Below, one piece after another: positions 1 to 64,000 of a stretch of DNA of 64,000 nucleotides. Below the pieces are notes generated by a model that was not told the DNA's origin, did no database searches, and saw only the letters and a program-made list of their open reading frames with translations. Source of the stretch: Candidatus Mycoplasma haematominutum 'Birmingham 1' (GTDB lineage: Bacteria; Bacillota_I; Bacilli_A; Mycoplasmatales; Mycoplasmoidaceae); NCBI RefSeq assembly GCF_000319365.1, contig NC_021007.1:310001-374000 (forward strand), read 5' to 3'. Each line of letters begins with the position of its first letter. Position 1 is the stretch's first letter. The translations under genes were made by a program, and so were the position numbers.

Positions 1-54
1 AACTCCGGTAAAGATGAATGCATATTTTAAGAGTGCTGGGTACGTGAAAAGCAT
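1..54 (-). CDS. 5' end of a surface-type gene, cut by the window edge
   Basis: Eighteen codons from an ATG, running off the left edge. The peptide (LLKYAFIFTGV) resembles the leader of the 487-aa gene at 13912-15375 (LKYAVIFAGV), so this is probably the signal-anchor segment of a second member of that type. Its poly-G tract and body, if any, lie outside the window. Confidence 0.5.
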   Translation of the reverse strand, partial: MLFTYPALLKYAFIFTGV

Positions 55-111
55 TACTAATTAAAGTTGAGACACACCAATTGGGATTTTATGATTTGCG
101 GATCAACTCAT

Positions 112-998
112 CTAACTATTTTTAGGAGGAACTCAACTACCAATGATGACTATTTTGTCCTCTAACTCAGCTGAACTACTGGGGGGGGGCACCTCCTGTT
201 TAATTTGAGGTCTGTACATCTGTCTACTTCAATCACAATTTTTAAATAAATCAGCAGCTAAGGTAAAAGAAAGATGATAATTTACATCTTCATAACCTCT
301 CGTAAAAATAACCTTGACCTTTTCGGCTGAATTGACTGAAAAAGCTTCAAAGCGGTGCGAAGTTTGAACCACTCCTCTTAATTTACTCAACTCTCTTCCA
401 AATTCTCACTTGGGACTAAAAAAGTAAGCTAACGCCTCCCTAATAGCTATAGAGTTTATCTTCTGCTGAGTTTCATTTTCACTAGTGTTATCTATTGTGA
501 TTAATTGAGCTTTTTGCGCCGCATTAATATCAGCTGCTTCGAGATTAGACTTTACATCAGCTTCGCGAAGTGTAAATGAAACGCCCGGAAATTTTTCTTT
601 TAGAAAGAGATAGAACGAATGTTTTGAGGGAAAGGTAAATGATAGGCTATCTAATCTTTCAAAAAATTCTTCCCCTAAATCGAAAAAATCCGTGGGAAAG
701 TAGCGACTTGTCCAGTTACTCTCAGAGAAAGATATCTGTCTGTTTGGATGTAACATCTCCAGCGGAGAAAGCTTATTTTTCTCTAATATTTGAAGATCAG
801 TGGAACTTCTAGAATAATTGCCTCTTATGGAGGGAAAGCTCCCGAATGTATATTCGTTAATTTCATTTTTTTTAGTTAAGGATTGCCCCCCCCTGAGGTA
901 CTAGTATCTACAGTATGATAAATCAAAGGTGTAAGTCCTCCAGAAAAATATACTCCTAAGACTGAAATATATTTCACTATCCCTCCTAAACTAGTCAA
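112..998 (-). CDS. Phase-variable surface protein, OFF (G8)
   Basis: Full locus of 295 codons if in frame. The probable start is TTG, one codon after the in-frame stop of the upstream pseudogene (TAA AAA TTG). The leader is hydrophobic (YISVLGVYFSGG). The coding-strand poly-G tract at 886-893 has 8 G, so leader translation stops shortly after it; 9 G would join leader and body. The body (from QSLTKKNEINEY) is charged and contains one TGA-Trp at 406. A second homopolymer, C9 on the coding strand at 181-189, encodes Pro-Pro-Pro near the C-terminus. The body is not close to families A-D. Confidence 0.7.
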
Positions 999-1001
999 TT
1001 T

Positions 1002-2032
1002 TTAGGTATTAGGCTTACAACTTTCACTGGAGTGATTAGACGTCAGATTGCATAGAAAATTTTCAATAGCTCCGCTGTAGCTTCCAATAATCATTTCATT
1101 AGTTTTTAGGTTTTCTCACTTTCTGTTAGTTTCAACAGTTTTCGCATAAGATGTATTAAGGCTCTTCAGTTGAGTATTGTTGTCTTCTATTTTTTTAGCT
1201 AGCTGTTCATTCTGTAACTTTTCAATAATGCTTTTTTGTTCCTTTATTTTGCGTTGTAATCCCTCTTGGTAATTGCGTCTCGGGGACTCTTCCATAAGTC
1301 CTGCATAATTATTGAACTTAATAGCTGAGAGAGCTTTTCGTAACTTTTCTTGTTTTTAGATAATTACCTTCCGAGATTCTTGCAATTGTTGAAGTGCAGC
1401 TGCTGAAGCTTGACCATTCTGTGTTTGCCCTAAAGCCTGAGAAACGGGAGGGCTTTCATTCCTCTTTTTTTCCCAATCCTTAGAGCTGGTTTCGCAATTC
1501 TCCTTATTGTCTATAGCACATACAAATTTTTCCAACTCTTCTCCTCACTTGTAGATGGTTCTCGCTAATGTCAATAGAGAGGTGTTAGCAAAAGATAATT
1601 GGTGAATTTTGGCATCATGAGTTAGACGTTTGGAATCTCAATCTCCTAATTTTTTAAAAGCCTCCTCCAGTTGCTTTAAAACCTTCTTCAACTCATGATA
1701 AGCTTCTTCCAACTTCTTTTCCTCCTGAGATACTTTTTAAAGAGCATCATTTAATTCTGTATATTTCTCCCCCTTCTTTGTAGTTGTGTTTTTCAGCGCT
1801 TTTTTAAATTTTTCGGAAATTGCAGTTCACTCTTTTGAGAGATTATTTTCTGCTTCAAGTAATTTAAATAATTGCCGCTCATTTTCCCTTATATCGCTTT
1901 CTCCAAATAAGAGAGAATGACTTTTTCCGCTAGTTACTGAAAGATGAGGGGCGAAATACGCCCCTAATCCTGTAATACCTAAACTAGTGAAAGCTGCACT
2001 AATTAGTTTAGACAGGCCCCAGGGGGGGGCAT
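1002..2032 (-). pseudogene. Family A coiled-coil surface protein, pseudogene
   Basis: Homologous over its whole length to the genes at 15429 and 16468 (leader LSKLISAAFTSLGITGLGAYF, long coiled coil, Cys-containing end). It has two internal TAA codons in frame (1737-1739 and 1356-1358), each one C-to-T change from CAA. Unlike its relatives it has no poly-G mid-gene. Instead a C8 tract lies directly after the ATG (2022-2029 on the plus strand): with 9 C the ATG reads MPPPWGLSKL in frame, with 8 it does not. So initiation is off and the body is broken twice. Confidence 0.75.
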
Positions 2033-2046
2033 TACTTAAGTGCTAA

Positions 2047-3038
2047 TTATTGAGTTGTGGGAGTAGTGCAATGCTGTTGATCATTACCTCCGGAAAGGTT
2101 GCAAATTGAATTTAAAAGCCTTCCTTTTCAACTATAAATTCCGGAGGTAATTTTCCTCAACTTTTCTCATTTTTTATTAGACTCTTGTAGACTTAGGTAA
2201 TTTTTAATTAAAGTTTCTGTTTCTTTGACGCTATTTTCTGAGACTTTTTGCAACTCTGTATTAAACGATTCCTGGAATTTTTTAAATTGCTCTATTGCCT
2301 GTTTATAGGAATTATCTTTTGCAGTTAAATAAGCTTCCTTTTCATAATTCATCAAATTTAAATATGAAATACCCTTTAATAATACTTGAAGCTTCTTCTT
2401 TTCAGTTGATATTTTTTCTGCAGCCTCCTTTAACTTTTGGAGTGCATCTTTCGAATGTTGAGTGCCCCCCCCTGCAAATGTGACGCAGTAGCATCAACCT
2501 GTTCGGAAGTAGATTTATATCAGTCTGCGCCGACAGTGCTGCAATTTCGCGAAGCTGAAGCATCATTAATTGCACATAATAATTGTTCAAGAGATTTTCC
2601 CCAACCTGAAATAAGATTACCTACTCTAAAGAGAGAATTATTTCAAAATTTGGACTGATTAAGCAGTGCTTCAAGCTGTAATTTTTCCGCACTAGTCTTG
2701 TAATATTGTTCCAAGAACTCCCTTAAGCTTTCTTCTGAATCTTGTACTTTTTTGAAAAAGGAAGAAATATTTGAGTGCTCCTCCTTAATTAGTGTTAGAA
2801 GTCTAGTGCCAGCCTCCTCAAACTTTTTTAGGTACTTTTCTAAATTTTTTAACTGTTCACTTTGAGTGGCTGTAAATTTAGCTAATAATCTGGTAGAATC
2901 TTCCTGATCTACTGGAGAATAAATTAAATCTGACTCCTTTCCCGGAATTGCTAGGGATTCAGGCAAAAAATAAATAGTTAAAGCAGAAGTGGTTAATCCA
3001 GTTAAAGCAGAACTTACTAATTTAGTGAGGGGTAGCAT
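2047..3038 (-). CDS. Phase-variable family A coiled-coil protein, OFF (G8)
   Basis: Leader MLPLTKLVSSALTGLTTSALT followed by about 150 residues of coiled coil. Then comes a Trp/Cys segment (SGWGKSLEQLLCAIND), a poly-G tract at 2465-2472, and a second coiled-coil half starting GTQHSKDALQKLKEAAEK and ending SICNLSGG. With 8 G the first half ends within 12 codons after the tract; 9 G would give 330 aa. TGA encodes Trp at 2643 and 2167. The N-terminal half alone would still be made when OFF, as a secreted or anchored truncated protein. Confidence 0.8.
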
Positions 3039-3214
3039 AAATCTACACTACTCTTGACATTTGTTTTTCCCATTCCAATACTTCTTTATATTTATTTAAC
3101 GATTTCCTAATGTTCTTGTTTCTTCTTTGCTAATTCTGAATTTAATTTCCCATTTAACTGAAGTGAACACATTAAGGTAATCTCCATTTTACCTAAGTAG
3201 TATTTAGTAGAAGA

Positions 3215-3237
3215 GGGGGGGGGCGAGAGCCCCCTCC
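3215..3237. terminator. GC hairpin after the family D gene
   Basis: A run of nine G followed by CGAGAG and five C forms a strong stem 36 nt downstream of the stop at 3273. There is no clear U-tract on the minus strand. It is probably the operon end, and its G9 run may itself vary in length. Confidence 0.45.
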
Positions 3238-3272
3238 TTATTCTCAGGTAACTACCTTATGTCTATATTTAT

Positions 3273-4356
3273 TTAATCTTGGGTAAGTTGGCCCATCTTC
3301 TGCAATAATCAAGATGCTATATGCATTTCTATCACATCTTTCTTGTGTTGAACTATCTTCTTGTATTCTTGTTTAGGAGGGGCGCAACTTCTGGAATTTG
3401 TATTTCTTTTTCCTCCAAATCCAATAGAGGAAAAAGAACACCGCTGCCTATCTTGTTTCTCTCTTTTTTGTTGAACATTTAAGGTAGTAGATCAACCTTG
3501 CATATCCTCCATTCAAGGATGTTGATCCTCGTAAAAAACACTAAAAGGAGACTGCTGTCAATTTTTTCATCCAAAAAGATTACCGGCATCTGAAGGGTAA
3601 TTTTCTAGTCGTTTGAATAATTTCACTTCATTTTTATCTCAATTAATTTTGTGCAGAGATTGTCTAACTTTACGCTTAAGAGTTGGATCTAACTCGGGAG
3701 AAATTAATACTTCTTCATTAGGCGCTACGGCAGTTAATTTCAGGGAAAGTGCACTTTTTTTCTGATCTAATTTATGAAATCCCTCGAAAAAATACATTAG
3801 AGACTTCCTCTCCTCTGGAGTTAAAGGCTCTAGTTGATTGTCCACTGTCGATCGTTTTATTGTGTGGCTACTTCTCTTATTATGCTCCATATATTTTTCT
3901 ACTTTATGTTTAGCGTTCGTGAAGTTAAATTTAATTCGTTCCATTTTTTGCATTTCCCCTAAATAAGCTTTTTCCTGCTCATTATTAACCCGACTTATTA
4001 CATCTCTTTTTTCAATCTCTCTAGCAAAGCTACTTGATAAATTTTTGGGAGGGATATGAAGAAGTGGCTTAGAGCTTAAAAAATCTTCCGAAATATATTC
4101 TGAGTGATTATTTGTAATGTCTGATAATTGACTCTGGTTGGTAACAGGAGGTAGTACTATTGCATCACCAGAAGTTCTAAGTGGAAGAGTTGATAATCCT
4201 AAAGCATAATTTTTATCACCTCGGACTCTGTCGGCGCCCCCCCCCGTTGATTCCTAAACTATCTCCTATTCTTGAATGAAAAAATATAGGGGTTGAAGCT
4301 CCAGAAGCTATGACGGGAGCTAATAGCGCAACCTTTGCCTTGAAATTTCAAAACAT
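3273..4356 (-). CDS. Phase-variable family D surface protein, OFF (G9)
   Basis: ATG start with leader FWNFKAKVALLAPVIASGAS. The tract at 4237-4245 has 9 G and puts the leader into a stop after 7 codons; 8 or 11 G would give 360 or 361 aa. The body carries TIKRST, the conserved helix LTPEERKSLMYFFEGFHKL, several TGA-Trp codons and a tail EMHIASWLLQKMGQL. It is the closest relative of the ON gene at 28728-29828 (same EMHIA.WLL.KMGQL tail and leader type). Confidence 0.8.
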
Positions 4357-4376
4357 ATAAGGAATTGAAAAAAATA

Positions 4377-4382
4377 ATTTTA
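4377..4382 (-). promoter_or_regulatory. Promoter-like -10 box
   Basis: TAAAAT on the coding strand, followed by TATTTTTTT, about 20 nt before the ATG at 4356. The same box plus T-run precedes other operon-leading genes (10215, 11549, 29849, 32165). Confidence 0.45.
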
Positions 4383-4555
4383 CTATAAACTCTGAGCAAC
4401 AATTTATTTTGAATTAATCTCTCTTTTATTTATGGGAGCGGAAAAAGGGCTTAAACATTCTCGGGTAATATATTCCTACTACCCTCTCTGTTTTTTTGCT
4501 AGAAATTAATAAAAAAGTGTTACAGCAAAACCCACTATCTAAAAGATAACAAGAA

Positions 4556-4570
4556 GCGGCTAAAAGCCGC
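4556..4570. terminator. GC hairpin between two array genes
   Basis: GCGGC-taaaa-GCCGC stem, 29 nt past the stop of the gene ending at 4599. No T-run follows on the minus strand, so a transcription-end role is inferred from position. Confidence 0.5.
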
Positions 4571-4598
4571 CTCTTTTAAACTTTTCGCTACAAGAGTT

Positions 4599-5690
4599 TT
4601 ATTTTCGAGCTAATCTAGCGTTGTGAATCATTTTCATCTGATTCAATAATCAGGAGGCTATATCTAGTTCTATTTCAGATTTATAACTTTCAACTAATTG
4701 CTTAAATCTCTCCTTATCTCCCTTACACCATTCCTGTAGAGCCTGATTCCTAACGCTGTTTTCTGCATCTACAGAACATGTAGCCTCTTCATTTTTATTC
4801 ATATTGAATAAAGCCTGAGCATCTACAAATCTATTTATCTTGGACTTTCATACTTCTTCAGTTGAATAGAAAATGCTGTAGGGATTGTTTTTTCACTTTC
4901 CCCATCCTCAATTATTTTCATCCGTTTCTCCCTTAAACAACCTTAAATCTTTGCGCTTTCAATGTATCTTATTTAAATTCGTTACTACTTTCTTGTAAGA
5001 AATTACAGGGACTTCTGGAAAAGTAGAGGCTAAATCATGTTCAGCATTCATTAAATCATCTAATTTAGACAAATTAATGGACTTAAATTTATCTAATCGA
5101 GAATACATAATGAAAAATCTCAGCAGAGAATCTCGATGCTTCTTAGTTAAAGATTGGGCTCCACTTTCCTGGAAAGTTCTAATAGCAGACTCTACCCCTT
5201 GAGCTACAGGAGTGTCTTGATACTCTTTTACCTTATCTGTAATTACCCTAAATCCCTGTTTAGATTTTTTGACATATTTAATAGCTGCCTGAAATTCTTT
5301 TATCTGCTGTTCTGATATTTCTCTAACTTGAGCTACCTTATCAATCTCATCCTGTAAAGTGGAAATTTCAAATGCATCTGAACCTAAAATGTCGTCTTCT
5401 CGCTCTCATGCAAATTCAGCACTTTCAGTGTCTAGGTTTAGAGCTGTTTCGGGAGTAGAGCTAGTTTCTGAAACTGCAATAGCAGCTGAAGGTGAGTTAT
5501 TTGATGTGAAGTCCAGAGAGTGATTATTGACAGTGGCGTCTGCTACAGCAGGGCTGTCTATGCTAGAGATTGAGTAAGTGCTGCCTCCACTGGCACTATA
5601 AGAATTTGTATTAAAAGCTAAGGGTAGAGTCGCGCCTCCTGCAGTAAGAATAGATAATGTTGGAAAAAATATTCTATATTTTGCTGGCAT
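4599..5690 (-). CDS. Family D surface protein without poly-G (constitutive)
   Basis: 363 aa, ATG start, uninterrupted when TGA is Trp. The leader has a hydrophobic segment (RIFFPTLSILTAGGATLPLAF), then a Ser/Thr-rich stretch, a coiled coil, ALRRFF-type helix and a tail EIELDIASWLLNQMK. It is a clear paralogue of the gene at 31053-32126. Both lack a homopolymer after the leader (here SASGGSTYS uses mixed Gly codons), so expression should not phase-vary by slippage. It stands alone between two hairpins. Confidence 0.8.
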
Positions 5691-5728
5691 ATCTAAATTA
5701 AATTAATTTAAATATGAATAAAAATTAA

Positions 5729-5734
5729 ATTTTA
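5729..5734 (-). promoter_or_regulatory. Promoter-like -10 box
   Basis: TAAAAT in the context TGTAAAATTTAATTTTTATT, 39 nt upstream of the ATG at 5690. It matches the box in front of other operon-leading genes in the array. Confidence 0.35.
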
Positions 5735-5802
5735 CACATTTGTTTTTAAACGTGATTCTAAAAAATATTTATTAACGCACCCTTAATGCTACATAGAGTT
5801 GA

Positions 5803-5819
5803 CGGGGGAGTCTCCCCCG
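5803..5819. terminator. GC hairpin after the 5.9-10.2 kb operon
   Basis: GGGGGAG-T-CTCCCCC perfect stem, 88 nt below the stop of the gene ending at 5908. Likely ends the four-gene family B run; no U-tract. Confidence 0.45.
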
Positions 5820-5907
5820 CGACTCTCTCTAAAGTCCTACAGAATACTAAAAAGCAGGTTCAGTGAAATGGAGTATTACCATACTTTACTTCAGCAGCAG
5901 TTGCATC

Positions 5908-6957
5908 CTATAAGAGAGTGGGGTCTATTTGATTAATTCAGCCTAACATCGAAGCAGCTACTTTCATTTCTAAATTAGCTTTAGCTTCATCTACCTGAGC
6001 TTGAATTGCTAAAGCTTGTGGGGAAAGCCAAACTCTCATTTGTCTCCCCCTGTGAAAAGTATCGGTCTGTTTTTGCCGTTCTAATTTTTGTTGAGCGCTC
6101 TTTACCTTATTTACTAAATCATCATACTCTCTTTTATTGGATAGGAATAAATTAAATGGATTGGAAGTTCAATTATCTCACTTGGAGGGACTGGCGCGTC
6201 TAGGTCATCTGGTTTTAGAGGTAGTATCAGAATATATTATCTGGTCCCTAGCAGTTCAACTCATTTCCCTTAATTGTGATTGGATTTTCTCAATCTTAGG
6301 TCTATCCTTGGAAATCGAGTAGATGGCGTCTACGTTTGCAATTTCCTGAAAACTAGGTATTAATAATTCTCTAGCACTTTCTAATTTTTCAAAAAGTCTA
6401 TACATTTCCAAAAAAGCTAATCTTTCTAATTTCGAAAGCTTATCTACTCTAATATTCTGATTCTTACCTCTAATTTTCCCTAGAAAAGCCTCTAACTTCT
6501 TCTTACCGGAATTATATGGGGTTAAGTATTTGCTAGCCTCTTGTTTCACTTGAGAATAGGGGGTTTGACTTTCTTCCTGAAATTTCAATATTTTTTGCTC
6601 ATGCTCTGCCTCTTGTGCAATAGTTTTTGCGGTGCAAGAGGCAATACTATTTTCAGCTATTGGCTCTTGCATCATGTCTACAATTCTCTCTTCAGACATT
6701 AATGGGAGTTTAGTCGAACCGACTGAATAATTTTTATCAATGCTTCGAGACTGTATTTTTTCCCCTCACGATAGCTGCAGCTCTTGCGGTTGATCCATAT
6801 TTCTATCTAACCTAGGATAAAGCCCCCCCCCGAAGGAGGGGGTGAATAGATTCTCTAGGGAGAGACTACCTAGATTTGAAGATAAAAGAGTCGCTCCTGA
6901 AGGAGCTCCTAATAATAGTGAAAGTGCTCCAAGTAACTTAACTCTGGAATAGTGCAA
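5908..6957 (-). CDS. Phase-variable family B surface protein, ON (G9)
   Basis: 349 aa, ATG start. Leader KLLGALSLLLGAPSGATLL, then the tract at 6823-6831 in frame (FGGGLYPRL). The body has the conserved helix LSKLERLAFLEMYRLFEKLE, an NPFNLFLSNKREY segment and an amphipathic tail ending KVAASMLGW. Trp is encoded by TGA at 6766, 6256 and others. Unlike the other family B genes it lacks the R-x-[KR]-R site (the equivalent region reads KIRGKNQNIR). First ON member of a run of four. Confidence 0.85.
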
Positions 6958-6976
6958 GTAGGGCTAATCAGCCTTT

Positions 6977-8041
6977 TTATATAGATGGAGTTTCAAATTG
7001 ATTCAATCAGATAAGCATTTTAGCTGCAACCTTCATAGCTATTCTTGACTTAGCTTCCTCCACCTGAGCCTCTATCTTTTTCGCCTCAGGAGAAAGTATC
7101 ATTCTGCGGCGTAGTCCGCCTGTCAGCATATCTTTATTCTTTTGGGCCTGTAAAGAAGATTGAGTGGTTTGAATTTTTCTGATCAGGGAGTCATAATCTT
7201 GCTTACTGGAGAGAAAAACATGGTAGGGATTGTGCTCTCAATTGGCTCATCTTCTTGGAGTGCTTGACCTAGATCATCTGGATGAATTCTCTTCATATTT
7301 CACCTGGGGTTGGAAAGTTCAGCCAATTTGAAGTAAATTCTGCTCTATCTCTGATAACGATGGTCTAAAGCTTGTTTGAGTTAAAGGGAGGGTTGAATTA
7401 TCTAATTTATTTACTTTAGGGGTAAGATTTGCCTTTTCTTTTTCTAGTTTTTCAAATAATTTAAGCATCTCTAGAATAGCTTTTCTCTCATGTTGGGTTA
7501 AGGTAATAACTTTACTTTTTTCAGTAGCGCTTCTGCGGCTTCTCCTAGATGCGCTTACCTGTTGGGACTTAAAAAAAGCATTGACCTTCTCTCTAGCTGC
7601 GAAATAATCCCTAGAGTGAGGAATGCTTTCAGTAATAATAGATTGGGCTTTTTCCCTGCCCTCTTCACTTAAACTTAGTACCTCACCTTCTCGATGTTCT
7701 TCTAAATATATAGTTTTGATAGTATCTCCTTCAGTTAAATCGCTGACCGATTGCTTATCGGTTAAATCTATGTCTACAGTGCTGCTCTCCTTCAATTTGT
7801 AGTCCTGTACTTTTCCCTCTGATTTGTTCAACTGTAAGTTCTTAGCTGCTCCTTCTAACTCAAGGGTTTGAGCAGTCCGCTCAGGATATTTATTTTCTAG
7901 ATGATGGGAGCCCCCCCCCGAAGCCATAAGATTGCCCAGCGAAAAGTTACCTAACTCAAGAGTTGTTAGTGCTGTGCTAGAAGGTGCAGCTAAAAGGATT
8001 GTCATTCCTCCCATAAGTTGAACTCTTCTGTTTATAACCAA
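6977..8041 (-). CDS. Phase-variable family B surface protein, ON (G9)
   Basis: 354 aa. Leader VQLMGGMTILLAAPSSTAL; tract 7911-7919 read as SGGGSHH in frame. Residues about 45-160 are charged with a DxTDKQ..DLTEGDTI..IY motif shared by the family. RRSRR at residues 166-170 is followed by SA, then the helix LTQHERKAILEMLKLFEKLEKE. The tail is KVAAKMLIW. Stop and the next start downstream are 19 nt apart, as expected in one operon. Confidence 0.87.
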
Positions 8042-8070
8042 ACTTTTTTAAGGCTAAAAAATGGTAGAAG

Positions 8071-9117
8071 TTATATTTGATTCATTCAACTTAAAAGTCT
8101 GGATGCAACTTGGAAAGTAATATCTTCTTCAGCTCTCTCTATTCTCTGTTGAAATTCTTGTGTTTGAGAAGAGGGTCAAAATTTTGCCTGTATTCCCCTT
8201 GAAAAAACCTCACTGCGTTGCTGGTACTGTTTATTTTGTTTAGCCTGCTCTACTTTGCGAATTAGGGAAGTATAAATTGACTGATTTTCCAGAAAAAGAT
8301 TAAAGGGATTAAGTTCTCACTTTTTTCAATCAGGGAGAGCGGGGGAGCTGGCCCCTCATCTACGTTTCCTGACTGTAGGCTGGGTATATTTAATTTTTGA
8401 ACCCGTCATTCAATTTATCTCCCTAAGTTTTCGCTCAATTTCAACACTTTTCGGCTTAACTTTCTGAGCTGCAGCTACTCCAGCTAAATTACTATCTATC
8501 TCTGCCAATTGAGGGATAAGTATGCTTTGTTTGCCCTCTAACTTCTCAAATTCTTTAAACATCTCTAGGAGCGCTGTACGTTCATCTCTTGTTAGAGAAA
8601 GGAAACTATTATGTGCAGCTGCTCTTTTTCGTCTACTTGATTTAGACTGCATTTGCAATCACCTGTCAAACTTAGTCTTTCCTGTCTGATAGTTAGGTAG
8701 GTGTTTCTGAACTTTAGAAAGAGATTCCCTTACCTTAACTTTTCCCTTCTCCCTTAGAGTTAATGTCTTCTCCTCCTTTTCAGCTTCCATATAAATGTCT
8801 TGAATGTTCAAGTCTTTAAATTTGTGATCTATATCTTTTTCATCAGTGAAATTTACAGCGCCGTTAATGCTGTCCAAGCTTGAAGGGCTCTGTTTTTCCT
8901 TAAGCTCTATTTTTATGCTCTGAACTTTATCTCCTGAATCTAAAGTATTCCGGTTGAGGGGATAGTCCGAAGTAGTTAAGCTGGAGCCCCCCCCCAAGGG
9001 ACTAAACAGTTTACCTAAATCAAGAAAATTTAGCTCTGAAACAGCCAAAGAAGCCCCTGAAGGGGCTCCTAATAATAGAGATAGTGCTCCAATCAATTTA
9101 GTCCTAGCATGACTCAA
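8071..9117 (-). CDS. Phase-variable family B surface protein, ON (G9)
   Basis: 348 aa. Leader KLIGALSLLLGAPSGASLA, nearly identical in type to the gene at 5908. Tract 8987-8995 in frame (LGGGSSL). RRKR at residues 162-165 precedes AAA and the helix LTRDERTALLEMFKEFEKLEGK. NPFNLFLENQSIY and a VASRLLSWMNQI tail follow. TGA encodes Trp at 8659, 8410 and near the tail. Confidence 0.87.
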
Positions 9118-9132
9118 GACTGATTATTAAAT

Positions 9133-10170
9133 TTATGCTGTTTGAAAATTTCACTGATTGGCTCAGCGCAGTAATTTTGCCGCTACTTGCATAGATATTT
9201 TTGCCTTCGCCTCCTCTACCTCCTGCTTAAATCCCTGAGCAGTTGGAGAGAGTATCACTTTATACCTTAGTCCGCCCTTAACTGAATCAGCTTGTCTCTG
9301 TCTAGATAGTTTCGCCTCAGCCTGAGACACCTTAGTAAGTAAAGAAGTGTAGTCTGATTCCCTATCTAAAAAAACATGAAATGGATTGTTAGTCCATGTT
9401 TTTCAACTAGAGGTAGAAGTCCTTCTAAAAATTCCTCCAGAATTCTCTAAATACTTTACCTGAGGTGCAGTAGTTCACTGCATTTTACTCAAATTGGCTT
9501 CAATTTCAGCAAGACTAGGTCGTTGAGCAGAAGTGAGCTGCGCCTCACTTCCATCCAGACTATAAACTCTAGGAGAGAGTTTATCCCTCTCCTTTTCTAA
9601 GTCTTCAAATAACTTAAACATTGCTAGCAAAGCCTTCCGCTCCTTTAATGTAAGTCCTACTTCTTGATTAGACTTTGCGCTCCTCCTTGTTCTTCTGGTA
9701 GGCTTACCTAGTAATCTCTCAACTTTATCTTTTGCAGAAATGTAATCTGCTAAATGGGGAAGGCTTTTGGAGGCAAACTCCTGAGTTTTTAACTTGCTTT
9801 CTCCATCTAACTGAAGTGCTTTACCCTCTGTTATATTTTCAGAATAAATTGACTGTATAGTTCCTTTTTGGTCTGATTCATTCACTTGTTCCTGAGATGA
9901 TAAATCCAGCACTTGAACATTATCTTGACTCAATTCCTCAGCATTTAACTTTCGCTCCGGACTTATCTTCACTTGACTAAGCTCTGACTCTAGGGAAAGA
10001 GTGTGAGAAACATAGCTGTGCTCGTTATTTGCTAATTTTCCGGTGCCCCCCCCCTCGAAAGTAAGAAAGGGTAAAGAGAGTGAAAAGAAATTAGTTAGTG
10101 AAGGGGTAGAACTAGCTCCTAACCCTAAGACAACTACTGGAAGAGCTAATTTAGTTCTACTTCTAAGCAA
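9133..10170 (-). CDS. Phase-variable family B surface protein, ON (G9)
   Basis: 345 aa, first gene of the four-gene ON operon. Leader LALPVVVLGLGASSTPSL; tract 10046-10054 in frame (EGGGTGK). RRTRR at residues 159-163 is followed by SA. The helix LTLKERKALLAMFKLFEDLEKE, NPFHVFLDRESDY and tail VAAKLLRWANQ are standard for the family. A TAAAAT box lies upstream at 10215. Confidence 0.87.
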
Positions 10171-10214
10171 CTAGAAACTACCTTTAGATATTAGTAGATG
10201 TATGCAGTAAAAAA

Positions 10215-10220
10215 ATTTTA
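10215..10220 (-). promoter_or_regulatory. Promoter-like -10 box of the four-gene ON operon
   Basis: TAAAAT followed by a T-run (GGTAAAATTTTTTTAC), 45 nt upstream of the start at 10170. It directly follows a hairpin that would end the preceding unit. Confidence 0.4.
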
Positions 10221-10229
10221 CCTCCCTCT

Positions 10230-10254
10230 CAAAAAACAAGCGGCAAACCGCCGC
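10230..10254 (-). terminator. Intrinsic terminator
   Basis: On the minus strand a GCGGC...GCCGC stem is followed by TTGTTTTTT, the usual form of an intrinsic terminator, 68 nt below the stop at 10322. It separates the constant gene above from the ON operon below. Confidence 0.65.
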
Positions 10255-10321
10255 CCTTTGAGGCCTCTACATCTTTAAAAAGAATAAAAAATTAATATCT
10301 CATGTTTTTTACTCAAAGACA

Positions 10322-11005
10322 CTAAAAGTAAGCTTTATGAATTCCCTCCATTTCCCTAATTAATCAATTTGAGATGTCTCAAATTGCCTCTTTCTTCAAT
10401 TTTTCACTGTGTTCTATTTGTGGGTTTTTAAACTTCTCCCTTAATGTGGGAATTTCTGAATAGAGAGTGTTAAAACTTGCTGAACTGTTTCCCGCCTCCT
10501 CTGTTTCTGACACTTTAGAAAAGGATAAATTTTCTGAAGTTCAATCTAACCTATCTAATGACTGCAATACCTTACCAGCTTTCAACCCCTCAAAAGGTTT
10601 AAAGCTATCATCATCGACCTCTCTGGAGAGGGAGAAAAGTTCAGTATTTTCTAGCTTTAACAGAGAATAAGCTGCATAAAAACTAACTATCAACTCCCTC
10701 TCGGTTTGGCTTAACTCTATAGGTGGATTAATCATATCTCTCTTGTTAGCAGAGTGTAACTTTACCTTACCCATTAATTGAGAAAATTCTTGTATTCTCT
10801 CTGCAGTCAAAATATCTTCTATCTTTTTAGTACCTCCTCTAGATTTATAACTTTTATCAGCCTCCTCAACTATTTTCTGCAAAGTTAATTCCGAGAATGG
10901 TTCATCATAAACAGAGAATTTAGAAATCATTGTTAGGGGAGTTGCAACTGTAGCTACTGCACTAGTAGTTAAAAAAGTACCTAATAGCTGCAGCTTTAAA
11001 CTCAT
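10322..11005 (-). CDS. Short array member without poly-G (constitutive)
   Basis: 227 aa, ATG start. Leader LQLLGTFLTTSAVATVATPL; RGGTKK uses mixed codons, so there is no slippage tract. The middle has a helix LSQTERELIVSFYAAYSLL related to the LTxxER helix of other families, and the tail is AIWDISNWLIREMEGIHK. It is about two thirds of the usual length because it lacks most of the region between leader and helix. TGA-Trp at 10541. Confidence 0.75.
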
Positions 11006-11095
11006 CTCCTCCTTCCCTTTTTATCTAAAGCTTTAAAACCAAGCTGCTATGAAAACCGAATAAATCGTAATCAAGAGAGTAGAGAGATGTTTTTC

Positions 11096-11116
11096 GGTGC
11101 CTTGAAAAAGGCGCCT
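11096..11116. terminator. Possible terminator below atpE
   Basis: GGTGCCTT...AAGGCGCC stem (one G-T pair) in the 227-nt gap between atpE and the gene at 10322. The T-run is on the plus-strand side, so its direction is uncertain. The rest of the gap shows no gene. Confidence 0.35.
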
Positions 11117-11197
11117 TTTAATTAGGAAAAAAGCTTCTTATTTACTGGAGGTTGTTGATTGTAATGTTTGCTGATATTTGTCAAAATTGAAAATTTT

Positions 11198-11273
11198 GCC
11201 ATTAACAGCAAACATAAGTAAGATCGCTATTATTAGCCATTAACAGCAAACATAAGTAAGATCGCTATTATTA
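11198..11273. repeat. 38-bp tandem duplication at the 3' end of atpE
   Basis: Two exact consecutive 38-bp units (11198-11235 and 11236-11273). The upper unit encodes the end of AtpE, and the lower copy follows it out of frame, giving TAA TAA directly after Asn-Gly. Without the duplication the frame would run on for 19 more codons. Confidence 0.9.
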
Positions 11274-11526
11274 GCCCGTATATAGCAACACTTTCACACA
11301 CTGCTGCACCAACAATGAACTGTCGAAATATCAGAGCCTCGACCTCAGGGTTTCTTGCCAACGCCTCAATTGCCTTACCTCCAATGAAACCCTGAGCCAA
11401 CGCGGCACCGCAACCGGCTAACATAGCTACACCGGCACCGATATACTGCATCTTGTTACCGTCCGCAAACGGTAACAAGATTAAAGTTTTTCTTATTTGT
11501 TCTAATAACGACTCTAAAAAACTCAC
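11233..11526 (-). CDS. atpE: ATP synthase F0 subunit c
   Basis: 97 aa, two transmembrane helices. Residues about 27-55 contain GAGVAMLAGCGAALAQGFIGGKA, and residues about 60-95 contain the second helix with the proton-carrying acid in VCESVAIYGL. The polar loop ARNPE is typical. It forms the proton-translocating c-ring in the membrane. The gene is alone here, without other atp genes, inside the surface-gene array. A tandem duplication has cut its C-terminal tail. A TAAAAT box lies 23 nt upstream. Confidence 0.93.
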   Translation of the reverse strand: MSFLESLLEQIRKTLILLPFADGNKMQYIGAGVAMLAGCGAALAQGFIGGKAIEALARNPEVEALIFRQFIVGAAVCESVAIYGLIIAILLMFAVNG

Positions 11527-11548
11527 TAATAAAAGGGTAAAAAACTAA

Positions 11549-11554
11549 ATTTTA
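11549..11554 (-). promoter_or_regulatory. Promoter-like -10 box of atpE
   Basis: TAAAAT within GGGTAAAATTTAGTTTTTT, 23 nt before the atpE start. The surrounding GGGTAA...TTACCC also forms an inverted repeat. Confidence 0.45.
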
Positions 11555-11603
11555 CCCTTAAAAAGAGTAAGTTTAAGTAGTTTTCCCCCGGTTTTCTAAA
11601 AAA

Positions 11604-12540
11604 TTAACTACCTAAAAATTTTTCAATGTTTTGAATTTCTAACTGGAATTTTTCTCCAAAACTGTGAAAATTGGCCTGTAAAGTCTTAAATTTATTGTAA
11701 TTTTCGTGACTTTTTTTCAATTTTTCACTATTAGTATTTAGTTCGCTGGTTGTCTGCGAAGCTCTATTGTTGGTTTTCTGAATAGTACTATTCACTAATT
11801 GCATATATTGCTCAAGCCAGGTAATAATCGCAGTGGTTTTTAATTTTTGAGCATAAAGTTGCCAATCCTGCAAAACAGTACCTAGCTGGTGTTCGGTGAT
11901 TTTAGATCTAGTCTCTGTAATGCTTTTATTTAATTCTTCGAACTTAGACTTAACTGAAGTTAATGTTTCTTGAGCCTTTTGACCTTCTGTTGTCGCCCCC
12001 CCCCGAACTACTTGACTCGCTTGAGGATTGGTTAGTTTGAAATTCTGCAATTACTTTAGACATGGAAGATTCCCAAGTACTTAGCAGCCTATTTAATTGA
12101 TTCCCATAGTCCAGAGAGGTTTTTACTAGTGCTAAATCTGACTCTAATTTCAATTTCTGCTCTACCTGCTGCTTTAATTCTTCAGACTTAGACTTCAGAG
12201 TCTCTATTTTAGACTTAATAGTTTCATAGAGGGAAGTCAAGCTTGCTTCATTAACAGCTATTTTCTCAAATAAATCTAGAGAAGTAGTAAATTCTTGATC
12301 TTTAGAAGCTTCAGCAGCTTCTTTGGACTTATTAAATTTAGTTTTTCACTCACTTAGCCTTTGTTTAGTTTCCCCTAGAAGTTGTTCTAATTTTTCTAAT
12401 TGAAAGTCTACTCCTTCTTGAGATCTAAAGAAAAAAGTTTCTCCAGAAACCGATGTGTAGGGAACTAAGTATGAAGCTATTCCTCCAGAGGAGGCTATAG
12501 TGCTTCCTCCTAGCAAAAATTTAGAAAGGGAAAACATCAT
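11604..12540 (-). CDS. Phase-variable family A coiled-coil protein, OFF (G9)
   Basis: 311 codons if in frame. Leader FSLSKFLLGGSTIASSGGIASYLV, a coiled coil of about 130 residues, Ser-rich linker, tract at 11996-12004, then GATTEGQKAQETLTSVKSKFEEL and a second coiled coil. With 9 G the leader half ends 14 codons after the tract (stop at 11950); 8 or 11 G would be ON. It has no Cys near the end, unlike other family A members. TGA-Trp at 12346. Confidence 0.78.
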
Positions 12541-12592
12541 TTTAAATTTCTACTAAAAAATAAAGATTAACTAAAGATAAAAGTCTAAAAAT

Positions 12593-12799
12593 TTAAGATT
12601 TTTTGGCTTTTAAATCCAATTCATATAATTTAGCCTCTATTTCATCTAATTCTTGAACAGCTTCTGATATTTTTTTCTCTGCAGCATCAATAATTACCTC
12701 CTGTTGGTCTAATTCAGCTTCTAAATGTTCTAATCGTTTTCTCAATTTCTCCTCCTCTGTTAACTGTGGCTTCGACTCTTTCTTAGATTTTTTAGACAT
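12593..12799 (-). CDS. Small cytoplasmic coiled-coil protein
   Basis: 68 aa, ATG start 4 nt after the stop of the upstream gene, so probably translationally coupled. Very charged: a Lys-rich start (MSKKSKKESK) then heptad-like EEKLRKRLEHLEAELDQQEV. No leader, no homopolymer, no recognised family. It could be a chaperone-like or assembly partner of the surface proteins, but nothing shows this. Confidence 0.6.
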   Translation of the reverse strand: MSKKSKKESKPQLTEEEKLRKRLEHLEAELDQQEVIIDAAEKKISEAVQELDEIEAKLYELDLKAKKS

Positions 12800-12803
12800 C
12801 TCA

Positions 12804-13841
12804 TTAACTAGTCGTTTTGCAAACTGAGCTATCCGGAGTTAATGGAGAATTGCAGATAGAGTTTTGAAGCTGACCTAATCAATTGGCAAGGGTTTTTTCT
12901 CCTTGCCTTAATGCTTCTCATTTATTGTATATTTCTTGCAGAGAGGCATAGGATTGGTTTAAAGTTTCTGTTTTAGATTTGCTGCTTTCTATCTTAGTGG
13001 TAATTGTCTTACTGTGTTCTTCTGAAACTTTTTTAAGTCCATCAGATAGTGTCTTTAATTCTTGTTGCACTTTAGTATAAGCTGTCTCTTGATATGAGCC
13101 TCACAAGTGGTTAATTGCATTTTTACTCACCAATTTTCTCAAACTATCCAGTTGCTGAGTTAAAACTGTTTTTGAGCTTTCTAGTTGAGTTTTTGCTTCT
13201 TTCGAGGCCGGAGTGCCCCCCCCCTCGGAGCTACTAACGGATGGAGATGAGTTTTCAGTAGTCACTCCTTCCGTGTTGTTTGATAGTCATTGATTTACAC
13301 TAGCACAGTCTTTAGCTCCGTCATTATTGTTAAAAGCACACAAAATCTGATTTACTGCTGCTCCTCATTGAGAAATAACAGTACCGGTTTTTAGCATAGC
13401 ATCATTGTAGTACTTTAATGCTGACACTAGTGAGTCAATATCTAACTTTTGAGCAGCTATCCTAGTTTGTTGGACTCCTAATTTTCCCAACTGTTGTACT
13501 AACTCCTGAAGCTCCCTATAAATTTTTTCTAGTTCCTGTTCTGCTGTACTTACCTTCTTTAACTGTGCTTCTACCTCAGTATGAGTTTTATTTTTAGTCT
13601 TAGCTACTCCCTGAATAGCCTTATTAAACAACTGATATTTTTCCCTTATCTGAGTCAACAATTGCTGTTCAGTTGCTAGCAATCTGGAAAACTGAGTTTT
13701 ATCTAACTCGCTAATCTCTTCTCTTTCATAAATTAAATTAGTATCTTTACTGCTCAAATATTGGGGTAGGAAATATGCAGATAATCCAGAAGCGCTCAAT
13801 CCTGTTAAGCCTAAACTAGTCAGTTTGGGGAGAAAAAGCAT
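12804..13841 (-). CDS. Phase-variable family A coiled-coil protein, ON (G9)
   Basis: 345 aa. Leader LGLTGLSASGLSAYFLPQYL, then about 130 residues of Gln/Glu/Lys-rich coiled coil, a Cys segment (ILCAFNN, DCASVNQW), tract 13216-13224 in frame (EGGGTPASKEAK), and a second coiled coil ending SICNSPLTPDSSVC. The paired Cys residues before the tract and at the C-terminus recur across family A. Several TGA-Trp (13365, 13288 region, tail). Confidence 0.85.
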
Positions 13842-13911
13842 TTCCGGAGAATTAAATTGCTAGAGATGACTAATTTGACTCTCTCTTTCTCTCTGGAATT
13901 ATCCCACTCAA

Positions 13912-15375
13912 CTATTTCCGCTTCAATGTAGGTTTAGTTACCTTTACCTGACCTCAATCCCGCTCTAATTCATCCATTGTCTTACCTACTCACTGAATTC
14001 TCTCCCATCTGTTCGAAAAGTGAGTCATATCTGTTAAGTTGAACTTGTTGTAAACATTCTCTCAATATCTCTGAGTATTTCGATTAACTCCAGAGTATCA
14101 GTCCGAAATTCACTTTGCAAAATTATCCCTATATCCTAGATTCTTAGAATTAGCTCCACGATCTAATTCATAAATATCTAGTAGGTTTCAAGCTCCTGCT
14201 TTAGCTATATTTTGGTACGTAATTCTAGCAGGAGAGTTTATACCCTCTAGTTTATAGGTATAAGCATATCAGCTCATCAGATTTAATAAAAAGTTATTTC
14301 CTCACTTTAACTTAGGATCTACATATTTTTTATCTTTGCCTACAGAAATTCTCTGTCGACCTTCTACCGCCCGCTTTCAAGAATTATTATTTCTCGCCTG
14401 ATATTCAGAAAGAGGTTTGTGATGTATTCACATTCTATAAGTTTTGCCCTCATGTCATCTAGAAAGTACTGAGACCTCTGGATGATACTGAGTAGCTTGA
14501 TAGTGATTATTTTTGAAAAGAGCATACTTACTATTTTCTCCCTGAGATTCTGTGATTTTAGAATCTTTTCACTCAGAGAGCCAGAGTCTCAGTAATTTTT
14601 CCGGAGCTGAGACTAAATATAGATCCGCATCGTCAGATGCTTTAACTATCTTATTTAGAGTATCTCTTCTCTTATGTTCTTCTCTCTCAGCACCGCTAGA
14701 AGACATAACCTTCTGGAAATTATCAGTTGAAGCTGTAAAACCTTTTCACTTAGTACTGTATTCCTCCAATTCTGTAGGTAGTGAATGCTGATCCACCTTA
14801 ACTCAACCCTCTTCTAGGGTGCTTTTCACAAGATTATTAGGCAACTCGTAATTTTTGGGAAATTCTACAGCAATGTATGGAAAATCATAATTTCAAAAAG
14901 GTAATTTTTCCTGACCTTCCCTAAAGTAAGAGAAAATCTTCCCCTCCGGTACTTTCCTATTATCCTCCCTGAAGAATTTTTCCCAAGCATCTAAAATTGT
15001 CATCTCTTTCGCTCCACTAGGTCCTTCATCTTTTTTAGTTATTCGAGCTCCACTGAGAGCTTCTTCTTTGAACTCCCTAGCACCATATAATTTTTTAAAT
15101 TCACTCAAATCTACAGTTCTTTTCATATTTTCAAAGAATGCGTGATTAACAGCTAAATCATTTCATGCAGCTTCTCCCGCAAGAGTATTAGCATAGCCTG
15201 CTGTATCTTTAGTAGTTAATTCTCTCCCTATTTCTGCAGAATTAATTAACTGCCCCCCCCTGAAATTAAAGAAATTTAAGTGATCTCCAAATGAATACGC
15301 TAGGGGAACTACTGAAGCAGAACTAACTCCCGCAAATATAACTGCATACTTTAGCCAGAGTGGAGAAAATGTCAT
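13912..15375 (-). CDS. Phase-variable Trp-rich surface protein, ON (G8)
   Basis: 487 aa, the longest gene in the array, checked codon by codon with more than ten TGA-Trp. Leader LWLKYAVIFAGVSSASVVPL; tract 15253-15260 in frame (FNFRGGQLIN). After about residue 150 the sequence is not coiled coil but mixed and aromatic-rich (YHPEVSVLSRWHEGKTYR, LMSWYAYTYKLEG). I do not recognise the fold. The gene cut by the left window edge has a similar leader. It sits within the family A run, 70 nt before the next gene. Confidence 0.82.
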
Positions 15376-15428
15376 ATTAACTAGGTAAAGACTTTACTAG
15401 CAGATTTTAGAGCCTAAATGTAAAAATT

Positions 15429-16460
15429 CTAAGACTGTACTGAATCCATCTGACATAATGCTGGACTTTGACTTGAAGAGAGCATACATAGATAATGCTG
15501 TAATTGACCACTATATCTTCCTAAAACAGCAGCATTAGACTTTAAGGTTTTCCACTTTCTATTACTATCTTTTAATTTTCCATAAGATTCATTGAGAGTC
15601 TGAACTGTCTGATTTCCCTCGTCTACCTTAGTCTTTAATTCTTCAGCTTCAATTTTTTTAATTTCTGTTTTTTTAGTCTCTATTTTGTCCTTAAAACCTG
15701 TGAGGAAATTTTTTCTAAATAATTCTTGCAATAATCCTGAGTAGTGAGCATCTCTAATTTTTGTAATTAAAGCTCTTAATTCAGTTTGTTTCTTAGTAAG
15801 TTCCTCTTTTGAGTTTTTAATTTGGTTGAGTGCATTTGTTGAGCTTTCTGTGCCCCCCCCCTGTGCACTAACTGAAGATTGAGCCGCATCAATTGTCTTT
15901 TTAAATCATTCTTTTGCGGAGCTATCACAATTAGATTTATTATCTAGTGCACATACAATTTTCTCGAGTGATTCTCCCCAAGAGTAAATTGCGCTTCCCA
16001 AGGTATGTAGTGATTTATTGGAGTAATCCAAACTCTGCAGTACTGCCTCATGTCCTAATCTTTTGCCCTCCATTTCATGTAACTTTTTAAATGACTCTGT
16101 TAGTTTAGAGAGTATATCTTTACTTTCTTGATAGATTTTCTGCAGCTTCCCCTCTGTTTCTGACACTTGCTGCAATTCCTGTTGTATTTCCGAGTGTGTC
16201 TTACTTTTCTTACTATTAGTATCTCCTATAGTTGTCTTAAATTTTGAGATCAACGCTTCTAGTTGGGATTTCAGCTCTTGTTCCGAGGAGAGAAACTTCG
16301 AAAAACTTCTATCTAGCTCCTGAGAAGCTGATTCACTATATATTAAGTCTGAATCGCTATTTTTCCCCACCAATAATTGAGGGGTGAAGTAAGCTCCTAT
16401 ACCTGTAGAGCCCAGCCCTGTAAGTCCTAAGCTAATTAATTTAGTTGATGAAGACAACAT
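15429..16460 (-). CDS. Phase-variable family A coiled-coil protein, ON (G9)
   Basis: 343 aa, ATG start. Leader LISLGLTGLGSTGIGAYFTP, coiled coil, IVCALDNKSNC, tract 15853-15861 in frame (QGGGTESSTNAL), second coiled coil with ETKKTEIKKIEAEELK, end HYLCMLSSSQSPALCQ. The ATG lies 7 nt after the stop of the next gene upstream. Confidence 0.86.
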
Positions 16461-16467
16461 AAATTAA

Positions 16468-17502
16468 TTAGTGAAGCTGTTTGGGACAGACAGTTGATTC
16501 TCTGGGATGGAGGTCATTGCATAAAAAAGACTGAATACTTGATTTATGTCTATGTAATACAGTTTCATTGGATTTAATTATCTCCCACTTTTGATAATTA
16601 GTCTTTAGGTTTTCATAAGACTTATTTAATTCTCTAGTGGTTTCCTGACTTGTTGCAACCGAAGTCTGTAAGTTCTGAGTTAAAGAATTTGAAAGTGAAG
16701 TTAAAAAAGTTGCTTTATTTTCATAGTGCTGTTTTCCCTGAGTAGATAAAGCTTCAGCTACTGTTACCTTAAGTTGTTGAATTAAGTTTTTATTTAGTGC
16801 TGTAGCTAATGCTTGTAACTTGGTTTCAAGCGCCTGTTTTGACTGTTCTAACTGATTAAGTGCCGCTTTCGAACTTTCTGTGCCCCCCCCCGAAGTACTA
16901 GCCAATGCAACTGGTTCGGCGTCTTGAGTGCTGCCTTGATTTTTCAATCACTCTTTGGCTTTAGACTCACAATCTGAAGCTGCTCCTTTATTATCGATAG
17001 CGCAGATAAATTTCTTTAGAGAGCTACCTCATTCATGCATATAAGAATTAGCCTGAAACATGAGCTGATTATAGGTTGAAAAACTTTTCAAGGCTGCTTC
17101 GACTTCTAATTTCTTTTTATTGTTCTCAAACAGAGATTTCAAAATTTTTTCCATCTCTTGAATTAACTTTTCATTTTGCTTATATTCTGATTCCAATTTC
17201 TCTTCCCGTTCAGCTACTTTCTGAAAACTAGTTTCTATTTCTTTCCTCTGAGTTTCTTTTTTCGATTGAGTATTTTTAAGCACCGACTCAAATTTGCTAT
17301 ACAAGCCCGATAATTTAGACTCAAGCTCTGCTGCGCTTTCTAGATAGGTAGAAACATTAATTTCCTCTCCCCTATCATTCGATAGCTGTCCTGGGAAACT
17401 TTTCCCCTCTATTAAAAAAGGGGTAAAGTATATTCCTGCTCCTGTAGAGCCTAGCCCTGTAAGTCCTAGACTAACTAACTTAGATAAACCTAAAAAAGGC
17501 AT
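16468..17502 (-). CDS. Phase-variable family A coiled-coil protein, ON (G9)
   Basis: 344 aa. Leader MPFLGLSKLVSLGLTGLGST, coiled coil (EREEKLESEYKQNEKLIQEM), FICAIDNKGAASDC, tract 16883-16891 in frame (TSGGGTESSKAAL), second coiled coil, end SFLCNDLHPRESTVC. TGA-Trp at 17029 and about 16948. The start region MPFLGLSKL is the intact counterpart of the poly-C start of the pseudogene at 1002-2032. Confidence 0.86.
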
Positions 17503-17518
17503 TTTTGAGTGATTCTAA

Positions 17519-18554
17519 CTAAAGGTTTTTGGGAAAAACGCAATTGCCTTGAGTTGAAGAGGGGGATAACACACAAATTGAATTTTGAATATCTCCCCTT
17601 CATCTGTGAATCGCAGAAGTTACTTTTTTAAATTCCTCTCATTTAGTAATGGAACTTTGAAGTTTAGTGTAATTTTCATTTAAGGTATCTGTCTCGCTTT
17701 TGCTAGAATTATCTATCTTTTGAATTTCCTCATTAAATTGACGTTGTAATTCTTGAAGTGCTAATAATCCTTTTTCATATGCAGAGTGTTTTCGCTCCAA
17801 ATAGGATTGATTATGAATAGTAGCGAAATTTAGTGCTCCTGTACCCACAAATAATTTTTTTAGCTTTTCTTTTTCCTGCTTAATTTTTTCTGCTGCCTCC
17901 TGTAATTGTTTAAGTGCAGTGCTGGATGCTTCAGTGCCCCCCCCCCCACTGAGCTTGAACGGTAGTATTTCCTGTAGATTCGCTCTCTGTAACTCAAGTT
18001 TTTGTTTCAGTATCACAATTTTTAGTTCCCCGTTGATCATTAATGGCGCACAAAAATTTCTCTAGGGAAAGTCCTCAACCGGAAATTACATTTCCTAGTG
18101 AAAGAAGAAATTTATTTCAGTACTTAGTCTGATGTAATAATTGCTCTATCTGTAATTTTTTTTCACTAGTCTCATAGTAAGTTTTCATAAATTCCTGCAA
18201 CTGTTTTAAATAAGTTTCATTCTTTTCGTATAGCTGCTGTAATTTGGATTCTGTTTCCTGCACTTTTGTAAAAAAAGATGTAATTGTCTTATGTTCGCTC
18301 TTAATAGAGTCAATTAATGCTGCAATCGAAGCTGAATAATTTTTAAATATTTCCTCTAGTTTATCTAAATTTGCCTTATTTTGATCCGTAAGTCTTGTTA
18401 ATTGAGATTCAGAAAATTCATCACTATTGGAAAAATACAGTAGATTGGAAGATTCTCCCGCATCAGTAAGTAGCCCGGGAGTAAAGTAAGCTCCTAAACC
18501 AGTAGCGCTTAGTCCAGTTAAACCTGAACTAACTAATTTAGCTAGAGAAAGCAA
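17519..18554 (-). CDS. Phase-variable family A coiled-coil protein, OFF (G11)
   Basis: TTG start two nucleotides after the stop of the upstream gene. Leader LAKLVSSGLTGLSATGLGAYF, coiled coil, KFLCAINDQRGTKNC, tract 17937-17947. With 11 G the leader half stops 9 codons beyond the tract; 10 G (or 7, 13) restores GTEASSTALKQLQEAAEK and the second half ending SICVLSPSSTQGNC, 344 aa. TGA-Trp at 18117, 18075 and 17994. Confidence 0.82.
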
Positions 18555-18556
18555 AA

Positions 18557-19592
18557 CTATCTACCTAGGGAGGAATCTCCCTCACTAACTAGACTCTTCT
18601 TTCTGTAATTTTCCAAAACTCCCTTATATTGGGAAATGCTGCTCTCAAGCATCTTGATACCTTCTCACTTCCTGTAAAAATCATTTAAGTTGGAATAAAA
18701 CTTATTTAACTCTTCAGTCTTAAATTGAGTTTGTTGCGCGTTAGAGTCTAACTTCTCTTTTTGGGTGTTCAATTGTTGTTTTAACTGTGTTAATGCTGTT
18801 TCTATTCTATTTTTAAAAGTATCTACAATTTCTTTTTCATGAGTTCTGGCTCAAAGACTCATTAAATTAGTTCAGAACTCTCTTTTGAGTTTTTGAAGCT
18901 CTTGCTCTAACTCTTCTTTGGAATCTTGTAGCTGTTTTTTGGCTTGATCTGAGCCTGTTCCTGGATTTGAACTGTCGGCGCCCCCCCCCGGTTAAATTAC
19001 TAGTACTTCCTGAACTGTTTGAGCTGAATCATGAATTGGCTTTGGAGCGACAATTATTTTCTGCTGCGTTTTCAAGCGCACATATCAACTCCTGCACAGA
19101 AACGCCTCATCCATGCATTACCCCACTAACTTTCTTTAAACTCTCTTTCAAAAATTCCAGCCTTTTAGCACTTTCTTCTGCCTCCAATTTTTTAGCAGAC
19201 ACATCGTGTTCGTATTTGCCTAACTTTCCTATTTCCTCCAATATTTCCCTATTGCTATCATAAAACGTCTTTAACTCTTGTTCTGTACTAGACACTTTCT
19301 CAAAAAATTCCCTGATTTTAGAGTATTCCTGAGTTTTTTCTGTAGTTAACGCTTTGAGAGTTTCAATAAATTTAGAAATTTCTGCATTTATTTTTTCAAT
19401 AATTAATTTTTCCCCATCTATGAATTTTTTTAATGCTTTCCCCTCTGATACTAGATTGCTTGAACTAGAAGAATCAAAAAGAGGGGAGGTGGAGGCTCCT
19501 TCAAAAAGTTGAAGGCCGAAATATAGCGCAAGTCCAGAAGTATTAAGTCCTAATACTCCAGAAGTAATTAATTTAGCTAATGGAAATGACAT
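18557..19592 (-). CDS. Phase-variable family A coiled-coil protein, OFF (G9)
   Basis: ATG start. Leader FPLAKLITSGVLGLNTSGLAL, coiled coil, VSVQELICALENAAENNC, tract 18981-18989. Leader frame after the tract reads GRRQFKS and stops later; 8 or 11 G gives GADSSNPGTGSDQAKKQL and a 344-aa product ending SLVSEGDSSLGR. The stop is 2 nt before the TTG of the next gene. Confidence 0.8.
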
Positions 19593-19596
19593 AAAT

Positions 19597-20648
19597 TTAT
19601 TTAGCTATAGTTAATTCTTTACATCCGTCTTTATTTATATTGTGTAGATTAGTGCACAATGCATTTTTTAATAATCCTTGATAGGCATAAATAGTAGAAG
19701 ATGCCTGCTTCAGCTGTTCTCATTTTTTATTAGATCAAGCTAATTTGGTATAAGTTTCATTTAATTTTTCTGCCTTCTGATTACTCTCAGTAACTCCCTT
19801 TTGAATTTCATCATTCATGGACTGAAGCTTAGTTTGGGAAGATGTCAATTGGTGACTATAGAACTTATCTGTCTGCTCTTGATTTCACTGTTGAATTCAG
19901 TATTTTATATTTAAGCCTACATTTGTCTTTATTAATTCTTTCAACTTTTGCTTTTTTCCAGCTAATTGAGTAACTACCCCTTTAAGAGTATCTATAGCTT
20001 GTTTTGAGCCTTCGCCTTGTGTGGTGTTGGCGCCCCCCCCCCGAGGTTTACTTCCAATGTTGTGGTTTTCTCATATTGGTCATCTTTGTGTCAATTGTTT
20101 AAGTTTGTGCATTGAGTTTTTCCAGCTGAATTGTGAATTTCGCACAAAATAGTTTCTATAGCCTTGCCCCAAGCATCTACAGTAGTTCCAATAGAATGAA
20201 GGGACTTATTTATAAATTGAGTTTGCTGCAATTCTGCAGAATTTCGCAATTTTCTTTGATTTATAGAATAATGATCCTCCACTAACTTCTTTAACTCAGC
20301 TAATTTTGATTTATTTTGTTCATACGATTGTTGCAATTCTACCTCTTCCTGTTTAACCTTCGAAAATTGTGTCAATATTTCGGAGTGAGTCTTACTAGTA
20401 GTAGTGCCTATTCCCTGTAATGCTGTCTTAAATTTTTCCAGTAAGTCTGCTAATTTTTTTAATACGATTGCCTCCTTGGTCTCAAAATTGACTAACTTCG
20501 AATCAGAAATTTCCTGTTCTGCCTCCGAATAAACAAGGTCGGTAGATTCACTATCTAGCTCTGCGAGACTAGGTATGAAAAAAGCTCCCAAACTGGTAAC
20601 GCTTAGTCCTGACAATCCCACACTGACTAACTTTGCTAATCCTATCAA
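19597..20648 (-). CDS. Phase-variable family A coiled-coil protein, OFF (G10)
   Basis: TTG start in frame with the upstream stop (TAG AAG TTG). Leader IGLAKLVSVGLSGLSVTSL, coiled coil, ETILCEIHNSAGKTQC, tract 20033-20042. Ten G leads to a TAG within 14 codons; 8 or 11 G restores GANTTQGEGSKQAIDTLKG and an end ALCTNLHNINKDGC, about 350 aa. Confidence 0.82.
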
Positions 20649-20651
20649 CTT

Positions 20652-21706
20652 CTAAATTGTTTGATTTAACATGTTTGAACATTCTCCGCTCTGCTGCTCC
20701 TGACTTTGTTTTTGACTACAAATGGAATTAACTATCAATGATGAATAAGAATGTATCGAGCTTAAATGCTGCTTAATTATCTCTCATTTTTTATAAGTTT
20801 CCTCCAAAGATTGATAGGAAGAATTTAATTTTTCTGTTTGTGATTTAATTTCTTTCATTGATTCTTCTAATCCTTTATCATTCCAAGTTTTTAAAAATTG
20901 ACTATGCAGCTCTATCTCTCTGTTGAGTGAATCTCTTGCAGCCTTCAATAAAGAGCCTTCAAGTAATTTAGAGATATTTTTGTCTCTTAATGCTTTTAGT
21001 GCTTTTTTAATTTGTTCCTGCTTTTCTTTCAAGATTTTTTTAGACTCTGTTAATTGAGTAAGTGCTTCTTGAGAGGCTTTTGTGCCCCCCCCGAGGAAGT
21101 TTGCGCAATAATGTTTCTAGCGCTTGTTTCACTAGTGGAAGTTAATAATCAATCTTTAAGTTCTTCTTTATCACATTTTTTAGTTTGAGTTTGGTTGTCG
21201 ATAGCGCAGATAAACTGTTCTAGCGCAAAACCTCAAGTTCGGAAATTACTATAAATTTTTGCGAGCGATTCATTTAGATAATCAATTTCTGCAATTATTG
21301 CATCCAGTTGTAACTTCTTAGAATTTGCTCCTTGAATACCTTTAATAATTTTTCCAATTTCAGTTAATCATTTCTGACCCTTTTCATATTCAGCTTTCAG
21401 TTTCTCCTCTTCCTGTGTAATATTCTGAAAAGTAGTGTTCAGGGAATTGTGTTTCTCCTCTCGCTGTTTTTTTAATTCTTCAGTAATTTTCTGGAATTTA
21501 AGTTTCATTCCCTCTAACGTTTGTAAAAGAGAGGTTCTACTATTTTCTAAAGTTGAAAATTTCTTACTATCAAATGCTTCTCCGGTGGAATAAATGAAAT
21601 CAGCTGTTGAATTTTTTGAATCAGAAAACTTAGGTATGAAATAAAGACCTAATCCGGAAGCGCTTAGGCTGGCTAAGCCTGAGCTAATTAATTTAGCTAG
21701 TATCAA
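20652..21706 (-). CDS. Phase-variable family A coiled-coil protein, OFF (G8)
   Basis: TTG start preceded by an in-frame TAA two codons upstream. Leader LAKLISSGLASLSASGLGLY, coiled coil, QFICAIDNQTQTKKC, tract 21085-21092. Eight G ends in TAA after about 13 codons; 9 G restores GTKASQEALTQLTESKK and an end SICSQKQSQEQQSGEC, 351 aa. TGA-Trp at 21368. Confidence 0.82.
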
Positions 21707-21737
21707 AAAATCTTAAATCTTCATTTAGTCTTTCACC

Positions 21738-22863
21738 CTAATTTTTATAAGTTTGCAGTCTCTTCATAATATTCATTAATTTAGTGCTTATTTCTAGTTC
21801 AAGTGCTGCCTTAGAGTCTTCAATTTCTTTTTCTAAAGCCGCCTTCCCGGCATTGCATAAATTTCCTATAGGCAGCACCATACTTGTAACAACACATGTA
21901 ATTCTTCCCCTACTGTTCATAGTGCTGTAATATGCTTTTCAAACATCAGATATTCTCCCTACTGCATCAAGTCAATCTTGTTCAGACTCGAATAAATATC
22001 TATAGGGATGACTGGAACTTTCTCAAGCTCCTCAAGTAGTTTTTGCCTGCTCTTTCTCAAATTGAGGATTATCCGAATAATATTGATATTTATTTATAGG
22101 ACTGGAACGATGTCTAGTTCTCTGGTGAAATATATTTAACTCCTGACTAGTAAATCCTATTGTTCTTAGATGTTTAGGAATACAAGAGATGCAGGAAGCT
22201 GAATTTAATTTTTTTAACTGTTCAACTTCTGAGGTTTTAGACAGTTCAGAAAATAATTTTGATTGTTCGCTATCTAAGCTTTCAAACTTACTAAAAAATG
22301 CACTAATTACTTGTTTCTCCTGTAAATCCAAATGGGGAGAGGTGGTCATAGATTTTGGGGATCGCTTTATCCTTGGAGCGGGCAAAGTGTTGGTTATTCC
22401 AAAATTTTTAACCTTATCTAGTGCTGACTGAAATTTCCTACGATCATTGAAGTTTAATTGTTTACTCACTTCTTCCACCTTATTTTTAGACTTTCTATCT
22501 ATTTGCTCTAATTTTTTCTCTCTATCTACTTCTTTAAAAATAGTGGGAATATTTGTGGCATCTGCTCCTATTTCGGCTGAAGTATTTAATTCTAATAATG
22601 CTGCTATTTTCTCTTGAGGTGACTCTATTGTGGTGGTAGAAATTTCTGCATAATTTTTATCTCTTAAATTATTAATATTTTTGCTTTCTAGCTCTAATTT
22701 TTGTAGCCCTACAGATGCTTCCTTCTGAATTTGAAGTGCATTGGCGCCCCCCCCCGATAGATCAAGGTGGAAGTGAAATTGCCCCTAAATTCGGTGTTGC
22801 TCCCCCAACGCCAGAAGCGAGCAAAGCTAGGGGAATTGCTACCCTTAGTCTATTTCGAATCAA
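21738..22863 (-). CDS. Phase-variable family C CxxC surface protein, OFF (G9)
   Basis: TTG start. Leader LRVAIPLALLASGVGGATP; tract 22747-22755. Nine G frameshifts into GRQCTSNSEG and a stop; 8 or 11 G gives GANALQIQKEAS and a 374-aa product. The body has RIKRS, a helix LQEKQVISAFFSKFESLDSE, the pair CISCIPKHLRTIG, SQELNIFHQRT, HPYRYLFESEQDW and a tail ELEISTKLMNIMKR. First of three tandem close paralogues (also 22871 and 23983). Confidence 0.8.
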
Positions 22864-22870
22864 TTAAAAA

Positions 22871-23975
22871 TTAACTTAATTGATTCATTAATTGCATAAG
22901 TTTAGTGCCTATCGCCAGTTCTAGAGATGCCTTAGATTCATCTATTTTTTTCTCCAGTCCACTTTTTTCAGTTGTTCCTGCCATTCCAAAAGTAAAAACA
23001 GTAGTAGCAATTCTGCTGGGACTATTCATATAGCTATAGTATTTCTTCCAAGCTTCACTAATTTGAGTTACATACTTTAATCATTCTTCTTCAGTAGAAA
23101 ATAACTCATGATATGGATGATTTTTAGACTCCCAAGCTCCTCAGGTGGACTTAGCTTTACTAGAATTGAGTGCTTGAGTTTGCTGATAGTACATATGGGT
23201 GGAAATGGGATTTCTCCTAAAAGAAGGTGTTTTTTCGAAAATATTTAATTCTTGTTCGCTTCATCCTATTTCCCTAAGATTTTTGGGAATGCAACTTAAA
23301 CATATCGTTTCAGTTAATTTTGATATTTTTACCTCTCCAGATAAATTCTCTAATTCATCAGAAAATTTCGTCTTGTCTTGACTCAAATTTTCAAACTTTT
23401 GAAAGAAATCACTAATTGTTTTTTTCTCCTGTGATGATAATTTTGGCACTTGAGTAGCAGCTGATCTCGGTTGCCTGCTACATGGGGCAGCGCTAGAACT
23501 TTCTCTCTTAAAATTTTTTACTTTTCCTAGTGCTTTTTGAAAGTTTTGATGTGAGCTGCGATTTAATTCTTTTTGAAAAGAGGAAATTTTACTCTTGGAT
23601 TGAATATCAATTTCTACAACTTTAGCTTCTTTCTTTAGTTCTGCAAAAAGCTTGGGTACGTTTTGTTGTGCATTTTGTGTTATTTCCAATTTATCTATCT
23701 TTTCGCCCTCCAAAATATTAGTAACTTCTATATCTAATGCAGAAGTTTCAAGTGTTGAAAAATTTTTATTTTTTACATTTGTGGGCTTTTGGACTTCTAA
23801 TTCTAAGGCTTTTTTATTAAGTGGAGATTCTCCTAAAGTTTTAAATGAGCTGACGCCCCCCCCCGAACAGTGTGGGTCATGTTGGTGGGGAGAGCTCTCC
23901 TAATGCGGGAGCAATTCCTCCCGCCCCTGACAATAAAGCTACAGGAATTACCCACCTGACTTTATGCTGCAGCAA
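22871..23975 (-). CDS. Phase-variable family C CxxC surface protein, OFF (G9)
   Basis: TTG start. Leader VRWVIPVALLSGAGGIAPAL; tract 23856-23864. Leader frame stops about 5 codons after the tract; 8 or 11 G gives GVSSFKTLGESP and 367 aa. The body has RQPRS, LSSQEKKTISDFFQKFENLS, CLSCIPKNLREIG, EQELNIFEKT, HPYHELFSTEEEW and a tail IGTKLMQLMNQLS. Very similar in layout to its neighbour at 21738. Confidence 0.8.
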
Positions 23976-23982
23976 AGAAAAG

Positions 23983-25046
23983 TTAACTTAATTGATTCAT
24001 ATTTTTCATTAATTTTGAACCTATTTTTCACTGAAAACTATATTTGGAATTTTCAACAGCCTTTTTAAGAGAATCTCTATTTCCGTAACATGCTCGACTT
24101 AAGGACTGAATAGGTAAAAATAAAATTCCGCAAAAAGCTTTGCCCGCATTATTCATATCGTTGAAATATGCTGTTTCAGCCTGCAACATTTTGGTTAATT
24201 CTCCTTTGTAGTCATTTTCGTCTTGAAAAAAATAATAAAAAGGATTAGTGCCTGCTTCTCATTTTCCCCACATTGAAATTACTTGCTCTAAATTTAAAGG
24301 CGCTTTAGCTCTGTAACTAACCCTTTTACTTCTAGTTCTTTCCAATACATTTAATTCATCTTGTGTTCATCCTACAGTTGTCAAATCGCTAAGAATTTGA
24401 GTGCACTCCTTACAGCTATCTGCACTTACTTTTGCATCCCTTTCTAAACCTTCTGCGTTCCTAATATTTCTATTTAGTTTGTATGACTCTGTTTTTAAGG
24501 TGCTAAAAGATTCATAAAAGTCTCGCACTGATGTACGTTCGTCTTTAGATAATTCACTATTTCCTTTTTTAGAAGTCAATCCTGAATAAGCCTTTAATTT
24601 TGTTAATGCCTTTTGAAAATTAGATCTTGCCTTATGCTGTAATTTTGACTGATTCTGAAGTACTAAAGTCTTAGCATTTGAATTAATTTCCGTCACTTTA
24701 TTTTCTTTCGTTATCTCTTTGAAAAGGGAAGGTAAATCTTCTTGAGATTTCGAGAGACCAAAATCGGAGATAGCTTCTGCTAATTCCATTTCCTGGGAAG
24801 TCAGATAATTCTTAATAGTTAAATCCTTGAGGCTTTTCTGTTCTCCTACTGCCGTCATATTGGAAATGTATGAAGTTCCAAAATTAATAGATTTTGTACT
24901 AGAAGATTGAGCTGTTAAATCTAAACTGGGAGAGCCCCCCCCGAGGCTAAGTTGGGTAGGGAAAAATAGCTTCAAGAGGGAGTGGCTCCGCTAACTCCAG
25001 CCAACAATATCGCTAATGGAAAATAATTTTTAAATCTAAGCTTCAA
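23983..25046 (-). CDS. Phase-variable family C CxxC surface protein, OFF (G8)
   Basis: TTG start, leader YFPLAILLAGVSGATPS. Tract 24935-24942; with 8 G the leader frame meets TAG five codons on, and 9 G gives GSPSLDLTAQSSS and 354 aa. An internal TTG at 24975 already lies in the body frame (LKLFFPTQLSLGGGSP), so a leaderless product is possible when OFF. The body has LSKDERTSVRDFYESFSTL, SCKECTQILS, TQDELNVLERT and tail IGSKLMKNMNQLS. No polybasic site. Confidence 0.78.
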
Positions 25047-25153
25047 GAGTTTTTTGAAATATAGCTAATTCTTGCTTGGTTTCTGAAAAAAATTAACTTC
25101 TTTAACGATTAATTCATAACAACTATCCAATATTTATCCTGGCTAGATTTAGA

Positions 25154-26246
25154 TTAATTCCCTAATTGCTGCATAAATTGCAATAATGTAGAACCTATAT
25201 GCAATTCAATTTCTGAATGAGCATCTTTAATTTTTTGTTCCATTGGTCCTTTAGTTTGATAGCCGCAACTGGCTCCTATTCATCTAATGGTTAAACCGCA
25301 TAATCTTCAACTGCTGCTATTGACGGTGTCATAATATTTCTTTCTAGTATTAACTACATTTTTCACAGCTTCTTTAAATTTATTCTCCTGCTTATAGAAA
25401 AAATTAAAAGGGTGACTTCTATTTCATTGAGAGCCTCAAGTAGTCACCACCTGACTTTCCTGAGGGGGTCTATCTGTTTGCCTCCAAGCTTTTTTGGATT
25501 TATTGAACAAACTTAATTCCTCTCCGCCTCAGTTAATTTTTTTGATTGCATCTACAACTTCTGGACAAATTTCACAATCTTTCTGAGCAGATATAGTAGT
25601 CTCTGAAATAGTATTGCTATCTATTGTCTTCAACTGAGTCTGGAGAGGATCTCTTTTTTGATTTAAATAGAGAAACTGCTCATAATATTTTTGAATTGCT
25701 TGTTTCTCTGTAACTGTTAATTTTTCTATTTGAGGCTTCATTTGAGCTACACTTCTCTTTCTCCTGGAGGGAGCATTATATTTTTGTATTTTTGCTACAG
25801 CTGACTTGTAAGCTGCTGATTCGGCTGCAGAAATTTTTTGAGTAGCTGTTTTCACTTCGGTAGCTGATTCTGAATTAATATTTAAGGCTGTATTTTCTCT
25901 TTTGACTTCTGAATAAACCTCTCTAACATTTTGGGAGGGCTCTGCCGTTTCTACATTGTCTATCTTTTGGAAATTGATTTCTGCGGTTGGAATATCATTT
26001 AATTTTCTAGCTTCTATTTTTGACTTTCCAGTTAAATTCATATTTTTAGTAGGAGTATCATTTAGTTGCAAAAGATTACTAGTAAGCTTTAATTCTTGTA
26101 ATTGGGTGGTTGCCCCCCCCCCTCGACAAATGCAATAAATCAAGAGAAAAATTTAAATTTCCTGAAGTAGCTGGCAAAGTACCGCCCCCTAAAATTAATG
26201 CACCTAGTGATGCTAATGCAACTTTATTATTTTTGTGCAACATCAT
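25154..26246 (-). CDS. Phase-variable family C CxxC surface protein, OFF (G10)
   Basis: Starts ATG ATG. Leader KVALASLGALILGGGTLPATS; tract 26113-26122. Ten G frameshifts; 9 or 12 G gives GATTQLQELKLTS and about 363 aa. The body has RRKRS, LTVTEKQAIQKYYEQFLYLN, CEICPEVVDAIKKINW, SHPFNFFYKQENKF, an extra Cys pair (RLCGLTIRWIGASCGY) and tail EIELHIGSTLLQFMQQ. Confidence 0.8.
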
Positions 26247-26248
26247 TT

Positions 26249-27359
26249 TTAACTAAGTTGAGACATTCAAGTTAACAGAGCCTTAGCTACTGTCAGCTCT
26301 ATCTCGGAGTGTGAATCTTTAATTTCCTGTTCCATTGAACCTTTTTTGCTGTAACCGCAATCAGCTCCAAATAAACCTATAGTTAACCCGCACGCTCTTC
26401 AACTAGAACTGTTTACAGTTTGGTAATATTTTTTTCTGTTTTGAAAAATTTTGTCGACTGCGGAAATTCATCTATTTTTTGCAGAACTTTTAGCACTTTC
26501 CGAATTAGTAACTTCCCAAAAATGTGAATAAGGATTTTCTCTTTTATCTCAATCTCCCCATAAAGTTTTTCAGCTCTCAGCTTGAGGGATTGGGGAGGTT
26601 CCAGTTCATTTTCGATCATTTTTAGTGAAAATATTTAAAGTTGGACCCTCTCAATTAATTTTTTGGAGTGCAGCCTCAACATTTTTACAAGATTCGCAGT
26701 CAGTTTTGAAGCTGTCTGAAATAGCTTCCGATGAATTTTCCACTTTTTGTAATCTAGTTAAAAAATTACCTTTCTTTTGTTTAAGCTCTTGGAATTGTTT
26801 ATAAAAGTCGGAAAGAGCTTTTCTTTCTTGGGGAGTTAATTCAGGAATTGATGACTTTTTGGTACTCCTCTTTTTTCTCATGGAAGTTGTAGATTGATAA
26901 TTTTGTACTTTTTGAAGTGCGGATTTATAGTTAGAAAGTTGAGAAGAAATTTTACTCTTAGCTGTAGTTACCTCATCAGTAGAGTTCTTATCAATTTGTA
27001 GTGTTTGAGTCTCTCGACCTATTTCACTAGTTATTCCTAAAGCTTTTTCTGCAGAGTTTGTAGTTTCCAGTTGAGTTGATTTATTCAACTCTAAAATCTG
27101 CTCCCTGACTTCTTTTATATCTTGGGCTTTAAATTCTTTCATTCTTATATTTAGGCTAGACAATTGTTTTCCTTCAAAAGCTAAGTTTTGATGATAATTC
27201 AAGTTATCTAATTCTTTACCTGTTAGGGGCTGAGTGCCGCCCCCCCCCGAAAGGAAGGGTAAAAGATACTGTATCAAGATTAGATAATGCAGGGGAAAGT
27301 CCTCCTCCGGCTAACAAAATTCCTAGAGAGGTCAATAATGTTCTGTTGTTGAGATTCAA
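26249..27359 (-). CDS. Phase-variable family C CxxC surface protein, OFF (G9)
   Basis: TTG start. Leader TLLTSLGILLAGGGLSPAL; tract 27240-27248. 8 or 11 G restores GGTQPLTGKELDN, about 369 aa. An internal TTG at 27277 is already in the body frame. The body has RKKRS, LTPQERKALSDFYKQFQELK, CESCKNVEAALQKINW, ENPYSHFWEV, RACGLTIGLFGADCGY and a tail ALLTWMSQLS. Closest paralogue is its downstream neighbour, whose ATG is 2 nt beyond this stop. Confidence 0.8.
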
Positions 27360-27431
27360 CTTTAAAAGAAAACTAAGTGATTATTCTTATATCCTATAAC
27401 CCAGCAAACTGTCTGAGGGGGAGGGTAGAGA

Positions 27432-27450
27432 GGGGGGGGTTAACCCCCTC
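27432..27450. terminator. GC hairpin
   Basis: GAGGGGG...CCCCCTC stem containing a G8 run, 126 nt below the stop at 27576, in the 216-nt gap before the next operon. No T-run on the minus strand. Confidence 0.4.
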
Positions 27451-27575
27451 TTAAAATGAGCTAATACTGATACAAGTGCGAAAGGAAGTTGGTCGCGAAC
27501 CGAAAGAGTGACTCAAAATTAGTCAAATACCACCTCCAGGTAGAAACTATTTTAATATACCGGCTGGAAAGCTTT

Positions 27576-28633
27576 TTATAACGAATACTTCATTTGACTA
27601 ATCATCCAGCGAGAAATATGATATTCTACACTACTTCTGCTGTTATTTAGTTGAGATTCATATCAACTCTTAGAAGAATAACAATGTTCAACCATTTTGG
27701 CTCCCAATAAAGTAGATCCTAAACATGGAAATCTCATTCTTGCCATATAAGATTCAAATGCAGCTTCAGCTTCATCGTTTGTAGATACTGCTTCTCTTCA
27801 GGTTTTTTCATCTTCATAAAAATAACTAAAAGGGTTACTAGACCAGTTACCTCAACCGTAATTTCCATCACTGGAATTTTTCTTTCCCTTTAAATTTTTG
27901 AATTTAAATTCAACGGATTTACCTTCTCAATTAATTCTTTGCAATTGTCTCGATATATCTCTGGAATTATGTTTCAAAGTGTAAAGAGGTATTTTTGAGA
28001 TGGTCATTTCACTAGTCTTGATTAAATCTGAAAAATATTTTTTACCTTCTGAATTCAAAGTGTCAAAACTTTCATAGAATTTCTTGAAAGCTATTCTCTG
28101 ATTTTGGCTTAATGGAGCAGCCTCTAGTTTAGTTGACCGTTTAGATTTAAGCTGAGTATTTGTTTTTCCGGCATCCAAAATTAATTGGACTCCGTTTTTA
28201 AAGTCTTTTAAATAATTTTTTAATTTTTGTATTTCTGCTGTAACTTTTTCTGCTTGAGCGCTTTTTATTTTCAGAGTGGATATTTCTTTATTGACTTCTG
28301 AATAAGCTTTTTGAATAAATCTCTCCGAGTCTTCCTTATTTAACATCCTTTCTTTGTCTAATGAAAAACTTTCTTCATTGAATGTAGTCTGTAAATCCAT
28401 TATCTTGTGCTCGTATTTTTTGGGAAGATCTAAATCTCGAATTTTGAGTTGTTCTAAATTAATTTTTTTAGATTCAGGATTATCGATTTCCTGGGTTGAC
28501 GCCCCCCCCCCGTATTTACAGCAAATGAAGTATTATTCATAAAATTATCCCCTGCAGAAAAAATAATTCCGGGAACAGTTGTACTAATTAATAAGGTTGG
28601 TAATGCAACCTGGACTTTTCAATCGGCTTTCAC
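27576..28633 (-). CDS. Phase-variable family D surface protein, OFF (G10)
   Basis: GTG start, leader VQVALPTLLISTTVPGIIFSA. Tract 28502-28511; 8 or 11 G would give 351-352 aa, 10 G leads to a stop about 16 codons on. The body has LKSKRS, LSQNQRIAFKKFYESFDTL, SSNPFSYFYEDEKTW, two Cys near the end (FPCLGS, VEHCYS) and the tail SVEYHISRWMISQMK. Confidence 0.78.
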
Positions 28634-28677
28634 AAAAAAATATAAGTTAATTCGACTCTATTTTATTAGCTAAATAG

Positions 28678-28728
28678 TAAAAAAGGAAGGGGGGGGGTGT
28701 CGTACCCCCTACCTTCCTTTTTTTAAAT
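28678..28728. terminator. Bidirectional intrinsic terminator
   Basis: GGAAGG(G)n...CCCCCTACCTTCC stem with a G9 run inside (28689-28697), flanked by AAAAAA on the left and TTTTTTT on the right, so it has a T-run in both directions. It lies between the stop of the gene at 28728 and the start of the gene at 28633. Confidence 0.7.
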
Positions 28729-29828
28729 TATTTCCTTTCTAGCTTTTCTGAAGATAACTGACCCATTTTAGTGAGAAGTCACTTAGCTATATGCATTTCT
28801 ATTACATCTTTGTGTTTTTGTACAACTTGTTTATGTCCTTGAATATTGAGATCACACGTATTTGAGTGTGAACTTCTTTTTCCACTAAATCCAATATTGG
28901 CAAAACCGCATTTCTTTCTGGTTCGAGACACTTGCTTATTTTGTAAATTCAAAGTTTTTTCATAATGCTCCATAGCATTTAATCATTCTTGCTGATTATC
29001 ATAAAAGTTTTGAAAAGGTGTTCTTTCTCAAGTTCCTCAACCATAAAAATTATTTTTCTTTTTTGGCTGCTCTCCTGATTTTTTTAACTTAACCTCTCCA
29101 GAACTTCAATTAATTTTTGATAAATCCTGCTTCACTTTTTGTTTCAAACCTGCATCCAAATTGGAAGTTATTGTTTCCAAATTGCCTTGGCTTGCTTTTT
29201 GCAACTCAGAGGATAGAGAAGCTTTCTGCTGATCTAAGTGATAGAAGCCCTCAAAAACATGTAGTAAAGCTTTTCTCTCTTCTGGAGTCAGAGAATAAAT
29301 TTCTTGATTATCTTGACTTTCCCTTTTAACTCTTGGAGTTGAATCGTTTTTGGAATCTAAATATTTTTTAACTTTTTCCTGGGCGCTTTGAAAATTAATT
29401 TTTATATTTTGAATTTTTTTAACTTCATCTTCATACAATTGTTTTTGATCTTTTCCTACTTTTGAGATATCTTGCTCTTTTTTAATTTCCTGATTTAAAC
29501 TTTGAGATCAAGATTTATCATCAAAGCTTGATAAATTAAAACCTTCCTGTAGATTGTTGGAGGAAGAGCCTTGGAGATTCTCCGCAATATAAAAAGAATT
29601 AGACTTTCCTTCTTGCTGTAAAAAGACCCCCGGAATCCCGGGAGAGCTAAGATTAAGCTCTTTGCCTACTAAAGAATAGTCCTTCTCAGTTAGGGCCTTA
29701 TCGACGCCCCCCCCCCCGGTTGTAGTACCAGTTAAAGATGGTTTTGCATACAAAAAAATAGGAGTTCCTGCAACTACAGTTGATAAAGGTACTAATAGAC
29801 CCAATTTAGTTTTGAATATTCAGAACAT
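28728..29828 (-). CDS. Phase-variable family D surface protein, ON (G11)
   Basis: 366 aa, ATG start (FWIFKTKLGLLVPLSTVVAG). Tract 29707-29717 of 11 G in frame (TGGGGVDKAL). RVKR precedes ESQDNQ, then the helix LTPEERKALLHVFEGFYHLD. Later: WERTPFQNFYDNQQEW, two Cys (KKCGFANIGF, NTCDLN) and the tail EMHIAKWLLTKMGQL. It is the only ON member among the eleven tract-bearing genes between 17.5 and 34.4 kb, apart from none other. Its stop lies in the T-run of the terminator. Confidence 0.86.
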
Positions 29829-29848
29829 TGAAAAAATTTAAAAAAATA

Positions 29849-29854
29849 ATTTTA
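29849..29854 (-). promoter_or_regulatory. Promoter-like -10 box
   Basis: TAAAAT followed by TATTTTTTT, 21 nt before the ATG at 29828, nearly identical to the box before the related gene at 3273-4356. Confidence 0.45.
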
Positions 29855-29873
29855 CATAAAATCATTCCTCCCT

Positions 29874-30954
29874 CTAACTTAAAAGATTCATTTGTCTCAG
29901 CATTCAAGCTGCTATATGCAGGCTGATCGCTTCCTCCGCTTCTGAAACTTTGCCTTCATATTTAGATTTTTCGCTATAACACCTGTCAACTCCCCATTTT
30001 CCGAAAATCATCGAAGCTATGCAGCCTCTCTTACTTGTTAGATATTTTTCTAATGCCTGCTTCTCTCTATCGACCACAGAGATTTTGCTTTTTCATTCTT
30101 CAGCAGAATCAAAAAAATATTTTCAGGGACTTGATTCCCAAGAGCCTCAACCGTATCAATTTGCTAAAGTAGGTTTAATCCTTTTTCTACTCAATGTTTT
30201 ACTAACTAAACCTACTGCATCATCTTCTCATCCCATTCTTTTTAGACCAACAAGTACATCTTGTAATTTATAACGAGAATCAAATTTCTTTTTAGACTTC
30301 TCTCTGTGACCGCTAACCTCATTTAATTTGGTTAATAAATTTTTTTCTTCTCTAGATAATTTGTCAAAAGATTCATAAAATTTTTTAATTGATTGTCTCG
30401 CTGGTTTATTAAGTACTAAAATATCTTCTCTTTTTGAGGGTTTTGTTGCTCTTTGAGATCGAAGCCTTTGCTTCTGTTGAAATTTTGAAACCATTTCTAA
30501 ACCTTTTTGAAAATCTTTTAGGTGTATAAAAAGTCCTTTTGTATGATCTGAATATTTTTGAGTTGTATCTTGATCTACTTTTAAAACTCCTGATTCAAGG
30601 CTTACTTGAGAATTCAAATTATTTACTAAATCTACTGAATGGCCTTTTTCATCCACTTGATTTTTTATAGTTAAATCTTTTTCTACAATTTCTCGTATTT
30701 TTCAATTTTCTGAATCTTTACTTAAATGATGCTTGAAATCAGATAAAAATGTAGGCTTTTCATCTTTTACGGGTAGTGAACCTAAAACTGGTGCTATTTC
30801 TTTATTTTTTATTTCAAGTTGGCGCCCCCCCCCGATTAATCCAAGATAATAAATCTATATTTGAATTTTCAAAAGATCAATAACTAAAGGTAGTGGGGAT
30901 GGTGAGAATTAAAGAGGCGGGCAGAGCCCTCTTATAACTTAGAAAATTCTTCAT
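29874..30954 (-). CDS. Phase-variable family D surface protein, OFF (G9)
   Basis: ATG start, leader RALPASLILTIPTTFSYW. Tract 30825-30833; the leader frame meets TAA eight codons later, 8 or 11 G would give about 359 aa (checked codon by codon to the TAG). The body has RLRSQRA (a minimal R-x-x-R), LNKPARQSIKKFYESFDKLS, SSPWKYFFDSAEEW, Cys in KRGCIAS and DRCYSEKS, and tail ISLHIAAWMLRQMNLLS. Confidence 0.8.
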
Positions 30955-31005
30955 TGGTCTGAAAATTCATAAGAAATTTTATTTCCCTAGACTAAAGGGG
31001 GAAAA

Positions 31006-31024
31006 AGGAGGCTTATAGCCTCCT
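31006..31024 (-). terminator. Intrinsic terminator
   Basis: On the minus strand AGGAGGC-tata-GCCTCCT followed by TTTT, 29 nt after the stop at 31053. Confidence 0.7.
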
Positions 31025-31052
31025 TTTAAATACTCTTTACTCTAGAGAGTTT

Positions 31053-32126
31053 TTATTGCGATTCTTCTCTTTCTGTTTGAATTAATTTCATTTGATCTAA
31101 AAGTCAAGAAGCTATATCAAGTTCTATCTCAGATTTGTAACCTTCTATTAATTGTGCAAATCTTTCATTGTCTCCTTTACATCACGCTTGAATTGCTTGA
31201 TCTCTTTCTGTCATAGATGCAGAAGCAGGAGACGAACACGCTTGAATATCTTTTCTATTTAATTTCGCGATATCTAAAGCATCTTGAAATTTTTCTACCT
31301 TATTCTTTCAAATTCCTTCTCCAACAAAAAACACTCTAAAAGGATTTTTATCTCAAACCCCTCAGCCTCAATTATTTCTTTTTTCCTTGTCTTGAAATAT
31401 TCTGATATTTTTTTCCTTTCAATCGATAGCTTGTAAGCTGTCTAATACTACTTCTGTGGTAACTTTTTTATTCAAAAATAATTTATTGACATTAGAGTTT
31501 GGATAAAAAGAATTTAATTTTAAAAGATTGTCAGACTTGAAGTTCTCCAACTTAGCATACATTTCATAAAACTTCATTAAAGCTTCTCTGTGTTGTTGTG
31601 AAAGAGCTTGTGTCCCGCTTTCGTGGAAAGTTCTAGTAGCAGAAATGTCTCCCCTAGCTGTCAGAGTAGTTCTGTACTCGCTCACCTTATCTGACAGCAT
31701 CTTAAATTTTTGCTGCGATTCTTTTACATATGCTAACGCTTCCTGAAATTCCTTCATCTGTTCTTCCGAAATAGATCCTACTTGGTTTTCCTTCTGTAAT
31801 TCTCCCTGAAGATTCTGAATTGGTAAAGAATCTGACTGCATAATCCCTGATTGAGTATCAATTGATACTTCGCTAGACTCTGCTTTTAACTCCATAGAGG
31901 TGTTTGGAGTTGAATTTAAGGTTGAAACAGACAGGGAGGAGGCTTGGCTGGAATTTATTCCCAAAGATTTATTGTTGCTCCCAATCTCTGGGCCTTCTAA
32001 TTTCAGCGCTGTAGAATTTCCTGTTGCAAAAGTGGAATTACTTCCACTAAATAGTAGAGGATAAGAAGCTCCGCCTGCGGTAACAACAGAAACTGCTGGA
32101 ATTAATACCTTGTATTTCAACAACAT
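31053..32126 (-). CDS. Family D surface protein without poly-G (constitutive)
   Basis: 357 aa, ATG start. Leader KVLIPAVSVVTAGGASYPLLF, Ser/Thr/Asn-rich stretch, coiled coil, RTFHESGTQALSQQHREALMKFYEMY helix region, NPFRVFFVGEGIW, Cys in IQACSS and AWCKGD, and tail EIELDIASWLLDQMK. Paralogue of 4599-5690, with which it shares the absence of any homopolymer. It is bounded by a promoter-like box above and an intrinsic terminator below. Confidence 0.82.
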
Positions 32127-32164
32127 AAACTAAAAAATTACAGCTCTAGATGCATAAAAAAATA

Positions 32165-32170
32165 ATTATA
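32165..32170 (-). promoter_or_regulatory. Promoter-like -10 box
   Basis: TATAAT in TGTATAATTATTTTTTT, 39 nt upstream of the ATG at 32126; the best match to a consensus -10 hexamer in this set. Confidence 0.5.
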
Positions 32171-32218
32171 CAGATAAGATCTTCAAGAATCAAAATAACT
32201 TAATTAAATAAGAAAAAA

Positions 32219-32238
32219 AGGGAGGGTTTTCCCCCCCT
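32219..32238 (-). terminator. Intrinsic terminator of the 32.3-46.6 kb array
   Basis: On the minus strand GGGGGGG-AAAA-CCCTCCC followed by TTTTTTTCTT. It lies 48 nt after the stop at 32286, the last gene of the long family B run. Confidence 0.65.
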
Positions 32239-32285
32239 GTTTTTCTCCCTACACCCTTACTACTCTACTGAGATTCTTTGGTCTT

Positions 32286-33330
32286 TTATAAATTCATTCA
32301 AGAGAATAACTTAGAGGAAATTACCATATCTACAGCACTTTTAGCATAATCTACTTTGCTCTGATAATAAGACTTTTCACTAAAAATAGAATCTTGACAG
32401 GTGCTGCAAAACGCTAAAGCTAATAACGAAGTTCCTCTTTTGCTTCTCATATAGTTTTCATATTCTTGTTTAGCTTTATTAACCCCTTCTACTAATTTGT
32501 AGTATTCTTCCTCACTACTAAAAAACTTTTTATAGGGATTTTCTGCTCAACTCTTTCAATTGAAAGAATTTCTTCTGTTTGGAGCAACTTGAGGTTCATT
32601 TTTTTTGCGAGGTCTAATAAGCTGGATTTTCTGCAGCTTACTTCATCCTATTCTATTAAGAATTTGTGCTAATTCCGAATGTCGAGGTTTATTTAAAGAT
32701 TTAGAGCGATCGTGCTCTAAACTAGATATTTTCTGTAATTTTTCTAGAAATCCCAAGCTATCCTTTTCCATTTTTTCAAAACTTTTATAAAGCTCTAAAA
32801 AAGAACTTCTTTCTCTAACATTCAACAAGGAAGTTCTACTATTGGCTTCGCTTCGCCTTGACCTACTACGATTCTCTTGTGATTGAAAACTTAATACTTT
32901 GGATTTACCCGAATGAAAATCACTCAAATAAGGTTTAGTTTCTTTTAACACTGATTCATATTTTTTAGCTGAATCTGATTTAATTTCGAGCACTTCAGTC
33001 TCTTTTCCTATTTCACTACGTAATGACTTATTAATTAATAGGGAGGGATGGCTCTCAATGCTATTTTTCTCTAGTAATTCCAACTTTGGTGCTAATTCAG
33101 CTAAACTTATTGACTCAACCTTTTGCTCAGGATTTATATTGATTGCAGAAATACTATCCTCTGTCTCTAACTTCTCAGAGCCTAGGCTATAGTTCTGTTT
33201 GATTAGGTTGGTTGACGCCCCCCCCCGTAGAGGGGGAGTAAAAACTACCTAGCTCTAGAGTGGAAAAAGCAATACCTGAAGGAGCTGATAATACTACTAA
33301 AACTCCTAATAATCTAGAATGCTTCCTAAT
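32286..33330 (-). CDS. Phase-variable family B surface protein, OFF (G9)
   Basis: Leader RLLGVLVVLSAPSGIAFSTL; tract 33218-33226; 8 or 11 G would give 347 aa. No ATG, GTG or TTG lies between the preceding in-frame stop and the leader, so the start is probably ATT at 33330, or the original start is lost. The body has RSRR followed by S, LNVRERSSFLELYKSFEKME, AENPYKKFFSSEEEY, Cys in LAFCSTCQDS and a tail VDMVISSKLFSWMNL. Confidence 0.72.
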
Positions 33331-33336
33331 CTTAAA

Positions 33337-34396
33337 TTAATTTTTACTGGACTCCTTTTTTAATTGATTCATTCAAATTAGGAGTTTAGCACCTACTCTA
33401 ATAGATATATCTGATTTAGCTGTGGATACAGCATTCTCATATTTATGTTTATCCCTATAGACACTATTTACTGTGTCAGGACCTAGTAGGAGTGCAAAAG
33501 TTCCGGCTGCTCGCTTACTAGACAAATATTGTGCCAGTGCTGTTTCAGTTTCTCCAACTTTTTGAACAAGGGCTAAAAAGTCTGTTTCGCTCTCAAAAAA
33601 CAGATTGTAGGGATTTTGAGTTCAACTTATTCAACCATATTGATTAGCTCTAGAGTGAGGTTTATTCCGCTTAGATTTAATATCTAACTCTCTTTGAACT
33701 TCTCATCCTATGCGTTGCAGTGACCTTTCTACCTCTCCAGAATTAGGGCCTTCGCTAACAGACAAATTAGAGGAGCTTCCCGACTCTTTACTTAATTTAT
33801 TATTCAATTTCTCTCTATCTCTAAATAGTTGACTAACGCCTCTATAGAGATTAGAGAGTGATTTACGTTTTTCCAAGTCTAGAACATCCGGAGTTTGTCT
33901 AGCATTGATCGATCTTCTAGTTCTTTCATTAGGCTTAGACGATTCTCAATTTTTCTGAATATATTCTCTAGCTACTTTAAAGTTAGGTAAATCTCTTGCA
34001 TACTTAGAGAGAGCTGATTTAACTTTTCCTCTCTGCTCTGTATTTATCTCCAAGACTCTTCCCTCTCTCTGAACTTGAGACTTTAATTCACCAACAATCT
34101 TTGAACTTTCCCGTTCATCTACTTTTGACTGTTGGGAAAAATCTATATTACTACTAACTTCTGCTAAATGAGGAGTGCTACTTTCTCTCTGATTGGAAAC
34201 TCTTAAGTCTTTTATTTCAGCTTCAACACTTAAGGCCTTCTCCTGAAAGTCATAGTTACTACTCTGTGGACCAGTTAGCGCCCCCCCCCGTAGAGGGGGA
34301 GTAAAAACTACCTAGATCTAGGGTAGATAGAGAAGCTCCTGAAGGAGCTCCTAGAAGTAGAATAGTCGCTACACCTTTAGACTTTCGAGTTAACAA
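33337..34396 (-). CDS. Phase-variable family B surface protein, OFF (G9)
   Basis: TTG start in frame three codons after the upstream stop. Leader KGVATILLLGAPSGASLSTL; tract 34281-34289; the leader frame hits TAG seven codons later, 8 or 11 G would give 352 aa. The body has ERTRRS, LEKRKSLSNLYRGVSQLF, QNPYNLFFESETDF and a tail SIRVGAKLLIWMNQL. The first residues after the tract (ALTGPQSSNYDFQE) are almost the same as in the next gene up, suggesting recent duplication or recombination. Confidence 0.78.
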
Positions 34397-34405
34397 ATAG
34401 TAGTC

Positions 34406-35465
34406 CTAAGAATATATGGGTTTTTTATGTTGATCCATTCAAACTAGTAGTTTGAGTGCCACTTTATTGGAGAAGTCTGCTCTAGCGGCTGATACTTTAC
34501 TATCGAAAGAATTTTTAGCTGAATAGGTAGATTTAACAGTACCTGGACCTATTAAAGTGCTAAAAAATCCTCAGGGGAGTTGTCGCTGTAAATACCTATC
34601 TCGATCTTGAGAGGCTTTGGTCATTTTATCTATTAATGTGGTATATTCGGAGGAACTTTCCAGAAATAATTTATATGGATTTTTACTCCAATCTAACCAA
34701 GAATTAGGAATCTTAGGTTTGCCATAAGGTGCTGCTCGTTCAGTAGTATATTCAATTTCCGATTGAGTAGACCATCTTAATTGTCTTAACTTAGACTCTA
34801 GCTCTGATCTATTTGGTCTATTACTAGTTTCTAAATTGATTGAAGAAGTCTGATCTAACTCATTAAATTTAGGTGCTAATTTGTTTCTTTCCTTCTCTAA
34901 ATCTTCAAATAATTTATACATTTCTAGCAGAGATTCCCGCTCTTCCTGAGATAATTTCGGATATTCTTGCGCCTGCACTGATCTTCTCGACCTCCTAGGT
35001 TTGCTCTCTAGAGACTGTGCAAATCTTTCTACCTTCTCTCTTCCTGAGATATATTTTTGCAAATGTTTCTTGCTCTTTAACTGATATTCTCTAGTTTTAC
35101 TAGTACTATCTTCATTGAGTTTGATAGCTTTTCCCTCTTTATCTATTTCTAAGTAAGTGTGTTTAATAGAAGTGGTTGAAGAATGGTTATTTAAATGCTG
35201 TGGAGCAGTAAATGTGACCTTCTCCTGTACTTCTCTTAAACTAGGAGCGATAATTTTTCTCTGACTAGGAACGCTTAAGTCTTTTATTTCAGCTTCAAGA
35301 TTTAAGACTTGCTCCTGAAAGTCATAGTTACTACTCTGTGTACCAGTTAGCGCCCCCCCCCGAAGGAACTCAAATATTACCTAAATTTAGGGTAGATAGA
35401 GAAGCTCCTGAGGGAGCTCCTAGAAGTAGGAGAGTTACTACACCTTTAGACTTTCGAGTTAACAA
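34406..35465 (-). CDS. Phase-variable family B surface protein, OFF (G9)
   Basis: TTG start, in frame three codons after the upstream stop. Leader KGVVTLLLLGAPSGASLSTL; tract 35353-35361; TAG seven codons later, 8 or 11 G would give 352 aa. The body has RRSRRS, LSQEERESLLEMYKLFEDLEKE, KNPYKLFLESSSEY, TTERAAPYGKPKIP (a Pro/Gly linker seen in several neighbours) and a tail NKVALKLLVWMDQH. Confidence 0.8.
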
Positions 35466-35474
35466 GTAGTAATC

Positions 35475-36533
35475 CTAGGGGTATAAGGGTTTTTTGGCTT
35501 GGCCCATTCATCCCAAAAGTTGTAGCGCTACTTTGTGAACAAGCTCTTCCTTAGCATTAGCAAGTTTTTGCTCTCTCAACTTGTCTTCATGTGTAGGATA
35601 GTAGGTATTCCAATAGGATCCTCTGCGTAACGCTCCTAATCGACTCTGTACTTTTTTGTCTTGAGCAGACTTTTTTATATTGTCTATCAAGGGTTTATAG
35701 TCTTTTTCCTCCATAAAAGTTCTAAAGGGATTTACAGCCCAGTGAGTCCAGTAGCCAGTACTATTTACGATGCGAGAGCTGCCCCAACGAGGTTTCGGTT
35801 GAGGATTTTCATATTTAATCTGTGGTCTAGACATTCAATCCATTTGACTTAAATGAGTCTCTAAAACGCTACGAGCAGGTCTACTAGTAGAAGAAGCGAT
35901 GGTTATTTTTATCTTGTCGTCTATATCTCTAAATTTAGGAAATAATTGTGCACTTTCTTTCTCTAATTCTTCAAAAAGTTTAAGCATTTCTCAAAGAGCT
36001 GTTCTCTCATCTTTACTTAACTGAGAGAGATTAGAGGGACTAGCACTTCTACGACTTCTTCTAGAAGTAGTTAATCCTAATTTTCTTCTAGCTGAATTGT
36101 AATTCTCTATTCACTTACTGCTCTTTTCTTGAAATTGTTTGGTTTTTTCCCTACTTTCCCTATCTAGCGCTAAAGTTTTTCCCTCCCTAATATTTTCTGC
36201 ATAAATCGAACTAATTGAAGTACTTTGATCCTGTTCACTTACTTTCTCCTGCTTAGATAAATCTACTGTTGAGGATTTCAGTTCACTTAGAGATAATTCT
36301 TTAACATCTTTGCTCCTAGAGATTTGTAGTTGCTTAGTTTCCTCCTTAAGCTCTAATTCTTGGGTCTTGGATGTGTAATTATCGCTATCTAAGACAGAGG
36401 TTGTAGCCCCCCCCCGAGGATTGAAAAGATGATCTAGAGAGAATTTCCCTAAATCTAAGTTAGATAGAGAAGCTCCTGAGGGGGCTCCTAGTAAAATGGA
36501 AACTCCTCCCAATAACTTTGCTCTCCTATTCAT
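35475..36533 (-). CDS. Phase-variable family B surface protein, ON (G9)
   Basis: 352 aa, ATG start. Leader KLLGGVSILLGAPSGASLSN; tract 36407-36415 in frame (PRGGATTSV). RRSRR at residues 158-162 is followed by SAS; then LSKDERTALWEMLKLFEELEKE. The body also has TYYPTHEDKLREQKLANAK and a tail HKVALQLLGWMGQ. Trp by TGA at 36111 and within the helix. Confidence 0.87.
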
Positions 36534-36536
36534 TAA

Positions 36537-37604
36537 TTAAGGGGTAGAAATACTTAATTTTTGACCCATTCACTCCAGGAATTTAAGCGCTACCTTATTG
36601 GAGAATTCCTCCTTAACTGCACTTAAATTTCCCTCATATTTACCCAATCCTGAGTAGGTAGAGTGAACTGTTCCGGGTCCTATGCCTGTAGCAATTAATC
36701 CTCAAAGTCTTCTTCCGGAAATATAGGAGTCTCTATCTTTCTCAAATTTTTTAAGCTTATCTATCAATTCCGTATATTCTTGAGCTTCGCTGAAAAATGA
36801 CTTAAAGGGATTAGAATTTCAGTCTAATCAAGAATTAGGAGTGTCGGGCTTTCCGTAACCTCCTTTCCGTTCTGTAGAATATCTAACCTCTCCTGAATTA
36901 TTCCAGTTAATTTGGGTAAGTTTAGACTGCAATTCTGAACTTTTAGGTTTAGATTTGAGGGGTATTGCAGTAGCTGGGGTTCCAGTTATTGAAGCTAGCT
37001 GAGGTAGTAAATTCTCCTGTTCTTTTTCTAATTCTTCCACAATTTTGTACATCTCAAAGAAAGCTTTACGCTCTTCATGAGTTAAGGGAGAATGGGCATT
37101 TTGAGAAGGCGCACTTCTCTTTCTCCTTCTAGGCGATTGAGCTGAACTTTGCAACACGTAAGCATCCAGCTTAGTTTTTCCGGAACGAAAATTATCTAAA
37201 TGTTTTTGAGCCTTACCCCTGGCAGCTGCAAATTTAGCTTCACTGGTTTTATCTAACTTCAGTGTTTTATCCTCTTTCACAATTTCAGAAAATGTATCTT
37301 TCACAGTCATCCCTGACTGTTTATCATCTATTACTCCCCCTTGAGCTAAATCTATATCCTGTTTAATTTCTTGTAATTTTGATGCAACTATTTCTCTCTG
37401 TTTACTTACTTTTAATTCTTTAACTGGTTCCTCTAAACCTAATTGACTTTCGCCTCTCTCATAACTTATGTGAGATAGACTAGTTGGCGCCCCCCCCCCC
37501 GAAGGGATTCGAACACTACCTAAATCTAAGTTAGATAGAGAAGCTCCTGAAAGGGTTCCTAAGAGTAAAGCTGCTGCGACTAATCTAGTCTTTTTAGAAA
37601 ACAA
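36537..37604 (-). CDS. Phase-variable family B surface protein, ON (G11)
   Basis: 355 aa, TTG start one codon after the in-frame stop of the upstream gene (TAA GGG TTG). Leader RLVAAALLLGTLSGASLSNL; tract 37490-37500 of 11 G in frame (SGGGAPTSL). RRRKR at residues 159-163 is followed by SAPS; helix LTHEERKAFFEMYKIVEELEKE; tail NKVALKFLEWMGQ. It and the upstream gene share the EIKQDIDL and SGMTVKDTFSEI stretch almost exactly. Confidence 0.87.
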
Positions 37605-37607
37605 CCC

Positions 37608-38671
37608 TTAAGAAAGCGACTGTTTCCCGTGTTGACCCATTCAGATAAGTAATTTAAGTCCCACCATGTTTGCGAAATCGGAGCGAGCGGCTCCCAATTG
37701 TTTATCATACTGAGCTCTTCCGGAGTAAGCTGTTCTGACTGCCTGAGGGCCCCTAAGCAATGCTGCTAATCCATTTAGTCTATTTCTGCTCAAATAAGTT
37801 TTCAATCCTGAATCAGCAGTTTTAAGTTTGTTCACTAATTCATCAAACTTATCTTTGCTTTCTAAAAACTTACTGTAGGGATTCTTAGTTCAATCGGCCC
37901 ATTCATCTGGTTTTGCTTTCTTTCCTAATCCTACGGGCCGAACTGTAGTATATTTAACCTCAGTTTGAGTAGTTCAATCTATTTGCCTTAACTGTTTTTC
38001 AAACTCTTTACTTTCGGGTATGGACTGTAAAGTTAGTGAAATAGCATCTTCTCCTGCAATAGTTTGCAATTTAGGATTTAAAGCTCCCCTACTTTTATAT
38101 AGTTTTTCAACAATCTTGTAAATTTCTAACAAAGCTGCTCTCTCATCTTTTGAAAGTATTGTAGAGGTGTTTTGTTCGACACTACGCTTTCTTCTCCTGC
38201 TAGAAGAAGTTGACTGTTTTGAAGCATAAGCCTCTAATTTTTGTTTACCGGATCAATAATTACCTATATACTTCTTTGATTGTTGTAATGCTTCCTCAAC
38301 TTTAGACTTTCCCTCTAGCTGAATCTCTAGTGCCTTCTCCTCTCTATTAATTTCAGAAAATGTATTTTTTACAGTCATCCCTGACTGATTATCATCTATT
38401 ACTCCCTCTTTAGATAAATCTATATCCTGTTTAATTTCTTGTAATTTTGATGCAACTATTTCTCTCTGTTTACTCACTTTTAACTCTTTAACTGACCCTT
38501 CTAATCCTAATTGACTTTCCTCTCTCTCATAACTTACATGAGATAGACTAGTCGGCGCCCCCCCCCCGTAGGAATTCAGCTACTACCTAAATCTAAGTTA
38601 GATAGCGAAGCTCCTGAAGGGGCTCCTAAGAGTAAAGCTGCTGCACCTAATCTGGTCCTTTTAGAGAACAA
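37608..38671 (-). CDS. Phase-variable family B surface protein, OFF (G10)
   Basis: TTG start one codon after the upstream stop (TAG AGA TTG). Leader RLGAAALLLGAPSGASLSNL; tract 38558-38567; ten G frameshifts, 8 or 11 G restores APTSLSHVSYERE and 353-354 aa. The body has RRRKRS, LSKDERAALLEIYKIVEKLY, KNPYSKFLESKDKF and a tail NMVGLKLLIWMGQ. Close duplicate of the ON gene just downstream. Confidence 0.82.
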
Positions 38672-38674
38672 TCT

Positions 38675-39755
38675 CTAAGGTCTAAGGCCGATTCAATCTG
38701 CTTGTTCCATTCACTCTAAAAACTTCAGAGCCACTGTATTGGCTACAGCCTCTCTAGCTTCCTGCAGCTTCGACTTTATCAATCTAGCTTGTTCAGTAGG
38801 ATGATAAATCGTGTTATACATTCCCCGCTGCATAATACCCTGTCTCCCCTGTTGTTTATCCGCTTGCTCTAGCCTTTTAATTTCTGCAATCAAAGCCTGA
38901 TAACTCGACTCTGAAACAAAAGACTGAAAGGGATTATTAGTTCAAACATTTCAATATCCAGAAGTATTAGAAGCTGATCTGGCTCCAATCCTCCCGCGAG
39001 GAGGATCATTCTGATATGTAATATTTTCCTGGGTAGTTCACTTCATTTTAGCTAAACTAGGTTCTAATGCTGACCTAGAAGGCCTACTTCTAGTAGACTC
39101 AGTAATTACTACTTGCTCATCTATCTGTTGAAGTTTAGGAGTCAACTCCTTTTTTTTAGACTCTATCTGTTCAAAAAGCTTATATAGCTCTCATACAGCT
39201 GTACGTTCTTTCTTAGTTAACTTCAGAGAAGAAGTTGAGGGAGACGCGGCTCGCCTAGACCTTCTTGGAGCTCCTCCTTTTCTACTAGCGAAAGCTGACA
39301 ATTTTTCTTTAGCAGATAAATAGTCAGCTAGGTAAATACTACTCTTGGTCTGAAATTCTCTAGTGCTCTCCATACTTTCATGATCTAAAGCTAGCACCTC
39401 TCCCTCTTTTTTGTTTTCTGAATATATGCTCCCAATTGTAGCTCCCTGGTCGCTTTCATTTACTCTAGATTGAGACTCTAAGTCTATCTTTTGAATCTCC
39501 ACATTCTCTAACTCAGTTTGTTTTAACTCCCTATTTTGGTGCAACTTCAAACTGGTGGTTGCTTCTCCAACTTTTAGTCCCTCCTGAATCAACTCATAAT
39601 CTGAGTTTCCTAAATTATTCAAGCCCCCCCCCCAAACTCAAAAAAGTATCAGGTAGAGATAATCTCCCTAGCTCTAAGTTAGATAGCGAAGCTCCTGAGC
39701 TAGCTAATCCTAAACCTATAGCTAACACTCCTAGCCTCTTGCCCGCAAGGGCCAA
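38675..39755 (-). CDS. Phase-variable family B surface protein, OFF (G10)
   Basis: TTG start. Leader begins LALAGKRLGVLAIGLGLASSG; tract 39624-39633, stop three codons later; 9 or 12 G would give about 359 aa starting GLNNLGNSDYE. A TTG at 39622, immediately after the tract, opens the body frame and could give a leaderless form. The body has RRSRRAAS, LTKKERTAVWELYKLFEQIE, IYHPTEQARLIK and a tail NTVALKFLEWMEQ. Confidence 0.78.
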
Positions 39756-39841
39756 GGGAAGACTTAGTCTCTTTTAGCTAGTTTAGCTAGTAAGTTAGGT
39801 AAAAACAAATGCTACATTCTTTTTTTCTATCTTATCAGAAA

Positions 39842-40927
39842 CTAGCTCCGTTTCATAATATTCATTAACTTAGTACCTATCTGTAACTCCAATTCAGCCT
39901 TAGCATCATCTATTGCTTTCTCTAATTTCCCCTTATCTCCTGCACCGAAGCTGCCCATACTAAAAAATGAAATAGCTGTTCTACTACTATTATTCATATA
40001 GCTGTAGTAGGATTTTCAGGCATCAGAAATCTTATCTACAGCCCCCAATCACTTACCTTCTTCCTCGAAGAAAGAATAGTAGGGATGCTGCTCCATTCAA
40101 CTACCTCAGGTGGACTTAGCTTTATTTTTATCTGGAGCCCTATTAGCTGAATAATGATAGTGACTATTCATCTTATTAGGTTTAAAGGAAGTCTGTTTCT
40201 CAAAAAGATTCAAATCTTGATTAAAAAATCCTATCTTTTGAAGGGATTCTACATAGGTGGAAAGCTGCAGCTTTTTGGTTAACTCTTGAGCCTCTCTACT
40301 CTCTCCCTGAACTTTCTCTAACTCTTCAAAATACTTCTGAGACTCCCTATCTAGGTGTTCAAACTTACTGAAAAAATCACTAATTATTTTTTTCTCTTCA
40401 ATACTTAATTTCTGAATATTAGACGTTCCTGCCCTAAATCCTCTCACCTTGTCTACTCCACTTTTAAATCCCTGATAGTCTTTAGCCGTCACTCCAGCAC
40501 TAGTAGTTCTCGCCTGACTTATACTCTGCCTCTCTATGTCCCTAACCTTAACCTCTTTTTTAGCCTCTCTAAAAATATTTACTACACTTGATTGAGACTT
40601 CTGGGTCTCTACCTGATGCTGCAGCTCTAAAACTTGAGGTGCTGATGCTAGGGAAAAATTATCTCTATTGCGGTACTCTTTACTGCTTAAGTTACTAGGC
40701 TTTTCTGTTTCCAGTTCTAGCTCTTGGGTTACTATTCCTGCTTCACCATTTAAACATAAGAAGTTAACCGCCCCCCCCCCCCCGAAAAATAGGCTAGGAG
40801 TAGAAAAATTAGTTACTGAACTAAGAGAACTTCCAGCTCCTGCAAGTAAAATTCCCGCAGGCAAAACTAACCTAACTCTGCTATTCAAACTTAAAACAGT
40901 AGTTTTAAGATAAGTCCTTACATCCAC
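39842..40927 (-). CDS. Phase-variable family C surface protein, ON (G13)
   Basis: 361 aa from a GTG at 40927, or 348 aa from TTG at 40888, which fits the other leaders better. Leader VRLVLPAGILLAGAGSSLSS; tract 40771-40783, the longest in the window, in frame (FFGGGGAVNF). The body matches the 21738-25046 genes (LSIEEKKIISDFFSKFEHLD, FNQDLNLFEKQT, HPYYSFFEEEGKW, tail IGTKLMNIMKR) but has lost both the CxxC pair (STYVESLQKIG) and a polybasic site. It sits alone among family B genes. Confidence 0.84.
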
Positions 40928-40928
40928 T

Positions 40929-40951
40929 CCCCCCCCCCTGACCAGGGGAGT
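40929..40951. terminator. Hairpin with a 10-nt homopolymer, just above the G13 gene
   Basis: On the minus strand CTCCCCTGGTCA is followed by ten G and AG, so GGGGAG can pair with CTCCCC. It lies 25 nt below the stop at 40976 and touches the GTG at 40927. It could be a terminator, or a variable spacer before the start of the gene at 39842. Confidence 0.4.
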
Positions 40952-40975
40952 CTAGGAGATTTCTAACTATCTAAC

Positions 40976-42044
40976 TTAGGACTTGCTATCTCTCTGGAGT
41001 TGATTCATTCACTCTAAAAATTTCAGTGCTACTTTATTGCTAAATTCCTCTTGAGCTAATTGGAGGTAATTATTGTAAGAATTAGCTCCTGCATAAGTAG
41101 ACCTAACTGATCCTGGTCCTGCAAGCAAAGCCAATACTCCCTTTCATCTCTGACCTGAAATGTAGGAATTCCTATTCTGTTCAGCTTGTTTTACCTGATT
41201 AACTAACTCTGTATACTCCGAGACTTGACTTAAAAAAGGTTTGTAGGGATTTTTCTCTCAATTTACCCAGTGATTAGGAGTATTTTTCTTTCCATATCCT
41301 CCTGGTCGTTCAGTAGTATATCTCACCTGAGCTTGAGAGACCCAACCTATCTGATTTAAGTGAGAGCTTAATTCCGAACTCCTAGGTTTAGGTGAAACTA
41401 CCACTGTAGGTGCTTCCCTACCTTCTATTCCATAGAGTTTAGGTAAAAACTCTTTCTGTTTCAGTTCTAATTCTTCAAAAAATTTATACATTTCTGATAA
41501 TGCTGTACGTTCTTCTCTAGTTAAAGGGGAATAATTAGTTGAACTGACACTTCTCTTCTTCCTACGTGTCCCCTGGCTCTGAGTTAAGGATACATAAGCC
41601 TCCATTTTGGCTTTACCCTTTAAATAGTCCTTTAAGTGCTTTTCAGCTTTTTTATAAACCTCTCTAAATTTAGACTCACTTTCTGAATTTAGTTTAGAAG
41701 TCTTATCTTCCTTCTCAATTTCAGAAAATGTAGTCTTAATATCTTGACCTAATTTCTCATTACCTACAGTAGACTGAGCAGATAAATCTATTGCCTCTTT
41801 CATTTCTCCTAATTGTGGAGCTTCAATTTTATTCTGACTAGATACTCCTAGTACTTTAACTCCCTCTTCGACTTCCAGGAGTTTACTTTTAAATTCATAA
41901 TCTTCCCTTTTGAGACTAGTTGTCGCCCCCCCCCGTAAAGGTTGTTATAAAGCTATCTACATCTAGAGTAGATAATGCAGTACTAGAGGGCGCTCCTAGC
42001 AGGAGCGCTGCTCCTCCTAAAAGCTTAGTCCTCCTACTGAGCAA
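40976..42044 (-). CDS. Phase-variable family B surface protein, OFF (G9)
   Basis: TTG start, overlapping the end of the upstream gene by 11 nt. Leader KLLGGAALLLGAPSSTALST; tract 41926-41934; a TAG follows three codons later, 8 or 11 G would give 355 aa. The body has RRKKRS, LTREERTALSEMYKFFEELE, YTTERPGGYGKKNTP linker, KNPYKPFLSQVSEY and tail NKVALKFLEWMNQ. Confidence 0.8.
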
Positions 42045-43094
42045 GTTGAAGGGATTGACCCATTCAGTCTAGTAATTTTAGAGCCACCTTAGAGGTAATC
42101 TCTTCTTCAGCCTTAGCTACCTCCTGTTGATACTTTTGAGTTTCCTGAGAAGGTCAAACATAAGACTGATATCCTCTACTGAATACTCCTGATCGCTGGG
42201 TAACTTTTACATTTTGTTGAGCCTTCTGCACCTTTTGAATCAATGCATTGTAAATTTGCTGACTGTCTAGATAATAGTGAAAGGGATTGTTCTCCCAAAT
42301 AGTTCAAGTAGGAGCCTGTTTAACTGGAGTGTTTCTCCCAAAACGTGCTCTTTCCGGTGCATTCTGATATTTAACTTTAGCTGCAGTAGTTCACTGTAGT
42401 TGCTGCAAGCTAGATTCTATTTCAGCTCTCTTAGGTCTCTGAATGGAAGAAAACAATGTAGCTGAAGCTCCCGTTAACTTTTGCAACCTAGGCGAAAAAG
42501 TTTCCCTCTCTTTCTCTAGGCCCTCAAAAAGCTTAAGCATTTCTAATAGCGCTTTACGTTCTCCAGTAGTTAGTGAAGAGGTATCAGCTCCCCTTGCAGC
42601 TCACTTTTGTCTCCTAGACCTTCCTAATCCTAGTGAATTAGCCAATTTAGACTTAGCTGATTCAAAATCAGCTAAATAAAGCTTACTCTTTTCAGTAAAT
42701 GATTTAGTTTTAAGTTGACTATCCGCAGCTAAGCTAAGTGTTTCACCCTCCTTAATAGTTTCTGCTCTAATAGTACTGATAGTTACTCCCTGGTTTGATT
42801 CATTTACCCTCTCCTGTTTAGTTAAATCTATTGTCTCTGCCTCAGTACCTTTTAACTCTGCCTTTTTAGGTTCCCAATCTGTTCCTACCTTTAACTCTTT
42901 AGCTAATGTTTCTAACTGTAGTGCTCTTTCTTTAAATTCATACTCTCCTGACTTTAAGTTAGAGCCCCCCCCGAAGTGTTAAAAAGATGATCTAGTGAAA
43001 GTTTCCCTAAATCTAGAGTAGATAATGCAGTACTAGAGGGAGCTCCTAACAGGAGCGCTGCTCCTCCTAAAAGCTTAGTTCTCCTACTGAGCAA
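42034..43094 (-). CDS. Phase-variable family B surface protein, OFF (G8)
   Basis: TTG start, overlapping the next gene up by 11 nt; its own stop overlaps the gene below in the same way. Leader nearly identical to that of 40976-42044. Tract 42965-42972; a TAA follows at once, 9 G would give GSNLKSGEYEFKE and 353 aa. The body has GRSRRQKW, LTTGERKALLEMLKLFEGLEKE, ENNPFHYYLDSQQIY and tail SKVALKLLDWMGQSLQLAQ. Confidence 0.78.
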
Positions 43095-44156
43095 GTTGCA
43101 GAGATTGACCCATTCAGTCTAGTAATTTAAAAGCTACATTGGCTGAAAAGTCTGATTTGGCTTCCTCCAACTTTCGCTGCTCTTCCCTAACTGAACTAGG
43201 AGGATAAACATATGATCTAGCTCCTGAAGTGAAAAATCCTCTTCGCTGTTGAACTTGCAAATTTGACTTAATCTGCTGAATTTTAGAGATTAAGGAATTG
43301 TAATCCTGCTGATTTTCTAGAAAGAGACTGTAGGGATTATGCGTTCACTCTTTTCAATCCGTCCAACTAATCTGGGGAGTTGCAGCTCTCCCTAATCTCT
43401 GTCTAGGTCTAGGGTTTTCATACTTAATTTCTCTCTGATTAGTTCAGTTAATAGCTTTCAGCTTAGTCTCTACATTAGATTGTTGAGGTCTATCATTTTT
43501 CAGGGTGGAAAAAGTTGATTCGGTTTTCGCTATCTGCTGAAATTTAGGTACTAACTTTTCTCTAGCTTTCTCTAACTCTTCAAAGAGTTTATAGAGTTCT
43601 CAGATAGCTGTGCGCTCTCCTTGAGTTAAAGCTGTAACAGAAGAGGAGGAAACGCTCCTTCTGTTTCTACGAGTCTTACCCTTCTTGGCTCTAGTTCATG
43701 CATCTACCTTAGCTTTAGCTGATAGATAATTAGATATCCAACTGCGACTCCGCTCAGTAAATTTTTTAACTTCAGCTTGACTCTCTACATCTAATTGAAT
43801 AGCTGAATTTTCAGTATCAGCTTCAGTATAAATATTGGAAATAGTAACTCCTTCTTGAGCAGAACCTATTTTTTCCTGACTAGATAAATTTATTGCACTA
43901 GTTTGAAGATCCCTAATTTCTGGATTTTCAATTTCATTAGCTTTAGTGAGTTTTACCTCCTTGCTAGGCTTTTTAAATGCTAACTCTTTCGATTCAAACT
44001 CATAGTGTTTATCCACTAGCTTAGAGCCCCCCCCGAAGAGGTAAAAAGATTGTCTAGTGAAAGTCTCCCTAGATCCAGAGAAGAGAGAGAAACTCCAGAA
44101 CTGGTTAATCCGAGGAGTATAGTTAGAGCCCCCAATCTCTTGCCCGCAAGGGACAA
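43084..44156 (-). CDS. Phase-variable family B surface protein, OFF (G8)
   Basis: TTG start. Leader begins LSLAGKRLGALTILLGLTSSG; tract 44027-44034; TAG three codons on, 9 G gives 357 aa. The body has RRNRRS, LTQGERTAIWELYKLFEELEKA, HNPYSLFLENQQDY and exactly the same last residues (WMGQSLQLAQ) as the gene downstream. Confidence 0.78.
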
Positions 44157-44174
44157 GAGAAAATCTAAATCCTC

Positions 44175-44375
44175 CTAGTTAAGAGGTTTGAGAAGTCTAA
44201 GTATCTTATCCCTCCTGGCTTTTTGAGCTCTCTTTCACTCGGCTAACTTATCAGGAGGTAGGAATTTTTCGATACTCAGGTGAGGCATCATACAGGCTAT
44301 ATTTAATTCTTTTCTTAATTCCTCAATAATAATAGAATAAAGAGCCTCTTTAGTTCCCCTCTCTCAGATACACAT
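44175..44375 (-). CDS. Small ORF of unknown function between array genes
   Basis: 66 aa from an ATG preceded by an in-frame stop, with two TGA-Trp. No leader and no homopolymer. Basic C-terminal half (EWKRAQKARRDKILRLLK). Not related to its neighbours. It fills the only sizeable gap in the 32-46 kb run; it may be a small cytoplasmic protein or chance. Confidence 0.35.
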
Positions 44376-44422
44376 AATCCTAACCTAATTATCTTTTCTT
44401 CCATCTTAATAAATCTAGATAC

Positions 44423-45503
44423 CTAACTATTCAGAGAGACTGGAGTTTGATTCATTCAGGAAAGTAGCTTAGCTGCTACTTTCAGTGCTATATCTGATTT
44501 AGCGGCTGTAATTCTCCTATCGTATACTGCTTTAGCTGAGTAGGCAGAGTTAACGGTGGTGGAGCCTCCGAAGATAGACAATAATCCAGTTAGTCTATGA
44601 GCTGCTAAATAATCATCTCTAGCCTTCTCAGCTTGCTTAACATTTTGAACTACTCCATCATAGACTGATTTATTATCTAAGAACAACTGATAGGGATTAT
44701 TCTCTCAGTTATCTCACCTAGATTCAGAGGATGATCTTGCACTTCTCCCATATGATCTAGAGCGTTCCAAAGTATATTTAACTTCATCCCTAGTAGTTCA
44801 GTCTATCTCTCTTAATTTCTGCTCTATTTCAGTACTTCTAGGATATCTCTTAGTAGGAGTAGAAGGCTTAGCTTCTACTCCTTCAATTTTCTGAAGTCTA
44901 GGAACAAACGTGTCTTTATCTTCCTCTAGTTTTTGATAGAGCTTTAACATTTCTAGAAATGCTTCCCTCTCTACTCTAGTTAGGTTAGGAGCAGACTCTG
45001 TAATTTGTACTGCCCTTCTCTTTCTCTTAGCTGATTTAATTTGTTGAGCTTGAAGATAACTGTCCATCTTAGATTTACCTTTCAAATAATTAGATAGATG
45101 TTTGCTAGATACAGCTCTAGTACTATCCACCTTAGACTTGCTTTCTCTCTCAAGAGTTAAAGTTTGAGTTTCCCTATTGATTTCTGAAAAAGTAGTGTTT
45201 ATAGTAGTTCCTGCATTAGAGTCTCTAATTTCCTCCTTACTAGTTAAATCTATAGAGGATTCAGTATTAATTAATTCAGTCGCAACTACCTCTCTCTGAG
45301 TAGTAAGCTTTAACTCTTTAGCTTCCTCTTCTAACCCTAACTCAGATTGTGGTGACCCATAGTCTAAATTCTGTAAGCTAGTCGGTGCCCCCCCCCGTAG
45401 GGATTCAAACACTACCTAAATCTAGGATAGATAGAGAAGCTCCTGAGGGAGCTCCTAGAAGTGCTGTAGCTACACCTAACAGCTTAGTTCTCCTGGAAAA
45501 CAC
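44423..45503 (-). CDS. Phase-variable family B surface protein, OFF (G9)
   Basis: GTG start directly abutting the in-frame stop of the upstream gene (TAA GTG). Leader KLLGVATALLGAPSGASLSI; tract 45388-45396; TAG three codons later, 8 or 11 G would give 359 aa. An internal GTG at 45412 opens the body frame (FESLRGGAPTS). The body has KRKRRA, LTRVEREAFLEMLKLYQKLEED, ENNPYQLFLDNKSVY and tail LKVAAKLLSWMNQ. Confidence 0.8.
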
Positions 45504-46572
45504 TTATCTATAACTTTTATTTTGACCCATTCAATTTAATAATTGGAGAGCTACCCTAGAAGTTACCTCCTCCCTTGCCGTTTCTAACCTCTGAGCTATT
45601 AATCTATCTTGAGCAGTAGGATTATATGCTGTCTGATATATTCCCCTGCGGACCATACCGTTTCTCTTCTGTTGGTGATGTTGTGCTTCTAAATCCTTAA
45701 TCTTCCGTTTTAACTGCTTATAGTCGGTTTCTTCCATAAAAGATTTAAAGGGGTTATTAGTTCAGAGCTCTCAGGAAAGGTGGGTGGGAGTTGAAGCTGA
45801 ACGTCCTAACTTGGCTCTGGGAGCTGGATTCTCCCACTTCACTTTAGATTGGGTGGTTCACTGAATCTTAGCTAAAGCAGACTGTAATGTAGACTGAGTA
45901 GGGCGATCTTTAGTAGCTTCAGTAATAGTTAAAGAATTATCTATTTCATTAAATTTAGGAATTAACTTTTTACGCTCTCGTTCTATCTCTTCAAAAAGTT
46001 TGTACATCTCTCAAATAGCTTCTCTTTCCTTTTGAGTGAGACTAGCTACTACACTAGAGGAAGTACTTCTCTTAGATCTTCTAGCACTTCCTGCAGCTGA
46101 GCTGACAAAAGACTCCAATTTAGACTTAGCGGACTGGTAATCTTCTATTCACTTTTTACTCTGTTCTGTAATTTTTAATACCTCTACTTGACTCTCTTGT
46201 TCTAGGTTTAGTGTATTTCCCTCTTTAGTATTCTCAGTATAAATAGTCTTAATAGTATTGCCTTGGTCTGCTTCATTCACCTTCTCTTGATTAGTTAGAT
46301 CAATCGACTCTTCCTTAAAGTTGTCTAGTTGGATAGCTGAATGTTGTTGACTTTCTCTTACCTTTAACTCTTTAGCTTTCTCATCTAGGTTAAGACTTTG
46401 GGTTTCTACCTCTATATTTGATTCCTTTAAACTGGAGAATGCCCCCCCCCCCCGAAGTGTTAAAAAGATGATCTAGTGAAAAACTATTTATATCTAAAGT
46501 TGATAGTGCTGTACTAGTAGGGGCTCCTAGAAGTAATAGTGCTGCAATAGCCCTAGTTTTTGAGACTTTCAG
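45504..46572 (-). CDS. Phase-variable family B surface protein, OFF (G12)
   Basis: Topmost gene of the array. No ATG, GTG or TTG in the leader frame after the last upstream stop; CTG at 46572 is the best candidate. Leader RAIAALLLLGAPTSTALST; tract 46442-46453 of 12 G; 11 G would give AFSSLKESNIEVE and 355 aa. The body has RRSKRS, LTQKEREAIWEMYKLFEEIERE, NNPFKSFMEETDY, YQTAYNPTAQDRLIAQ and tail SRVALQLLNWMGQ. Confidence 0.75.
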
Positions 46573-46970
46573 AAAGCTGAGGGTTTAGGGAGTACGCACA
46601 CTACATGTGGGCTCTACTTTGTCCGCTAGGGACAAAGAAAAAAGCTAACCCTATCTAGTTAGGTATTGTAAGTGTCTTGTTTTTCTCAGCTTAAAAGAGG
46701 GGGATCAATCTTCCAAATTTTTTCTATAAATACGAAAAGGATGTCGACTAAACCGACTGAAAGTACTTTGGTTACTAAACAGCTCCTTTTCAATTAAGAG
46801 TGTAATGAATACATATAACAAGTCAACTAGAGAGGCATTAAGCTAGGCCGTTTTAAGGAAGATTTATATTAATCCAAAGGAGAAAATAACCAACCTTAAA
46901 AGGCTGAAATTCAACCTTGCTGACCGGTCAGCAAGGAGGAAGTAAAGCTCCCCCTAAATGACTAGATAAG
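46573..46970. other. Non-coding junction between the array and the accessory island
   Basis: No convincing gene on either strand. At 46618-46640 there is a short match to the leader start seen at 39755 and 44156 (TTGTCCCTAGCGGACAAAG against TTGTCCCTTGCGGGCAAGAG on the minus strand), with a stop in it, which looks like the decayed start of one more array gene. From about 46915 the sequence becomes the structured leader of the plus-strand gene at 46971. Confidence 0.5.
46915..46936. repeat. Perfect 22-bp palindrome before the first MKGQSG gene
   Basis: CCTTGCTGACC followed by GGTCAGCAAGG. Transcribed, it forms a hairpin whose 3' arm runs into AAGGAGG. The same palindrome, longer, stands before the inverted copy (49782-49813); before the second copy only one arm remains (about 47850-47861). 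Confidence 0.9.
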
Positions 46971-47489
46971 ATGAAAGGACAATCGGGAGTTTTGGTTACT
47001 TTTAGCACTGAAGATAGGGAAAATAATAATGACAACATCTGTAGTGGAGTTAAGAAAGAGTTAGAGGAGAGTGAGAGTGATCAGAGCTTAAATTTTGAAA
47101 ATAGTTCATTTTTAGAGGAGTTTAAGGGTGGAGAACTTTGTGGAGAAGATAAGAAGGATGATTGGAAAAATCAAGATAGGGATAAAAAGGAAGTTTACTT
47201 TGGAATCTATTTTGAAGGTGGAAGAAGCGCAGGAAGTTGTGGCGCCCTAAAAGATCGTGACCGGGTTGTTATCTATGTTGAAAATAGTAGTAGGAATAAA
47301 TACACAGGTGCTGGCTTCAGTAACTGGAATGAGGGAGGAGAGTGTGGTGTAGAAGGAAATGCTGGAGATAGTAATTCCTTTTTGGTTGGGAGACGAGAAG
47401 ATCTAATGAATTTGTGGTTGCAAAAGGGGAAGAAAAGTTGACCTCCTGTTTTTTCTGCATTTTCTAAAAAGCCAACTAAGATTGTTTAA
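46971..47489 (+). CDS. MKGQSG-family protein, copy 1
   Basis: 172 aa when TGA at 47439 is read as Trp (ends KSWPPVFSAFSKKPTKIV). No leader or membrane helix; acidic, with Cys in DNICSGV, GELCGED, AGSCGAL and GGECGVE. A conserved core EVYFGIYFEGG...DRVVIYVE and end GRREDLMNLWLQ recur in the copies at 47889 and 49285. Function unknown. A four-codon uORF (Met-Thr-Arg-stop) ends one nucleotide before the ATG. Confidence 0.75.
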
Positions 47490-47512
47490 TTTAATAGTGT
47501 TGAAAAATAAGC

Positions 47513-47725
47513 GTGAAAATACTATTCAAGTTTTTTCTTTTAAGTTGCTTTACCTCGTGCTTGTTTTATATTGCAGTTTCACCCTCTCAGAACTGTGGAA
47601 CGCTGCAGCACGCATTATTGAAGGGGGAGTTAAGAGGGGCTGAAGCCTTCCTAGCAAGCTATTTAGTTTCAGAGGCTTGTTTCATCAACAGCGCAGTAGG
47701 AAACATTGGGTTGAAAACATCTTAG
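47513..47725 (+). CDS. Small secreted or lipoprotein-type peptide
   Basis: 70 aa from GTG. Hydrophobic start ILFKFFLLSCFTSCLFYIA with two Cys, either a signal peptide or a weak lipobox (FTSC). The mature part has two more Cys. It lies between two MKGQSG copies on the same strand. Not recognised; could also be chance. Confidence 0.45.
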   Translation: MKILFKFFLLSCFTSCLFYIAVSPSQNCGTLQHALLKGELRGAEAFLASYLVSEACFINSAVGNIGLKTS

Positions 47726-47888
47726 CTTACTGAACTAAAACCCTAGATGCTGCTGAGCTCTCATATGGTTCGCTACCAGTGAATAATTTAAGTGAAAGCT
47801 AGGAAATTAACTATCCGGCAAACCAACGGCCGGACCGGCGGAGGGTCAGCAAGGAGGAAGTAAAGCTCCCCCTAAATGACTAGATAAG

Positions 47889-48491
47889 ATGAAGGGACAA
47901 TCAGGAGTTTTGGTTACTTACACAAGGGGGAATGAAGGTGGTAGCAACGAAAGTATTTGTAACTCGGTCGTAGAAGCTTTAGGAAAGGAAGGGGGAAAGG
48001 CTGATAATTTTCTAAGTGGGAATTCATTTTTAAAAAATGGAGAGAAGAGTACACTTTGTAATGGAAGTGGGGGTAACTCACTAAAAAAGAAAGATACAGA
48101 AGGCAATGAAATTTACCTTGGTGTCTATTTTGAGAATTCAGCAAGTAGGGGAGGTTGTGACCTTGGAAAACGCGACGAGGTCGTCGCTTATGTTTCAGAA
48201 AGAGATTCAGGAAGGTTAACGGGGAGTGGTGGTCAGATAGAAAACTGAAATGGTGCAGGTAGCTGTAGCCTAAACGGAAGTAATGGAGGTAAAAAATTTT
48301 TAAAGGGTCCTCGTGAGGAATTCATTAATTTGTGGTTGCAAAGTGGGAAGAATATTTTTTTTTTGGGGGGGGCGGCCGCTTCGACTCTCAACTCCTTTAT
48401 AAAAAGGGAGAAGCCTCTTTCTACCGAGATTTTCTGCAACCACTTTGAAATTACAGCTACCTACTTCACTTCCCTGGAAACTTTAAATTAA
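47889..48491 (+). CDS. MKGQSG-family protein, copy 2, with altered C-terminus
   Basis: 200 aa when TGA at 48246 is Trp. The first residues and the core (EIYLGVYFENS...DEVVAYVSE) match copy 1, with Cys in the same places. After EEFINLWLQSGK the relatives stop, but here a T10-G8 run (48355-48372) encodes IFFLGG and leads into about 40 unrelated residues. A change in the run would alter or end this tail. The run is followed by GCGGCCGC, unusual for this base composition. Confidence 0.7.
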
Positions 48492-48557
48492 AACTGCAAA
48501 TAATCATCAACAGGCTAGGTGATTCAACTCTCCCTTAAGTGACTTCTTCCGAAGTTA

Positions 48558-48788
48558 TTGTTTTTAAAAGCCCTAGCCGGTGCTGCAACTGCAGTAGTAC
48601 ACCTAGCCCAAAAGCTGTATGAGACAAAACAGGTTATCTCCCCTTCCTCCCCAAAAGCCCCTGCAGTCTCATCTGGAGCTCCTTCTGAGGGAAAAGCTAC
48701 TGATAATGGTAAAAACTCTGTAGATTTAAGCGATATAAAACTTGAAGAAATGGGTCCAACTCCAGATGAAGATGGACTCTCCTACTAA
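48558..48788 (+). CDS. Small membrane-anchored protein, paralogue of the next gene
   Basis: 76 aa from TTG. N-terminal hydrophobic segment ALAGAATAVVHLAQKL, a Ser/Pro-rich middle, and the C-terminal motif VDLSDIKLEEMGPTPDEDGLS shared with the next gene. It probably crosses the membrane once with an acidic C-terminus outside. Confidence 0.6.
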   Translation: MFLKALAGAATAVVHLAQKLYETKQVISPSSPKAPAVSSGAPSEGKATDNGKNSVDLSDIKLEEMGPTPDEDGLSY

Positions 48789-48844
48789 AAGTTAAAATTT
48801 CAACTACCTTTCTATAGATGATGTATTTTCTTTCTCCCAGGTGA

Positions 48845-49093
48845 ATGATTCCTAAGATACTGGGAATTACTGCCCTTGCTGGAGCTAGCTCTGCTACAGG
48901 AATATTAGCCTTAAAAGTTCAAGATCACTATAGCAATCAAGCAGATGCTAGCTCCAGTTCTTCCTCTGATTCTGCTACAAGTTCGTCATCGTCATCTTCT
49001 AGCTCCAGTTCTTCCACCCAAACTGTAGACTTATCTACAATTCAGCTGGAAGAACCCGGAGTCCCTGTAGATGAAAACAACTTAAGCTTGTAG
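48845..49093 (+). CDS. Small membrane-anchored protein with poly-Ser spacer
   Basis: 82 aa from ATG. Hydrophobic ILGITALAGASSATGILAL, then a spacer with runs of 6 and 12 Ser (codons mixed, so slippage is less likely), then VDLSTIQLEEPGVPVDENNL, matching the gene before. The shared acidic end motif on a variable spacer suggests a binding or docking peptide. Confidence 0.65.
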   Translation: MIPKILGITALAGASSATGILALKVQDHYSNQADASSSSSSDSATSSSSSSSSSSSSTQTVDLSTIQLEEPGVPVDENNLSL

Positions 49094-49110
49094 AGTAGAG
49101 TTTTACTTCT

Positions 49111-49171
49111 CTTTCTCCCCCATTTGGGGGAGAAAAGGAATATTACCTAGTTACCTAAAAACTAGTTTTTT
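49111..49171 (+). terminator. Two hairpins ending the plus-strand unit
   Basis: First a CTTTCTCCCCC...GGGGGAGAAAAG stem (49111-49137), then CTAGTT...AACTAG followed by TTTTTT (49147-49171), a good intrinsic terminator 50-80 nt after the stop at 49093. The convergent gene at 49285 ends just to the right. Confidence 0.65.
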
Positions 49172-49284
49172 AACAGCTTTTTGAGCTAAAAAACCCCCTT
49201 TTTAGCTCTTTAAATCCGCTTTTTTAAACGTAGTAAGTTACGGTTCCTTTTGTTGGCCATCTTTGATGCATATTTAAGATAGGT

Positions 49285-49752
49285 CTATTTCTTCCCACTT
49301 TGCAACCACAAATTCATTAGATCTTCTCGTCTCCCAACCAATAAGGAATAATCTTCTCGTGCAGGTTTTTCTACTCCACATCCCCCGCTGTCTTTCCACT
49401 CATGGAAGCCAGCACTTGTGTATTTATTCTTATCACTCTCTTTAACATAGATAACAACCATGTCTCGTTTTATTAGATCACCACAACGTCCAGCACTATT
49501 CCTATCTCTGAAATAGATTCCAAAGTAAATTTCTTGTCCTACTCCTTCTTGATCATTTCTTTCAACTTCCTCGTCGTTATTACAAAAGTCCCCAGCTCTA
49601 ATTTTTCCTAAAAGTAAATCATCTTCAAATTTCCGGTCCTGATCAGTTCCATTCTGTCTCAATTCATTCTCAACTCCCTTACAGATTTTGTCATTTTCAA
49701 GTTCTCTACCCTCATCGTTAAAAGTAACCAAAACTCCCGATTGTCCTTTCAT
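49285..49752 (-). CDS. MKGQSG-family protein, copy 3, inverted
   Basis: 155 aa with a real TAG after WLQSGKK. Same Cys positions (DKICKGV, GDFCNND, AGRCGDL, GGCGVE) and core (EIYFGIYFRDR...DMVVIYVKE) as copy 1. Its first codons and about 50 nt of leader are nearly identical to copy 1 in opposite orientation, making a pair of inverted repeats about 2.8 kb apart. Confidence 0.75.
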   Translation of the reverse strand: MKGQSGVLVTFNDEGRELENDKICKGVENELRQNGTDQDRKFEDDLLLGKIRAGDFCNNDEEVERNDQEGVGQEIYFGIYFRDRNSAGRCGDLIKRDMVVIYVKESDKNKYTSAGFHEWKDSGGCGVEKPAREDYSLLVGRREDLMNLWLQSGKK

Positions 49753-49781
49753 CTTATCTAGTCATTTAGGGGGAGCTTTAC

Positions 49782-49813
49782 TACCTCCTTGCTGACCGGT
49801 CAGCAAGGAGGTA
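49782..49813. repeat. Perfect 32-bp palindrome before inverted copy 3
   Basis: Centred on ACCGGT, arms TACCTCCTTGCTGACC and its complement. Longer version of the palindrome at 46915-46936. Confidence 0.92.
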
Positions 49814-49819
49814 AGAACC

Positions 49820-49863
49820 CCGAGGCTTGTGACTGCAAGGGCACCGACAGTCACCAAGCTCGG
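49820..49863. other. Strong imperfect hairpin of unknown role
   Basis: CCGAGGCTTGTGACTG pairs with CAGTCACCAAGCTCGG around a 12-nt loop. It is much richer in GC than its surroundings and sits between the palindrome and the end of the minus-strand unit. It may be a terminator for the pyk-rpoBC unit, a regulatory RNA, or a recombination site. Confidence 0.5.
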
Positions 49864-49931
49864 CACAGTACTAGGGAGGGCTTACACTACGATATATCGA
49901 TTTCTAGACTTTATTTCATCAATCCCCAAAA

Positions 49932-50291
49932 TTAGAGTTTGAAGCAAATTATCTTTCCATTAGTAGTTGATTGCTCCATTGTAGTAACTTCATACTCTCC
50001 AACAGGACCCAAAATACGTTTCTTGGAAGTAGTATTATCTCATTTACAGTGATCTCCGTAGGCTAAGAGATAGGCAGTAGCTCCCTGAGGGACTTTTAAG
50101 TCACCAGTACCTGTTTTGGCTCTTCCAATTAAAACTCCACTATCACGTTTCAACTGGAGAAAACCAGCATTGGGATCTATTTTAACACCTGAACCGGCCC
50201 AGACGCCTGAAACGGCTGCGACAATACCAGTACCAGAGCTCCCTATCAATAGTACTTTTAACAGGGAAGTAGATAACGGACCTATTGCCAT
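49932..50291 (-). CDS. Small membrane-anchored protein after rpoBC
   Basis: 119 aa, ATG start 5 nt after the rpoBC stop, so the last gene of the unit. Hydrophobic helix LLKVLLIGSSGTGIVAAVSGV near the N-terminus, then a Gly-rich soluble part (GSGVKIDPNAGFLQLKRDSG) with three TGA/TGG-type aromatic positions and two Cys (DHCKW, IICFKL). No family recognised. Confidence 0.65.
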
Positions 50292-50296
50292 CTAGA

Positions 50297-58273
<7,977 letters not shown>

Positions 58274-59860
58274 CTAGAAAGGCACTACCTTCATTGTCAT
58301 AGACTGAAAAAGTGCAATCAACTTCATCTCTTTCTCTCCAGAGGTATAACCACATAGTTCTAGGAAAGTTCTAGCACATTCTTCAAGACTCTCTCCAGAC
58401 ATATTAAGTACAGAGATTCTATATAGTCCCCTGGAGAGTGCACTTCTCCTACTTTCATAGCTAGCAATTGCCTCCCTATAGCTACCCTTTTTAGAAAATA
58501 CTATAAGTGGGAAGGGAAATCTCATTCTAGGAAGAGCATCTACTTCTTCAGGAGATAGTTCAGTTTCTCAGAGGAAGCAAGCTAGAATATCTCCAAAATT
58601 TTCCTTACGTTGATGTAATCTACTAGCTATTTCAAGTACTCTCTGACTTCTACATTCCCTCAAGAAGAGAGAGTAAAACTTATCATAGTTAGATCTTCCC
58701 TCACTAGCTCTAAGTATTTCACCCATTGTAGAGACTGCAATTAATGGAAAAGCGCCTTGAGCAGTCTCTCCTGAAAGCATTGTACAGTCAGTAGCTAATT
58801 CAGCAGCTCTATATACATCAGACACTTCAGCTCTAGTAGGTACTACAGAACGTTCTAGAGAGTCAAGCATTTGGGTAGCTACAATTACAGGTTTACCTAC
58901 CTTAGCTGATTTTCTAAGTATCTCCCTAGTTCAGTAGGGCACATCATAGTATGGACTCTCCAGGGCTAAGTCTCCCCTAGCTATCATAATTCCATCAGAC
59001 TCTGCAATAATTGAATCTATATTCTTCAGGCAGAGGGAAGTTTCAACCTTAGAGAGTATTAGGGGCTTTCTGCCCTTCCCTACTTCAGCTTCTATTAACT
59101 GCTTTACCTCTCTTATATCTTCTACCCTATTTACAAATGAAAGAGCTATACAGTCAAAACCTTCCCTGACTGAAAAGAGAATATCATTTTTATCTTTTTC
59201 ACTTAAAAAAGGTAGGGAATAGTCAGCATTAGGTAAATTTACCCTCTTATTAGACTTCAGTATATGATCATTTTCTATCATTGCTTCCACTATACCTTCC
59301 TCAACCTGAACATTCTGTATTAAGAGAGATAGCTTCCCATCATCTACTAGTATTTTTTCTCCAGGAGTGCAATCTAGAGCCATATTGTACGTACCTGTAA
59401 CATCTGTAACTGAAAAACCACTAGAATCTCCCAGTTTCTTTTCCCTACAGTAGACTTTTACTACCTGACCTCTCTTATACAATTGAGCCTGTTCAGTATT
59501 AGCAAAATTCCAGACTCTAATCTCAGGTCCCTTAGTATCGCACATTTCTGCAAATGGAAATACAAAATGTAGCTTTTGAGGAGATTCTCCTCTCTCATTT
59601 ATCCTATTGAATCTAGAGTGAAATTCAACTATAGTTTCCCTTAGCAGGGAGAGTCTAAATGCTCTCTCCTCATTATTAGAGTGAGAAAAATTAAATCTAA
59701 CGCAGTTTAAACCCTTACAGAAAAGGTTGTCAAATAGATTTAATACCTCCAGGTAGTCAGGATTGGACTTAACCCTAGGAGAGTCCGTTTTCAATTTCAA
59801 TGTAATAGCAGGACCTATAGTAGAGACTATTTTGGTACATTTCAGAGCTAATTTAGGCAT
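58274..59860 (-). CDS. pyk: Pyruvate kinase
   Basis: 528 aa. Converts phosphoenolpyruvate and ADP to pyruvate and ATP, the last ATP-making step of glycolysis. Motifs: TKIVSTIGPA, RFNFSHSN, DTKGPEIRVW, SKVETSLCLKNIDSIIAESDG, IMIARGDLALE, and PTRAEVSDVYRAAELATDC with MLSGETAQGAFP. Trp by TGA at about 58928 and 58568. ATG 3 nt after the pfkA stop. It ends with TAG immediately followed by the TTG of rpoBC in the same frame. Confidence 0.95.
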
Positions 59861-59863
59861 ATC

Positions 59864-60844
59864 CTAACTTAGAGAGTTCTTATGTTCTATTAACTCTAGT
59901 CTAGCTCCTTTAGCTCTCTTCTTAAGTTTGGAAATAGGAGTTTTATAAAAATCAACACCGTTAAAACCTAGTGCGAGATCATATTCTTTTTCTTCAAAAC
60001 ACTTAAAGGCTTCAGAGCCGAATCTGGCTGATATATATAGTTCTCAAGAGGTAGGAGTAGCACCCCTCTGAGTATGACCTAATACACATCCTCTAACAGC
60101 ACAACCTAGGTGTTTTTCCAGTTCAACAGTCAATTGACTCATTTCAGGTAACTTCTTCTGACCTAATATCTTTTCAGCAATCACTACAACCATCCCCTTT
60201 CTACCTTCTTTCCTAAGAGTCTGAAATCTCTTTTTTAGCTCACTCACTGTAGGAATTTTCTCCTGAGTAATTACTAACTCTACTAGTGGAGAAGCATAAG
60301 CAGATAATACAGCTAAATCAGAACAATCTCTACCCATGACCTCGATAAAGGTTAATTGAGAATGAGATTGTGCAGAATCTCACACTTTTTTAATTGCTAA
60401 CCCTATTTCTTCAAGTGCGGAGTGAAATCCAATAGTATATTCAGTGGATGACACATCATTATCAATCGTTGCCGGCAACAATATCACGGGAATTCCTAAT
60501 TTAGAGATAAAAAGCGCCCCTTCATAGGAACCGTTACCGCCCAACACTACTAGTGCTTCAACTCCCCTTTTTTTTAAAAAGGAAACACACTTCTTTCTAG
60601 CAGCTTCAGACTCCTTAAACTCTCTAGACCTGCTAGAACCTATAATTGTTCCAGCATCATACACTCTCCGTCTTAAGTCACTGAGCTCTAACTCAATCGT
60701 TCTACCCTCTATCAATCCCTGATAACCATCTTCTATATACACTACCTCTACTTTAGATTTATTAGCTAATATACTAAAGCTGTATATTGCGCTAGTCATT
60801 CCAGGAGCATCTCCCCCGGAAGTAAGTATTGCCACTTTTCTCAT
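59864..60844 (-). CDS. pfkA: 6-phosphofructokinase
   Basis: 326 aa, usual length. ATP-dependent phosphorylation of fructose 6-phosphate. Motifs: TSGGDAPGMTSAI, GSSRSREF, ATIDND (catalytic Asp at residue 128), EVMGRDCSDLA and GHTQRGATPTSW. The normally invariant Asp of GGDGS is Asn here (GGNGSYEG, residue 104), a position that in the family contacts Mg-ATP. TGA-Trp at 60380 and 60044. Between eno and pyk in one likely transcript. Confidence 0.93.
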
Positions 60845-60923
60845 ACTAACTGAGCAAATAAATTGCTCAGAAAGTTATCTCTACCTAAATAAAGATAGTT
60901 ATCCCTCTATCTTGGAGTAAAAA

Positions 60924-62564
60924 CTATGAAACACTTGCTTCAGCTTCTGTCTTCTCTGCAGTAGGAGTTGGAGTCGCCTCAGGCTTTTTAGACTCAACCT
61001 TTGCCTCGCTTTCCTTTCTATCTTTTCTACCAAATCCCAGTCTCTTCTTCTTTTCCTCTTCCCTAGATTCCGTTACCCTTCTCTCTGTTACATTTTTTAC
61101 CACAGCATCTTTCACTATCTCAGATTTAACCTCTCCTGTAGCTTCATTAACTAGATATCTCTTAACCTTAAATAACTCTGTATTATTGAAGTCTAAGCTA
61201 AACATGCTGTAAAGTCCATAAAAGGTTGAATTAGCTGAAGTTAATTCAATTTCAATTTCAGCTAATCTGTTGTACTTTGCGACTCTCTCTGATCTTGAAA
61301 ATGACCCTGTTTTAATCTGACCTGCCATAGTCCCTACTGCAATATCAGCTATAGTAGTATCTTCCGTTTCTCCTGATCTATGGGAAACTATACAGGACCA
61401 ACCAGCACCTTTAGCTAATTGCATTGTCTTCAATGTTTCTGAAAGAGTACCTATCTGGTTTACCTTAATGAGTATTGCATTACTCAAACCCTTATCTATA
61501 CCCATTTGGGTCAACTGCGGATTAGTGCAGTAAAGATCATCCCCAACTATCTGAACTTTATCCCCTAGTCTCTTCTGAAGTAGTGTAAACCCTTCAAAGT
61601 CATTTTCATCTAGAGGATCTTCTATAGAGATAATAGGGTATTTATTAACTAATTCCACATAGTAATCTATCATTTCAGCACTACTTTTAGTACCTGCTAC
61701 ATCTGAGAGTAACCCAGCTTTTATTGCCTTCTTAAATCTATAAGCCTCAGCATTTTTGTCATACAACTCACTAGCTGCGCAGTCCAATGCTATAGCCACA
61801 TGTCCATGCATCACCCCAGGAACATAACCAGCTTTTTCTATAGCGAGCATCATAGCATTTAATGCCTCCTCAGTAGAACTAACATTAGGTGCAAATCCCC
61901 CCTCATCTCCCTTAGCAGTACTCATTCCCTTCTTCTTTAGATACTTAGCTAGAGAGTGAAAACATTCGGCAGAGATTCTTATAGCTTCATGCATAGATGA
62001 AGCGCCTACCGGCACAAACATAAACTCCTGAAAGTCTAGTGTATTATCCGCATGCGCACCTCCATTAATTACATTCACCATAGGTAGAGGAAGTACAAAT
62101 CTACTTACCTTAGGTGAGCCGGCCAGCTCTGCAATATACTGATAAAAAGGAATATTTTTAAGTTTTGAAACAGCTTTAGCAACAGCTAGTGAAACAGCCA
62201 ATATTGTATTAGCGCCATATCTGGATTTATTGTCAGTTCCATCAAGGTCAATTAAGAATTGGTCTAACTCAGCTTGATTTGAAGGATTTACATTATTTTC
62301 TATCAACGAAGGACCTAAAACATAGTTGATATAGTGCACTGACTTTTTCACTCCCTTTCCCATAAATCTAGCAGGGTCTTCATCTCTCAATTCAAGTGCT
62401 TCCTTGGACCCTGTGGAGGCTCCTGAAGGCACCATAACCTTAGCAGTTGCAGTCTTCTTGCCGACCACACCTCCCTTAGATACCTTAGCAATGCAGGCAA
62501 CAGTAGGATTACCTCTAGAGTCAATTAATTCATAGGCAAATAGGTTTTCTATTCGAAAACCCAT
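60924..62564 (-). CDS. eno: Enolase with C-terminal extension
   Basis: 546 aa; typical enolases have about 430-450. The core is intact: SGASTGSKEALELRD, GGAHADNTLDFQEF, GDEGGFAPNV, SIEDPLDENDFEGF, VGDDLYCTNP, SHRSGETEDTTIA, KTGSFSRSERVAKYN. From about residue 464 there is a tail of about 80 residues, first mixed (VKRYLVNEATGEVKSEIV) then highly charged and low-complexity (EEEKKKRLGFGRKDRKESE, Pro/Thr/Glu end). Converts 2-phosphoglycerate to phosphoenolpyruvate; in mycoplasmas often also at the surface. A G9 tract lies in its upstream gap. Confidence 0.95.
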   Translation of the reverse strand: MGFRIENLFAYELIDSRGNPTVACIAKVSKGGVVGKKTATAKVMVPSGASTGSKEALELRDEDPARFMGKGVKKSVHYINYVLGPSLIENNVNPSNQAELDQFLIDLDGTDNKSRYGANTILAVSLAVAKAVSKLKNIPFYQYIAELAGSPKVSRFVLPLPMVNVINGGAHADNTLDFQEFMFVPVGASSMHEAIRISAECFHSLAKYLKKKGMSTAKGDEGGFAPNVSSTEEALNAMMLAIEKAGYVPGVMHGHVAIALDCAASELYDKNAEAYRFKKAIKAGLLSDVAGTKSSAEMIDYYVELVNKYPIISIEDPLDENDFEGFTLLQKRLGDKVQIVGDDLYCTNPQLTQMGIDKGLSNAILIKVNQIGTLSETLKTMQLAKGAGWSCIVSHRSGETEDTTIADIAVGTMAGQIKTGSFSRSERVAKYNRLAEIEIELTSANSTFYGLYSMFSLDFNNTELFKVKRYLVNEATGEVKSEIVKDAVVKNVTERRVTESREEEKKKRLGFGRKDRKESEAKVESKKPEATPTPTAEKTEAEASVS

Positions 62565-62644
62565 CTTAACCTACTTCTCTAACCGGATGACTCCCCTTTT
62601 AGCTGAAAACTTTAGACTAAATCTAAAAACACAAGTTGACAGAG

Positions 62645-62653
62645 CCCCCCCCC
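62645..62653 (-). repeat. G9 tract in the gap upstream of eno
   Basis: Nine G on the coding strand, next to a CGAGAA/TTCTCG hairpin, about 80 nt before the eno ATG. The only tract of this kind among the housekeeping genes. The only frame through it is a short stop-bounded peptide, so it is probably not a coding tract. Confidence 0.75.
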
Positions 62654-62730
62654 GAGAAACTTCTCGAGTTAAAGGACTAAAAGTACTAATCTTCTAGTCT
62701 AAAAAGCTATTAAACCCTTTTAGGTGCTAA

Positions 62731-63426
62731 TTAATTATATACCTTCCCCTTATGTGGAATCTTAGGTACTCTCGGTTTTGGGAAGGGATCCTGCTGAGCA
62801 AAAGTCTGCATTATATACTTTTCATATTTTCTATACTTAGGCACTGTTATCTTAAATTTAAAAGTCTTTCTCAGTCTCTTACCTACCTCAGAAGCTATTA
62901 TCTTCCGTCTTATTTTTTCAAATTCCTTAGGATCATTTAGGTACTTGCTTGCATCTTTTCCAAATTTTCCTGCACACACTACCTTTAGAAAAAATACTAG
63001 GTGAGATTCAGTTACCACTATATTTCACATCTTCGCCAAATCATCATAAACTAGATTGTGCAAAATCACTCCCTTAGCCTTTTCCCGCAACAATTCCTCA
63101 TCATATTGAGCATTTTCTCCCTCTTTATTTAACTCCTTTACAGTTTCTCTTAAAGCTTCCATACTTTCCTGAATATCACTTTCATGATAGCTAGCAGTAT
63201 AGTGGCTTACTATAGTTTCCATCGCAATGATATGTAAATTTCTCCCTATTACCTCAACAGCACATTCTCGTTCCAGATTATTATCTTCAGGAATTCACGG
63301 TTCTACTTCTCTTAATAGTGCTTTATACTCCCTCTTACTTTTTTCATTAAAGTCAAAAGCTAATGCATTAATCAAAAGAGTGCAGTCCCAATTAATAGGT
63401 GCTCTACTTATGATAACTGACTTCAC
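62731..63426 (-). CDS. Conserved-looking protein of unknown function
   Basis: 231 aa from GTG, whose G is shared with the TAG of the upstream gene. Soluble, mixed helical; starts KSVIISRAPINWDCTLLINAL, has Trp by TGA at 63025 and about 63285, and a basic Pro-rich end (KPRVPKIPHKGKV). No leader or homopolymer. The coupling with the upstream gene suggests a shared function. I do not recognise the family. Confidence 0.7.
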
Positions 63427-64000
63427 TACTGTCTATTCAAATAAGAATTCACTAGATTTAAACATTTAGTATGATATTCTTCTAGCCCTGCTAAACTCTT
63501 ATTCAGTTTTTCCTGTACCTTAGAGTAATCTACCCTAGGAACAGTATTTAACTTTAGGAGAGAATCTAACTCTACTCTATCTCTCTTAATACATACATTT
63601 CTAAAGAAATTAGCATAACTAGCTATTCACCTAGAACACTTCTCATGAAATTTACCTTCAGGAGAAAACTCACTAACAGTAGAACCTATCTTCTTTAAAT
63701 ATTCTGAATTAATTTTAAGTTTAAGGTATTCATGCATTCACCCTTCTTCTCCATCTTTTCAACTGCAGATATAAGGTGAATACTCATAATACAGTCTTAC
63801 AAAATACTTTCTAGACACTGAGTTAAATTCAGCATTAAATCTAGCCCAGAAATATTGATTTTCCCTCAGTAGATCAGCGCAGAGTACTCCACATTCCTCT
63901 CGAAGCTGATCTACTGTTAACCTTACATCTTCTGAGATTTTTTCATCCATATTCTCCAAGATTCTCCGCTTTTCCAGTGCTAATTTTTCTATTCTCTCCT
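63426..64000 (-). CDS. Protein of unknown function, 5' end outside the window
   Basis: Open from the right edge to TAG at 63426 (191 codons seen), with TGA-Trp at 63759 and two more. Charged, helical (ERIEKLALEKRRILENMDEK), then aromatic (FVRLYYEYSPYICSW). Its stop overlaps the start of the next gene by one nucleotide. No recognised domain. Confidence 0.65.

Follow-up and report, generated by a model that had tools for sequence, protein, structure and literature searches.

The 64,000-nucleotide stretch analysed here (the window) covers bases 310001-374000 of the one-contig, 513,880-bp genome of 'Candidatus Mycoplasma haemominutum' Birmingham 1, a blood parasite of cats (hemoplasma). TGA encodes tryptophan in this organism, and several genes, rpoB-rpoC among them, are open only under translation table 4. 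A family whose only members in the genome are three copies, described in Table 1, is flanked by arrays of paralogues to its left and by the rpoB-rpoC gene to its right. Copies 1 and 2 run rightward (+) and copy 3 leftward (-), which places them in a convergent, tail-to-tail arrangement.

Table 1. Features of the three-copy locus (positions are those of the window).
Feature	Position	Strand	Description
Perfect 22-bp palindrome, CCTTGCTGACCGGTCAGCAAGG	46915..46936	.	5' boundary of copy 1
Copy 1	46917..47489	+	Headless cassette without membrane anchor; open under table 4
Constant 5' block, copy 1	46926..47001	+	76 nt
Constant 3' block, copy 1	47382..47435	+	First 43 nt identical to copy 3
Copy 2	47844..48491	+	Headless cassette; homology sets in precisely at the palindrome centre (47844)
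Constant 5' block, copy 2	47844..47919	+	97% identical to copy 1
Small anchored protein	48519..48788	+	Lies between the opposed copies, with an uncertain start codon; ends VDLSDIKLEE... / VDLSTIQLEE..., like its neighbour
Ser-rich small anchored protein	48818..49093	+	Apparent paralogue of the 48519..48788 protein, also within the segment
Hairpin, TTTCTCCCCCATTTGGGGGAGAAA	49112..49135	.	Probable terminator between the opposed transcription units
Copy 3	49285..49866	-	Full-length gene, GTG start at 49866, 193 aa, MPSLVTVGALAVTSLGVLTSLLTGQQGG...; proposed expression copy
Constant 5' block, copy 3	49722..49797	-	76-nt block, 96% identical to copy 2
Perfect 32-bp palindrome, TACCTCCTTGCTGACCGGTCAGCAAGGAGGTA	49782..49813	.	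Within the copy 3 coding sequence
Anchor-coding stretch	49814..49866	-	Copy 3 only; itself quasi-palindromic

Copy 3 alone begins with a start codon, has a hydrophobic anchor at its N-terminus and ends with a stop at the conserved position (GKK-stop); from its GTG the frame reads MPSLVTVGALAVTSLGVLTS and then LLTGQQGGSKAPPKWLDKMKGQSG. Copies 1 and 2 enter the common frame at the palindrome or close to it, carry neither anchor nor conserved stop, and run into unrelated tails: the homology of copy 1 to copy 3 stops short of the stop codon, and copy 2 enters a T10-G8 tract after LWLQSGKN. Upstream of the MKGQSG motif, the only possible start in copy 1 is a TTG inside the palindrome, and copy 2 has none. 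An earlier note on this DNA had described the leaders, starts and ends of copies 1 and 3 as almost identical. Their near-identity holds, with exact common runs of 64 nt on the 5' side and 43 nt on the 3' side, but the supposed leader is coding: with TGA read as tryptophan, a code that the note did not apply, it forms an open frame (LLTGQQGGSKAPPKWLDK), and the MKGQSG methionine is internal (residue 39 of copy 3) rather than the start of that gene. Of randomly chosen positions in the window, 0.46% have an upstream stretch of 30 codons that is open, bears a start and is equally hydrophobic; among Markov sequences, 0.8% do. Besides the palindrome arm itself, the 5' region of copy 3 has no second copy in the genome.

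Further irregularities surround the copies. Within the anchor-coding stretch, positions 49821-49865 form a long imperfect inverted repeat stacked against the 32-bp palindrome. The T10-G8 tract (48350-48379) comes immediately behind the conserved end of copy 2 and is succeeded by CGGCCGC, a possible fusion with the remnant of another gene. Positions 48432-48475 resemble parts of the 3' region of copy 2 in inverted orientation (48247-48267 and 48330-48350) and are perhaps the remnant of a fourth copy.

Palindromes and constant ends

The perfect palindromes beside copies 1 and 3, already reported in the earlier note, stand out from the surrounding sequence to different degrees. That of copy 3 is the longest zero-loop palindrome of the window, with an arm of 16 bp against a longest arm of 11 bp in 100 Markov-1 sequences matched to the window in length; the length of the 22-bp palindrome is reached in 3 of these 100. 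Their core, TTGCTGACCGGTCAGCAA, has just these two sites in the whole 513,880-bp genome, even with up to three mismatches allowed, and copy 2 has no palindrome. The right arm belongs to the constant block in all three copies, and copies 1 and 3 mirror it in left arms of 11 and 16 nt, respectively. The right arms differ at a single base, position 15 from the centre, where both arms carry A in copy 1 (A/A) and T in copy 3 (T/T). This matching of arms within each copy hints at arm-to-arm correction or selection for symmetry, a hint and not proof because it involves one site only. We also considered the palindromes as intrinsic terminators and rejected this, as neither is followed by a run of T in the reading direction of its gene. 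G-quadruplex motifs do not occur in the copies.

The inverted orientation of copies 1 and 3, also noted earlier, is borne out by arms at 46915-47435 and 49288-49808, which span 521 nt and are 76% complementary. Divergence is unevenly distributed along the copies. The synonymous distance (dS) lies at 0.06-0.20 over the first 25 codons and at 0.58-1.24 in the middles; over their last 18 codons, copies 1 and 3 have a dS of 0. The middles are diverged yet open, with dN/dS of about 0.6-0.7; the proteins of copies 1 and 2 are 38-54% identical to that of copy 3, and the middles of copies 2 and 3 share less than 50% nucleotide identity in places. Neither copy 1 nor copy 2 contains a single stop over about 170 codons, which is unlikely under neutral drift (P = 0.04 and 0.004, calculated at half the observed distance). 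Coding-strand GC skew is strong in this family and in the M. suis family described below (0.45-0.54 and 0.59-0.69, respectively), compared with a mean of 0.13 and a maximum of 0.33 for the other genes of the window.

The copy proteins have no significant match in Pfam or NCBIfam, and the searches made link them neither to VlsE nor to another known antigen. Relatives of the family were found neither in 94 other genomes of the taxonomic family nor in the genome_contigs and viral_contigs collections. The AlphaFold model of copy 3, built from a three-row alignment, has a mean pLDDT of 34 and is unusable.

A parallel beside rpoC in M. suis

The stretch that follows rpoC differs among most of the hemoplasmas examined. 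In M. suis Illinois (742,431 bp), it holds ten copies of an unrelated family directly after rpoC, four on the + and six on the - strand, in convergent arrangement. A GCTGC-loop-GCAGC stem marks the 5' boundary of the constant block in nine of the ten copies, with CAC, GTG, GTT, TTA or GCTGAG as the loop. The stem is longest (15 bp) in the rpoC-proximal copy, and one copy keeps its stem with an in-frame stop in the loop. Indels in the M. suis leader are multiples of three, so this leader, too, behaves as coding. The stem shows weak covariation: both partners differ in three of its pairs, and a score this high is also obtained in 25 of 500 shuffles.

Two pieces of the rpoC-proximal copy, of 572 and 403 bp and reaching from the stem to the 3' end, are 96.5-96.8% identical to an opposed + copy, the other opposed pairs being mostly 66-84% identical. 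This is our best evidence for a recent movement of sequence between opposed copies, bounded at the stem. Relative to the matching + copy, about 265 bp are missing from the middle of the rpoC-proximal copy, and a recent inverted duplication followed by an internal deletion would give much the same trace. Being internally deleted, frameshifted and devoid of a clear ATG or GTG start, this copy makes a weak "expression" copy. As judged from these sequences, M. suis suggests a second, independent instance of a shared plan. A perfect 24-bp palindrome (TAGTCGTTGCAATTGCAACGACTA) lies between the two convergent M. suis arrays (positions 9034-9057 of the M. suis sequence examined).

A candidate cassette locus

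Taken together, the locus looks like a small set of spare parts for varying a protein by recombination. The reading we prefer, at a probability of roughly 0.47, is a small cassette locus that would vary one membrane-anchored protein by RecA/RuvAB-type exchange between one expression copy and two opposed donors. Copy 3, nearest to rpoC and the sole copy with start, anchor and stop, would be the expression copy; copies 1 and 2, in opposite orientation and devoid of these elements, would serve as donor cassettes. The constant 5' block, including the palindrome, and the constant 3' block would provide the homology arms, between which general recombination by RecA and RuvAB could transfer donor middles into copy 3 by gene conversion. 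Alternatively, a crossover in the 5' block would invert the segment and place copy 1 or copy 2 behind the anchor; for copy 1, the predicted inversion spans about 2.8 kb and joins it to the membrane anchor of copy 3. A hairpin extruded by the palindrome might initiate the exchange or set its limits.

Recombination between the copies, as the earlier note had proposed, agrees well with the constant ends, the variable middles and the headless copies facing a full-length one, but a dedicated invertible segment lacks support. The genome has no match to Phage_integrase, Resolvase or DEDD_Tnp_IS110, the three families searched for tyrosine, serine and IS110/Piv-type recombinases, which matched in 14, 10 and 4 control genomes, respectively. 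Given this result and the presence of RecA and RuvB, general recombination is the parsimonious route of exchange. We accordingly favour a cassette locus over a programmed invertible segment and regard inversion as one possible crossover outcome; gene conversion fits the layout at least as well. The data come from a single isolate with one assembled orientation.

Several observations weigh against a cassette locus. Two donors are few for antigenic variation, copy 2 lacks the palindrome, and selection acting on the protein, the DNA or the RNA, instead of exchange, could maintain the constant ends. Moreover, because the middles of copies 2 and 3 fall below 50% identity in places, segmental exchange within the middle is unlikely and whole cassettes would have to be exchanged.

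The alternative that survives best, possible but less probable, holds that copy 3 is an ordinary gene and that copies 1 and 2 are 5'-truncated paralogues from an inverted duplication, slowly decaying and taking no part in switching, with the palindromes as scars of hairpin template switching at the duplication. Hemoplasma genomes are indeed rich in paralogues, which they reshuffle (PMC3958358), the extra copies here are just two, and each palindrome mirrors the right arm of its own copy, as template switching would leave it. Slow decay is harder to reconcile with the stop-free frames that copies 1 and 2 maintain despite their divergence, with ends whose synonymous divergence lies far below that of the middles, and with the recurrence of the same plan in the unrelated M. 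suis family.

Improbable, in our view, is an RNA element: each transcript would carry a 5' hairpin that controls its translation or stability, and all copies would be expressed, copies 1 and 2 yielding cytoplasmic proteins from the MKGQSG start. Such an element would account for the strong RNA stem predicted in copy 3 (z -3.3) and for the invariant 5-bp core of the M. suis stems, whose loops differ. It conflicts with a leader that is in frame upstream of the ATG and, in M. suis, changes length only in frame-preserving steps, and with copy 2, which has no stem; covariation is weak, and no Rfam family reached or neared its gathering score.

The least probable reading is programmed site-specific inversion at the palindromes, as in vsa, vpma or mba, whereby about 2.9 kb would flip and change which body carries the anchor: it would explain why the two identical 22-bp palindromic cores form an inverted pair and have no further site in the genome, and copy 1 would gain an anchor, but the three recombinase families were not found, Phage_integrase is also missing from six other genomes of the genus though present in several mollicute relatives, and the short identical inverted sites typical of such systems are found at copies 1 and 3 and not at copy 2.

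Comparison with known switching systems

The closest analogue of the preferred cassette arrangement is the vls locus of Borrelia, the agent of Lyme disease, by analogy and not by homology. Its single expression copy is accompanied by headless silent cassettes that run in the opposite direction, with inverted repeats or palindromes at the 5' end and a strong coding-strand GC skew; in B. mayonii, the palindrome is perfect and 122 bp long (PMC11499132). Switching at vls requires RuvAB but not recA (PMC2779866). Like vls, the locus described here has one copy, predicted to be expressed, with 5' elements that are missing from opposed donors, a palindrome near the 5' end of this proposed expression copy, and a G-rich coding strand. 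Unlike vls, it is arranged tail-to-tail rather than head-to-head, offers two donors instead of a long contiguous array, and is chromosomal, next to rpoC. Its palindromes lie at cassette starts, its donors are far more diverged from the expression copy, its protein is unrelated, and its variation is a prediction from the sequence of one isolate.

In the vsa surface genes of M. pulmonis, one 5' end is joined to alternative bodies by DNA inversion, and inversion of the vsa/mba type is carried out by a tyrosine recombinase. The mba/UU172 genes of Ureaplasma, whose UU172 element acts by site-specific inversion, share with the present locus the theme of mollicute surface genes whose 5' end can acquire different bodies through inversion (PMC3047005). 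Inversion is hypothetical here, however, and in contrast to mba and vsa, none of the three searched recombinase families is present. 

The MgPar donors of M. genitalium mgpB/mgpC are partial copies that are scattered. The exchange proposed here would resemble MgPar in being homologous, in drawing on partial copies and in taking place in a minimal genome; unlike MgPar, the donors lie beside their target and are associated with palindromes. Variation of mgpC itself has been described (PMC2169797).

Hemoplasmas persist in blood and are not culturable. Antigenic variation has been proposed for them from their paralogues, which three accounts leave as speculation without a mechanism (PMC3196708, PMC3091866, PMC4423628). 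The locus offers a concrete, PCR-testable candidate switch in a 514-kb genome, with a plan near that of Borrelia vls in form and without the recombinase families used by other mollicutes. A broader proposition, which we consider doubtful, is that hemoplasmas share an undescribed type of palindrome-marked cassette locus beside rpoC, which two or more species would have reached with unrelated proteins and at which a hairpin formed by the DNA where a cassette begins would initiate or bound RecA/RuvAB exchange between opposed copies.

Two features of the flanking regions deserve mention in their own right. On the right, rpoB and rpoC form one fused open frame (50297-58273, - strand, 2658 codons under table 4), and the same fusion occurs in four other hemoplasma genomes (2644-2657 codons). 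On the left, a long paralogue array (4599-46450, - strand) carries poly-C/G tracts close to where the signal joins the body, for example at 46446-46453 and 44027-44034; some tracts put the signal out of frame, making the array a candidate for slipped-strand phase variation.
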